Position numbers and translations under genes: made by a program | From: Heliocidaris erythrogramma | Lineage: Eukaryota; Echinodermata; Echinoidea; Camarodonta; Echinometridae | NCBI GenBank assembly: GCA_025617745.1 | Contig: CM046870.1 | Coordinates: 28,539,927-28,603,926, forward strand | Direction: 5' to 3' | Length of the DNA stretch: 64,000 nt | Shown here: piece by piece, positions 1-64,000 of the stretch | Layout of the letters: every line of letters begins with the position of its first letter | How positions within the stretch are numbered: position 1 is the stretch's first letter | Notes under the pieces: generated by a model | Databases searched by the model: none | What the model was told of the DNA's origin: nothing | Seen by the model: the letters and a program-made list of their open reading frames with translations, nothing else

Positions 1-159
1 AAACTGAGAATTAAAAACAGGCACAATGAAAACGATGATATGAGTCAGGGTTGAAGTTTGGAATTCGATTAGTAAAACAAATTAAATTGCGGAGCAGTTG
101 TTGCTCAAACAGGTGTCGCATAACCGTAATTGCGTATTAAAGGCCCCCAGTTTTATACT

Positions 160-502
160 GGCACCGTCTATTCGTGGTCTAGTGGATACGTCACCGGACT
201 GAGGATGACATGGTTCGCGGTTCGAGTCCTGCCGCGGCACTAGTGTTCTTTGGCAAGACATTAATCTACATTTGCCACTCTCCACCCATATGTTAAATGG
301 GCAGCCGGTAGGATGCGAATGTCATGATGACTGGAATGGTACATGTACGCCTGTAAAATGGCCGCCAGATTGGAATGCTTCTTTATGGAGTGGAGAATAG
401 GCGCTAGAAGTACAGAAGTACGGGATAATAATACACTGTAAAGCGCTTTGATCAGTTATTAACTGGAAAGGCGCCATATAAATGCAGGTATTATTATTAT
501 TA
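160..502 (+). mobile_element. tRNA-derived SINE, copy 1
   Basis: A tRNA-like head with an A-box-like GGTCTAGTGGATA (173-190) and a perfect B-box GGTTCGAGTCC (about 219-229) is followed by an unrelated body, then the tail AAAGCGCTTTGATC ... AAGGCGCCATATAAATG and a short (TAT)n run. The head does not fold as a functional tRNA because the acceptor strands do not match. The tail resembles the 3' end of the CR1/L2-like LINE at 54.7 kb, which would explain how the SINE is mobilised. The 5' edge is uncertain by some 20 bp. Confidence 0.75.
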
Positions 503-579
503 CACATTATAATTATATATGTTAAGCTTATATTTCCCTGCTTGCATATAATATATTTTTCTTCAATAGAGGACCATAC

Positions 580-687
580 CTTCACTTGTATCTTCCTGGA
601 CTTCAACGACTTGTGGTTCACCTGATTCAGCTGAAATAACCACCGGTTCTCTTTCTCTAGGTGCACTTACTACCTCAGCATCTCCAA
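580..687 (-). CDS. Exon 12 (last visible): acidic repeat exon, type A
   Basis: A 108-bp phase 1-1 exon (ATTTACAG acceptor, G|GTATGG donor) encoding VGDAEVVSAPREREPVVISA, then ESGEPQVVEVQEDTSEG. It is the near-identical partner of exon 10. It keeps an open phase-1 donor and no stop, so more exons must follow beyond the left edge. The adjoining intron contains a tRNA-derived SINE only about 80 bp past the donor. Confidence 0.7.
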
Positions 688-1344
688 CTGTAAATAAATT
701 AGCACTGCAAATAAACTACCACTAAATAACCATCGTATTTACATTGTTGACTATTACCCCAACGAGTGACGTTCCACCACGTATTATTTCACAAATTGGG
801 CATTTTATCAGATATTATCCTTAGAAACCTAAACTTTTCACTGTTTGAAATAATAACACTTAATTTCCCAACAATAACATATAGTACAGCATTCTCGCAA
901 AGTTACAATAAAGAAATCAGTTTGTATGATGTATAGGCTACAATATGTTATTTTTTCATCTTGCTGTTCATAAGTGAATATCGAAACAGTATCCAGTAAC
1001 AAATAAAATGAGAGTTATCCATACTTGTCTGCTTGTACACTGAGTTTTTACAAATGAAGCATAATCATATATAAAGTATATATTCAAACCCTTCTCGGTT
1101 TATTTTCGCAACCCTTCTTCGTGTTAAATTTGTAGTCGGGATATTCTCTGGAACAACCAAATTGTTCATTATAGCTTGTATTAAACAAAATAAGTGAACT
1201 TAACCCCCCTGATAAGAAATGTTAAGTGTTGAATACCAAACATTAATATTACAGCATTTTCCCGAAAAAGAGAACGCAAAGTGAAGTCAATATCTTTCAG
1301 GATAAAATAGAAGATAAGGATTTATCATACAATGTAAGTATTAC

Positions 1345-1461
1345 CCTCCTGACTGGATGTGTCTTCAGTTTCAACTTGATTTCCTGGGTTTTCATTGACT
1401 TCAATGACGTTATCTCCATCCGGGATAACCTCCACGCTTCCTGAATCGTCACTGCTTACAA
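1345..1461 (-). CDS. Exon 11: acidic repeat exon, type B
   Basis: A 117-bp phase 1-1 exon (TTATGCAG acceptor, G|GTAATA donor) encoding VVSSDDSGSVEVIPDGDNVI, then EVNENPGNQVETEDTSSQEG. It combines features of both other type B exons: PGN(Q/E)VET as at 12.5 kb and GDN-x-I-E-V as at 8.3 kb. That supports a common origin of all three. It lies between the two near-identical type A exons 10 and 12, so the alternation B-A-B-A-B-A continues to the window edge. Confidence 0.7.
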
Positions 1462-1529
1462 CTGCATAAACAAAATATTTATTAACCTAATGATACTTCC
1501 GTGTCTTCAAATTTAGGTACTCAGATACC

Positions 1530-2262
1530 TTTTAAAGAATACCAAGAATATCAATTATGGAGTACCACAAGGATCTATTTTAGGTCCGCTACTGTTTTTA
1601 ATGTATATCAATGATATCGTTAATGCATCACCTTTATTACAGTTAATTCTTTTTGCTGATGATACTACAATTACTAATGCACATTCTAATATGAAATCGC
1701 TTTTTGACACATTAAATACTGAATTGCCTAAAATATCATCTTGGTTTAAATGTAATAGATTGTCACTTAATGTAAAAAAAAACAATTTCTTTCATTTTAA
1801 AAGATGGAAGTCGCATTTTTATTTTATTGATATTAAAATTGATGGTAAAAGTATTGAAGAAAATTAAATTTTTAGGTGTCGTATTTCTATTTCCCGTTGT
1901 GTAGGAATTCTTTTAAAACTTAAACAATGTCTACCCTTACAGGTATTAATTATTATATATAATACTATATTGATGCCACATATTACATATTGTAATATTG
2001 TTTAGGGATAATTTAAATAAAAAATAGTTACATCCTTTTATTGCAAAAGAAAGCTATTCGCTTATGTGCAGGTGGTGGATTTTATGATCATGCAGACCCA
2101 TTGTTTTATCGATTCAATACGTTGAAAATTGACGATATTCATACTTTTTAGGTATATTTCACGCATGATTACGAACTTGAAATAATTACAAATTCCAATA
2201 TTTTACCAAATGATTTTATTTATATCACATTCACAGTTTTGTATTATCAAAAATTAAAATGA
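1530..2262 (+). mobile_element. LINE fragment (CR1/Jockey-type reverse transcriptase)
   Basis: The plus strand encodes YGVPQGSILGPLLFLMYIND, then LFADDTTITNAHSN and LPKISSWFKCNRLSLNVKK. These are RT palm motifs of CR1/Jockey-type non-LTR elements, including the catalytic A-D-D. Past an early stop near 1865 the reading resumes with KFLGVVF and later VLIIIYNTILMPHITYCNIV in another frame. The endonuclease and the first half of the RT are absent (5' truncation), and several frame breaks show it is dead. It sits between exon 11 and the second copy of the duplicated segment. Confidence 0.8.
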
Positions 2263-2430
2263 ATTACGAAAAAACTGAGAATTAAAAACAGGCACAATGA
2301 AAACGATGATATGAGTCAGGGTTGAAGTTTGGAATTCGATTAGTAAAACAAATTAAATTGCGGAGCAGTTGTTGCTCAAACAGGTGTCGCATAACCGTAA
2401 TTGCGTATTAAAGGCCCCCAGTTTTATACT

Positions 2431-2782
2431 GGCACCGTCTATTCGTGGTCTAGTGGATACGTCACCGGACTGAGGATGACATGGTTCGCGGTTCGAGTCC
2501 TGCCGCGGCACTAGTGTTCTTTGGCAAGACATTAATCTACATTTGCCACTCTCCACCCATATGTTAAATGGGCAGCCGGTAGGATGCGAATGTCATGATG
2601 ACTGGAATGGTACATGTACGCCTGTAAAATGGCCGCCAGATTGGAATGCTTCTTTATGGAGTGGAGAATAGGCGCTAGAAGTACAGAAGTACGGGATAAT
2701 AATACACTGTAAAGCGCTTTGATCAGTTATTAACTGGAAAGGCGCCATATAAATGCAGGTATTATTATTATTATTATTATTA
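2431..2782 (+). mobile_element. tRNA-derived SINE, copy 2
   Basis: Same element as at 160-502, carried along by the segmental duplication rather than inserted independently: the flanks on both sides are duplicated too. It has a longer (TAT)n tail. Confidence 0.75.
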
Positions 2783-2859
2783 CACATTATAATTATATAT
2801 GTTAAGCTTATATTTCCCTGCTTGCATATAATATATTTTTCTTCAATAGAGGACCATAC

Positions 2860-2967
2860 CTTCACTTGAATCTTCCTGGACTTCAACGACTTGTGGTTCA
2901 CCTGATTCAGCTGAAATAACCACCGGTTCTCTTTCTCTAGGTGCACTTACTACCTCAGCATCTCCAA
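2860..2967 (-). CDS. Exon 10: acidic repeat exon, type A (duplicate copy)
   Basis: A 108-bp phase 1-1 exon (CTTTGCAG acceptor, G|GTATGG donor) encoding VGDAEVVSAPREREPVVISA, then ESGEPQVVEVQEDSSEG. It differs from exon 12 at 0.6 kb by a single base, which changes one Thr to Ser near the end. The near identity extends into the 3' flanking intron, including a SINE, but falls off sharply on the 5' side of the exon. So this exon and exon 12 were duplicated or homogenised very recently compared with the other type A exon. Confidence 0.7.
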
Positions 2968-3429
2968 CTGCAAAGAAGTTAGCATCGCAAATAAACTACA
3001 AATTAATAAACATCGTATTCACATTGTCAACGAGTGATGTTCCACCATGTATTATTGGGCACTTTATCACATATTATCCTTGGAAACCTAATTTATTCAC
3101 TGCTTGAAATAATAATAGTTAATTTCCCAACAATTACATACAGTACGGCATTATCTCAAAGTTACAATTAAGAAGGAAGTTTGGATGTTGCATATGCTAA
3201 ATATTATATTTTTGTCATCTTGCTGTAATGCCGTTCATGAGTGGAATATCGAAACAGTATCCAGTAACACATGAAATGAAAGTTATTCATACTTGTACAC
3301 TGAGTTTTGACCAAAGAAGCATAATCATAATTATATAAAGTATATATTCAAACCCTTCTCGGTTTTATTTTCGTGTTTAATTTGTACTCGGGATATTCTT
3401 TCGAGCAACCAAATTGTTAACAATTTAAA

Positions 3430-3870
3430 ACATTTCTTTTCAGTGGGGTTAAATTTGGTGAGTCGATTGTGACATGCTTGTGGACAACTCTCCCGTTTGT
3501 CGAACACAAAAATATCATTAATTTGCGGTTTTCTCCGAAGCGCCTTTACCCTCGGGGCAGTACTCAAAATATATTGGATATAGCATATTGTTATAGGTCC
3601 TCATGAAAGAAAAAATCATGAGTAATACATTTTGAATTTTTTTTTAGCCATTTTGTGTGTTGGAGCGAATGGGGGACAGGTGTCCGCAACTACATCACAG
3701 TGATATTACCTATTCGGCCAATTTGAAATTCCCATATGTATAGTGATTACAACTTTAAAAAAATCATAACTTTCTTATTGTTTGTCCGATTTCGTTCAAA
3801 CTTTCACCAATCTGATTCTCTAATTCTTATTCAAGGGGAGACGTTGCCTCGCCTAATATATTTTATATAT
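3430..3870. repeat. Partial copy of a foldback element (inverted relative to 8.8-9.2 kb)
   Basis: The reverse complement of this stretch matches about 8810-9215: shared blocks include AAACCGCAA, TTTGAGTA, GAACGAAATCGGACAA and TTGGCCGAAT. It is one arm plus the centre of the element described at 8.8-9.4 kb. The LINE at 4.9-8.1 kb lies between the two inverted copies. Confidence 0.6.
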
Positions 3871-3894
3871 AATGAGTAAATAAGCAAAATTAAT

Positions 3895-4086
3895 ATAACA
3901 CAATAAAAACTACTTTCGAAAAATAAACTCAAGACAATTTCAATAGCCCTGTCTATCACCTTTAGAAATGTGCGAACATTACAATGGTGTATTACATAAT
4001 CCGAACCTTATTTCTATGGGCAGTACAATAGGCCTTTGAAATTGCCCTTGAGTTTATTTTTCGAAAATAGTTCTTATCGTGTTATA
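3895..4086. mobile_element. Small foldback (MITE-like) hairpin element, unedited copy
   Basis: Two arms of about 50 bp (3897-3945 and 4030-4085) are near-perfect inverted repeats; the shared core is TTTCGAAAAATAAACTCAAG. A loop of about 85 bp separates them. A half copy in reverse orientation lies at about 4380-4500, and a more diverged one at 53575-53700. The copy at 40735-40930 differs from this one mostly by A-to-G changes. No protein. Confidence 0.7.
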
Positions 4087-4869
4087 TGCATTATTTCTAA
4101 ATAATATCTCGATTTCAAAATAGTTTCGAATGTTGAGCGTTTATAACTAAGATCAAGAGTAAATCATATAATGTCGTATGTATCTTTGTTGACACTTAAA
4201 TTGCAGTTGAAAATCGTTTCAAATTTTTACATGCTATTATTATAGTCTAATAACAGTCCATTGTCGTTTCTAAATATTTGGGATTCAAAAAGCTTTTTTC
4301 CATGGCCAAAAGGCAAGGTTTGGTTTGATTGCGAAGACTGTCAAATAATTTCATGATCCTTATGTATTGCCTGTAGAAAGAATGTTCGGATTACGTAATA
4401 GGTCAATAATGTTCGCACATTTCAAAAGGTGATGGACGAAGCTACTGAAATTCTCTAAGGTTAATTTCTCGAAAGTATTTGCGATCGTGTTATTAAAAAA
4501 ATATAAGGTATTGTTCAACTCAAATTCTCATCAGAATATTTAGGCCAACTTTTCATAAATGGAAATTACTCATACTGCACATTCTCCTATTTATCGACAT
4601 ATGTATTTCCGTATTATGTTAAATGTCTATGTTTCACATCAAAACTTCAGTATATTTTCTATGTAATTCATACGTTTTGATATATATGTTAGTTTTTTGT
4701 TCTTCAAATTTGTATTCGTAAAGAATAAGGACAATTATTATCTTCATATAGCCTCCTACAACAGTAACGCAAAGAGGACTTGTCTCACATGGCCAATACC
4801 TATTAATTGTAATTATATTACTGAGTCTGAGTTTTTTTTACTGATGTCCAGGATCACCCTGACAGTCAG
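4087..4869. other. Intron, no gene; half copy of the hairpin element at 4380-4500
   Basis: AT-rich sequence without coding signal apart from the inverted half copy of the foldback element. The LINE body starts near the right edge. Confidence 0.5.
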
Positions 4870-7800
4870 GTAATTACTCTTATTCACATGAATGTTCGTA
4901 GCATATGCAAGAATTTTGAAAATTTTAATGTTTTTTTTAATCAACTCAACACTGCCTTCCCCATTTTAGGTATCACTGAAACTTGGTTTTCTCCTGACAC
5001 TCTCACAAGTTTGTATGACATTCCTGGCTTTAGTTTAATTACTAATAACAGGGATACAAAAAGAGGTGGTGGAGTAGCTTTTTATGTTCCATCTAAACTT
5101 GATTTTGAGATATGCCCAAATCTTACTATTATGAATGAGAGTTTAGAAACTTTATTTGTTGAGTTGTTATTGCCAGGTATAAGAAATGTTGTTTTTTTTA
5201 ACAGATGCAAACAATTCTATCCAATCATTTACTGAATAATAAATCTGTTTTTTTTAATGGGTGATTTGAATGTTAACCTGCTTAATTGTGATTTTGATAA
5301 GGTCGATGAACTTGTGAATTTGTTTATTTCATCATCTTTTGCTCCACTGGTCACTAAACCAACAAGAATAAAAACACATCTGCCACCCTTATTGATAATA
5401 TTTTCTGTAATGTACAACCTTTATTAGATTCTGGTATAGTAATTTCTGATCTCTCAGACCATTTTCCTGTATATTGTAGTGTCCATTTATGAAGGCTCCA
5501 AATAAACAGTCTCGTGTGAATAGCCCTGAATATTGCTAAGTTAAAGGACGTCTTAATAACAACTGAATGGAGTGATGTACTATCAGATCAGGATGTCGAT
5601 AGTTCCTTTAATAAATTCTTTGATAAATTTATGCTCTTGTATGATGAAAATTCCCTTTCGGCTTGTTGGCCATTCTAGTCGGAATAAGAATGCGCCGAAA
5701 ATTCCATGGATTACGCATTCTTTGTTAAAATCAATTAATAAGAAAAATAAGCTTTTTTATAAATATAAAGTGAGGAAATGTGAAAGTTCGCGAAGGAAAT
5801 ATTCCAGTTATAGGGATGTTCTTACATCCGTCTTGCGCACTGCTAAACGAGGTTATTATTATAATCTATTGATAGCTCATGTAATGATATTAAGGGAACG
5901 TGGAAGGCTATAAACAGCTTGTTTTAAGGGAAGCCAAAAAGCCTGGGTATAAAAGATTTGGAGATTGATAGTTATTTGATTACTGATAAATATTGCTGAG
6001 AAATTAAATATTTATTTTTTGTAATATTGGACCGAATTTGTCAAGTGGAATACCCGATTGTCAAAAACAATTTCATAATTATCTTAAGAAGCCAAACAAT
6101 CAAAGTATATTTTTAACACCCATAAACAAGAAGGAACTTTTAGATTTAATTTATGCCTTAAAGAAAGGAAAAGGCCCTTGATGCGATAATATTCGGAATG
6201 ATTTAATTAAGGATGTAGCTGAAGGTATCTTGAAACCTCTTGTAAACATTTTTAATCTGTCTATTTTTAATGGGGTTGTGCCTTTGAAGAAGAAAATTGC
6301 AAAAGTTGTGCCTGTCTTTAAAAAAAGGGATGCAAAATTAATAACTAATTATCGCCCTATTTCTTTATTAACATCTTTTTCTAAGCTTTTAGAAAAGCTT
6401 GTATACTTACGGACAGTAAAGTTTTTGAGTAATGTGTTTTCACAATTTCAAATTGGCTTCAGAGAAAACCATACTACTAGCCATGCTATTCTACACTTTG
6501 ATAAAATCGCGAATGCTCTTGATAACCAAATGCACACAATTGCATTTTTTTTTTTGATTATTCAAAGGCTTTTGATACTGTAGACCATAATATTTGCTCA
6601 GCAAACTGGAACATTATGGAATCAGAGGCACAGCCCTTAATTGGTTTAAAAGTTACTTGGCTGACAGGAAGCAGTTTGTTTCTGTAAATGGTACATATTC
6701 AGATTTATATGATGTAATATGTGGTGTTCCTCAGGGATCACTTTTAGGACCTCTATTATTCATTTTGTAAATTAATGATTTCCAGCATTCATCTGATGTT
6801 TTATCTGTTATATTGTTTGCAGATGAATCTAACATATTTTTCTCTCATAAAGATCCGCAAACTCTCCTGAATACTGTCAACACTGAGTTGCACAAAAATA
6901 ACGGCATGGATTCATGCAAACAAACTGTCCCTTAATCGTAGGAAAACTAACTACATGCTATTTAGTAATTCAATCGCAACCCTGCCAGGTGACATCTCTT
7001 TCGATAGTGTATTGATAGATAGGGTAGTGTCAACCAAGTTTCTAGGGCTTTATATTGATGAGAATTTAAATTGGAAAACTCATATTAATAATTTATGCAA
7101 GTTGTTCTCAAAGAATACGGGTGTGCTCAATAGGCTTAAATTGTACCTCTCAACATGTATTATAAAGATTCTTTATTCAACCCTTATTTTACCTTATGTT
7201 ATTTATGGTATCCCTGAATGGGGAAACTCTCTCAAGACACAATTAAATAAATTATATTTGGTTCAAAAGAGAGCTATAAGAGCTGTTTGCAATACTGGCT
7301 TTCGAGCCCATACGTCCCCTCTTTTTTATGAACATAATATTTTGAAGCTAGAAGATGTTTATCTTCTCCAATTAGGGTCACTCATGTATAATTTTCATAC
7401 AGGAATTTTGCCCCTGACATTAACCAAATTGTTTCACCGGAACAACTAAATTCATAATTATTATTCAACAAGAAATGCTACTGCTCTTCATATCCCCCAA
7501 GGAAGTGCAATGTGTGCACAGAAAACACTGATCTGTACAGGACAAAAGTTATGGAATTCTTTGAACTCTACTGTAACCAGTTCTGTCAGTATTTCTGTCT
7601 TTAAGCGAAAAATGAAAGTTTATCTTTTGAATAAATACCTTTATGACAATTAGAATTATGTTTTAGCGGTAGTTGATGCTAGCAATGTATTATGCAATAT
7701 GACTTTATCTACAAAATGTTCTTTCTTAATTTCATGCTCCCCTCTCTCTATCTTCGCCTCCAACCTTTAACCTATCCATTTTTTGTGTAAATAGTTTATT

Positions 7801-8119
7801 TTCTATAACTTTACAATTTGTTTGGTTAGCACAGTATTAGACAGTTTCCAGATTAGCTGGAATCAAGTTGTGTTTACCACTCATTGTTTACAAACATTGT
7901 TATATTTTGTTTTAATATTGAGGGACCTAATTTACAAGCCCAGCTTTTAAAGGTCTCCTCGTCTTCCTCATTATTATATTACTTTAGTTCGTTTAACATT
8001 ATTTGATATATTACTTTAGTTTGTTAACTTTATTTGATATGTTTGCTTTTGTAATTGGTATGTTACGAATATATGTTGATTTTGTAAAGCAAAGGAAGAT
8101 CAATAAATTCATTCATTCA
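4870..8119 (+). mobile_element. Broken CR1/Jockey-type LINE (endonuclease + RT)
   Basis: Endonuclease motifs come first: MNVRSICKNFENFNVFFNQL, GITETWF (catalytic Glu) and KRGGGVAFY from about 4888, a GDLNVNL block near 5263, and SDHFPVY near 5455. RT follows: TNYRPISLLTSFSKLLEKL at 6340, [13 protein letters not shown] around 6555, [13 protein letters not shown] near 6725 and LFADESNIFF near 6815. The usual second catalytic Asp of the A-D-D box reads Glu here. A C-terminal part (6955-7449) keeps 164 open codons with KFLGLYIDENLNWKTHINNL. At least six frameshifts or stops separate these pieces, so it cannot encode an active protein. The 3' end is (ATTC)n-like at about 8100-8119. It is antisense to the host gene, in the intron between exons 9 and 10. 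Confidence 0.88.
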
Positions 8120-8327
8120 ATACTGTCTTTGTTTTAAGTTCTCTTGTTTCATTTTTCATAATTCAATACAGGATAACTGATACTCATATCTAATTGTCTT
8201 TTATGAATGTGAATATTAAATATATGTTTGTCACGTCTGTTTGTACATTTTAGAAATGAAATGAATAAATTTTTAAAAAATGAACTCCGGACGTAATTAT
8301 CAGAAAATATTTAAAAAAATGTTTTAC

Positions 8328-8441
8328 CCTCGTCAGATGTCTCTAAAACATCTACTTGATTTCCAGAGGTTTCCTGGACTTCAATTTGGTTATCTCCATT
8401 CTCGATGACCTGTCCGCTCTCTGTATCTTCACTGATTACGA
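8328..8441 (-). CDS. Exon 9: acidic repeat exon, type B
   Basis: A 114-bp phase 1-1 exon (TTGGCAG acceptor, G|GTAAAA donor). It encodes VVISEDTESGQVIENGDNQI, then EVQETSGNQVDVLETSDEG. It matches the type B exon at 1.4 kb through VV-S, the (E/D)GDN-x-I-E-V block, GNQV and the E-T-S ending. The LINE at 4.9-8.1 kb sits in the intron immediately downstream, inserted between this exon and exon 10. No known domain. Confidence 0.68.
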
Positions 8442-8799
8442 CTGCCAAAAGGGATAAATTAAAAGGAGAAGATTATTATTTAAAACTCATAAAATTATCA
8501 AAACGAAAGACATGTTCGACTTTCCCAATATAAGTTCCCGTAACATACCACAAAGTAAATGTAGACCCACTGTCACGTTTAGAAATGTATATCCCTATGT
8601 GTTTCTTTTCATTTGTTATTGATATACCCAAATTTTGATGGATATTTCGTTCTAGTCCCTCTCCCAGAATACTGAGTAGTTCCTTTATTAAAGTAAAGAA
8701 AAGGAACATTTTTATGAACATTGATGGGAATCCCCTTATGCTCGAATGACTTGGCTCTGTCGAGAGCAGCAATGAAAGTGAAATTCAACTTTAACGGCA

Positions 8800-9375
8800 A
8801 GTTGCCCTGAGATAAAGCTGAAAAAAATCAGAGAAGCAAACTGGTGAAAGTTTGAACGAAATCGGACAAGCAAGAAGAAAGTTAAGATTTTTTTAAAGGT
8901 AGTAATCCCTATGCATAAAAAAATTATAGGAATTTCAAATTGGCCGAATCGGTACGGTGATGTAGCGGCGAACACCTTTCGCATTCGCTCCAACACACAT
9001 TAATGATTAAAATGTCGATTCATCCAAATGTATAACTGAGGAGGATTTTTTTTTCTTTTTGGACGAACGATAACACTATGCTATATCTACAATATATTTT
9101 GAGTAATGCCACGAGGGAAAGGGCGCTTAGGAGAAAACCGCAATTTAGTGATATTTTGGTGTATGACAAATGGGAAGGTTGGCCGTGAACACGTCACAAT
9201 CGATTCACCCAATTGCCAATTTGAGATTCGCGTAGATGTAGTGATCTCATTTTTCGAAAGGTCATAACATTCATATTCTTTGTCCAATTTCTTTGAAACT
9301 TTCAACATCCTGTTTATCTTATTTTTCTACTTTCACACAAATCAGACTTTTACAAAGGATGGATTGCCCTTAAGG
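8800..9375. mobile_element. Foldback element
   Basis: The left arm (about 8800-8990) and right arm (about 9180-9375) are diverged inverted repeats: TTGAACGAAATCGGACAA-like and TTGCCCT-like blocks occur in both in opposite directions. The centre (9090-9180) is shared with the copy at 3.43-3.6 kb. The overlapping short open frames on both strands are a by-product of the palindrome. Edges are approximate. Confidence 0.55.
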
Positions 9376-9512
9376 AACATAAAACATAAAACAAACTCAA
9401 GACCTCTGACAAAAATCAAAAGCAAACGAAGAATGATAAGTACTTCGCATGGAAGAACACACAATTCCTAAAAGTATTGGAAACCGTCGGCTAGAAAAAT
9501 CAAGAAGCAAGA

Positions 9513-10498
9513 GGCTTTTGCTAAACAGTCGGGTAACGTCGCGTCGCGTTGGTAGAAATTTTCGAACATTTTTCAGGAAGGTGTCTTCAAAGGGGACAAA
9601 TTGAAAAAGAGTCCATCTCGGTATGATTTTTCCCGTTTTCAGGCTAAAAACGACAAACAAGGGAATAAAGAAAACAATAGAAGGATAATGCAAAGAAAAG
9701 CATGAACTATAAAGAGAGAATAGAAGGGTAGGAAGGATGGAAGAAAATATGATGAAAGGAAACAAAGAATACAACAAAAGGAAAGTTGGAAAGTAAAAAT
9801 AAGTGGATAAAAACAAAGAATAACAAAGAAAGATAGAGACATAAATGATAGAAGGATAAAGATATTAAGAGTAACATAAGGAAAGATAGAAGAGAAGATG
9901 ATAATTTGAATAAAGGAATAACATAACGAAAGAAAAGATGAAAGGAAAACAAAATGACAGGATAAAAGCAAAGAATGTTTTAAGGAAAGTAAGTAAAGAT
10001 GGGAAGCAGAAAATGATTTTTAAAAGAATAATATGAAAGATAGAGAGAGAAATGATAGGATAAAAAAAGTTTAACTTATATAAAGAAAGACAGAGAGACA
10101 AATGATAGAAGGATAAAGATTAACGTGAGGAAGGTGGGGGAGAAAATGATAACAGGAAACAAAGAATATCATAACGAGAGGAAGGATGGAAAGATAATTG
10201 ATAGAAGGATAAAAGCAAGAAATGACAAAGCGAGAGATAGAGAGAAAAATGATAAAAAGATAAATATAAACATGAAGAAAGGTGGAAGAGAAGATGATAA
10301 AAGGGAACAAAGAATAACAAAGTGAAGATGGAACTTGTTTTCTTTATTCCCTTGTTTGTCGTTTTTAGCCTGAAAACGGGAAAAATCATACTGAGATGGA
10401 CTCTTTTTCAATTTGTCCCCTTGAAGACACCTTCCTGAAAAATGTTCGAAAATTTCTACCAACGCGACGCGACGTTACCCGACTGTTTAGCAAAAGCC
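9513..10498. repeat. Long near-perfect inverted repeat around a purine-rich tract
   Basis: Left arm 9513-9675 and right arm 10337-10498 are inverted copies of about 163 bp with only about one substitution and one single-base indel between them. Both contain GGGTAACGTCGCGTCGCGTT. The 660-bp centre is built almost only of A and G on the plus strand (GAAA, GGAA, GATA units). Open frames inside it are rich in Ser/Phe/Leu on one strand and Lys/Glu/Arg on the other, and are low-complexity artefacts. No transposase. Lies in the intron between exons 8 and 9. Confidence 0.9.
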
Positions 10499-10833
10499 AA
10501 GCAAGAAGTAGACCAATAATTACATGAAGGAGAATTATAGGCAAATACCTAAAAGACGGAAATACATCATGGGGTCCAGCAAAGTCAAATAGCCTTAGAA
10601 CATGTAAAAAGAACGCAGAGGACGAAACTTGCGGATCTTTGTCCTCCCGAGGACGGAACAACCTACGGTCTAAGTGTGAAAATGATGTACCAATTTTAAG
10701 GACATGGTGACACGTTACAAATAGTCGTTGAATTGATTGCCTCTCATATGACATCGAAATGGCGAAATGATAAAAATATCAAGAAAAATGTTGGCAAGTT
10801 AAAAACAAGATCAACAACGATCTTAGATCTTAC

Positions 10834-10941
10834 CTTCACCGGAATCTCTCTCGATATCGACTATTTGTGTATCACTTGGTTCAACGAGAACTACTTCTGG
10901 GCCTCTTCTTCTAGGTTCTTCTACTTCCTCAGCGTTTCCAA
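10834..10941 (-). CDS. Exon 8: acidic repeat exon, type A
   Basis: A 108-bp phase 1-1 exon (ATTTTCAG acceptor, G|GTAAGA donor) encoding VGNAEEVEEPRRRGPEVVLV, then EPSDTQIVDIERDSGEG. It shares VG(D/N)AE at the start, a basic cluster after a Pro in the middle and an (E/R)DSGEG-like end with the type A exons at 2.9 and 0.6 kb, and is exactly as long as they are. Divergence from them is high, so this is an older duplicate. Function unknown; the alternation of acidic and arginine-rich segments is the only feature that stands out. Confidence 0.65.
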
Positions 10942-11203
10942 CTGAAAATGATTACGTAACATTGGTCCACAATAAAAATAATAATGTACTACTACATTAC
11001 TACTACATGTATATACTACTACCACTACTACCACTATTACTTATTATTATTATAATCATGACAACAATAATAATTATGATGATAATAATTATGATGATAA
11101 TAATTATGATAATTATGTCAATAAGTACAATAATCATAATCATAATGATACTAGGGGTGTCGACCCGTGTTCAGGGTTCCGGGGGGGGGGGGTGACCGGC
11201 GAT
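10942..11203. repeat. ATA/ATG-rich microsatellite and poly-G tract
   Basis: TACTAC/ATTATT triplet runs at 10985-11145 change into a G run of about 12 at 11181-11192, followed at once by the TIR element at 11204. No gene. Confidence 0.6.
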
Positions 11204-11877
11204 CAGGGGCGTCGCTAAAGGGGGTGTGGGGTGTCACCCCCCCCCCCCCCCCACTCATAATTGCTGTCGGCCAAAAAAAAAGGAGGGGGAAAAGGGAGAG
11301 GGCAAAGGAAAGGGAAAAGGGGAAAAGAGAAAGGAGGAAAAAAAGAAAAGGAAAAAGAAAGGAAAACAAAAACAAAGAAAAGAAGGAAAGGAAAAGTGAA
11401 GGAAAGAAAGAGAGGGAAAAACTCCCTCGCTCGCAAAAACACAGGAAAATTAACCCGTTGACCACTGAATTATTTAGGTTTAATACACGAGCCACCCGGT
11501 TCCCGTAGTATATATGGGTTAATATTCGGGAAAACGCTTCCCCCTTCGGCAATAGGTTGCAGCCCACCCCCGAGGATTTTCAAAGTTCTGATACTCGGGC
11601 AGTGAAGTAATTATGTAACTTCTGTACATTTTCACTACGAATCGCATCGCTCGCTCGCATAAATTTAGAAATTGAAAAGTCGATATTCAGGCAAAAGGCA
11701 TCAGCCCCCTCCGTGCCAAAATGTGCCTGTATGATCAAAATCGCTACATATGTGATTTTCGTTCATTATTCGTGGGGTGGAGATGTGCAGCATTTTTGTC
11801 GCCAAATTTGGGTGTCACACCCCCTCCCCCTCCCCCCCCCCCCCCCATCCATTCAAAATGTTCTAGCGACGCCCCTG
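11204..11877. mobile_element. Non-autonomous TIR element, CAGGGGCGTCGCTA type
   Basis: It begins CAGGGGCGTCGCTA and ends with the exact inverse TAGCGACGCCCCTG. Next to each end is a long C or G homopolymer and a GTGTCAC/GTGTGAC block. The interior contains a purine-rich stretch (11280-11430). No transposase. The TIR style (CAG...CTG) recalls hAT-like elements, but I see no 8-bp target duplication, so the class is uncertain. Related elements: 56155-56991, and a poly-G end at 29100-29160. Confidence 0.65.
11580..11720. repeat. Partial match to the repeat pair at 59.0 and 62.2 kb
   Basis: TACTCGGGCAGTGA, GATATTCAG and a CAAAAGGCATCAGCCCC-like block follow the same order as in 58955-59160 (CAAGAGGCGTCAACCCC). 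The region inside this TIR element is therefore shared with an interspersed family. Confidence 0.5.
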
Positions 11878-12468
11878 GGCGAGGGTGTGAGAGGGGGTAT
11901 CCCCCTCCCACGCCAGGGACTTTTTCAAAAATCTGCCTATAAAACTTGCATTTTAGAGCATCCCAAAATGGTTTTCTGTGTGGACAATGAACGGAACTCC
12001 TTAATGAGAATAACAATGCGAGTGAACGCATTTTCTTCGATATTTTTGCATTGAAATGAGTCATTTCCTTACTTCAAATCATTTAAGAATGTGATGGTGT
12101 TTCAAGATCATACATAATGAGTTGAATAATCATTCATTAATGTATCATAAATGTTATTTATTTTATCAAAAAAATATTCGTTATAATTGTTATCACAAGT
12201 GATTTTTGTACAAGTAATGGATAAGGGTATACAGTACCAATGTCCCATAATGTTGAGTTTCTATAGCTTTTGCGTTCTTCCGTTATATGAATAAAAAATG
12301 CCCCTTTTTGTTGATGTCCCTCACCTTTGAAGACGCTTCGCCGCTCCTACTATTGGTTCCAACTTTGAGCCTTTAACACACATATAATTATATTCCCTTC
12401 AAAAAAAATAATTCTAAAGAGTGCATGAAAAAGTATCTTTCTTCGGATGATGTTAATATTTTACAAAC
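11878..12468. other. Intron, nothing recognised
   Basis: AT-rich, with no exon, repeat or open frame that I can support. Confidence 0.4.
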
Positions 12469-12582
12469 CTTCATTCGCAGGCAGCTCCGATGTTTCAACT
12501 TCGTTTCCTGGGTTTTCCACAACTTCTACTCTGCTTTCTTCATTCTGTACTTGTGGACCTCCTAAGTTTCCAGGATTGACGG
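12469..12582 (-). CDS. Exon 7: acidic repeat exon, type B
   Basis: A 114-bp phase 1-1 exon (ATATAG acceptor, G|GTTTGT donor). The peptide reads VNPGNLGGPQVQNEESRVEV, then VENPGNEVETSELPANEG. The block V-E-x-P-G-N-(E/Q)-V-E-T is shared with the type B exons at 8.3 and 1.4 kb. The sequence is acidic, rich in Pro, Asn and Val, and without hydrophobic stretches, so an extended, disordered or glycosylated tail is more likely than a folded domain. Type B exons alternate strictly with type A exons from here to the left edge of the window. Confidence 0.65.
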
Positions 12583-13027
12583 CTATATTTCACATAATAT
12601 AGGCATAAATATGACATAGACAAGTATGGAACATAGTGATAAAAAATAGTGTTGTATTGTAATAACTAAGGTAGCTACTAGCAGCCGTTAAGTATTCGTC
12701 ATTGTTTGGACTTACAGTTTTGATCTTCTCACGGAAATAATGAAATAATGTAACAATGACTGTAAATATCTAAGGCTCGATTTCCTAGTAGCTCAAATGA
12801 GATTTCGTGAGAAACCATGAAAGTTACCCCCATATTTCACTGTCATAGGAATGCAATATCCCTGCAGCTTTAATGAAAATTACACCTTTTATTAAGAATA
12901 AAATACAAGTGTCAATCATTTATGGGCACATAAATGTGATATTTATGGTACATGTAAATTCACCACTAGTCATTTTCGTCACGATGAAAATATCGGAACA
13001 GTGATTCCAAAACTACGGGCGTCTCTT

Positions 13028-14647
13028 CAGTGCGTCCCCAAAAAAGTTAAGAGACAGAAAAAGTCTCCCCAAATAAATGTTTCAAAATATTTGTCGGAAA
13101 GTTTTATACAGGTTGATAGCTTAGGGCCTCTTCTATCAAATGACACAAGAAGACCTAGCGATACTCGACTGAGCAAAAGTGACTTTTGGGAAAGGATGCA
13201 AAATCCAGACTCGACAAGAATTAGCATTTTGTTCTGGCTGGTATTAAAGGAGAATTAAGCCCAGAATATAAATGTACTTATGTTCAAAGGTGTAATCTAT
13301 TCCTTGTTGTTGCCCTACGTAGTTTTGCATTAAAATATACGAGATGGGTATAAATCAGGATTTTCTCAGCAAGATTTATCGTCTGCTAGCGATACCAGGG
13401 GGCTGCCATTTCCTTGATGTGTACATAAAGATATTTTTAATCCGAATGCAAAATTGTCTTTCTTCCTGATACAAAATTCCATTTCAGATATATACATAAA
13501 TTTTAAATTACGATTTTACTAAATATCAATCTATTTTCTTGATACTATGACGTACGTGACGGAGCGAATTAATTCAAATTTATGGATGATGACTTTCCCG
13601 AGCGTCAATAGTGACAAACTATGCATTCACCTGCTTTGAGATAATGGACTTCAAAAGTCAGAATGCGCGTTGTATAAATTATGTTCTGCTCTGCCAGGCA
13701 AGACCAAGAAATCGATTTCTAGTTAGCAAAACCGAAGAATTAAAAAAATTTCAAATTTTAAAATATATGTATACACCTGTTATGTATTTTCCATCATAAT
13801 TGGGGCTTTTTTTATAATGAATAGAAGCAATTTAGCTCGTGGATTAAAAATATCTTCATGACCGGAACGGTCTCCAATGGTTCATGTACAACTCCGTGTC
13901 ATCAAGAAAATGGCAGCCCACATGAAGTGGTAGCAGATGATACCGTGTGCTAGAATGTCTTGATTTAAACCCTTTTCTGATATTTTATTTCTAAAGTGAT
14001 ACAGGTCAATGGTTAAGAATATATTACACCTTTGAACATAAGTACATTTATATTCTAGTGTTAATTCTCCTTTAACATGTTTTGAGAACCGTTAAAAGTT
14101 GATAGTTAGAAAAAGTCTTCCCACATGAACATTTTGTTCATACCTATGGATAACTTAGGATCTCTCCTATCAAATAACCCCAATTTTACGCTTGAGTGAG
14201 CACACGCCATTGTTGTGAAATGGTGCAAAGTCCATGATTGACAAAAAAAAATTGTACTGGTTCTCGCTGGTATCAGCAAAGTTGAGAGTCTTGAAAAGGC
14301 TTGGAAATCTTCATATTCTGATTATTAAACGGCAATTTATGAAAGGGTAGGCTTCTGTTTTCTGTAAATCCTGACATATCCCATTAAAACTTCATGGTTG
14401 ACTGAGAAAGACAGCTTAAATTAAAAACTGGCCTAAATTAATATTTCAAAACAATAAAGTAGTCTATTGCTCACTGAAGCATAATAACGTTGATGAGATA
14501 TGTTTGTTCACCCAAGCATAAATAATGCCAGATATTTATGAGTCATTTGATAAAGGAGACCATAAGCTATCCACAAGTATGAAAATTGGCTTCAAATATA
14601 TTTGGGCAGACTTTTCCTGATTGTAATTTTTTTTCTGGGACGCACTG
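13028..14647. mobile_element. Composite TIR element, CAGTGCGTCCC ends
   Basis: The left end CAGTGCGTCCCC and right end GGGACGCACTG are inverted repeats; behind them come diverged inverted blocks (GATAGCTTAGGGCCTC-like at 13110, its inverse at 14545). A direct second copy of the left subterminal region occurs at about 14085-14290. The 13244-14075 MITE is nested inside. No transposase remains. Confidence 0.6.
13244..14075. mobile_element. Nested MITE, TTAAAGGAGAATTAA ends
   Basis: The left 45-50 bp are the inverse of the right end: TTAAAGGAGAATTAA and a TGTACTTATGTTCAAAGGTG block appear at both ends in opposite directions. The right two-thirds matches 58130-58760 (shared: ACTATGCATTCACCTGCTTT, AAAGTCAGAATGC). 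No coding capacity. A TTAA-like target is possible but cannot be told from the TIR itself. Confidence 0.7.
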
Positions 14648-14988
14648 TAGAGGTTGATGTGTACACGCATGTGCGTAGGGGAAATGCCCCATTTAAAATT
14701 ATCCGTCCCAAAAGTTAGAATTTGTATATCATGCATTTAATTGCTCTAGCAACAACCTTGACTACCTAATCTGACATTCCGTGTCAGGCTCCGAAACTAA
14801 TTGATGTCCATGTCGTAATCCCCTGAAACGATACATGAACTGAAATGGGCTTTATTTAATCAATAACGTCACACACCCTCAGGTTAAGATATACATCATG
14901 ATATGCAAGACTAGATGAATGAAGACAAACGATACTCCTTTTCCAACTAATTCCTCTATATATTTGCCTGCTTGAAATAGAATGATAC

Positions 14989-15060
14989 CTGTTCCTGACG
15001 GACCACTTGCAATGTCCTCCACGTTGGTCTCTGCTTCATCAGCTGTGGCCACACCTGGAT
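14989..15060 (-). CDS. Exon 6: short acidic exon
   Basis: A 72-bp phase 1-1 exon between a GTCTTCAG acceptor and an ACAG|GTATCA donor. It encodes PGVATADEAETNVEDIASGP followed by SGT. The peptide is low in complexity, acidic, and shares the Glu/Asp/Val/Asn-rich style of the six exons that follow. No domain family is recognisable. It is the weakest of the acidic exons because it is short and has no second copy in the window; support is the splice sites, the conserved phase and the absence of a stop. It may act as a linker between the F5/8C domain and the repeated tail. Confidence 0.5.
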
Positions 15061-15063
15061 CTG

Positions 15064-16879
15064 AAGACAAGATGAAGGACATCAAGGAAATGAGCAAATA
15101 TCTAATAGAGACATTACACATAAGCTGATATGACCTTACCATACTAAGAATATAGCTTCTCGAACACTTTCCGAGTTCATTGTTGATTATTTCAAGATAC
15201 GTCTCTCGCCGACTTTCAAGATCGTAAACATTTTCCATCAGGTCTGAAGCTCCAGTTTTTTTTTAAAATCAAGTCTGGGTTGTATCAAGTCTGGAGTAGT
15301 TAACTTAGTCCTTTGCAAGACATGGGTTGGGTGAGGTGGGTGAGGAGGGGGAGGAGGAGGGGGGCAGTGTACCTCTACCATACTCGGTAAAACACAGTTT
15401 TATTGAGGGGAGTGGAGTACTACCCTATCTTCTTTCAGATCAGAGTCAAACCCTTCCATCTGAAACCAGGCTTGAGCTTGGGAGTTCCTGTAATATTTTG
15501 TTATAAAATCGTACATGTGGGAAATCATTTTTGCCGAGCTATCCTGCATTGTTTCTAGATTGCTCTACAACCAGCTGGATGTTTAAACTCGACAAAGTAC
15601 GGGATATTTCTCATATTTGGCAGCATAGGCGATGTTCATTTTCAGCAGAGCCTTATATTCTTGCTTTGCTTGAATCGAGCATTGTGGAAAAATTTCAAAA
15701 TGATATCAGACCAGAAATTTACAAAGCCAACACTGAATTATTATACTTGTAATAATTCATAATCATGCCAACCAATCTATTCGAGCCTTCCCCTGGCATA
15801 CACAGTGCATGGTTGTCTTCACAGGTCTAGATTTTAATCATCACATCAATTTTATTGCCGTCAAAATGACGTTACTGTAAGTGCATACAGTTGTAATTTC
15901 ATAAGCTACAGAATCTGTCTTATAATATTCAACTCTTTGCCCATGTGGACAATGTATTGTCCAATATCTAGGAGCATTAATTATGATGGTTTGACTGACA
16001 AGATTATTTCATCGGTTTGAATCATTGAAGCTTATCTGCTTACTTTTGTTCATAAAGTACTTACCATTATTAATGTCCTTATATAGATAACCGACATGAA
16101 ATTACATATAGTCTGAAATCCAAAATTATTTCTATTTTTTGCATCTATCTAATCAGTTCGCTAGGAGGACGAAATTCGATTGTATACCAAATATATCTAC
16201 TTAAAAATGCACTCCTTACTATTGAGCCAAACCCAGCTACTTTTTAAACTACCTTTTTTCGCACCTGCACTTTGTGACTCTACGAACTGGTCTCTGTGTA
16301 TATTCTATTGTGCATTTACTGGATTGCTACACAATGTTCCTATTATCTCAATCATAAAACTGTTAAAATGCTTGATGTTATGAAATGCGGGGGGGCGGGG
16401 AGGGGGGGAGGGGGGCTTACAAAGCTAGGTGATGAAATGTAGTATTCTCCATACCTTTCATGGTTGAACTCTTTCCGTATTTAAAGTTAGTTCCCATATA
16501 TACATAATTACATTTAAATCTTACAGGGGAAAAAATGGCTGCAGTCATTTTTAAAGAAACATTTAAGTGAAGCCTTCGTTCTTTTCCATTGTGCCTTCCA
16601 TGTTACAGATGTTACCAAGGAGTCAACTCCTTGATGTTACGTAGCAATATAAAGTGCATACTGCAAGAACTGTTATGTTTTAAACTTAATGAACGTACGC
16701 GTGTCTAGGGAATTTGAGCTGATGATGGTGAGTGGGTGGGTGTGGGTTTAAATCTGTGCGTGTATTCCACACCTTTCTATATCTCTGTTAGACAAATCCA
16801 CATTGAAATAGTTCTCACACATTTGTAAACGGGTTGATTCAACCTACCTAAATCCTGGTTAATAAATGTCTTCAGTGTT
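15064..16879. other. Intron, no gene; two G-rich patches
   Basis: G-rich patches occur at about 15330-15365 and 16388-16415. No exon, repeat copy or RNA gene is recognised. Confidence 0.4.
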
Positions 16880-17964
16880 GAGCCTCAACACTCGACACGG
16901 AATAGAACATTATATTTCTAATCCATTCATTAATCAAAATCTCTACCATTATTTTGAATACCCAGGTTCTATATCGTTGGTAGACTCAAGTACTCTCTTT
17001 ACAGTCTCCCAACTTCACTATCTTTGGGTCTCGTTCCTGTCTCTTCTGTAAGACCAAAATCTCTACAATTGGAAACTCATGTACACTTTCCCCAGTGACT
17101 TCATATTCACTATCTTTGGGTGCAGTTTCTATCTTTCCTATTCGTTCGAGATCTCTACCATTGGAAGATACAACTTCTGTCTCTCACCTATCTTCATCTT
17201 TATCAAATTCAGATTCAGTTTCTACTTCTTCGGTTCTATCAAGTTCTCTAATATAGGAAGACTCAAATCCTGTCTCTCCCGGGTAATCATATTGATCACC
17301 TTCAGATACAGTCTTTTCCTCTACCTGCAGATTACGCACTCTCTTCCATGGAGGATCCAGTTTCCGTTTCTCCTATTTCTCTTTCTTGGTCAACATCGGG
17401 TTCAGTCCCTTTCATCTCCTTTTTGAGTGCGAACTGTATCCTTTTGGTATTCATCTTCCGTTTCTCCTTTTTTATGTTCTTGTTCGTCAATGTAGGGTTC
17501 AGTTCTTCCCTCTGTTAGCTGATTGGGGACTCTATTCCTCAGGGAATTTATCTTTTTCTTCTCCTTGATCAACATCGGGTTCAGTCCTTCCCTCTTCTTC
17601 TTGATTAAGGACTTTATCATCAGGATATTCATCTTCTGTTTCTATTTCCTCTTGTTGGTCAGGTCTGGGCGAGTTCCTTCCTCTTCCAGCTGATTGCCGA
17701 CTCTATAATTAGGAAATTTATCTTCTGTTTCTTCTAATTCCAACATTACTTCTTGATAAACATCGGGTTCAGTCACTTCCTCTTCTTGCTGATTGCTGAC
17801 TCTATCGACATTGACTTTCTCTTCGGTTCCCCTACTTTTTCTTGGTCAAAAGCGGATTCATTCATTTTCTCCACATGGAATCTATCTTCCGTTCCCAAAT
17901 TTCTTTTTCTTGGTCAGTGTCGGGGTCAGTTCCTTTCTCTTCAAGCTAATTGCCTTCTCTGTTG
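16880..17964 (-). repeat. Degenerate coding-like tandem array, part 1
   Basis: Units of roughly 80-98 bp recur on the minus strand. Their translation approximates TEPDVDQEEEIGETEDKF followed by P-E-D-R-V-R-N-Q, seen in TEPYIDEQEHKKGETEDEYQ and RNRVPNQLTEGRTEP. The reading frame changes between units and stops occur, so it is not one open frame now; the longest open piece is 17402-17632. The array resumes at 19185. Same strand and acidic style as the host gene's repeated exons, so it may be a decayed exon. It could equally be an unrelated minisatellite that looks coding. Confidence 0.55.
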
Positions 17965-19184
17965 ACACCGGGATTTGCGTAGAGTTGCGCAGGGAGCACG
18001 CCAAAATTCGCTGTGTACTCATGAAAAAACTAATGATGGATCGGCGTAGTCCCTGCGTAGGGTAGCGTAGGGTTGCGTAACTTGTCCACTTACACTTACG
18101 TAGGTCAGGCGTTAAGTCTGCGTAGAGTTGCTTACGACTGTGTATGGATTCTGTGCGCAAGCGAAGATGAAAAAAAAAGGGGAAAAAAGCATTATTAGGC
18201 CTACAGCATATTCCGCTTTATGAACTTCTCAAGCAACTCTTGCATGCTGTCCGGAACACTATACTGCTGTGAAGTAGAATCAAAAGATAATGAGTTGTTT
18301 AAAGGGATACTCAACCGCAGATTGTGGACGTTTTAATGCCACGAGAGGGCACCATGGTCGTTACCTGATCATGCCGTTGCCCCTCGGGGCGCAAACCTCG
18401 GATAGACTGGTCGCCGCACAAACATATATACGCTCCACCTGAGCTCGAGCTCTCGTGCGAGATTCGGTCGGCTTCGTGCAATCGAAATATAATCCCACTT
18501 AGTCCAACGGACGCGTTCGACGCACAAACTTTGTGTATGAGTGAATGGGGCTTACGCAATCCCGACTTTCCCCACGGCCGCCCGGTGGCGTATCCCTTTA
18601 AGTCCATTCCAAAAAGCTGTTATCCTTCGGCATTTGGAAGCCCTAGAAACTCTAATGGCAGAGCACCAATGATTTAATTTCAAATGGGACGAATCTGTTC
18701 AAACTAACAGTCAAGTGAATAATAACTGATGAAAAACAGTAGGATCCAGAATGAGTACGCCAAATATAAGTACCTATAAGCAACTATACGCAAATGTACG
18801 CCAGGTCTACGCAAGTCTATGCAATTCTACGTCGGTATATACGCCACAGTACCCAACAATACGCCATTCCATGCGCAAGTCTCAAAATGTGTTTCGAGAA
18901 ACCGGGGCATTTTGGCGTGGTGTTGCGTAGGAATGACGTACAGTGGCGTAGTGTTGTGTAGGCTTGAGAATAAACTGCGTTCTCTGGCTCTACGCAGACA
19001 GTACGCCAAAAAATTAAACATGTTTAATTTTTGAGCCCCTCCCGCGTACCTACTTTGCGTTCCTTGGCGTATACTTGCGTAGACTTGCGTAGGCACAGCG
19101 TATGGCAGCGTACTGTTGCGTAGTCGCTACGCAACACTACGTAACTCTAAGCAATTCTACGCAACTCTACGCAAATCCCGGTGT
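17965..19184. mobile_element. TIR element with GCGTAG subterminal repeats, inserted in the array
   Basis: Ends are inverted copies of ACACCGGGATTTGCGTAG (17965 and 19184). Many GCGTAG/CTACGC motifs lie near both ends and in the middle (18780-18970), giving a strongly self-complementary element of 1.2 kb. No transposase. No clear target duplication. It splits the acidic tandem array and itself carries a 300-bp MITE. The short open frames inside are consequences of the palindromes. Confidence 0.7.
18301..18599. mobile_element. 300-bp MITE, AAAGGGATAC ends (copy 1)
   Basis: Starts AAAGGGATACTCAACC and ends with the inverse GTATCCCTTT. A second copy in opposite orientation lies at 29802-30100 with the same interior: GAGCTCGAGCTCTCGTGCGA, ACGTCCACAATCTGCG and a TTACGCAATCC block. 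The two copies differ by substitutions throughout, so they are not recent sisters. No coding signal that I recognise. Confidence 0.75.
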
Positions 19185-20285
19185 GAAAACCCCTTTAGGA
19201 TAATCATCTGTTTTTCCTATTTCTTCTACTTGGTCGACGTCAGGTTCAGTCCATTTTTCTTTTTGTTGATCGCGGACTCTATCCTGGGGGATTTTATCTT
19301 CTGTTTCCCCTATTCCTTCTTGGTCAATCAACACCGGGTTGGGTCCCTTCGTCCTGAGGGAATACATCTTCTGTTTTTCTGCTCGCTTAACATCGGGTTC
19401 AATCCCTACCTTTTTATATCCTCAGGGACTTTCTCTTCGATTTCCCCTGCTTTTTTTCTGGGTCGAAATCGGGTTCAGTCCCTTCCTCTCCATGTTGAAT
19501 ATGGGCTCTATCCTCAAGGAACTTATCTTCTGTTTCTTTTTTTTTCTTCTCATTGGTCAATACCGGGTTCTGTCCCTTCTTCATGTTGATTTCGGACTCA
19601 AATCTCAGGGATCTTCTCTTCCGTTTCTCCTATTTCTTCTTCTTCTTTAACATCAGATTCAGTTTCTTCCTTTCGTTGTTGATTACGAATTATATCCCTG
19701 GGGGGATTTAATTTTTGTTTCCCCTATTTTTTCTACTTGGTCAACGTCGGGTTATTAAGTACCTTCTTCCTGAAATCACATGTGTCCTTCCTTTTGGTCA
19801 TCGTCGAGCTCAGTTTCTATCTCTTCTACTCGATTACAACCTCTATCATTAGTCGAGGTTTCTCCTTCTGTGTCTCCTATTTTACTTCCTTGGTTATTTT
19901 GTATCCAGTTTCGGTAGCGTTGTTCTATAACGAAAATTATGTATCTTCCATTTCATCTTCCCGGTCAACCTCGTGTGCAGTTCCCATTTCTTTTGGTCTG
20001 TAACGAACTCTCCAATTAGAAGATGGTAATTTCGTGTCACCTAACTCGTTGATTTGGTCATCTTCAAGCTCAGTCTCCATAATTATCTCTCGTTCTGTTA
20101 AGATCTTTACTCCTCAATGATCAATGTCCCTGTCCTCTCCCTCCTTCTTCAGGGACACCTTCGCTTTTGGTCTCCTTCTCCTCACTTTGATTGCGAACCC
20201 CGATGTCGGTAAGTTTATCTTTCTGTTTGTCTAATTCATGTATTTGTGAGACATGACCAGCTCAGTTTTTCCACTCCTGTCCGAT
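19185..20285 (-). repeat. Degenerate coding-like tandem array, part 2
   Basis: Continuation of the array at 16880-17964 beyond the inserted element. On the minus strand 19167-19367 still reads EGIGETEDKIPQDRVRDQQ, then KEKWTEPDVDQVEEIGKTDD; near 20200 DKLTDIGVRNQSEEKETKSE is visible in yet another frame. Together the two parts make about two dozen units, increasingly diverged toward both ends. Confidence 0.55.
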
Positions 20286-21420
20286 TGCGGAATCTAACAG
20301 TGCCTAACATACCAAATGACTGTGCAAAAATTCACGGTTCAGTGAGCACGAAGTGGAAATTGCCAAACTGCAGTTTTGACATCATTCCCGTGGTAAATTT
20401 TATCTTATGCGTTTAAATTCATGTTTTGGATAGGTGTTTACGAGTTTTGCAAACAATATCCATTCAGTTAAATACTGATTTAAGTGTGGACCTCATGTAC
20501 TTTCAGTAAAATTGCTGGCGATGAAAAATATAATGTATCTTACTACCACAAAGTCGCATAAAATGTATTTTTGTGAAATCATGAACCTTTCTTCTTTTAC
20601 AAAAAAAAATGGTATTCCCACTTATAAATAACTCATTGACCGTCTAAAATATCAGACTGAATATAATGGTTTTGTTGTATTTGTAATTACTAAACATTAC
20701 AGGGGCTTTTTTCCTGATAGGCGGCTTCTAAATAGCCTACGTACCGTTTTCATCTGCTTTCGCTTTAGTGTAATCAGGAACCTCCTACTGTCTGAGAGAA
20801 TCAGGCAGATTTGAAAAAGTCGGAAGATATATTTTGATTTTGTGGTATATACAGGGTATATCCTACGAGAATGATGTTAGAATTTTCCGTTCATAATTCC
20901 ATTCATAGTTATCCCTACCCCTTAAAAATAGCCTTTATACCTATCAAGGACATGAATTTTAAAATTTAATGCTATTTTCATTCAGAGTAAAAATGTATTT
21001 AGAATTATGCCTTCTTCCTAAGAACCGTACAGACAATATTTAACATAAAGTGATGGATCATTCCAGTATTATTGTAGGGTCGATGCCAATTTTCAAGAAG
21101 ATTGAAAAATGCCCATTTTGGGTAATTTTTGATGTAGTATATCTCAAATGGCCCAACTTTTTTAAAGTTGGTTTTGCCATGAGATATGGGTCAAATGTAG
21201 GTTAATCCATTTCTGGTTTCAAAACTGTGGAGTGTCTTTTAAAATTTCGTCATTAGCCGCTTGAAATAGGTCATTTCCGCGAAAAGCTGAAAATTGTCTT
21301 TTTTGACCTAGTTTTTTTTATTTCTAATTTCATCATTTATGCCTAACATTAAAATTGCTACACGCTGCTTTGATAGCATGATTAACCTATTTTATTATAC
21401 GGATCGGAAATATGGGATGG
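20286..21420. other. Intron, nothing recognised
   Basis: AT-rich; no exon or repeat partner that I can support. Confidence 0.35.
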
Positions 21421-21780
21421 ACAATGGACAATTTTAATTGTCAGTTTTTATATTTTTTAGGAATGTACATCCATAGCTCTTCCTTCTGACAAAATTTGGT
21501 CCCTCGGCTTCAAGGGGAAAAAATATACGCCAATTTTTAGGGGCGTCTGACACCCCATTCCGACGGAATTTTTGTCGGATTTTAGTGTTTTGTAATGTCC
21601 AGTCATACTGCTTCCTACTTAAAAAGTTTGGTGCATGAGGGAGATGGGGTAAAAATCGACCCGACTTTGGGGTCTCTTTGGGTGCTCTGGGGGCTGAACC
21701 CGGCGACTACGTTCAAGGCTGACATTTTTGTCAATGACTTAGATGGTCTAATACCCCCATCACACCAAGCTAGTTCTCAC
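21421..21780. repeat. Interspersed repeat shared with 57.3-58.05 kb
   Basis: 21450-21490 matches 57998-58040 directly (GGAATGTACATCCA), and 21640-21760 matches the inverse of 57310-57440 (GCTCTGGG-GCT, TTTTTGTCAAT, TTAGATGGTCTAA). So two segments of one repeat family occur with different relative orientation in the two places. Confidence 0.5.
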
Positions 21781-21829
21781 AATATTCTGGAAAATGTTGC
21801 CAAAACGGGCTCAAACGGTGTGCGAACGG

Positions 21830-23100
21830 AGTAAACGTAGTAGTAACTGTTTGTTAAGGAACTTAATGGACGGGCTCGGACTGGCTTGGACGGGAAGGGT
21901 GCTCTAGAACTTTGAGCCTGTTCAAAAATTCCCCCGTCCTAAAATTAGACGGAGTGACAACGAACTTGAACTACGAACGGGGTTGCCGTACTTCGATCCT
22001 ACTAGGGACGAGCTACAACGTGACGTGGTCGAGCATCAATTACCAGTACGAGCGGGTCAGTTGCCAAGCAGACCCAACTCGACCGCACTACGTCTTTAGT
22101 ACGTTAGCTCGACCGGGTCCGTTGCTAAACAGACCCAACTCGACCACACTATGTCCTCAGTATGTTCAAAATAAATTCACACGTTTTCCGGATGAGTTGG
22201 CGACACGTTTCTACATGGTTCTATAAGTTCCCAGTAGGTTCTCAGTAAGTTTTACTCGTTTTGCTCGAGTCTGTCGTTCTCACGCAGTTGCACCCCGTCT
22301 GCAGTACGCTCGGACAAGGTAAGTTATAAACTTCTTCGTCCTCAGCTTGGTGTAGAGTGTCCTCAGGCTGGTATACCAGACGATCAGCTCCTCACTGTTT
22401 ACGTCCATCTCCTCTGCTTGCTTCTGCCACAGGAAGTTTTTTTAGTCGTGTCTTTATAGGCCTCAATTTGTTTTTTGTTTGTTATAATACAGGACTTCAT
22501 TGGCCTTGACCAATAGCTATTTCTTGATCAGGGTGAGGTCGGTATGAGTTTCTGTTTTTTCATGGAATTCTGCTGCTCAACTTTGGCCAGATCTGGCTGG
22601 CCTTCAGAGGATCGAGAGCTTGGGGATCTTTGGGTATAAGAACTAGTGGCTGCTTTCCCATGGCCAGTCCTTCTGGCACTTTTCTATGGAGGCATAATGG
22701 AACACAGAAGGGCTGACAATGCAATTGTTGTTGTATGTCTTGATCTCCTTGAAGCGTCGAACGGGAATGAGGAGCGGGAAGAACGCGCTGGAGTTTTATA
22801 GCCCTCAAGCCAGGACGGAATTAGCACTAGGAGCGCGTTCGAACGCACTAAGAACGGGATGAGGACGAGTTAAACCGCCTCAGAATGGGGTGGTCGAGTT
22901 ACAAACTAGTTAGAACAAGTTGCGAACTAGTTAAAATGGGTTGGGAACGAGGTAGAACTAGTTAAGAACGGATTTAAACTGACGGCGGACGGGCTTGAAC
23001 TGCTTGGAAATGGCAAATTTACCCGATCTGAACTTGATATGAACTGACTGTGGACTGGGTACAGACAAGATGGACGTATTGAAAACCGTTTATGAAGGAA
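21830..23100. mobile_element. Degenerate transposon-like region with short repeated motifs
   Basis: Both ends are dense in short variants of GAACGGG, AACTAGTTA and CTCGACC; in the left part GACCCAACTCGACC recurs about every 66 bp, and in the right part AACTAGTTA recurs about every 25-50 bp. The centre holds a MADF-domain relic. I cannot fix the termini or a target duplication. It looks like a decayed DNA transposon with complex subterminal repeats. Confidence 0.45.
22331..22536 (-). pseudogene. MADF-domain relic (transposon-associated)
   Basis: One minus-strand frame reads LLVKANEVLYYNKQKTN, stop, GL, stop, RHD, stop, KNFLWQKQAEEMDVNSEEL, then IVWYTSLRTLYTKL. The L-V-x-x-N-E-x-L-Y start, the Leu-Trp in the middle and the WYxSLRTxYxKL end are the layout of a MADF (Myb/SANT-like) domain. 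Several stops in otherwise continuous frame show decay. MADF-like DNA-binding proteins are often the second protein of PIF/Harbinger elements, and its position inside a transposon-like region fits. A domesticated host-gene fragment is less likely. Confidence 0.6.
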
Positions 23101-23140
23101 CTAGGAACGTTTTAGAGCCATAAAATACATGTAACAGTCT

Positions 23141-23779
23141 AAAGGTCCACTGCGACCCAAATGCAAGTTGATTTCTGTTGATGTGCAGGGATGCACACCA
23201 CCTCATATATTGTTATTCAAACATCTAAATATGTTTCATAGATTTTGAAATATTTTTGGAAATCATTTTCTCAAACATGCTAAGCTCCATCCTAAAAAAA
23301 TGCTCCAGATCTCACTCATGCAGTGACATCATCTGTCAATCATTAGTGAGCTAAGGAGAGACAGTGGTATGTAGCTTTGCCAGAGATGACCATCTGTTCT
23401 ATTAGACCATACAATGCCTACATAGTAGTTGCTATGTCAGACATGCTGCAGTATCACCAATAAAATAATGGTAATGAGAGGTATTGTTCGAAAGCATGCA
23501 ATTCTATTGTAAGCATGTGCTGAACTGGGGAAGTTATATTCCACTGTCTATTGTAGTTTGTTAGTGTAGCTGACTCATGATTGACAGATGTCATTGCAAG
23601 AATGAGATCTGGAGCTCTTTTAGGGTGGAGCTTAGGAGGTTGGAAAAATATTTTTAAAAATATTTAAAATCTATAAAACATATTTAGATGTTGGAATAAC
23701 AAAATATTAGTTGTTGCATCCCTGCACATCAACAGCAAAAAGCTTGCATTTGGGTTGCATTTGGTTGCAGGGGCCCTTT
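23141..23779. mobile_element. Foldback element with about 200-bp arms (copy 1)
   Basis: Starts AAAGGTCCACTGCGACCCAA and ends with a near-inverse, TTGGTTGCAGGGGCCCTTT. The arms (about 23141-23345 and 23575-23779) are inverted copies, for example ATGCAAGTTGATTTCTGTTG against CAACAGCAAAAAGCTTGCAT. A second full copy is at 51484-52129. No coding capacity. Confidence 0.8.
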
Positions 23780-25364
23780 AAATATTCCCGGTTTCCACTT
23801 GAATTGCATTAATATTTCACCATTACATAAATTATGCTTTCTTTCCAAATTTGCACAGGTTTGGTGGAATAGGGTTAAAACTACTTTGAATTCACATTTG
23901 TCAGTTTGTAAATATGACAACGTTGAATTCTTGTTTATATAAGATGCGCAGCATAATTCCGTATCAAGTTTATCAAAATTGAAATTACGAAGGCACTCTA
24001 TGACCAAGTATTGGCAAAATCAATGTGGAGTTATGTATTGGATTCGGGTGGATATAATAGGTTAAACCTTCTTTGTTTAAAAATATGAAGACTGGCATGT
24101 CTTAAGCACACCTTCACATAGGTAGAGATGATTATTCAATTCTTTAAAAATCAGATATTTAAAGTAGTAATTGATAAGGCATCCTGTGGCCAGGTTAAAC
24201 TAGAGATGAATTTTAGATTGATAATGATATTCACACATAGTACCCTACACAAAGACGTGAAACATAGGTTAAACAGCAAGTGATACAGAGCTAATAAAAA
24301 AGCAGAAAGGAGTAACTTTTGAGATATTGGGAGACAGAGAAAGCCAAAAAGCAGATACCACTTACCAGAGGATGACCTTTGACATAGCTTTTCAAATTAA
24401 CTCGTCATAAACATCGGCCCCTATTTACAGTATATTGTCTTTGAAACCCAATGTACTTTTAAAAACTTATGTTGTAGAGAATCCTTTATTTATCTAGGAT
24501 ATTTGTCATGTGTTATGTATAAAGTTTGATTTCAAATATATTTCTAATAAAATAAACATTCAAAGAAATTTATATAGTTATTTTCCCGTATATCTTTTTA
24601 TTCATTTACTTACATATGACGCATGAATGACTGATGCATAACATTACTCTTGTGACTGATTTTGTAATTTTGGTATCAGTATAGGCATATCAAAACGTAT
24701 TTTGAAGGTAAAAAGCTATTTATGTTCAGCCCTGCAGATACAAGGTTTTCCATTTTCATTCGATTTACCTTACTGGGTATGAGGGTGTAGGCTTACCCAT
24801 TCCAACACCGCTGACTTTTATTTCATTTTTGATGGATACATATCTATGAAAAAAAAATTGAATCTTGAATTTATTGAATAAATGTTGTTTTATAGTTTGT
24901 CCTTATCTAAATGGTCAAAAGAAAAACAGGAAGGGATTTGGCGTATAAATACTGAGGATAACACAGTTTACAATTCCCTTCACACTTCTTCTTTAACCCC
25001 CCCCCCCACCCCACCCCTCTTCCCTTCTTCTCTTTTTCTCTTTGTCTATCTCTTTATGTCTTCTTACCTTAGTATCTCCCTCTCTCTCCTCTCTATCCTT
25101 GACCGAAATTTATTCTGCCGAGGTATTCCGTTTTAAACAAAAATTCAGTATATCAATAAATCTGAATACATATTTGTTTCTAGTGCTTAATTTCCCCTCA
25201 GGAGCGGTTATCCTTCTTACTACACCAAGATTATAAAGGTAATGGGATCAGTTTTAAAGTATTAATTTATCTTCTCCGGTCTCTTGTAATATATATGCTT
25301 AGCTAATATGATAAGAATTCCTGAAAAAATGTAAGCCCATAAAACAGTAGCGTTTGACTGACCA
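23780..25364. other. Intron, no gene; pyrimidine-rich patch at 24995-25100
   Basis: A C-run followed by CTCT-rich sequence lies at about 24998-25100. Nothing else recognised. Confidence 0.35.
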
Positions 25365-25494
25365 GGGCTCTGTTTCATAAAAGTTCCTATCAGTAACAAG
25401 TGTGACATTTCTATAACAAATTCCTTCACAGCCAATGAAATGCCACAAAATTATTGTAACTTGTTGTGATGAATTCTTTTATGAAACAGGGCCC
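25365..25494. mobile_element. 130-bp MITE, GGGCYCTGTTTCATAAAAG ends
   Basis: The left end GGGCTCTGTTTCATAAAAG and the right end CTTTTATGAAACAGGGCCC are inverted repeats of about 19 bp with one mismatch. Very small palindromic elements of this kind are common in marine invertebrate genomes. No gene. Confidence 0.75.
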
Positions 25495-26420
25495 AGAAAT
25501 AATTTACAAACACAACAAATACAAATACAAAGACACACACACAGCTAGTACAGGATGGACAGTGAGTTTAATTTTACACAACAGGGGATAAAGTTAGGGA
25601 ACCAGTTAGGGAACCGACAAAGAACATTTTGAACGAACAAGCAAACAAACATAGAAAGCAAAAACTTCCCGCTACAGAGATCATTTGAGTACAATAAATG
25701 TTATAGTTAGAATAAGGAGTGCGTTTTACATAATAAGTCAGTTAATCACTTTAAACAATTGCTTATATTTCCTTAAATTTATTCTTTTTTTGGGGGGGGG
25801 GGGGCGGGCTCACATTACCAGTTACCAAGAGGTTATACTTATTTATTGCCAGAATGCTGGATATTGTTGGAAGATGTTATTTCTTCTTTTTTTTAATTGG
25901 TATGGATGAAAAATAGGTATATCGAAATTTTTTTTTTAATAGAACATCACACTTTGTGTATAAAAGGCGAAGAAACCCAAGTGAGCCTGCTACAGAAAAA
26001 TGGGGTACTTTCGGATTTAAGGTACAACCCTGTTTTCCAGCTATTTTATTATCGCTGTCATAGTCTTTTTAAGGGGCGCAAAATGACGAGCTCTTGTACT
26101 TGTATATTGAACAGAAAATATGAGGCATTTTCAGAAAGGAGGATTCATAAGCAGACTCCAGAATGATAAACGACAGAAAAGTTGAAAAAAGGGTAAGAAA
26201 AATAAAAGAACGTGAATAACTTATGAAACAATGTTATCCAAAATATTGTATAGTGTTATTTTCATAATTATTAATCCCTATGATAAATCTCAGATTAGAT
26301 TTTAAACTGATGTTATAAGCATAACGTTAAAAATTAACTTGAGGCATTCACTGCTTACCAAGTTTCAAATTTTGTTGCTTATTGTTCCGCAGAAACAAAT
26401 ATATTAATTTGAAGAATTAG
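25495..26420. other. Intron, no gene; poly-G at 25792-25804
   Basis: One G run after a T run (25785-25804); otherwise unremarkable AT-rich sequence. Confidence 0.35.
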
Positions 26421-26570
26421 AATTCAGATGGAATAACTCGTCCATTCAGGACGAGGTCGGAGAGTCAGAGTGTTTCTTGAAAGGACATATACACCGTACA
26501 CGTACACATAAACATAAATTCCCCACATACCAGACGGTTCGACACAACTTCGCAAAAGCGAGTACATGAA

Positions 26571-26926
26571 GCAAATACGCCGAAAACGGCGTATAACGCA
26601 CGATGAATATATAGCCCTCATCGTTCAATGCGAGGCAGTGTGCACAAAAGGTATGGGCAAAATGTTGCACAGTCAACCTACTGTTGATATATATTTTTTG
26701 AAAACAATGCTGCGTCAAAATATTTTTCAAAGTCCTTGAATGATTCGTCATATGAAATAACTTTTAAATGACAAACATATATATCCACAGCATGCATTAT
26801 ATCTTTTTAAAAAGAGATTTATATATCAACAACAGGTCCCCTTTGGAAGATTTTCACCATGTCTCTTGAACACACTGGGCTCTATATTCATTGTGCGTTG
26901 ATATACGCCGTTTTCGGCGTATTTGC
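26571..26926. repeat. Inverted repeat with a palindromic core in each arm
   Basis: Left 26571-26619 and right 26877-26926 are inverted copies; each holds the perfect palindrome ATACGCCG-AAAA-CGGCGTAT (imperfect loop), and then a TGAATATATAGCCC-like block. The 250-bp centre shows nothing. Probably the two ends of a foldback element whose outer termini have decayed. Confidence 0.6.
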
Positions 26927-27142
26927 TTGTGCTCGGTTTTCCGAAGTCGAGTCGGACTGCCAGGTGACAATACGATAAAGAGGCATACAAGGCGACACAT
27001 GACCAGACAAAAGCTGTACGAACAATATGGACATGAACTTCCTGTTGTAATCCTGATGTAGCCAAAATAGTTCTCATAAATTTCGATTTACTCATAATTT
27101 GAAATAATATGAAATGACTTTTGTTTACTTCATACATATACC

Positions 27143-27168
27143 GTATATATATATATATATATATATAC
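27143..27168. repeat. (TA)n microsatellite
   Basis: Twelve to thirteen uninterrupted TA units. Confidence 0.9.
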
Positions 27169-27169
27169 T

Positions 27170-28309
27170 GGTTTTATATTTTGTGTCTCCATATGCCAAC
27201 ACATGGATTTTAATCAAATATATAATTATGTGTTTATCTTCTTCTTTTTTTAAGAACTAAAACTAATTTGGAAAATACAAAGGGCTCAACACTCTGAATA
27301 CGTAAAGTATACATAATATTATAGCCCTTTACTCATTCAATGACGAATGGGGTTTAATTTGACCATGTGAGATGGACGAGCCATGATTTTAAGACTTTAC
27401 ATCTAATACCCCTAGATGATATTGTCAAAATGATATGCTTGATGTTAGAATTGTGAACCAGCCAAATAACAAAGATAATGATAATAATAATGCTACTAAA
27501 TGTTAATGCTTGTGATATTGAGGATTATATCAATAACGAACGGCTTTACGACCAATCATTAAAGATAATTCCCTTTATCTTGCAAACTTATATATTATAT
27601 TCACGCCTATCCCCTAGATTCTGCTTGTGTTTCATCACACTTAGCTACGTTTTGAAGATTCTCGTTCTCAGGCAAGTTACCAACCTGCATGATTCGGGAA
27701 GGCAAAAAGGAGGAGAGAGAAAGAAAGAAAACCTCTGTAATCGCTTTATTTACAATCACTGCATTTGGGAAGAAACTGTCTATAGAAACTAGTCTGTTTG
27801 GTTGATTACGATGTAAACAGGACCTGTTTTGGATTATGACGTCTTGCAATCATGAAGATTACAACAGATTATTTAAATCTTGCTGAAAATCACAAGTGAA
27901 GACAAGTACTCGACAAAGGTAAGGGTAAATGGGATCCACAAAATATACTGAACCAAAGAAAGTCAGTTCCTCCCGACGCGTTCTAATATAACTCGAGGAA
28001 TATTTGATGAATTTCGTTCATTCAAAAAAGCAAAGTATGCAGAATTGTAGGATTTCCAATTGTATACTCTTTTCAGTTCCTTCTACCTTTTGTCCATGTA
28101 GAGGCGCATGATTTATAATTTTTTTTTAAACGTCTGCGTTAAAAATCAAGATTTTCACTGCAGTTTTGTGAATTTATATCACGAATTATGCATCTTTATA
28201 TGAACAACACGATTGAAAAATGTTCAATTTCTGAATCTGTTGTTTTATACAGACCGCAGGAGCATGCAAAATTCATGTAATATGCCCGCCTTTGGGGGCC
28301 TATACCTAC
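27170..28309. other. Intron, nothing recognised
   Basis: No coding or repeat signal beyond a few TAA-rich stretches. Confidence 0.35.
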
Positions 28310-28454
28310 CTACAAAGGCGTAGACTTCCACTCGCATGCACAGAAGATTGGATGGGTCCCAATCGATGGGGATGATTTTTAGCTTACTCATCAGTTTGGG
28401 ATGATCAAAGATGATTACTGCGTCACAGTTCGCATCGCTGTTGGCTGGGAAAGG
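28310..28454 (-). CDS. Exon 5: F5/8C domain, C-terminal part
   Basis: A 145-bp exon with a TTTTCCAG acceptor in phase 0 and a G|GTAGGT donor in phase 1. It encodes PFPANSDANCDAVIIFDHP, KLMSKLKIIPIDWDPSN and LLCMRVEVYAFVG. The I-x-P-x-x-W and C-(L/M)-R-(V/F)-E-(V/L)-Y ending is the classic C-terminal signature of F5/8 type C domains; the last Cys normally forms the disulfide that closes the domain. Phase 0 in and phase 1 out restores the phase-1 pattern used by all later exons, which supports both boundaries. About 13 kb of intron follows before the next exon I can recognise; the acidic tandem array at 16.9-20.3 kb lies inside it. Confidence 0.85.
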
Positions 28455-28939
28455 CTGGAAAAATCAAACATTCAATTATTTCAACACTGATCATCAGTAT
28501 TAACGTTTCTCAGTAGCCCGATCTGCATCAGAGAAATAACCTATCGTGCCACTTTCAAAACATTCTTTAAAACACATATCTTTCCCCAGTAATGTAATGT
28601 TCTTATGTGATCTCTAAGTTTTGATGTCTGTATTTTTTTGCTGTTGATGTTGCCTTTTCTCTTCAGATCTGTAACTTTGTAAGAACTATGGTACTTCCCG
28701 TTTTTACTAAATATCCGATATTTTTATTATTGTTAAATACATTTTATTTTAATTATTATTATTATCATTATTATTATTATCATTATAAATATAGCTTCGG
28801 ACATACTGAAGCTCATTAGAATACAATTCAAGAAGGAGCATCTATATAACAATATAAAGGAGGAACAACGAGGGTCAAAAAAGATAATGAGAGGCAGCGA
28901 GTTACGGCTGTTTGGCACGAGGTGTCATTTCCATAGTGT

Positions 28940-29160
28940 TATTGATCCTGTAAAGACAATGCGTCGCCAGTAACTCGAAGCAATGTTCGCACTATCCATA
29001 CATTTTCTTCTCTTTTCTCCTTTTCCTTTTCTCTCTCCTCTTCCCTTTCCCTCCCCCTCCTTTTTTTTTGCCGACAGAGGTGGCGCATTTTCTGACAGCA
29101 ATTTTCAGGAAGGGGGGGGGGGGGGGGTATGACACCCTCCCCCCTTCTAGTGACGCCGCT
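28940..29160. repeat. Poly-G/C repeat end of the GACGCC family
   Basis: CTCTTTTC-rich sequence, then GCCGACAG, then a G run of about 16 (29107-29127), GACACCCTCCCCCC and TCTAGTGACGCCGCTGG. The order homopolymer, GTGTCA/TGACAC block, TCTAG-GACGCC end repeats that of the element at 11204-11877. No opposite terminus found, so probably truncated. Confidence 0.45.
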
Positions 29161-29404
29161 GGTAAAACCTACTGGAGGACCGTGTATGCGATTGCTATGA
29201 TACACACGCTATCTCCATGCGAAGCACGTACATTGTGCGGGCAGCCGTCGGAGTGGAGCGTAGGGAAGTTTATCAGTTATTATCCTCACAGATGTTTTCA
29301 CCTCCCTGTTTACACTAAGATTAATCAGAAATGAAGGATGGAATACTAAATGATCTCGTACATATATTTGTATATACAAGGAGAACAGCATGGGACTATA
29401 TTTA

Positions 29405-30700
29405 ACAGGTTTCTCTCCAATTTCCTTTTATGCGTGGTATAGCTCATGAATGGTTCGCCAGCTAAATTAATAATCGATTGCTAAAATACCAATCTTCTGA
29501 TTCAGAGTTTAAGGCAAAAACTTGCGGAATTCCACAGGGTAGTCTTCTTGGGCCATTGTTATTCATATTATATTGTTAATGATATTTATAAATCAGTTAA
29601 TGGGTTATCCTTTATACTATACGCAGACGATACAAACATATCTCTCAGCGATTCAAACTTGAACAGTAAAAGGCAAGGTTCGTACATGTATGTGAAAAAA
29701 TTATCTGTAAAATTAATGTCAAGAAATGTAATTACATGATTTTTTCACAATGGAAAGAATGCAGATTTAATGATTATATATTGTACTTGACAATGTCATA
29801 TTAAAGGGATACGCAACCAGCCGGCTGTGGGGAAAATCTGGATTGCGTAAGCCCCATTCACTCGTACACAAAGTTTGTGCGTATAGAACGCGTTCGTTGG
29901 ATTACTGGGATTATATTTCGGACTGCACCAAGCCGACCGAATCTCGCACGAGAGCTCGAGCTCAGGCGGAGCGTGCATGTTGCACAGCGACTAGTCTGTC
30001 CGAAGATTGAACCCCACGGGGCAACGGCATGATCAGGTGACGAACACGGTGCCCTCTCGCGGCATAAAAACGTCCACAATCTGCGATTGAGTATCCCTTT
30101 GACAAGAGTAGATAAAGCAAAGTTTATCAGCGTTTATTTAGATAGTCCCTGTCATGGAAAACCCATATTCATGAGGTTGAAAGTAAAGTGTCCAAAATCA
30201 TTAGTATTATATCCAGAATCAAACATCTGTCGCCCTCACTTTCTAAGTATGTTATTTTGTTACATGTATCTCATAATCCCATATTTTTCCTATAGTAATC
30301 TTGTTTGGGCTAATTCTTATAAGTCAAATACTGAAAAGATACCATTACTGCAGAAGAAGATAATTCGTATAATATCGGGAATACACTATCGCTACCACAC
30401 TGGTCCTGTTTTCAAGGAAATTAATTTACTTAGTAAAATAAAACAGTATCAGCAAGGTATTTTATGTATAAACTTATGAACAACATATTTCCGGCACAAT
30501 TTAATGATCTCAGCCATTTTCACAGCAACTCGGAAACTCATACGTATAATACGAGAAGTGCAGGCCAAATTCATATACCTAAACAGAGAAGCTGAAGATT
30601 TCAATACGGCATTCGATACTCTGGACCGAAAATTTTGAACACTTTACCATCCAGCCTGCAGAAGTCGCTTTCCTTGCAAACCTTTTTCCCGTGAGGCAAA
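29405..30700 (+). mobile_element. LINE fragment (CR1/Jockey-type), split by a MITE
   Basis: Plus-strand RT blocks: GIAHEWFAS, then [39 protein letters not shown] and NISLSDSNLNS (29430-29680), with one frame shift in between. After a 300-bp MITE (29802-30100) the C-terminal part follows as YSNLVWANSYKSNTEKIPLL, QKKIIRIISGIHYRYHTGPV and, to about 30690, NTRSAGQIHIPKQ and PKILNTLPSSLQKS. Both ends of the element are missing. Frame breaks make it inactive. Confidence 0.82.
29802..30100. mobile_element. 300-bp MITE, AAAGGGATAC ends (copy 2)
   Basis: Inverted copy of 18301-18599 with ends AAAGGGATACGCAACC and GTATCCCTTT. Interrupts the LINE between the A-D-D box and the C-terminal region, so it inserted after the LINE. 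No target duplication that I can see. Confidence 0.75.
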
Positions 30701-31058
30701 AATATATTTAATCGCTCGTTATTAAATCCTTTTTTAAATTTGTTTTTGTGTTTGACGTTGTTATCTTCTTGTAGAAGAAACCTTCATTGAATCGAGTTAA
30801 CTATGTTATATTCTGACTGAACCATACTACTCGAACTTTACACTGCCAAAACATTTATTTCTTTTTATCATTTACGTACATGCCTCAGCTGTTGCTAGGC
30901 CGGGCGATTTTTTTTAAAAATGTATTATGAAACATTGTATACTCCTTGAGACAGTGATGTCAGCCGGTTTTAAAATGATATGCTGGCTATTGAAGTACTC
31001 TAGTGCACTAGTACACTGCAATCATTGATTGACCACTAACGTACCCTGGGGGGGGGGT
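30700..31058. other. Intron, nothing recognised; poly-G at 31048-31057
   Basis: No gene or repeat partner visible. Confidence 0.35.
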
Positions 31059-31059
31059 A

Positions 31060-31245
31060 ACCTCGCTAGTCATAAGGACCGCTATTCATAAGGACCACTT
31101 ATTCATAAGGACCGCTATCAATAACGCAAGACTAAATGAATAGCGGTTTTTTTAATGAATAGCGGTTCTTCTAAATAGCGAGCAAACCATAAACAAATTA
31201 CCTCGCTATTCATAAGGACCTCCATTCATAAAGACCACTATTTCT
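31060..31245. repeat. Interspersed direct and inverted copies of CTATTCATAAGGACC
   Basis: Five or six direct copies of a TATTCATAAGGACC-like motif (31068-31240) surround two inverted ones (AATGAATAGCGGTT). The spacing is irregular, so this is not a simple tandem array; subterminal repeats of a transposon are a possible source. Confidence 0.6.
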
Positions 31246-31660
31246 TATCATTCTGATACATTCCAAAACAACGTCACAGTATACACCAATTCTTTTTTTT
31301 TTTAGACATCATCAACCTTTCAAGACATCACCAACGTTATTTTCAAGCTCTGTTACATCAAAAACAGAAAATATGGTAGAGATTATTTATTTATATAACT
31401 TCTTATTTAACAACAACAACAAAAAGCAAAACATAAGAAAAGCCGCGTGGATAATTCTCTTTGGAAACAAACTTTGCCTGCCTTCATTCTTTGAGCGATC
31501 GGCAGCGAGCGAAACGCCGTATACATGTTCCTTATTTATTTTGGTACAAAATCTGCGAGCCAATCGCATCCGTTCATTTCGCTCCAAAGAGACTGGGGCA
31601 GTTGACATAGGGCATTGCAGCAATGAAGCTGTACAAGGGTGCGCCATGACTGGTGACATT

Positions 31661-32832
31661 AAGGAGTTTTCGGATGTGTCGACTATAACTCCGCGTCCTA
31701 GATCCTCCCAGCGACAATGGATTGCTTTGTGTTGACTGGATAAACAGTAGGTGAAGCATGAAGCTAACAATGGGTGAAGCGAGGTTCACGTTTTAGAGAC
31801 GACGGCAAAACCATGTTTGACGCGTTCTCGATCTTACTAGTGGACGAGGGAGAAGCCAGTGGACGGGTGAGCCGTTCTCGCACAAAGCGCGGTATGCAGC
31901 TAACACAAAGCAGTCCATTGTAGCTGGGAGGATCTAGGACTGCCTTCAAGTCGACACAATCGAAAGCTCACTATAAAGGAGTTTTCGGATGTGTCGACTA
32001 GAACACCGTCCTAGATCCTACCAGCGACAATGGATTGCTTATTATAGTGTTGACTGGATAAGTGAAGCATGAAGCTAACAATGGGTGAAGCGAGGTTCAC
32101 GTTTTAGAGACGACGGCAAAACCATGTTTGACGCGTTTTCGATCTGACTAGTGGAAGAGGGAGAAGCCAGTGGACGGGTGAGCCGTTCTCGCACAAAGCG
32201 CGGTATGCAGCTAACACAAAGCAGTCCATTGTAGCTGGGAGGATCTAGGACTGCCTTCAAGTCGACACAATCGAAAGCTCACTATAAAGGAGTTGACTGG
32301 ATAAACAGTAGGTGAAGCATGAAGCTAACAATGGGTGAAGCGAGGTTCACGTTTTAGAGACGACGGCAAAACCATGTTTGACGCGTTCTCGATCTTACTA
32401 GTGGACGAGGGAGAAGCCAGTGGACGGGTGAGCCGTTCTCGCACAAAGCGCGGTATGCAGCTAACACAAAGCAGTCCATTGTAGCTGGGAGGATCTAGGA
32501 CTGCCTTCAAGTCGACACAATCGAAAGCTCACTATAAAGGAGTTTTCGGATGTGTCGACTAGAACACCGTCCTAGATCCTACCAGCGACAATGGATTGCT
32601 TATTATAGTGTTGACTGGATAAGTGAAGCATGAAGCTAACAATGGGTGAAACGAGGTTCACGTTTTAGAGAAGACGGCAAAACCATGTTTGACGCGTTTT
32701 TGATCTGCCTAGTGGAAGAGGGAGAAGCCAGTGGAAAGGTGAGCTAACACAAAGTAGTCGATTGTAGCTGGGAGGATCTAGGACGGGGATCTAGGACGGG
32801 GTTCAAGTCGACACATTCGAAAGCTCACTATT
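31661..32832. repeat. Four-copy satellite with higher-order A-B-A-B structure
   Basis: Units at 31661-31975, 31976-32285, 32286-32535 (left arm missing) and 32536-32832. In each complete unit the left end GTGTCGACT...GTCCTAGATCCT and the right end AGGATCTAGGAC...AAGTCGACAC are inverted, so the unit is itself a MITE-like foldback of about 310 bp. Units 1 and 3 share one set of variants and units 2 and 4 another, and equivalent points are 561 bp apart: a dimer was duplicated. The identical 61-codon minus frames are the satellite read three times, not genes. Confidence 0.85.
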
Positions 32833-33461
32833 ACGGTACCTGCGCATGATTTAATCAAGTCTATGAAAGCAAATCGCCCATACGCCATTAATCCAATGCG
32901 ACGTGTTCTTCTTCATTTCTCTCTCTTTTTATTTTTTTATTTTTATTTTTTTTTTGGGGGGGGGGCGGAAGACGTCACCTTCACATGGCGCATCAGTGAT
33001 CAAACACTGCATCCCCTGACGCAGTCCAATGAAGCCTCGTGTGCATTAATGTGTGATGTGCGCTATAATACAATAACTATTTTAAAACATGGCTTTTAAC
33101 TATTCTATTGGCATCTATAGCCAGTTGCTCACGAGGCGTTATTCCACAATGCATTACGTCAACTGGTTATTCATTTCAATTGAATGTCACAGTCAATGTC
33201 ACAGTAAACCGAACGATAAGGACTGCTGCGTTTGAGTTGTCACACAAATGTCCTTTATACACCCAATGGGTTGTGTACATTGTTACGCCAGTGTTCCGTT
33301 GAAAGTCGATTTTCGGACTAATCGCAAACCTTGCTTCAAGGGCATGCGTCTGTTGCTAGAATTGCGCCAAGATCTATTCTGTGCTTTTTATGCCTGAATG
33401 TTCTTAAATAGAGCAGCTGAAATCACGTCTCGTGAGCACCGCGCACATTCACGATTCATAC
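32833..33461. other. Intron, no gene; poly-T/poly-G at 32930-32967
   Basis: T-rich run followed by about ten G; nothing else recognised. Confidence 0.35.
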
Positions 33462-33790
33462 CTCTTCGATTTGGACTATTCCATCCTCATTTTCGAACGT
33501 CAGCTGTACAGCCGTAACCCACGCAGGGAAATCCTCATGATTATTCCCTCGCATGACAAGTCCAGAAACATAGATTTCATCTCCGAAGTCAATGCTAACG
33601 TATTCCGAGCCACTCTGTGGGTCTCCAGCACACCAGGCCAGGTGGTTGTTCAAAGGATCAAGGAGCGGTAGTTGAGATAGACTATGCTCCTCATTGAAAT
33701 GAGAAGAAGAGGCGTCGAGGTTATCTACTCCGATGATCGCACTTTCAAAGAGAGCCGTTCCACCAGGAAATAAAATTTTTGGACATATCG
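33462..33790 (-). CDS. Exon 4: F5/8C (discoidin) domain, N-terminal part
   Basis: A 329-bp exon entered at TGGCAG with phase 1 and left at GAG|GTATGA in phase 0. It encodes about 110 residues. The visible blocks are PLNNHLAWCAGDPQSG, then EYVSIDFGDEIYVSGLVMRG and FPAWVTAVQLTFENEDG. These match the F5/8 type C core: a W-x-x residue stretch after the N-terminal loop, the (I/V)D(L/F)G strand, then the V-T-x-(F/Y) strand. The domain is completed by the next exon, which also starts in phase 0. F5/8C domains are beta-barrels that bind membranes, glycans or proteins through loops at one end. The N-terminal part (ICPKILFPGG to LDPLNN) is more divergent. Confidence 0.82.
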
Positions 33791-34918
33791 CTGCCAGGAG
33801 AAAAAGACAGTAAACGACATGTTTTTGATAATCTCTTTCGTATTTCAGTATCCGCCAACTTTCGATTTTCTTTAATTCATTGTAATGATTGTTACTTTAA
33901 TCATTTTATTCATATTAATCATATTACCACAATGGTTCTAAAGTTAATACTTTTGGGTATTTTTTACATTCTGTATGGGGTGAGAAATTTATTTACTTTC
34001 ACTTTTTAGGAAAATTACGCTACCTCGTTATAAATATTCGTCCCCTTGGAAATAATAAGAAAGTATGGAGATGTATTTCCATCTTCCTGAAGACTTTCGT
34101 ATCATGCGTACATGAATTCCCTTTTTTACCCTTTCAGGACAGGAGTTATTAAAGTGCTAAACTGATCACATTTTGTTCTTCAAATTGGCAACAATAACAT
34201 TTCTCTTTTAGTGCTGCATGGTTCTAATTAGGTGTAATGTCTTTGAAAACAATAAACATGGAAAAGTTGAATGAAAAGTTGCTGATTTTTATTTAAACAA
34301 GTAGTGGTTTTGAGCCTCTCAATATGTTGCCAATTAAAGAATTTTAAAGCTTATTCTCGTTTATAAAATTCCTAGCATCAAACGCAATATGGTCCAACAA
34401 AAAAGAACATAGTATATGCAGAAATTTATGCCCTTTCTACTCATGCATCTGATATATTTTTTAAATCTCTGAACCAAAGAGTTATTGGGCCAAGCCACAA
34501 ATTATTATCAATTTTTTCGAAAGGGTTAAAGGAGCAATAACTAGTACACCACTAAAATGGTTACCATGTAAGTTGTACTCTCTATTTATTTTAATAAAAA
34601 TGCATACACAAGATCGAAAAGGCTTTCAGCAAATTAAGTTAAAGGCAATTTCAATACCCTACACTCTAAAAAATTGGGGATTTTTTAAAATCCATATTGG
34701 TATTATTATTATTAAAAAAGAGAGAACTTATTTCTTGTTGTGTAAAATTTAATCCAAATACTGGGTTAAATTTACACGATGTTAATAACAAACATGCATG
34801 TTCCTTTTTTGATCCAACATGGCTAAAAGTTTACTCAGTTCTTGTTCTAGAAAGTTATACATAAACAGGTCTCTCTATATATATAATAGGCAGGGAGAAT
34901 CTAGGATATGAATCTTAC
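33791..34918. other. Intron, nothing recognised
   Basis: Sequence between HYR exon 3 and F5/8C exon 4; AT-rich without coding signal. Confidence 0.4.
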
Positions 34919-35122
34919 ATTCGGCGGAGACGGTGATCTTGAATTCACATGACTCGAAGCCTCGATAACAAGTTACAATTACTTCGCCTTCTGAGTAGAA
35001 AGCAGGATCGAGATTACAACTGACATCGTCACCGACCGTCCACTCCACAAAAACAAATGACTCGTCCGGCTCCACGGTGGATTCTATATTTTCTGGACAT
35101 TCTAACTTAGGTGGCGGTGATC
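34919..35122 (-). CDS. Exon 3: HYR-like domain
   Basis: A 204-bp exon of 68 codons with a CCCGCAG acceptor and a T|GTAAGA donor, phase 1-1. The peptide contains KLECPENIESTVEPDESF, VFVEWTVGDDVSCNLDP, EGEVIVTCYRGFESCEF and KITVSAE. It resembles exon 1 closely in layout: CPxN near the start, a central Trp, then G-x-x-x-V-x-C and C-E-F-x-I/L-T-V. It lies about 1.1 kb upstream, in transcript order, of the first F5/8C exon and so joins HYR to discoidin without another recognisable module between. The gap to the next exon (33791-34918) shows no further coding signal that I can see. Confidence 0.78.
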
Positions 35123-35479
35123 CTGCGGGTTCAAAAAATACTATTGTATTGTTTTTTGTATAAAAGTGTATGATTTTTTTTTTTGACGGAGAATTACCTC
35201 CTCAATCCGAATCTATGCGGCTACAGGAAGACATATTCAACTGAGCTTGTACTCATATCTCATTTAAGGTTCCATATATGTTGAAATATGAATAAGGAAA
35301 CTCATGAAATACCACTTTTTTTTGCTAAGAGTCTTTATCACTTGTTTTGTTTCTTTGCACTGTACCTAATGAAATTACACTTTGCATTACTTCTGTGCGC
35401 AAACTACTTTTGACATAACTCACTTAAAACATTTCAAATTAACGCATGCATGAAAATATAATTACATATTTTGTATCAT

Positions 35480-36180
35480 AAGAAAGCAGATGAACTGAAC
35501 TTTAGCATGAATAATAAGAATCAATCCGGAATATTTATTTTTCTAGTGATTGATGGGGAAACTTGGGTTTCCTTTTCAAAGAAACACACTGTGTACTTGT
35601 TTGTTGATGACACAAATGTATTTCTCTTTATCAATATCAATGTTCTTAATGACAAACTCAGAACTGCCAATACTTGCTAAATGGTTTCGATGCAACAATG
35701 TACTATTTTTTTAAATCTTAATCAAACAAACCACATTTTTAGAACCTACAATAAACTAGGACAACACAATATATTGATGAAAATTGATGAAAATTTATGA
35801 TACTGTAATCGAGTTCATATGCAAGGAAGTTTTAAACTGGTCTGACCACATCACGTGTATTTCTAAAACCATTTCACGCAGTGTTGGTGTTCTGTCTTAA
35901 TTGAAGTTTTACCTTCTAAATATACATGTACGTCATAATACTATTACTACCGTATATAACATACTGTGATTTAATATGGCCGAATTCCAAATGACTCAAT
36001 GACTCAATTTTAAGATATCAACAACAACAAAAAAGGCTTTACGCACGTGTACTGGTTCTCACTATAAAGGGACCATATTTCCCATTTTCCCCCCAAATTA
36101 AATACCCTCAAAGTATCGGATATAAAATTTTTACCGATTGCAATGTTTATGTTTTATCTTTTCATCTTTACAAAGGCCGA
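35480..36180 (+). mobile_element. LINE relic (CR1/Jockey-type RT)
   Basis: YLFVDDTNVFLFININVLND, then KLRTANTC and FLNLNQTNHIF (35600-35745) correspond to the Y-A-D-D-T-N box with the first Ala replaced by Val, and the following helix. VLPSKYTCTSYYYYRI and SILRYQQQQKRLYARVLVL (35905-36065, with stops and shifts) continue the C-terminal RT part. Heavily mutated; both ends are missing. Confidence 0.65.
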
Positions 36181-36339
36181 CAAAAAACGCCACTGCATAT
36201 AAATCTATCATAAATAAGATCCCTAAAATCTGGATCAAACAAATTCGTGAAGTCAATCAACATTATGACGATACAGTAAAGCACAATTATTATGATCATG
36301 ACTTGCATGAAATCAGAACAGATGATGCCATTAGATTTT

Positions 36340-36740
36340 CAACAATTAAATAAAAATAATTCTATAGTTTACTGTGTGAGTTCAAGAACAGTGATCCAAC
36401 TGTACCTAAGACATTGGGAAGAACAATTCAACCTTCCTACAATTAATGTGAAATTGCAATTGAAAATTTGTGTGCTTTCTGCAAAACGAGCGAATAGTTA
36501 ATTCATGTTCTGTTAGAATGCCCCAAGGTAATGTTATTCTGGAAACGTGCTGTTGAATTCATTTGCCATGACTTCAAACAAACACTGATATTGAATAAAA
36601 AATACTTGATTGTTGGTATATGGTTTCTAATTGTTTTAAATGCTAAATATATAAATATAGTTATTACATACGCACAATACGCAATATATAACATGTATAT
36701 GTTCAGCTACTTTCCGGGGGAAAACGTACAATAATTTTGT
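36340..36740 (+). mobile_element. LINE relic (L1/Tx1-like C-terminal zinc knuckle)
   Basis: One frame reads NLCAFCKTSE, stop, LIHVLLECPKVMLFWKRAVE, then FICHDFKQTLILNKKYLIVG. A C-x-x-C ... H-x-x-x-x-C knuckle followed by FW is typical of the C-terminus of L1/Tx1-type LINEs, different from the CR1-type RT just upstream. So two LINE remnants probably adjoin here. Short and mutated. Confidence 0.55.
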
Positions 36741-36759
36741 AATACTTACCCGACTGTCA

Positions 36760-37357
36760 CATTTTATCCGATTGTCACTTTTATTACGACATTTTCGATG
36801 TAAAGTGATTTTAATCATTTATTGTTGGCTGTATTCTATAATCGAATAAATGACCTCTGAAGAGGGAAAAACAATTATACATAGTGGTCCTGACATGTGA
36901 TACTCCCTTTCTTTGGACAATAAGAATGTTCACTCAGAGTTTGCATTTTAAAGCGACAGTAAGGAGGATGCTGCTTTCTAAATATGCCGTTTGATTCATG
37001 AATTTATTTTTCAACGATGTACATTATTCATACTTACTCTCGCATGTTAATGCATATGTACGTCTGAACTAAGTAATGGAATGTGCAGCCATGCGTAACT
37101 CTTTATCACCCCATTCATTCTTCTTCTCTCATCCATCTCTCTTCAGTCTCCGTTACTTGTTCTAGGAGTGTTTTTGAAAGTGGGGGGGGGGGGGCTGATT
37201 TGATTTCACTTTTTTTAAAACCTTTTTCGACGATTTTATGATACGTTTCAACTAAAAAAAGTGGGATGCAGCCCCCAGCGCCCCCCCCCCCCCCCCGCTT
37301 CTCCGGCCCATGCTACATCGCCAGGAACCCCCTTTATTAAGATTTATTTACTTTCAG
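36760..37357. other. Intron, no gene; poly-G (37181-37194) and poly-C (37281-37297)
   Basis: A G tract and a C tract about 90 bp apart could pair; nothing else recognised. Confidence 0.4.
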
Positions 37358-37366
37358 GGGCCCACA
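37358..37366. repeat. Target-site duplication, left (GGGCCCACA)
   Basis: Identical to 42423-42431; both abut the terminal repeats of the 5-kb element. Confidence 0.75.
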
Positions 37367-37429
37367 TAGCCTTTACCAACGGCGAGTGAGCGCGATAATT
37401 TTACCGTAGCTGCAAGGGAGACTAGCTGC

Positions 37430-40110
37430 AATCGAAATACAAAAGGAAGAGTACCAGTGAGGTTCACGGATGATAAAACATTCTACATCCCCGAATACAC
37501 ATGTTTTCCCAGAAATAATACTCATAGTAGGGGCGGGTGTGCTATATACGTGCACAATTCAATTAATTATTATTACCCTCACTATGATGAAGAGCTTGAA
37601 CTCCAATCACTAGATTTTTATTTCTCACAATCCAAAATATCTGTGGTAAATTTTTATAACCCTTGTAAGAAATTAGACGAACACATTCTTAGTAAATTAG
37701 TCAAATCGGTAAAAACTAATAAATTCTTAATACTCGGTGATTTCAACTCGCACAACACTTTGTGGGGTAGTGAAAGGAATGACACAAACGGACGTATAGT
37801 AGAACATTTTATTAGTTTAAATAGCCTAGTCATCCTCAATAACACAACAGGTACAAGACTCGATCCGGTTACTGGAAAGATGTCATGCCTGGACCTTAGC
37901 ATCACCTCTCCTGACATATCAAATAAATGTTCATGGGAAGTCCTGGATAACTCACTTGGAAGTGACCACTTCCCAATAAAAATAGAGGTGTCTATGGAAA
38001 GGGCCATAGAGGTTGAACGCCAAAACTGTGAAGAACATTGGTCTTTCAAGAACATGGACTGGGTTAAATTTTCTAAAAGATGTGAAGAAATAGTTAAAGA
38101 CATCTCCTCCTCTAATCCACAAGAGGCCTTTTCACATTTTAAACAACGTCTATCAAATGTTATTAAGGAAATAATGCCTAAAAGAAGCAAGAAGAAATAT
38201 AATCCCATTCCATGGTGGACAAAAGACTACTACTACTTGAAAAACAGAACGTTTCAAGTAAAAATAGGTAACACGAAATCTGAAACATATAGAATGTACA
38301 ACGGACTACCGCAAGGGAGTGTCCTAAGCCCTATTTTATTTAACATCATGTTAAGTGACATTCCTACAGTAGAGTCAATCTCCATATCCATTTATGCCGA
38401 TGATTGTGCAATATGGATATCGGGTAATAACTTAGAATCTATAACATGCAAAATGCAGAAATATATAAATATACCGAGTGATTGATTTAAAAAATGGGGT
38501 TTTCAACTATCTCAAGATAAATCAACCCCATTACTTTTTACCAAGAAGCACAAAGTACAATATCCCAAACTGGAATTGAAAGTCAAGGAACTTGCCTTTC
38601 AAACTTCTAAACGATTTCTGGGAGTGATTTTCGATCAGAAACTTACATGGCAGCAACATATTGCAGATGTAACAACAAGATGTAAAAGAAAACTGAATAT
38701 CATCCGTAACCTGACCGGAACTTCATGGGGAAGCTCCACAAAATCCCTTATTATGGTGTATAGAGCTTATATACGATCATTAATTGACTATGGCTGTGAA
38801 GCCTATGACAGTGCATCCCCCTCCATAAAAAAACAACTTGATTCAATTCAATATCAAGCTCTAAGAATATGTGCGGGGGCACTACCACTTACTTCTTTAG
38901 AAGCTCTTCAGGTTGAAATGGGAGAACTACCACTAGATTTACGGAGACAGATGTTATCTGATAATTTTAGACAAAAAATCGAAATGCATAAAAACCACCC
39001 AGTTGTAAATAATATTAAACCATGTTGGCAATTTGAGCTAACGAAACTTCAAAAGATAAACAAACCTTTTGGATGTAGAACGGAAAAGGATTATCATATT
39101 GAGACATATAATCAAAATAATTTTCCACCTTGGTTTTTCATCCCCCGGGAGTATCAGTTGAACTTAGTAGTATTCTAAGTAAACAAGAAAATCAGGCATA
39201 TCTATATCAAGAAAGCCTTCAATTAATAAACACAAAATGGTCTTATCAACTACATATATATACAGATGGGTCAAAAGTACCCAATACAGGTATATCTGCT
39301 GCTTCTTTCTATCAAAAAGATTAAATAACCATACCTCAGTTTTTAGAGCAGAATTGGCTGCAATAGTACTTGTGTTAACTTGGTTAGAAAATATTAATAT
39401 CTACGTAGGAGCAGTAATATTTTGTGACTCACTAAGTGCTTTGTTAGCCATAAAGAACCAAAGAAATATATCTTTCGTAACCGAAATATTGACTTTAGTT
39501 ACTAAACTGAAGTACCAAGGCAAAGAAGTCAATTTAGAGTGGATACCTAGCCATTGCGGCATAAGTGGAAACGAAGCAGCAGATTTCCATGCAAAATTGG
39601 CATTAACAAAAAACATCGAAATCCAGAACAAATTAAGTTTTGATGAAGTAAAGAATCTGATCACATTAAAATATACACAGGAATGGCAAAACCGGGGGAA
39701 GATTTCAACCTGCAATTTGAGACAGATACAACCGAGAGTTCATCATTCCTTATATGAATGTCATCTTAATAGATTTTGTGAGAGTTTACTACATAGACTT
39801 CGTCTTGGTATAATTGGGCTTAACTTTGACCTTTTTCGTTTAAAACTACATCCAACTGGTTTATGTGATATCTGTAAAGAGACAGAAACAATTGATCATT
39901 ATTTTTCTTATTGTATGCCCACATTTTATTATTGAAAGAGCAATGTTGCTTACAGAAACAAATTTGAAAGAGCCTCAAGAAATTCAGGGCCTCCTGAAAA
40001 GTAACAACATCGATAAACAAAGAGCATTGATACGTTTCGTTCTCCGAACGAGACGAATATATAAAGGCCTATAGCATTACAGGTGCGCATGTGAGGATGT
40101 AGGTTTTCGT
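37430..40110 (+). mobile_element. LINE with endonuclease, RT and RNase H (I/R1/LOA-like), inactive
   Basis: Endonuclease blocks: SRGGCAIYVHNSINYYYPHY, LILGDFNSHNTLWGS (Asp/Asn), LDPVTGKMSCLDLSIT and SDHFPIKI (about 37480-37985). RT blocks: YNGLPQGSVLSPILFNIML and SIYADDCAIW (38295-38410), FLGVIFDQKLTWQQHI (38610). RNase H blocks: IYTDGSKVPNTG (39255), FRAELAAI, FCDSLSAL and LEWIPSHCGISGNEAADFHA (39345-39590), with the D-E-D-H-D set visible. EN-RT-RNase H order is typical of I/R1/LOA-group LINEs. Defects: 5' truncation of the endonuclease, an in-frame internal deletion removing the RT fingers, a TGA at 38484 and frame breaks near 39165 and 39320. Confidence 0.88.
37457..38485 (+). pseudogene. 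Fused open frame: LINE endonuclease joined to late RT by deletion
   Basis: About 340 codons stay open. Residues 1 to about 180 are endonuclease, 185-255 the following linker ending NPIPWWTKD, and then, without the roughly 200 or more residues that normally hold RT fingers and the first palm Asp, the frame continues as FQVKIGNTKSETYRMYNGLP and the Y-A-D-D box (about residues 315-318). The frame has no real start codon of its own because the 5' end is truncated. It could not reverse transcribe. Confidence 0.75.
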
Positions 40111-40734
40111 ACTTTGTATTTTATACATAGAACATTGACATACATTAATATTTGGAAGGACGTATGGTGTATGTATGTATGTATGGCAACTGCAGCTGTA
40201 TAAATTGCACGTTTTCTTGTTTAAGCGTGGCATGAATTGTTACAAACGACAGTATTTAAAAAAAAAGAAAGAAAGAAAAGATCAGGAAAGGAAAAAAAAA
40301 AGAAAAAGAAAAAGTAAAAAAAGTAAGTAAAGAAAAGCCGGACACGGGAAAATTCTCATATTTTATTATCAGCTATAATCCTGCAAATCGGATACTGGGG
40401 CTAATACTATAGATTCTAAATCTTTCATTGGTCAACGGTTGGAGAGAGTCTCCTTCGCGGCTGATGATTAGTGGCGGGTGGCTAAAGGCCAAGTGTACTA
40501 CCCCCCACAGGCTTATGCACCCCCTAGTTCATCAGTAACTCAGTTATTCGAGGAACAGGAACTTTTATAACGAAGTCTATACATATACATTCTACCTCTG
40601 TCAAATGACGTTTTTTTTTCTTACGCGCCTGTACGCAAGTCATGTAATGTAGCATCTCATGCCACCCCATATGGGGATGTGTAGGGTGTAAGTGCATAAT
40701 ATAGGTATGTATGTGTATATATTTTTTTGTATGT

Positions 40735-40930
40735 GGCACGGTGGGGGCTGCTTTCGGGAAGTGGACTCGGGACAATTTTCAATAGCGCGGTGTGTCACCT
40801 TTGGTAATGTGCGAACATTACAACCACGTATTGCTTGGTCCGAGCCTAGTCTTTGTGGGCACTGCAGTGGGCCTTTGAAATTGTACTTGGGTCCGCTTTT
40901 CGGGGGTGGCTTTTTATCGTATTATGTATG
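40735..40930. mobile_element. Hairpin element copy with A-to-G hypermutation
   Basis: Same foldback as 3895-4086. In the 37-bp outer left arm (40735-40771 against 3897-3933) 17 of 21 A positions read G, and none of the 16 C, G or T positions differ. The right arm also shows clustered A-to-G on the plus strand (GAAAATAG reads GGGGGTGG), plus a few T-to-C. The loop is A-to-G biased as well but has other changes. It lies about 0.7 kb 3' of the LINE coding end, in LINE sense. Confidence 0.75.
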
Positions 40931-41423
40931 CGTGCATGCATGTGTATATTCAAAACAAAATACAATAAAATTTAAAAAAAAGGAATGTGAGAAAGAGAGG
41001 TGAACAATAATAATGATGGTAATACAAATGGTGATACAAATGAGTACAGATGTTATGTACTTAATATTTCTATGAATATGTAAGCTTTATATCTTGTAAG
41101 CCTTAAAAAAAAATATATTCATGCACATGTATATATTATAGGAGAATTACGTAATTGTACAATTATGTGTATATATGGTACGCTGCACGATATCGATTAT
41201 CACTCATTGTCAGTAGTATGGTCCTCCTTTTTTTGCCTTACCATAGCAATACCTAAAATTTTGTGTATATAACATAGACTAAATATATATATATATTTTT
41301 TTTTCTGTTCTAACCACTTTTCTACCTTTTCTCATCTAAAGCTCCACCCTGCAAGGGCTTGTCTTCCCCACGTAGGTAGGATTAAAGGCGTCTTGTCCCC
41401 TGGAAAGATCAAGACTTCACCGA

Positions 41424-41444
41424 CGTTGATGTTCTACATCAACG
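41424..41444 (+). other. Perfect 9-bp stem-loop downstream of the LINE
   Basis: CGTTGATGT, TCT, ACATCAACG: perfect stem with a 3-nt loop. Surrounding 41340-41480 is GC-richer than its context. It could be part of a LINE 3' untranslated region, where RT-recognised stem-loops are known; this is inference. Confidence 0.4.
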
Positions 41445-41737
41445 GGACAGACGTATCCCCGCACTGTGGTACGGGTGCGGGACTGGAGCTCTTCCTTTCT
41501 TTTGCTTTCCCAGTTTCTTTCCTTTTCTCTTTCTTTCCCTTAAACTGATAGGAATTAGAGAAAGACCTCTTGAATTTGTAAATCCAAGTATATTAGATCT
41601 CCTAGCGTATTAAAATATAATTATAATAATTTTAAAAAAGAAAAATAAAATAAATGTATATACCATTGGATAGAATATCGGAATTTAATATGGCAAAAAT
41701 AGTCAAATCTGACTGGTTGCCAAACAAAAAATAATCA

Positions 41738-41757
41738 CCCCCCCCCCCCCCCCCCCC
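41738..41757. repeat. Poly-C tract at the inner edge of the split TIR
   Basis: About 20 C directly before the point where the left TIR sequence resumes (GCTTGCTGCTCACC). Confidence 0.8.
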
Positions 41758-42422
41758 GCTTGCTGCTCACCGTCTTTATCCACCCGTAACGCGGGTTGTT
41801 GTTTTTTTTATCTTGACCATTGAAATCTGCGTCGTTTTCTGACGCAGAATTCTCATACGTATTAAATTCCCTCTAGAGAAAGTAACCAATCACGAACACC
41901 GAGGTAAACTCATCATGCAAAATTTTTTTGTCACGTGATTGATCGTGACGTTTCACCCTGCTTTATCCAAAATGGCGAGTTCCACCAGCTTCGACGATCT
42001 TCTTCACGATAGTTTGAAATATGCTGCCAGCAAATTTTTTTTTGGGGGGGGGGCAAAAGTGCCATTTACGAAGCAATTCCTTTGTGTTGCGATTTCCTTC
42101 GTGAACGGCAGTACTTTGATGGTCCGGCCTTAGCCACCGGGTACGGAGGACGATGGGTGACACCCCACGACGGCAGGGCGAGTGGTTCTACGACTACCGC
42201 TGGCATCAGGTCCATCGTTGCTCTTATTTGATTGGTTGAAGGTTTCGGATAACATCCATATATGGAACGGTCGTTGAATTATTCATAGCCATTGAATACA
42301 TGAATATTGATTGCGTTACGGGTGGAAAAAGGCGGTGAGCAGCAAGCTGCCCACGTTGCAGCCACAGTAATATTATCGCGCTCACTAATATTATCGCGCT
42401 CACTCGCCGTTGGTAAAGGCTA

Positions 42423-42431
42423 GGGCCCACA
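42423..42431. repeat. Target-site duplication, right (GGGCCCACA)
   Basis: Pairs with 37358-37366. Confidence 0.75.
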
Positions 42432-42690
42432 TGGCGTCAAGCTGTTGCTTATCTTGGAGCTCCAGTTCTGTTGGATATAAGTTTCTGCTTTCATATGCAA
42501 ACTGAATTAGTATTATGTTCTTGTACTTCTACTCAGAACAGATTAAAATGAAATGGAATGAAATTAAATATATAAATACTTTTACCATTCGCCTTTGTTT
42601 TGATAAGATTATTTGAGTAATTAAACAAATGCATGTATGTTAAAAGAATGAGTCCAGCGCAGAGATCGATTTCGCGTGATATACACGTAC

Positions 42691-42951
42691 CTACAGTAAT
42701 GGTAAGCTCACATGGGCCGTTCATATCTGTCAATCCAGCGTCGTCTACAATAATACACACAACGTCTGTCCTGCCCGATGGCCATTCGATGAGCTCATCA
42801 TAAGGAATGGGTTCCTCGTCAACTTTTCGAGTACAGTTAATGGTGAAACTTCCCGAGTTGTCGGATCCCTTAACCCTGCGGCTGAGTTTCAATGTTTGGC
42901 CTTCCGTCAGCCTCTTGTTTCCACACCGCCTAAAATTGGGAGGCGCAATAT
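42691..42951 (-). CDS. Exon 2: HYR-like domain
   Basis: A 261-bp exon of 87 codons, preceded by an AATGTAG acceptor and followed by G|GTACGT, phase 1-1. The peptide starts IAPPNFRRCGNKRL and ends NGPCELTITV; between them lie SGSFTINCTRKVDEEPIPYD and IEWPSGRTDVVCIIVDDAG. Length, cysteine spacing and the C-E-L-T-I-T-V ending match an HYR module at its usual size. It is in frame with the first and third HYR exons if the introns between are removed. The intron just downstream holds a 5-kb TIR transposon carrying a LINE; the intron upstream holds a Penelope-like fragment. Alternative reading: another immunoglobulin-like fold; HYR fits best. Confidence 0.75.
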
Positions 42952-43195
42952 CTACATTGGAAGCAAATTAAAATGATGTATTGTTATTATTACCTTCCAA
43001 ATTGTTTGAGATTACATAGAATTAATAAGCATAATAAATTAAGTGGAGTCAACAAATAGCAAAAGCTAGTCAAGCCTGGCCCAGTTCTATACACCATAAT
43101 TAGAATTTAAGGATCTTTAAGGATTATCATTGAATCGTAAACCACTATTTTTGTTTTCCCCCATCACTGAAACATTTTTATATGTATAATATTAT

Positions 43196-43778
43196 ATACA
43201 AATAATTTCTTGGTACTACAAAATTTCAATATGGCACGAAAAAGAGACATGATAACGAAGCTTTTCGACCTGCACTCATCAGGTTATCACGCAGGTATAT
43301 AACAAATTACTTGAAATCAACTATATTATACTTGGTGAACCCGGACGCAACCTAGACGCCGTAATTTCAGAACAATCGCAAAGCTTGGACGAACTCCTTT
43401 TGTCTGCACAGAAGAGGTTCATGCGGCTTCCAGAAAGCGTAAATGCGCTGAGCTTCTGGCCCGGGACATAACTGAGAATTGATCGTCGGCATAGCTTTGT
43501 GCGCAAGCTGGATTGTTCAGCAAGTGGAGACCAATCGCTGAATCGCATTTGGCTATCTTTGGTCTGTTTAATAGCGTGCATTTCAGATTTGCAGGCACGG
43601 ACGGGCTGCGTGCACTGATTGGTTGTACGGTTCCGAATAGTCGAGGGGATGTGTTGTTTTATAATGCGATCAGCCAACCGCTGAGAAGTACGGCCCACGA
43701 AATTGGTAAATAACATTACTCAAGTGGGGGGGGGGGGGGGGGGGGGGGGTAGTACATCCTTGCTAGTTGACGGTAGCT
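43196..43778 (-). mobile_element. 5'-truncated Penelope-like element
   Basis: Inverse of 61457-62133 with high identity. The minus strand encodes the GIY-YIG region remnant (VGRTSQRLADRI, QHIPSTIRNRTTNQ) and the C-terminal tail, with frameshifts. A C run of about six in the other copy has grown to over 20 here (43727-43750). The copy retains a 14-bp segment (CTATGCCGACGATC in sense) that is lost in the main copy. Its 3' end carries the same hammerhead-like motif (43250-43296). Truncated at 43778 inside the linker between RT and endonuclease. Confidence 0.85.
43250..43296 (-). ncRNA. Hammerhead-like motif (copy in truncated Penelope element)
   Basis: Sequence identical to the motif at 62036-62082; see that entry for the parts. 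Conservation is expected from the youth of both copies and is not evidence of function by itself. Confidence 0.45.
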
Positions 43779-44029
43779 TATTTTATTACAATAATATTAA
43801 GATTTTTATCGTCACGAGCCTTTCAAGGGGAGGCTTAAAGTGTTCTTTTTTTAATATTTGGAAACAGTAGACAACAAATGAATAAAGTGACATTGGATAT
43901 GAAAAAAATGGTGATTAAAATATAAATGATCATTCGTATTTGCGGTGTGTCCACATAGCTATAAACCACCTCATACCTGGGTCAATTAGGGTCAAAATTT
44001 TCGATTATTTTGACAAAGTGGACAAAAGC

Positions 44030-44530
44030 AACATTTTTGGTGTGAAGCTTCCTTAGGGTATATAAAATGATTTTAGTCGAGGAGCCCTGGCGAAATATGT
44101 CCGTAATCATGGCAATAGGCAAATATTCAAGAGAACCGCCATTTATGCTAGTCTTCGGCCACGTATAAGACAAAATCCTATTTCATAACGCTCGAAAGCA
44201 GCATTTTTTATGTGAAGCTTGATTAGGGTATATGAAATGATTTCAGTCGAGGAGCCCTCTGGAAATATATCCGTAACCATGGCAACAGGCAAATATCAAA
44301 GATAACCGCCATTTATGTTAGTCTCCGGCCACGTAACACAAAATCCTATTTCATGGCGCTCAGAGCAGCCTTTTTGGTGTGAAGCTTGCTCAGGGTATAT
44401 AAAATGATTTCAGTCAAGGAGCCCTCTCCAAATAATGTCCGTAACCATGGTAACACGCAGATATCCCATGATGACCGCCATTCTAAGCTGGTCTTCGGTC
44501 ACGTAAAACAAAATCCTATTTCATAACTCT
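44030..44530. repeat. Three-copy tandem repeat, about 168 bp
   Basis: GTGAAGCTT...AGGGTATATRAAATGATTT recurs at about 44040, 44210 and 44378, followed each time by GAGGAGCCCT, CATGGYAA, ACCGCCATT and GGCCACGTA blocks. Diverged copies; no gene. Confidence 0.8.
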
Positions 44531-45388
44531 TTATTACAGAATTATTTTATTTTTTCACTCCAATCATGGAAGACCTCTTTCTTTTAACCAGAGAAAAAAA
44601 AAGAGTTGCTGTGGCAATACTAAAGTTCATTTTCGCGGTCTTGTAGCCGGCATATGGGTGCTGGTCTTCGGCCAGATGCACAACTCAATGCCAGCTGTCC
44701 AATCAAGTGTCCCTCACCGAAACTTCTCACATACAATCCTGTAAAAAACCATCGCAGCGATATCATACACTCACATCGCAATATACATACGGAGCTATCG
44801 CATGTGTCTAATATACTGAATATTGATGACCGCAACGGTCCATCAGGCTGCCATCATACACTTTTGAGCTTGCCATCAACGTAATATCCCAGTCTATAAC
44901 TGAATATTTCTTGTAACACAGCTCAGTTTTAGGAACTATGTCGCCTTGCGGACAACCCTACTCTACTCATGAGTAATCACTGTAGCTTTAAAGAGAAATG
45001 GAATGTATGGTATTTAGATAAAAGGTATACGGGCCCAGCATATGCCTGAAATATGAAATCAAACATAAAATCCATAATAGACGCCGTTATGTTGAAATTG
45101 TATTTTGTTCTGGACTTTTAAGGCTTAGTAGCATCCGATTTCGCTACCGGAATGTAATACTGACACAACTGAAAAATATATATCTTTATGGTAAATACAT
45201 GGCAATATGGTTAAACATAATCCAGACTACGGGAAGGCAGGCTAGCGGGGGCTGGCGGGGAAAGACAGAACAAAGGGCAGGATGGTAATGGTCAGACCCG
45301 ACTATAGATATTCATTATGTCACAAAGTTTATGCAAAACATAATGTAGGTTTATTTTTACAAAGGCATATCAGGTTTGGTTCTTTGAC
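44531..45388. other. Intron, nothing recognised
   Basis: No coding or repeat partner seen. Confidence 0.35.
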
Positions 45389-46008
45389 AATTCGTTACTG
45401 ATTTCACGAAGTGACGGCTGAGCGCGCAAATAAAAGAAAGTTAATTTTGAATAAATCGCTTTCAAAGGTTTAAACCATAATCTCAACCTCTTTAATGTAT
45501 GAAGGGTGAATAAATTTTATATCCTGGGATAGATCATATTTCAATGTTTAGTTCTATTCGAATTATTTGGCTGCATATTTTTTTTATATATTGGGGGAAA
45601 ATGAGCTGTAAACATACCATCATTTCGTGAAAACACAAAATTCAAGGACGCGCCTATGATTTGTTTTCACGAAGCGACGGCTCTCAGCCGCGCATGTGTA
45701 AAACATATATGGGACTTGATGACCGCGCATTTAAGCGTCATTGAGCGTAAACACAAATTCAAATCAACGACGGAAACAAACGGGACCGCTGTAAGCCGTC
45801 ACTTCACGAAAACACAAAATCCTTTTACTAGGTATATATTTTCTTGTTGACGTTATCGCCATAGTTACATAATTAGACATTATTATGATCTGAAACTTTG
45901 TGAGGTTCAAGATGTTAGTGAATGATGTCCAAAAATGCAAAAAAATCAAATTTGAAAAAATATGCGATTTTCCTCACTCCCGTCACTTCGTGAAAACAGT
46001 AACGAATT
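45389..46008. mobile_element. Foldback element with a second inverted repeat inside
   Basis: Outer ends AATTCGTTACTG and CAGTAACGAATT, extended by TTTCACGAAGTGACGG and its inverse. An inner pair with the same motif (45656-45692: TTTTCACGAAGCGACGGCT; 45792-45822: AGCCGTCACTTCACGAAAAC) sits in the middle, so the outer end motif occurs four times in alternating direction. No coding capacity. Confidence 0.75.
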
Positions 46009-46868
46009 TTTATCTGAAACTGTGTTGACTTAGATAACTATAAACTGTGCACAAGTTAATACAAAAATGAGGTCAGTCTCTTGCACAGGCGTACCGGCAC
46101 AATTTGCGAGGGGAGGGGGCGGGGGCTGATGACTGTTGCCGGAATATCAACTTTCCAGTTTTCAAAATAAAGATAATTTACTATAGTAAAATAATGTTTT
46201 TCGCCATGAAAAAACATTAGATAAGATATGAAAATGAGACATTCGGGCACCTTGCTGCCTGAAAACGCGGCTATGCCTCGTGCGTTTAATAGTATAATAA
46301 TTTATACCTATCAATTATTCGTTTGATTTTCAGTAGTGTGCAAACAGTTATACATTAAATAATGATATAGAGGGAGGGAGAGAGAGAGAAAGAGAGATTT
46401 TAATAGAAAAATGAATAATCGCAGTCCTAGGACTTGACATGGATTACCTTAAAAAAGAATATCTTTCCAAAATGACAAAAGTATTTTAAAAGAATTTTAA
46501 AAGATGCGATATGATAATAAATGACAGAAATAACAAAAGAGCTAATTACTCAGAAATTAAGATATCTGGGGAAAAATCTTCATGATAGGCTACTTCAAGT
46601 TCATCATGACTCCCAATAAAAACTTAAATTTCGTGAAAGGAGCATCATCATGCGTTCTTTTATATCTACCACACACATCAATGACTTTTATTACCGTTTC
46701 AGAGGGGTTTTTTTCTTCAATGATCTTTATAAATGATTCCATGAAGTACAAATTATACAATTAACATAATTTTATTCTCTTTGAAAGTTTTAACAAAATG
46801 AACAAATAAAATACTTTATCATCACTTGCAAAATATTCTTTCTTTGGAATGTAAAATCAAAACTAACT

Positions 46869-48144
46869 AGAAATGTGCATTGCTGGGGCCGCGCAATGCT
46901 AAATGTATCCCCCGGCACTGGCAGCGATTTGAAGGAGGGACAAAGACCCTCCCCCATCCCCTCCCTCAAACAAAAGGATGGTGTAGAAATTAAATGTGTA
47001 GGTTTCACTAAGACACATCTTCATATAAAATTTGAAAGAAATGTGTTGAGAGATATACCAAGATACATCTCCATACAAAATTTGAAAGAAATCCATCAAG
47101 AAATGTGGCCTGCAGAGTGCACTCACGCCATGCCCTGAAGTATGACCTTTGACCCTATAAAAGACGGAACACTGGTGGCAGCATCACCAAAAACTATAGG
47201 TTTTTAGATTACACCAAGAGACACCTTCATGCAAAATTTGAACGAAATCCGTCAAGAAATGCAGAAGAGTGCAAGAAATGGAAAAATGACCTTTGACCCT
47301 ATAAAGGACGGAACAATGAGGGCAGCATCACCAAAAATGAAATATGTGTAGATTATACCAAGATACATCTCCATACAAAATTTGAATGAAATCCGTCAAG
47401 AAATGCAGAAGTAATAGTGCACAAAAGGGACAAATGAGGTTTGACCCTATAAAGGACGGAACAATGAGGGCAGCATCACCAAACAGTAAACATGTGTAGA
47501 TTATACCAAGATACATCTCCGTACAAAATTTGAACAAAATCCGTTGAGAAATGTGGCCTGCAGAGTGCACTCACGCCATGCCCTGAAGTATGACCTTTGA
47601 CCCTATAAAAGACGGAACACTGGTGACAGCATCACCAAACACCATAGGTTTTTAAATTACACCAAGAGACACCTTCATGCAAAATTTGAACGAAATCCGT
47701 TGAGAAATGTGACCGCCAGAGCGCACACAAGAGTACACACAAGACATCTATCAAAATATGACCTTTGACCCTATAAAAGACGGAACACTGGGGGCAGCAT
47801 CACCAAAATCTATAGGGTTCCAGATTTTACCAAGAGACACCTTCATACAAAATTTGAACAAAATCCGTTGAGAAATGTGACCGCTAGAGCGCACACAAAC
47901 TATCCCCAAATATATGGCCTTTTACCCTATAAAAGACGGAACACTGGGGGCAGCATCACCAGAAACTATAGGGGTCCAGATTTTACCAAGATACACGTCC
48001 ACAGGAAGTCTGAAAGAAATTCGTCGAGAAATGTGGCCGCTAGAGCGCACACAAGAATGCGGCGGCGGCGGCGGCGGCGAAACGCTGCTGAATCCAAAGT
48101 ATCCTCCGGCATACTGCCGGGGGATACAATAAATGTGCGTTTCT
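46869..48144. mobile_element. TIR element with internal tandem array
   Basis: Ends AGAAATGTGCATT and its near-inverse, with TGTATCCCCCGGCA (46904) and TGCCGGGGGATACA (48115-48128) as inner terminal repeats; the left end carries about 20 extra bases between them. The interior holds six copies of ACCTTTGACCCTATAAA-GACGGAACA at about 47150, 47295, 47443, 47598, 47768 and 47924 (spacing about 145-170 bp) and ends in a (GGC)n run at 48060-48079. Non-autonomous; no protein. Confidence 0.75.
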
Positions 48145-48777
48145 AATGTTGTAACTGAATTGAAATTATTCCATACATGATTATATAAGATTTAAACATA
48201 TTTATTACTGTACTTTCATTCACAAACTAAACAAAAGTGTATTTTATTAGATTCATGTCATTCAGTAATTCATTGGACAGGGAAGGCCCACTAAGAGGAA
48301 AGGATTGTAATATCTTTCATATTCCCCGATGCAATCGTACAGTGAGTCTTTGATCCTTTTACATGAAGACAAATTTATTTCTTTTGGAGAGGTATTTCAA
48401 TTTCAAATAAAAGTTATGTCATGTCTAAGTTAGTCACATGGTAACCTTAATACCATGTACTCGCAGTCTGTTTGCTGATTAGCCAATCTCTTCTCGTTTG
48501 CGGCGGCAAATAAAAATCAATTATTAGAAGCATCCAGACTGATCGGGAAAATAGGAGAGTAAAAATATATCTCATTTGTGACTATAAAAACATCTAAGAA
48601 TGAGTAGAACGCTTTGCCAACGATTCGGCTGTGTTTTTAATTTGATTTCCTGGCTGAATTGCAGCTCCTTTTACAGTGACTTTTATCCAAGCAAAATTTT
48701 TGATCTCCAAATATGTTGACTTTTGAGGTACACTGATGTTTATCCTTTCAAGTAGAAGTATATGCTATGTATTAATT
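48145..48777. other. Intron, nothing recognised
   Basis: No coding or repeat signal that I can support. Confidence 0.35.
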
Positions 48778-50421
48778 ACCCACGCCGATGAAATCGGCAG
48801 GGTTATGTAAAGGGCTCCGTATGTTTTTTTTTTGTTTTTTTTTTGTTTGTTTGTTTGTTTGTTTGTTTGTTTGTTTGTTTGTGTACAAGATAACAAGAGA
48901 ACGGGTGAACGGATTTGCACCAAATTTTCAGGGAATGTTCAGAAAGTGACATGAAGGAATCGATTAGATTTTGGTGATGACCCCAAACTTCGCCTGCAGA
49001 TGCAGAAATATTTTGGCCAATCAAAACACTCATTACTTCGTCTCACCAAAAGTCTATTTCAGGTTTATGAATTTTAGAAGACTTTTAGACCCATTATTTG
49101 CCATTTCACTTCAAATCCGTACGAGCCTGCAATGAATATTCAAAGCCAACGTATCCCAGCAACAAGGGATTTTTCGCGCGCTTGAACTACTACTGCGAAA
49201 GCGGCTATGTACGGTATACTAGTAATAGGCGACTCTATAACTTATAGCTAGCTAGCTATCGCGCGCGATACCTTTTTTTATCTACAAATTCATTTAGATT
49301 CAGGCTACCCTAGCCCTACGGCTTCTCCTCTATTTCTTATCTTCTGTGCATTTCTGTTTATTTTCCCTGGTTCTTTCCACTTTGTTGTGGAAGTTTTTGT
49401 GATTTATTTTATCCTGGTGGACGTGTAGTACGTGATTTTAATTGTTTTCGGTGAAAATCTGGTGAGTTTGTTCGACGTGAGTGAGTCTATCGCACTCGCG
49501 AGCGTTCGCGTGTGTTGATCTGAGTGAGTGGGCTGTGTAGCTAGCTGTACGTACATAACTATACACAGCGCTGTCGCGAAGTGACGGCGATCTGGTCGGG
49601 CTAGGGAGTACATAACCCCAGGGAGTACAGTGCCTGTGCCTGGCTGACTGTAGTAGGATTGAACTTTTTTCTTTGGGTTATAACGGTCCTGTCATTTGAG
49701 ATTTGAGTTAGTTTATAACTCATTTATGTCTGTTTGAGTGGATTTCGTAGTTGTAAAATATATACAAAAACTGTATTTTTTTTTAATTTGTGTGGATTTG
49801 CAAAATTTGGTGGCTGATCGAGGTTCGCCGAATACATGCACGCCAGTATCCACTTTGACTTTGTTGATGGGTGGTGACTGAGCTGAGTGAGTAAGCTCTG
49901 TGGCTCGCATGCATGTCATTTTGAAGTCGAGATCCAACTTATTTTGTCGTCATATTTATTTTATCCAAGCCCGATGAAAAAAAACAACCCCAATTGCAAT
50001 GTAATTTAAAGATAGAACATGAATACATTTACTAACACTTACATGACTGAACACTGAATACAAATTGCTAACATTTTTTCCTCACCACGCCACGCTCTCT
50101 GACATGTCTAATCAATTACTTTTAGGGGAGAGATGTTTCAATAATAAAATATCTTTTTCATCAGAATTTTTTCAAGGGTGGGGACACACAAAGCTATGAC
50201 CTGGATATGGCATAACTTATTGTGCGGGGGGGGTAGATGTGCCTCTTGTTATCCCCTTTGAATGGCTACTGCTTACAAAAATAATCGCAACAAAACAAAA
50301 CCTATATTGGGTTTACTTTTTTTTATACACGACAGGGGAACCAACCAGTAAAAATATCTGCAGTTTCAAGAATAATAGCTCCGCTAAGGCGTGGGTCTGC
50401 CGCCTTTGACGGCCTTTCGAA
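48778..50421 (+). mobile_element. Helentron-like non-autonomous element 1
   Basis: Starts after TT with ACCCACGCCGATGAAATCGG, followed by a (TTTG)n run. Ends with GGCGTGGGT, then the hairpin GCCG-CCTTTGA-CGGC (50399-50413) and CTTTCGAAG before TT. A terminal motif at the 5' end whose inverse is internal at the 3' side, followed by a hairpin, and TT flanks are hallmarks of Helitron2/Helentron-type elements and their short derivatives. Compared with element 2 it has an extra 1.1 kb (about 49060-50370) in which I recognise nothing. No Rep/helicase gene. Confidence 0.6.
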
Positions 50422-50482
50422 GTTAAGACACATAATTTGTTATTTTTTTTAACCCCTTTATTTTCTCTTTACATTTATAATT

Positions 50483-50950
50483 ACCCACGCCGATAAAATC
50501 GGCAGGGTTATGTAAAGGGCTCCGTATGTTTGTTTGTTTGTTTGTGTACAAGATAACTAGAGAACGGGTGAACGGATTTGCACCAAATTTTCAGGGAATG
50601 TTCGGATAGTGACAGGAAAGAATCGATTAGATTTTGGTGATGATCGGTTGACCCCTGCAAATTCTGTGTGACCTTGAAGTTTTGACCCCATAGTAAAGTA
50701 TAGGAACTTCAGTTCGGATAGCGACAGGAAAGAATCGATTAGATTTTGGTGATGATCGGTTGACGCCTCCAAATTCTGTGGAACTTCAGTTCGGATAGTG
50801 ACAGGAAAGAATCGATTAGATTTTGGTGATGATCGGTTGACGACTGCAAATTCTGTGTAACCTTGTAGTTTTGACCCCATAGTTAGTATATTGCAACTAC
50901 TCTGTAGCGCCGCTAAGGCGTGGGTCTGCCGCCTTTGACGGCCTTTCTAG
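50483..50950 (+). mobile_element. Helentron-like non-autonomous element 2
   Basis: Same 5' end (ACCCACGCCGATAAAATCGG), a short (TTTG)n, three diverged minisatellite units with AGGAAAGAATCGATTAGATT (50604, 50714, 50791), then GGCGTGGGT and the hairpin GCCG-CCTTTGA-CGGC (50928-50942) before CTTTCTAG|TT. Only about 60 bp separate it from element 1. Confidence 0.65.
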
Positions 50951-51483
50951 TTACAGAATGTCTTATTTTACGCCATGTTCACTATATAAACAAAATAATT
51001 ATCAGTTATATCATACCATAGGGACGTTGCGCTTCAAATATTCTTTGTTTATGCACTGTTCCTGCTATGCATATTTCAATGTAACTCACTGAATTTTGTA
51101 ATTTGTAAATGACTATGTTGTATGGTGAAAAAATAAAACAAACAAACAAACAAACAAGTGAGGGCGCGTTTCACAGATATTATTTTAAAAATCATTTGAT
51201 GTGCCTATAAACAGGCCTTGTATTTTTTAAATGATAAGTGATGTGATACGATCTCGATAATTTCATCTGACAACAAATTTATGCTTCCTATGAAATTATT
51301 TAGCCCGAAAAGATTATTGATTATATCATATTGGATGGCGGCCATTTTTTATTGTTGCATTTTACTCGACCACCTTTAAAAATTCGCGAGGGCTCTTCGA
51401 CTAATATTGATAAGTAGGCTAAATGGAGTGTTCATGCCAAATTTGGTGCTTTTATCCGCTCTGTCACAAAAACTTCCTTATTA

Positions 51484-52129
51484 AAAGGTCCACTGCAACC
51501 CAAATGCAAGTTGATTTCTGTTAAAGTGCAGGGATGCATACAACTCATATTTTGTTATTCAAACATCTAAATATGTCTCATAGATTTCTAAAAAAAATTA
51601 AAGCATTTTCTCAAAGATGCTAAGCTCCACCCTAAAATATGCTCCAGATCTCATTCCTGCATTGACATCATCTGTCCATGTTTAGTGAGCTATGGAGTGG
51701 TATGTAGCTTTGCCAGAGATGACCATCTGTTCTAATAGACCATACTATGCCTACATAGAAGTTGCTATGTCAGACATGCTGTAGGATCACCAGGAAAAGA
51801 ATGGTACTGAGGAGGTATTGTTCGAAAACATGCAATTCTATTGTGAGCATCATCATTCTGCTGAGCTGGGGGAAGTTACATTCCACTGTCTATTGTAGAA
51901 CGTTAGTGTAGCTGACTGATGATTGACAGATGATGTCATTGCAGGAATGAGATCTGGAGCTTTTTTTTAGGGTGGAGCTTAGGAGGTTGGAAAAAATATT
52001 TCAAAAAAATATTTAAAAATCTATGAAACATATTTAGATGTTTGAATAACAAAATATTAGTTGTATGCATCCCTGCACATCAACAGCAAAACATTGCATT
52101 TGGGTTGCATTTGGTTGCAGGGGGCCTTT
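51484..52129. mobile_element. Foldback element with about 200-bp arms (copy 2)
   Basis: Same family as 23141-23779, same orientation, with ends AAAGGTCCACTGCAACCCAA and TTGCAGGGGGCCTTT. Diverged by scattered substitutions and small indels. Confidence 0.8.
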
Positions 52130-52702
52130 ATAAAATGACCCCACTATCAGGGCCCGGCCGTAACAAAGCTAAACAATTGATCGTACGATTCATCAATAAG
52201 TTGTAACAAAAAAAAAGGATTAACTAATTTGGAATTGATTAAATGGAATAAAACTTGGACATACATGTGTAAACTGATTCCAAGAATGATAGATTTGGTC
52301 TTGGAGCAGATAGATTTGGTCTTGGAGCAGAAAGAGTAAAATCAACCTGACATTTCTTGCGTTTTGTTTTTAATCGTTTGTAATGTGCAGCCATATCACT
52401 TTCTTTTGGCAAGGTTTGATCCATAGGCTGACGGCCCGACATGGGAACTATGGGCCACGGAAGGGGAGCGACGCCGAACGCTACCGTTTATAAGCCAATA
52501 ACTTTTTGAGAATTAGTAACTTTAGTAACTTTAATATGTCAGACTGAGACCTCAATGGGGCGACTTTTTCCAGCCAGGTTCCCAGAATTTTTTTTTTTAA
52601 ATCTTGCCCCCAACTATTTGTATTTTTGTTCAATGTACACAGCTTCCAAACCTTCTAGCTCATGGTCTATAACTGCAAGATATTTAAAGGAGAATGGAAC
52701 TC

Positions 52703-53464
52703 AACATACATTAGCTGATAATCATGTGGAAAATTGTCAGCCTGTTCAAAATATCTTGAAAATACTCTGATTTGATTACTCAGTAAGGAGAACAGTCTCT
52801 CTAAAATTTGCAGATTTCTTGCTAGATATTATCCCATGGGGGCGGCCATTTTGAAAAAAAAACTGTGATGTCATTGTGGTACATGTCCATTTACCTGTAC
52901 ACAATGGATAAGATGTTGCATAATGAATAGCTATTGTACCACTAAAGCCACCCATGCAAAATGGCAGCCATCTTGGTACCCCCATTGTCTCGCACAGGTG
53001 ATATCTAAGAGCAGTTGTAGGTCTTTATCACTTCTTTGAAGAATTGAAAAACCTTTGTCAGACCAAGCAACTTACAAGTGCATGGCAAATCCTGCTTAAC
53101 AAAAGAAACAGCTGAACCAAGTATCTTGACACAAATAGGTTATATGACAGGATAAAAATATCTTCATTTTAATCTACATGACTTACAAAAATGGTTTATT
53201 ATGAGAAAATCCAGTGTTATGCATTCCACAGCTGATCATGTGTGTCATGGTAGCTTGTGTATAGGTCAGTGGGTATCTCACAAATGGAACTGCTCTGACA
53301 TTACTTTGTAAAGAAAATGGCAGCCCCCATGGGATAACGTCAAGCAAGGAAACTGCAACTTTTGGAGACACTGTTCTCTTTCTTAAATAATCAAATAGGA
53401 GTAATTTCAAGATATTTGTAATAGGCTGACAATTATCTACATGATTATAGGCTAATGTTTGTTG
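52703..53464. mobile_element. Foldback element with about 150-bp arms
   Basis: Left arm 52703-52855 and right arm about 53310-53464 are inverted copies: CATTAGC, AATCATGT, AATTGTCAGCCT, ATATCTTGAAA and ATCCCATGGGGGC occur in both in opposite directions. No protein. A TTTAAAGGAGAATGG block at 52685 resembles the end of the 13.2-kb MITE. Confidence 0.7.
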
Positions 53465-53710
53465 CCTTTTATTCCCCTTTATTAAAGATTTTAAGTCACA
53501 AAAATAAACACAGAACAGGATCGCAAAAAAAAAATCAGAGGAATCAAAGCGAGGGCAATTTCAACACCCTATTGCATAGCCTAAAAGAAAAATATTTGGA
53601 TTACATAATACGTCATTAAAATGTTAGCATATATCAACAGGAGATGGACAAAGCTATTGAAAACAACTTAGGTTGATTTTTTTTTGAATTGTGTTAGAGG
53701 TAGAACTAAC

Positions 53711-53899
53711 CTTCAACGGTAAGTTGAAATTCGCAGGACACACTCCCTAGAGTACACCTTACAGTATGTACGCCAACTGCGAATTTTCCGGGTGGAGGGT
53801 CACAGATGGCATCATCATTCATATCCCAAGTGACGTCGAAGGCGTTGTCCTTTTTGTTAGGTGGGGTGAAAGTGAAGTTAGCTGGGCAATTCGGGTTTT
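53711..53899 (-). CDS. Exon 1 (first visible): HYR-like domain
   Basis: A 189-bp exon of 63 codons, entered after a TTACAG acceptor and left at G|GTTAGT, phase 1 at both sides. The peptide begins NPNCPANFTF, has VTWDMNDDAIC in the middle and ends VRCTLGSVSCEFQLTV. Paired cysteines, a central Trp, and a C-x-F-x-L/I-T-V ending are the pattern of HYR (hyalin repeat) modules, here shorter than the usual roughly 80 residues. Symmetric phase-1 edges are typical of shuffled extracellular modules. It is the most 5' exon I can support; about 10 kb of intron separates it from the next HYR exon. Earlier exons are probably beyond the window. Confidence 0.75.
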
Positions 53900-54672
53900 C
53901 TGTAAGGTGAAATAGTATTGTCAAAATCTATTAAGTCGCTATGAATGTATGAATAGAGCGGAGGGTCAGGGTATCGGTCAGGTATCGGCCTGGATCCACA
54001 GCAGTGCAGTATCTCCTTTTAGAGACGTTTTTGCATTATCTTTTGATCCAGAATGAGCAGAAAGAGCAAACTTCACTGACAATTTTTAGTCCATTTTAAT
54101 GCAGTTCCCTGTGCGGTGACGGTTCTTGAATAAACAGGATTTCAATGTAGATAATAAAGTCGCAACTCACAACGCAGCTAAAATTCATAGGTAATATTTT
54201 CAAGTAAAAATTGGCCTTTTTTCCAAATTTAATAACGGTTGTCTTTCACATTGGTGCCAAATTGAGGACGACTCTTTTATTTAGACCTCCAGAACACTCT
54301 GCATTCTTTCAACAAACAAAAGAATAATAATCCTAATTGTAATAAAATAATAATAATAATAATGATACTACTGGAGTCATTTTGGCCTGCGCCCCTCATG
54401 AAAATAATCGTGATTTATGTCACCTCGGGGACCATATTTCCCACCAGACCATCTGACCGTATATATTTAAGTTTTTTATGGGTTCGTTAACATCTTATCA
54501 TTGATTATCTGGAAAATGACGCGTGACCACATCGGACTCGAATGATGAGTGTAGGTTGTGAGAGAACAAAATATCAAAACATATTGCTAAAGGGTGTAAA
54601 ATAAAAATTAGTGATAGTAAAATCCGCCACGGGAACAGTATTCAGCCACGGCAGGCAGAACCATATAGTCAA
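53900..54672. other. Upstream intron or flank, nothing recognised
   Basis: AT-rich, with (AAT)n at 54345-54365; no exon seen. Confidence 0.35.
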
Positions 54673-55262
54673 ATATTAATAATAATAATAATAATAATAC
54701 ATGTAATTTATATAGCGCCAAATCCACTCTGTGGAGTGCTCAAGGCGCATGTAGAAATTAATTAAGAATTAAACAGAAATGTTTTTACATGATTTTTTTT
54801 TAAAGAATCAGATGTTATGCACTTTTTGATGTCTTCAGGAAGGCTATTCCATAATTTAGGACACGCATAGGCAAATGATCTTTCCCCCCAGGATCTTGCG
54901 ACTTTAGGGATCACAAGAGAACTGGAAGTGGATGACCGCAAAGATCTTGCAGGGGTGTAATTTTGAATTAAAGAGGTATTGTATTGGGGAGCAGAACCGT
55001 GAACGCAGTGAAAAGTGAGCAACAAAATTTTGAAAATAATGTGATGTTTGACAGGGAGCCAGTGTATAGCGACTGCAAAACAGGGGAGATATGAGTATGC
55101 TTGGTGGACAGAGTAACAATGCGAGCCGCAGCATTTTGAAGCTTCTGGAGCTTGGGCAACAGATTTGGGGGTATATTGAACAGAAGGGCATTGCCAAAGT
55201 CGAGACGGGAGGAAATTAAGGAAATTAAGGCGTGAACTATCAAAGGCATATTCAGACCCATG
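54673..55262 (-). mobile_element. CR1/L2-like LINE, 3' end
   Basis: Minus-strand blocks, in order but in two frames: LISLISSRLDFGNALLFNIP, LLPKLQKLQNAAARIVTLST and KHTHISPVLQSLYTG, then LLTFHCVHGSAPQYNTSLIQ, NYTPARSLRSSTSSSLVIPK and AYACPKLWNSLPEDIKK. This is the conserved C-terminal region after the RT in CR1/L2/Rex1-like LINEs. It ends with GGCGCTATATAAATTACATG and a (TAT)n tail. 5' truncated, with at least one frameshift. Its tail resembles that of the SINEs at 0.5 and 2.8 kb. Confidence 0.88.
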
Positions 55263-55499
55263 TTAAGTAAAGATTATTTGTATCTTGAAGCTGAATATTT
55301 TAGATACATATGATTTAACTTTTAAGTTGCATAAATTTTGTAATTAAACTGTTTTGATTGAGTCTAAAAAAATTGTATAAAGCCTTCGTAGCATCTTATT
55401 CTTACTACTAAAATAAATATATGTATTTTGCTAACCTATCACCTGAAAGTTCCTGTGGGTACCGATCTATGGCCAGGCATTAGATTAGGACCAAAATTA

Positions 55500-55750
55500 A
55501 CGTGACTTCAAACAAAGGACAGTCATAAACAAATAAAGGACGTAGCGAAACAAACAAAGACTTCAAAATGGTGAAAGGTCCTTGCCAAAGGAACAAAGGA
55601 CATTTAGAAACAAAGGACGATTACAAACAAACAAAGGATGATTAAAAACAAAGGACGATTAAAAACAAAGGACAATTAGAAACAAAGGACGATTACAAAC
55701 AAAGGACGATTAGAAACAGAAAAAGGACGATCAGAAATAAACGGAACATA
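55500..55750. repeat. Minisatellite, AAACAAAGGACGATTA units
   Basis: About ten variants of a 19-20-bp unit (ACAAAGGACGATTAVAA) from about 55505; purine-rich on the plus strand. Confidence 0.8.
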
Positions 55751-56154
55751 AAACAGAGGGTGTCCTATATACTCGAAGCTAGAGTACCTTTATATAAAGA
55801 GTAGCGACATGGACGTCTGACTTTTCGTGAAACAAAATGGTGTTTGAATTCTTTATATTGAGAACACCCAGGTGCTCATCGGAATTGAATAGAAATGTTG
55901 CATAGCAGTGGAAACAAAATGGCGTTCAAATCATGAGTTGTCGCTACTCTCTTTATGTAGGTAGTCTACTCGAAGCTATTTCAGAGCGCGTTGACATCAT
56001 CGATCTCCACATTATTGACCTAGCTACGTTCATTTGGGTAGAGGATAGTTCCAACAACTCGCAGTTACTTTTCAATTTGAAGGTATATAGTCCAATCATG
56101 ATATTTTTAACGCCTCTCAAGTGTACCAGCTTCTCCCTGGTTACACGAAGCAGG
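55751..56154. other. Nothing recognised
   Basis: No coding or repeat signal that I can support. Confidence 0.35.
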
Positions 56155-56991
56155 CAGGGGCGGCGGAGCGTCTTTCAGTGGGGGGGGGGGGGGGGGCACC
56201 AGCAAAAAAGGAGCACCTACAGGGGAGACTTTTGTGGCAATGGTATTACCCGACAGTCCAATTGACATGATTATCGTGGTTCTGCATGGACACTGCTTCA
56301 GCTTCCCTAATTAGCAGTTGTGTGTGATGGTATAATTATCCATGTGCAAGCGAGCGTGGAAATTTTTAAAGACTTTTTTTTTAACGTTGAAGTCCTTGGT
56401 GTGTGCACTATTTACAGCTATATATTGAAAATGACAACAGCAAATCAATTTGGGGGATGTCGAATAATCTTTTAATTCCTACATTAACCCTGTCGTCTTT
56501 TTTAGGATTACATCGATATCAACATACTTTATGGGATATGCTTCTCAATGCTTGATTTCATGATGTATTATAAGACCTAGCGAGCTTGCATGTCGAGCGA
56601 GTTTGCCGGAAATTTTCAGAAAAGTTTGCCCTTACTTGGTGTAAATTATGGGTACATTTCAGCGAGCGAAATAAGAAATCCTTCAATTGGTGGGGGGGGG
56701 GGGGGGGGGGTAGGCATTACCCCCTTCTTGCCTCCAGCTCCACTGCCTTACATTGTAGCCACACCAATTCTTTGAAGCTATAGATATGGCTCTTTTTGTA
56801 AGAAACAGTGGGAAATATAAGTAAAATGGGGCACTTATCAGGAGGGGAACGGGCACGTATTAGAAAAGAAAAGGGCACTTTTAGTAGTAAAAGGGCATTT
56901 ATCAGGGTAATTGAGAGGCCTTAAAAAAATCATGAAGGGCACTATATACCTTCATTGCCCCCACTCCCCCACCCCCCATCCGACGCCCCTG
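56155..56991. mobile_element. TIR element, CAGGGGCG type
   Basis: Begins CAGGGGCGGCGGAGCG and ends CGACGCCCCTG, with a G run of about 18 near the left end and a second of about 19 at 56692. Likely related to 11204-11877. No transposase. Confidence 0.5.
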
Positions 56992-57620
56992 CCTATGAGG
57001 GAAGCAAAAATCCATCCCAAATGGGCTTGGACGTCGGCTCTCCATGCCCCCTCCCCCCTTCATCCTCTCCCTACACCTCCCCCTTCCCTCTTCGAGCATG
57101 CTATTATTGACTGTTCTAACAAGCCGCCGGACACTCCTCTTACCTACTCCTCTGACCAACTTGAACCAAGACTATGTACATTGCCTTAGCAAGCTTATAC
57201 ATATTCATTTCTATGACTTCAAATTGAAAGGTAACTGCGAGTTGTAGGAACTATCCTCCACAGTTTGGGAGCCTGTCCTGTCCCATCTTACCCGTAAGAT
57301 TTCACTCTGTAAGGTTATTTAGACCATCTAAGTTATTGACAAAAACGTCAGCCTGACAGTACCCGTCGGGTTTAGCTCCCAGAGCCCCCAAAAGAGACCA
57401 CAAATTCCGGTCGATTTCACCCAAAATGCTATGTATGTAAAGGAAAAAAATAATTTTCTTACCTTCTGACTATGAAAACTTAAAAGTGTTTTATTCAATT
57501 CAGTTCAAATTTTCATGATTTTGAGTATAAGAATCTACTTGAGGTGCAATTTGTTGAAATATACTATTCATGTGTTAACTGTACAGATACCAAGCAAGCT
57601 CCTCTATTATGCCTTGTGTT
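56992..57620. repeat. Unique sequence plus repeat block shared with 21.6 kb
   Basis: 57310-57440 is the inverse of 21640-21760. The rest shows pyrimidine-rich runs (57040-57090) and nothing coding. Confidence 0.4.
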
Positions 57621-57736
57621 CACGGGCGTAGACATGCATAATTATCCAATTAGTCAATAGGGGGAGGGTGATCTATTCATCACCCCCCCCCCCCCCCCCA
57701 CTAACAGTAGAAAGTATGGATGTATCTACGCCACTG
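57621..57736. mobile_element. Very short TIR-like unit with central poly-C
   Basis: CACGGGCGTAGA and TCTACGCCACTGG are imperfect inverted ends about 115 bp apart; the centre is GGGGGAGGGTGAT ... ATCACCC(C)n. Confidence 0.35.
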
Positions 57737-58129
57737 GGTGCATTTACATGTACATGACTTTTTTTTAAATATACTTTTGAGAGAGCAATACATTTTTCAC
57801 AATTTAACAGCATATTAATGAAATGACCAATTGACACCTCAAGAATCATGTAAATTTGAATTGGATTGAATAAAACACTTTTTAGTTATCATAGTCAGAA
57901 GTTAAGAAAATGTTTTTTCTTTACATACAGACCATGGGGGGAATGCATTGTCAAAGGGCACTTTGTGGTTTTCATTTCAGGGGGTCTCCTTCCCCATGGA
58001 CAATTTTGTCAGTTTTATATTTTTGGAATGTACATCCACAGCTCCTCCTTAAGATTTTCTTAATCCAAATGCTCAATTGCCTTTTTCAAAATTAAAAACC
58101 CATTTGAGATTAAAAATATAGAATAGATA

Positions 58130-58760
58130 TGTCAATTTATTTTAAAATTAAGATTTCCTTATATATTTCTGTTGAAAATCGATATTCGCTTAATAGAAAT
58201 CTATTTTCTCGATACTGAACGTATGGAACGGAGCAAATTAATTCAAATTTTATGGATGCTTCTTCCCTGAGCATCTATAGCGGCAAACTATGCATTCACC
58301 TGCTTTCGGATAATGGACTTGAAAAGTCAGAATGCATGCTGCATATATTATGTTCTGCTCTGTTTGGCAAACCCAAGAAAATAGATTTTTGTTAAGCAAA
58401 ACCAGACAATTTAAGTATCATTATAAAGATTTAATTGTTATAATACATGTAAACACCCACTTTATATTTTCCGTCACATATGGGATTTTAGGTAATGAAG
58501 AAAATCAATTTAGGATTTGGATTCAAAATATCTTCCTGACTGGAACATTTCTCAATCATTATGGTTCATGTACAACTCCAAATCAGCAAGAAAATGGCAG
58601 CCCCCATGTAAATGAGTAGGAGACGATACCGGGTGTTGGAATATCTTTATTTATACCCTTTTCTGATATCTTATTAGAAAATGATTTAGGCCAATAAGTA
58701 GGAATATATTACACCTTCCAATATAAGTAAATTTGTCATCAGGGCTTAATTCTCCTTTAA
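58130..58760. repeat. Interspersed copy of the 13.2-kb MITE (right part)
   Basis: Matches 13510-14075 in the same direction, including ACTATGCATTCACCTGCTTT and the terminal TTAATTCTCCTTTAA. The left terminus is not recognisable. Confidence 0.65.
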
Positions 58761-58954
58761 ACCAATTAGACGACACTTCTTTTGATATTGACAGTTTAAA
58801 TTCCATTTGATAATAATGAAATTGGCATCATGAATATATCGGAAAATTTGAAAACAGGGAAAAGGAAGAGAGTGTGTGGGCGTGTATGTGTGTATGATGA
58901 CGATCAAAGGGGTGCGAAGTGGGGGAGGGGACTGAGGGCTACAGCTCCCCCCCC

Positions 58955-59275
58955 CCAGATTTTTAAATATTCAGCCATCACCTCGTATTCGGGCAGTGAG
59001 GTGACCTAATGTGTAATTTCTTTTATACCTTATCTAGGGTAATATCATTATAAAATGATAATAAATTTAAATAAATTTAAATAAATTTAAATTTCTAAAA
59101 AACAGAAAACTGATATTCAGACAAGAGGCGTCAACCCCTTTGCGAAAATCTGCTCGTATGCTCATGATGATAATTATGAAGACAGGAAATTTAAAAAAAG
59201 CATTTGATTGAGATTTAATCTTACTGTTAATGTAATGAAAAGAATACTAAATTATTATAATTCAATTCCAGGGAT
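58955..59275. repeat. Direct repeat flanking the Penelope element, left
   Basis: Shares with 62145-62435: ATACCTTATCTAGGGTAATA, GGCGTCAACCCCTTTGCGAA and AATTATTATAATTCAATTCC. Left copy has an extra (AAATTTAAAT)n. Confidence 0.75.
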
Positions 59276-60291
59276 TGAATGAAAAGTGTGGTTTTGAATA
59301 AAGATGTTTATTTTCAGTACACACTAAGAAATTAGGGTTCACTTTAGGGTGCAAATTTGGGCGAAGATAGAAGAAAAACAAAGATATACATAACGAACAC
59401 AGAGAGAAGAAATACAAAGAAATACATAAAGAAAAGGAAGACAGAGAAAAGAAAATCAAAGTAAATAAAGAAATTAAAAGAACATAGAGAGAAGAAAAAC
59501 AAAGAAATACATCAAGAAAAAGGAAGACAGAGAAAAGAAAAAAGAAGAAATGCATGAAGAAAAAAGACAGAGAGAAGTAAAAGAAAGAAATACATAAGAA
59601 AAAAGACTCGTATTTTGCAGCCGTCCCTGTGAATTTAAAAGATTGAGAACGCATCTTGGAATCGTTCATGCCTTCTCCACTCAAATAGGGTTTACGTGTC
59701 AATTTTCTTGCACAGTGGAGCTCGGAGAGTGATCTTCTGGTAATCGATTAACTACTTTGACGTCAAAATCTTACGGGTTTGCCTTATAACAGTTTTGGGT
59801 TAATTAACTACACTGATAATCAGAGGACTATTCCGTGCGTTTCGAGGATTGTCCATGGATTGACCACGGGATCGGATCGACAGAGCAGCATAATCGCCTT
59901 AATTAAAGGCTACATTGTATGAGACATCCGATTGGGGGATCGGATTATGTGTTAACAAATTGTGTAGAGATGTTTTCATATGGAATGAAAGACGTGTTTA
60001 TAGGCGGTTTGAGTTCTAGCACCTGCCCCTGCCCCTGCTCCAATAAAATTTAAAAAAAGAAAACGGGGAAAAAGAAGAGAGTGTGGGGAGCACCATATAT
60101 AGGCAATATATCCTATGCCCAGACTCTCATAAGAAATGTAGCCGAATTCGGGATTCGCTGGAGGATCACATTCTGTTTGAAAATAGATTTCATACGCCCA
60201 TTACTATATAAAAGAAATGAATCATTGTGGAAAGTGTAGCACTTCATTGGAAACATATTTTGCGCTGAAATCTAGGCCTAGAAATGTCAGG
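59276..60291. other. Purine-rich tract (59340-59620), otherwise nothing recognised
   Basis: The tract consists of AGAGAAG/AAATACA-type units; the 146-codon minus frame across it is low-complexity Phe/Ser/Leu and not credible as a gene. Confidence 0.5.
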
Positions 60292-60531
60292 TTCTCATCA
60301 GGTTATCACGCAGGTATATAACAAATTACTTGAAATCAACTATATTATACTCGGTGAACCCGGACGCAACCTAGACGCCGTAATTTCAGAACAATCGCAA
60401 AGCTTGGACGAACTCCTTTTGTCTGCACAGAAGAGGTTCTTGCGATTGAATATAAGCAGCTTCCAGAAAGCGTAAATGCGCTGAGCTTCTGGCCCGGGAC
60501 ATAATTGAGAATTGATCGTCGGCATAGCTTT

Positions 60532-61922
60532 GGCTAAGCGAGCAACTTCAGCCAGTCTTAGATCGTTTGTCTGTTCATACTGTTAGAGATTTGTTTACGT
60601 TTGCTAAACTCGTCCGCGATCTGCCCCTTGATAATAGTAATTGTGTTATGTGTTCATTCGATATCTCTAGCCTATTTACCAACGTGCCACTGAAAGAAGC
60701 TATTGACATCTGTGCTTCTTATCTCTATCATGGCGACTTAGACTCACCACCTGTTCCTGAGCCCGTATTCATTGAACTCATGAACTTTGCCACTCGCGCG
60801 GTTGAGTTTAGTTTCAATGATACGATGTATTCACAGATAGATGGTGTGGCTATGGGATCCCCATTAGGCCCCGCGCTTGCTAACATTTTTGTTGGCTTTC
60901 ATGAAATGCGCCTGCTACAGAACGCCACCGATCTTAATATAGTCCCACATGTGTATTGTCGGTATGTTGATGATACGTTTGCAATTTTTGATAACCGCGC
61001 AGCGTGTGAGGTTTTCCTTACACAACTGAACCGGCTCCATCCCGCGCTAAAATTCACATGTGAAATTGAACTGTCCAATGCGCTCCCATTTCTCGACGTT
61101 CTCGTTGAGAGAAGTGATGGGAAATTCATCACTTTCGTCTACCGCAAGCCCACATTCACCGGGCAAGTGTGCCGCGCCCTTAGGATTTGCTCTGCGTGCA
61201 AATTAGCTCCCGAAATCGCGAAAATCAAAACTATTCTCCTTGACAATGGTTACCCTGAGCATGTTATATCTCGCACCATAACACGGACGCTGGAGGCACA
61301 ATCCAAATCTGACACCAGATTTGGACCTGCCAAATGCCCCGTGTATCTCAAACTACCCTGGAGGGGTAAGGTATCTGACAAATACGCCAGTCAGATCAAA
61401 CACGCAGTGTCACGTTGCTATTACGCGGTCTCGACACGCATTGTGTTTTCTACACACAGGATGCTACCGTCAACTAGCAAGGATGTACTACCCACCCCCC
61501 ACTTGAGTAATGTTATTTACCAATTTCAGTGCCGGTGCGATGCCAGGTACGTGGGCCGTACTTCTCAGCGGTTGGCTGATCGCATTAAACAACACATTCC
61601 CTCGATTATTCGGAACCGTACAACCAATCAGCGCACGCAGCCCGTCCGTGCCTGCAAATCTGAAATGCACGCTAACAGACCAAAGATAGCCAAATGCGAT
61701 TCAGCGATTGGTCTCCACTTGCTGAACAATCCAGCTTGCGCACAAAGCAATTCTCAATTATGTCCCGGGCCAGAAGCTCAGCGCATTTACGCTTTCTGGA
61801 AGCTGCTTATATTCAATCGCAAGAACCTCTTCTGTGCAGACAAAAGGAGTTCGTCCAAGCTTTGCGATTGTTCTGAAATTACGGCGTCTAGGTTGCGTCC
61901 GGGTTCACCGAGTATAATATAA
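60532..61922 (+). CDS. Penelope-like RT with GIY-YIG endonuclease (5' truncated, damaged)
   Basis: The frame is open from about 60531 (no true start codon; the N-terminus is lost) to 61920. Counting from 60567: CSFDISSLFTNVPLKEAID (29-47) is RT motif A, IDGVAMGSPLGPALANIFVG (91-110) motif B, YCRYVDDTFAIF (130-141) the catalytic motif C, and ALPFLDVLV (172-180) and FVYRKPTFTG (190-199) the next motifs. IYQFQCRCDARYVGRTSQRL (317-336) is the GIY-YIG-like nuclease start. Compared with the family, roughly 20 residues seem missing after FTG. A 14-bp deletion near 61745 throws the last 57 codons out of frame; the original tail (ARSSAHLRFLEAAYIQSQEP) is still visible in the next frame. Probably inactive. 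Confidence 0.85.
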
Positions 61923-62035
61923 ACGAAGAAGCTTGACTGGGGAGGAATTTTTAACACTGGGAGTAATATGCCGAAAGATTTGTTTACAAATTAAAAAAGA
62001 GTATAATATAGTTCATTTCAAGTAATTTGTTATAT

Positions 62036-62082
62036 ACCTGCGTGATAACCTGATGAGTGCAGGTCGAAAAGCTTCGTTATCA
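62036..62082 (+). ncRNA. Hammerhead-ribozyme-like motif at the Penelope 3' end
   Basis: In order: ACCTGC (62036-62041), TGATAAC (62043-62049), CTGATGAG (62050-62057), GTGCAGGTC (62057-62065), GAAA (62066-62069), AGCTTC (62070-62075), GTTATCA (62076-62082). CUGAUGA and GAAA are the conserved hammerhead core; TGATAAC/GTTATCA gives a 7-bp stem I; TTC fits the NUH cleavage triplet; stem III would be only AAGCTT-like, as in type I forms that may act as dimers. Stem II is not convincing (one closing G-C pair), but its loop GCAGGT can pair with upstream ACCTGC. Hammerheads are known in Penelope-like elements. Confidence 0.5.
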
Positions 62083-62144
62083 TGTCTCTTTTTCGTGCCA
62101 TATTGAAATTTTGCAGTACCAAGAAATTATTTGTGTTTTTTTTT

Positions 62145-62435
62145 AGATATTCAGCCTACCATCTCCTCGTACAGTGGTGTGACCGAATGTGTATTTTTTT
62201 ATACCTTATCTAGGGTAATATCATTATAAAGTGACAATAAGTTGTATATTTCTTTAGAAACCGGAAAGCTGATATTAAGACAAGAGGCGTCAACCCCTTT
62301 GCGAAAATCTGCTCGTATGGTTATGATGATAATTATGAACACCTGAATAAAAATAAAGCATTTGACTGAGATTTAATCTTATTGTTAATGTAATGAAAAT
62401 AATACTAAATTATTATAATTCAATTCCAGGTATTC
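62145..62435. repeat. Direct repeat flanking the Penelope element, right
   Basis: See 58955-59275. The left edge is replaced by the Penelope insertion. Confidence 0.75.
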
Positions 62436-62860
62436 CAGGATTGCATCCGGTGCTGTTTCAAACACCGAGTTGAATTATGAGGTATATGGGCTAATAATTG
62501 CCTTCAGTCTTCATTAATTACCGCAAGTAATAATGCAATGGAAATGATATTTGCCTACAACAGTCATCCTTACTATAATTTGGCTAATGTCCGTCTGTCC
62601 GTCCATTTGTTTGAAAGCGCTTTTCTCCGTGATTTTCCACTCAATCGAGTTGGGTTTTTTTAAACGTGGTTAAATTGTTCCCAGATTGTCATGAGGGGGG
62701 TTGTTTGTGGTATTTTGGTTGTATTATTTAAATGTTTTTTTACAATTCGTAACTTCCTTTGGCAGGCCCCGGGTAAAGCTTCGAAGTTCCCAGTCCTTTC
62801 GACCTTTTTCGGGTCAGCGAAATTACATAGGCATAGATAGCTTCACGTTACGTTGCACTT

Positions 62861-63018
62861 GCACCGGGCACCGTCTATAATACACGTAAGGCTATTATGC
62901 TGAGGAATGAACCGTCGCACTTCGTGTATATACAGCGCTTGCACCGGGCACCGTCTATAATACAAGTATATAAGGCTATATGCCGAGGAATGAACCGTCG
63001 CACTGCGTGTATATACAG
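62861..63018. repeat. Two-copy tandem repeat, 80 bp
   Basis: GCACCGGGCACCGTCTATAA starts at 62861 and 62941; GAGGAATGAACCGTCGCAC and GTGTATATACAG follow in both. Confidence 0.85.
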
Positions 63019-63337
63019 TAGATCTAAACACTAGGCCTTCAGTCAGTGTGTTTCCCATGCACATCCCGGATGTGCCCCCCTAAATCCACCACTGATCTAA
63101 CATCTGTCAATATTGTTATTTATTTGAATGGAAACTGAATATTGTATTCTAATACGTGAAGATGCCATAGTTCCATAGAGTTCCATAAGATATACATTTT
63201 TCAGTGTATGTTCAAAGATTTTTTATCAATTCGTTCAATGCATAACTACTTAACCTATACCAGGGGAAAAAATATCAGAAACCTAAACATGCCAGTGGAA
63301 TCCCTCCAAATCTTATCACTTTTCATCACAGCTGCTA
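63019..63337. other. Nothing recognised
   Basis: No gene or repeat partner visible. Confidence 0.35.
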
Positions 63338-63545
63338 ACCCCCCCCCCCCCCCTCTCTCTCTCTCTCTCTTTCTCCTGTATTCTTTATAATTTCTATCCC
63401 CCTGCATGTCTTTTTTTCTCTCTCTCTCTCTCAATTTCCCACTTGCTGTTTCTCACCCTCTCATATTTCCAGTTTCTCTCTCTCTCACTCATTTCCCCCA
63501 CCACTGTTTCCCACTGTATCACTCTCTCTCTCTCTCTCGCTTCTT
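63338..63545. repeat. Poly-C and (CT)n simple repeats
   Basis: A C run of about 15 followed by (TC)n tracts at 63355, 63418, 63475 and 63520; the short open frames here are Ser/Leu-rich artefacts. Confidence 0.85.
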
Positions 63546-64000
63546 TAAACATTCCACTATACTTCTCGCTTCTTTCAACATTCCCCTATTATGATTGAGC
63601 AACCTTTAATTGGAGATCTCCAAACATATGCAATCTGTTGTACATTGTAGGGTACATATACTTACACATTTAATACATGTAATGATAACATTTTTATATT
63701 ACAATAATTGCCTCTTGACTGCTTACTAAATACACCGTGTTACAATACATTTTTTCCATTCTATAGTTAGATTTTGATTTCACTCCGCAATGATATTCAA
63801 GTTCTTTCCCCAGTTTAACCCCTAATGCTAATTAAATTAAACCTCCTATCTATATTTAAAGAGAAGTCTGCTGTGAATCAATTATTCATATATGTTTCAT
63901 CAACAAACTAATTGCCTTTCAGTGTGAATGGTACTTGGGCTGTATGATGGGGAGCCCCATGTCTGCGCATCTAAGGTTTTGATCCGAAAATGAACAAGAA
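63546..64000. other. Nothing recognised
   Basis: AT-rich sequence without supported features. Confidence 0.35.

Follow-up and report, generated by a model that had tools for sequence, protein, structure and literature searches.

Can an RNA-editing event be written into the germ line of an animal and be read there as DNA? This question is raised by a small foldback element, here called E40, in a 64,000-nucleotide stretch of contig CM046870.1 of Heliocidaris erythrogramma (hereafter the window; all positions are counted from its first letter). We consider it probable, at roughly 0.7, that a LINE transcript carrying the foldback was hyperedited by ADAR and that the edited RNA was reverse-transcribed into the genome; the enzyme, the reverse transcription step and the vehicle are what we infer from the DNA. 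If E40 is what it seems to be, RNA editing can leave its record in the germ-line genome via retrotransposition.

An A-to-G excess in one copy of a foldback family

The family in the window consists of four copies, of which only E40 is edited; "edited" is used below for sites of A-to-G change.

E40, 40731..40930 (~0.2 kb), plus strand: hyper-A-to-G foldback element, MITE-like, with inverted ends; A-to-G at 38/69 A against S39 and at 35/67 against a leave-one-out consensus
S39, 3893..4090, plus strand: sister copy without the edits, its 41-nt outer arms forming 38 Watson-Crick pairs
M44, 4347..4493, minus strand: degenerate copy, inverted relative to S39
M53, 53552..53681, minus strand: degenerate copy

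E40 can be aligned to S39 over its full length. Bounds of 40735..40930 had been given in a preliminary description of the locus; the right end stands, and the start is placed at ~40731. The arms of S39 (3893-3933 and 4047-4087) are terminal inverted repeats (TIRs), and its termini read TATAACAC...GTGTTATA. By eye, TATA is present at both ends of S39, where a target duplication and a TIR end look alike because TA is self-complementary; we take these ends to resemble those of a MITE with a TA target. MITEs of that kind are ~0.2 kb long, with long TIRs, TA-rich ends and no coding capacity. E40 is like them in all of these respects, but as DNA its TIRs are complementary at no more than 14 of 29 positions. 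S39 and M44 (together 3893-4493) are inverted copies ~260 bp apart and could pair within a transcript.

Relatives of the element were also sought beyond the window. In viral contigs, three sequence patterns gave no match and one pattern gave a single match, and the pattern search of genome contigs returned 12 matches. These 13 pattern-matched loci were rejected as relatives and ascribed to chance, since in BLAST of 3881-4120 the alignments covered no more than 22 bases, at the pattern itself (best E 1e-5), and no further alignment had E below 0.23. No relatives of the element were found in plasmids by blastn.

Against S39, G has replaced A at 38 of 69 positions in E40 and C has replaced T at 6 of 66 (Fisher P 6e-9); the remaining changes are C-to-T (4), G-to-A (3) and A-to-T (2), with no A-to-C. 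A MAFFT alignment with no bonus for A/G pairs gave nearly the same values (A-to-G at 38 of 70 A, T-to-C at 7 of 68 T). The observation from which the locus was originally proposed, that the left arm at 40735-40771 has G in place of 17 of the 21 A found at 3897-3933 with none of the 16 other bases altered, was reproduced exactly on recounting. The right arm, which had likewise been described as A-to-G, carries the change at 9 of the 11 A of its S39 counterpart (4051-4090).

The other members of the family have no such spectrum. Pairwise comparisons of S39, M44 and M53 (MAFFT) contain 4-5 A-to-G and 4-6 G-to-A changes within 49-56 mismatches. Relative to the leave-one-out consensus, A-to-G was found at 35/67 in E40 versus 3/51 in S39, 5/57 in M44 and 3/58 in M53, the S39 value being lenient because the consensus takes the reverse complement of S39 as one of its rows. 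An equal A-to-G bias in ordinary copies, the outcome held to speak against the original proposal, was thus not what the window contains. T-to-C occurs at 5/49, 6/47 and 5/46 in the other copies and at 6/66 in E40, so that there is no overall excess; editing of the opposite strand of E40 was rejected on the basis of this background level. The alignments support a change that was one-stranded and A-to-G only.

In order to place this spectrum among the repeats of the window, 79 repeat pairs (E <= 1e-4, at least 80 nt, some of them overlapping; 150 rows less their mirror rows) were compared. In the pair E40/S39, 26 of 46 mismatches are the same transition in the same direction (binomial P 1e-9 under a crude 1/6 null), by far the lowest one-sidedness P among the 79 pairs, the runner-up having 7e-4. 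A window-wide tendency towards A-to-G between repeats is excluded by this comparison. E40/S39 also ranked first of the nine pairs that passed the filter of a three-letter scan in which A was read as G. The ratio of TA to TG, which needs no reference copy, is 10:22 in E40, 21:11 in S39 and 5126:4115 in the whole window. In the 200-bp flanks of E40 it is 24:15 and 32:19, which is normal, so the A-to-G change stops at the ends of the element. Purine skew alone is not unique to E40, being stronger in stretches such as 49341-49540 and 11241-11440, the second of which is a purine tract.

Which of the two states is older was judged from the other copies and from the arms. Of the 37 edited sites, none has G in both M44 and M53, 4 have it in one or other of the two, and 26 have A in one or both. 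The outer arms of S39 form 38 Watson-Crick pairs over 41 positions; with only 14 such pairs in its 29-bp stem, the G state of E40 is unlikely to have been that of a working TIR element. From the M44 and M53 bases together with the complementarity of the arms, A is judged ancestral at the edited sites, in agreement with the polarity first proposed.

A one-strand G·T stem and the placement of the edits

The two arms of E40 face each other as follows.

40743..40771, plus strand: left arm of a 29-bp duplex with no mismatches if G·T is allowed (14 Watson-Crick and 15 G·T pairs)
40886..40914, plus strand: right arm of the duplex

The preliminary description had reported a hypermutation signature carried by a foldback, and the change is indeed bounded by one. 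When one arm was shuffled 200,000 times, a mismatch-free 29-bp stem with G·T allowed was never obtained. Stems were scanned on both strands, ungapped and with low-complexity rows dropped; the E40 G·T stem was listed on the plus strand only. G·T pairs make up 52% and 59% of the two E40 rows among the 42 stem rows obtained, and 0-19% of the other 40. The capacity to form long dsRNA is thus present in the 38 Watson-Crick pairs of the 41-nt S39 arms and in the E40 duplex with its 15 G·T pairs.

The base upstream of an edited site is not random. In the first alignment, A was edited after T at 16/21, after A at 16/27, after G at 3/8 and after C at 3/12 sites; in the second, editing followed a 5' W at 32/48 and a 5' S at 5/17 sites (P 0.011), the S count in the first alignment being 6/20. 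This upstream preference resembles that of ADAR, with the qualification that a 5' G (3/8) is not rarer than a 5' C (3/12) among edited A, and no preference for a 3' A is visible at the edited sites. According to the available part of a study of animal transcriptomes, upstream G depletion is the feature common to ADAR editing, and invertebrates favour a downstream A (PMC5625713). The dense A-to-G change in repeats able to form dsRNA described there is like that of E40; the differences are that it was found in RNA, is not inherited as DNA and, in invertebrates, has the 3' A preference not seen in E40 (PMC5625713).

The edits are unevenly distributed along the element. Editing is dense in the outer stem, at 27 of 34 A (18/23 in one arm and 9/11 in the other). 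Further in follows a stretch that is spared on either side of the duplex (0/6 and 1/4, or 1/10 together), and the centre, outside the long stem, has 10 of 25 edited; the borders of these three zones were chosen with the alignment already in view. Edited sites are clustered (26 runs vs 35.3 in shuffles, P 0.015). Relative to the predicted fold there is no excess at paired sites (25/47 edited, with 13/22 at unpaired sites), and local editing of the facing arms is weakly correlated (r 0.30, with 2 of 15 shifted controls equally high). The patch spared on both sides of the duplex suits an RNA folded on itself; the edited centre and the lack of a paired-site excess suit pairing with a second copy or with antisense RNA. 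Both arrangements may have contributed.

Several T-to-C changes of the right arm had been described as complementary to changes in the left arm. Three of them, at 40893, 40894 and 40896 (plus strand), do lie exactly opposite edited left-arm sites, namely 40764, 40763 and 40761. As support for a folded template this is weak, given that T-to-C shows no overall excess (6/66) and that, of the T bases with an A partner in the S39 fold, 3/25 opposite edited sites and 1/22 opposite unedited ones have become C. Given these two fractions, the trio may be due to chance. Short G·T mismatch repair in a DNA hairpin or template switching from arm to arm would also produce such changes, and compensation after integration is a possible source. 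The editing of a single strand leaves the T-to-C cluster unexplained.

A LINE-bearing stretch within an outer element

E40 lies in a nested arrangement of mobile elements.

37358..42432, no strand assigned: outer DNA element with TIRs, flanked by the repeats GGGCCCACA(T) at 37358-37367 and 42423-42432
37430..41757, plus strand: 4.33-kb stretch with the LINE fragment and E40 (an insertion, possibly nested), splitting the left TIR of the outer element
37430..39935, plus strand: LINE, 5'-truncated and inactivated, with endonuclease, partial reverse transcriptase and RNase H (Pfam)

The outer TIR element is ~5.06 kb in length with a flanking duplication of 9-10 nt, and by the length of this duplication we take it to be Mutator-like. 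Its right end has two tandem 18-bp units (TAATATTATCGCGCTCAC) and its left end has one.

The borders of the stretch were read from the outer element, whose left TIR is interrupted: 37368-37429 and 41758-41792 align one after the other to the intact right TIR, with an overlap of 9 nt there, and a left TIR split in this way indicates that the 4.33-kb stretch landed in it. The stretch is flanked by ACTAGCTGC (37421-37429) and GCTTGCTGC (41758-41766), a 9-nt repeat that agrees at 7 of 9 bases. It could be one insertion or several nested ones.

A Pfam scan of six reading frames detected PF14529, PF03372, PF00078 and PF00075 in the LINE, the start of which is not fixed to the base. The element is dead, as its frames are interrupted by stops and its reverse transcriptase matches only positions 100-164 of the 205 in the profile. 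At 37370-38485, the reverse transcriptase lacks its first half, yet the endonuclease and the remainder stand in one open frame. Target-primed reverse transcription leaves a LINE cut at its 5' end. A feature of retro-insertion is present here, in that a 5'-truncated LINE with endonuclease and reverse transcriptase begins at the left border (37430), its endonuclease being the first recognisable part of the stretch, in plus orientation. Searches of PDB with one LINE frame gave no match, and none was obtained from Rfam at gathering scores or from ARAGORN.

The 3' end of the stretch carries no terminal poly(A) or tail repeat, as a C run extends up to 41757; A-rich tracts occur only inside the stretch (40255-40335 and 40974-40981). 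An alternative 3' end, at the AATAAA followed by A8 at 40964-40981, was superseded by the split-TIR borders. Such signals occur at three places in the window, both strands counted, and are weak markers. A target repeat matching an end at 40964-40981 was sought in 35001-40000, where the longest candidate was one 10-mer (ATTTAAAAAA at 38485) and the 8-mers included GGAATGTG at 37078.

These borders bear on what was first proposed for the LINE. That the edited strand equals the sense strand of the LINE is upheld, E40 and the LINE having the same orientation within the TIR-splitting stretch. The LINE was said to end ~0.7 kb upstream; it is upstream and on the same strand, but its frame ends at 39935, 0.8 kb away. 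A read-through transcript integrated by 3' transduction had been suggested. The presence of LINE and E40 in one stretch agrees with this, but transduction itself is not borne out by the C-tract end, the missing poly(A) and the repeat agreeing at 7/9. Because the 3' end of the LINE cannot be fixed from one copy, E40 may equally lie within a long 3' UTR of the LINE or beyond the LINE's own end.

Proposed origin, competing readings and precedents

The reading that we favor is built on the one-sided spectrum, the older A state, the limits at the ends of the element, the duplex that G·T pairs complete on one strand, the ADAR-like context and the co-location with a LINE, as far as these can be read from the DNA. 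Under this reading, a small MITE-like foldback would have been inserted as DNA into, or just behind, the 3' end of a LINE, and a plus-strand transcript of LINE and foldback would have become double-stranded over the element. ADAR would then have converted about half of the adenosines of the element to inosine, only where the RNA was double-stranded. The edited RNA would have been reverse-transcribed, its inosines fixed as G, and integrated with the 5'-truncated LINE. The most likely vehicle would be the LINE-bearing stretch at 37430-41757, the sense strand of which is the edited strand. We further infer that the element was first inserted as DNA and that the stretch is a single insertion made by the LINE machinery. 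For the narrower proposal, in which ADAR hyperediting of the transcript of a foldback-bearing non-LTR retrotransposon took place in the germ line and LINE reverse transcription fixed the inosines, we see an even balance of odds.

The main rival is editing in place, in which ADAR or another adenosine deaminase would have acted on the DNA of an RNA:DNA hybrid or of an extruded hairpin, with no retro-insertion. The same strand bias and context would be expected from it, and DNA editing in RNA:DNA hybrids has been described, the cases reviewed in the available part of PMC12925331 being limited to model substrates and mutant enzymes. We consider this rival unlikely. Editing of a hybrid should track the length of the R-loop and not stop at the ends of the element, as the TA:TG ratios indicate, and the stretch around E40 bears a LINE in the matching orientation, although neither point is decisive.

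Somewhat less probable again is a G-rich subfamily, in which the A-to-G event took place earlier and elsewhere, from whatever cause, and was spread by ordinary DNA transposition. The comparison rests on four copies, which leaves some room for such a lineage, but a 29-bp stem with 14 Watson-Crick pairs should spoil TIR transposition, and M44 and M53 nowhere share G at the 37 edited sites.

Ordinary strand-biased mutagenesis of DNA, whether transcription-associated A-to-G change or the work of an error-prone polymerase preferring WA, is improbable enough to count as a minor contender. Such mutagenesis is known to have a WA context and an asymmetry tied to transcription. Against it stand the specificity, with 38 A-to-G changes to 2 A-to-T and no A-to-C, and the density, about half of the A having changed within 200 bp between flanks of normal TA:TG; no other pair in the set of 79 comes near E40/S39. 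As compared with the hyperediting of a LINE transcript by ADAR, the reverse polarity, with G old and the other copies hypermutated from G to A by a cytosine deaminase, is scarcely credible and was rejected, for although the spectrum alone cannot separate A-to-G from G-to-A, the bases of M44 and M53 (both have G at 0/37 edited sites, one or both have A at 26) and arms that are poorly complementary as DNA in E40 and well complementary in S39 stand against it.

The deaminase-driven reverse transcription model for somatic mutation, which is contested, offers a distant parallel to the hyperediting and reverse transcription proposed here. In the available parts of the sources, deamination followed by reverse transcription into DNA is proposed for antibody-gene and cancer mutations (PMC5704389, PMC11817618, PMC12941027). 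The proposed copying of deaminated nucleic acid back to DNA is the likeness to E40; the difference is that somatic loci are concerned, with no mobile foldback or LINE insertion in these parts (PMC5704389, PMC11817618, PMC12941027). Editing scars of APOBEC type (G-to-A) have been documented in genomic retroelements (Zaranek 2010, PMC2873906). These share with E40 the clustering of one mismatch type in genomic retroelement copies and differ in arising through cytosine deamination of cDNA; in the part of that paper available, A-to-G in genomic DNA served for comparison, and it was in RNA traces that ADAR editing was found (PMC2873906).

Within the literature available in part, the closest precedent for E40 is that of A-to-G hypermutated avian retroviruses. 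In Rous-associated virus and avian leukosis virus, A-to-G hypermutation of nearly 50% of adenosines has been attributed to ADAR, the reports cited being Hajjar and Linial 1995 and Felder 1994 (PMC12925331, available part). The A-to-G clusters lie in a retroelement, in the LTR and in an inverted repeat (PMC12925331), which is the likeness to E40; the difference is that they are retroviral, whereas E40 is a MITE-like foldback in a genomic LINE-bearing stretch. The same text states that L1 retrotransposition is restrained by ADAR1 and that editing is apparently not responsible (PMC12925331). Among the literature matches listed, whose titles and opening abstracts cover the field in part, none was found to describe ADAR scars in genomic LINEs or MITEs.

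If the proposed origin is true, this locus preserves a single RNA-editing event as heritable DNA, and ADAR would act on mobile elements as a mutator, in parallel with APOBEC. Such scars could be found without RNA data, as hairpins that are fully paired only with G·T on one strand. Since these hairpins are recognisable from DNA, one window having been scanned in this way, the question can be put to the test in any animal whose genome has been sequenced.

Other mobile and foldback sequences were observed in the window. A Penelope-like element on the plus strand at 60528-61922 has a reverse transcriptase followed by GIY-YIG, the latter just under the Pfam cut-off. Two foldbacks of ~0.5 kb, apparently of one family, lie at 23206-23706 and 51552-52052, and their arms contain TTGTTATTCAAACATCTAAATATGT. 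Stems clustered at 31695-32826 reach 62 nt and are repeated in alternating orientation, and the top-scoring stem of the window scan, at 57442-57922, consists of 81-nt inverted arms with 69 Watson-Crick pairs.
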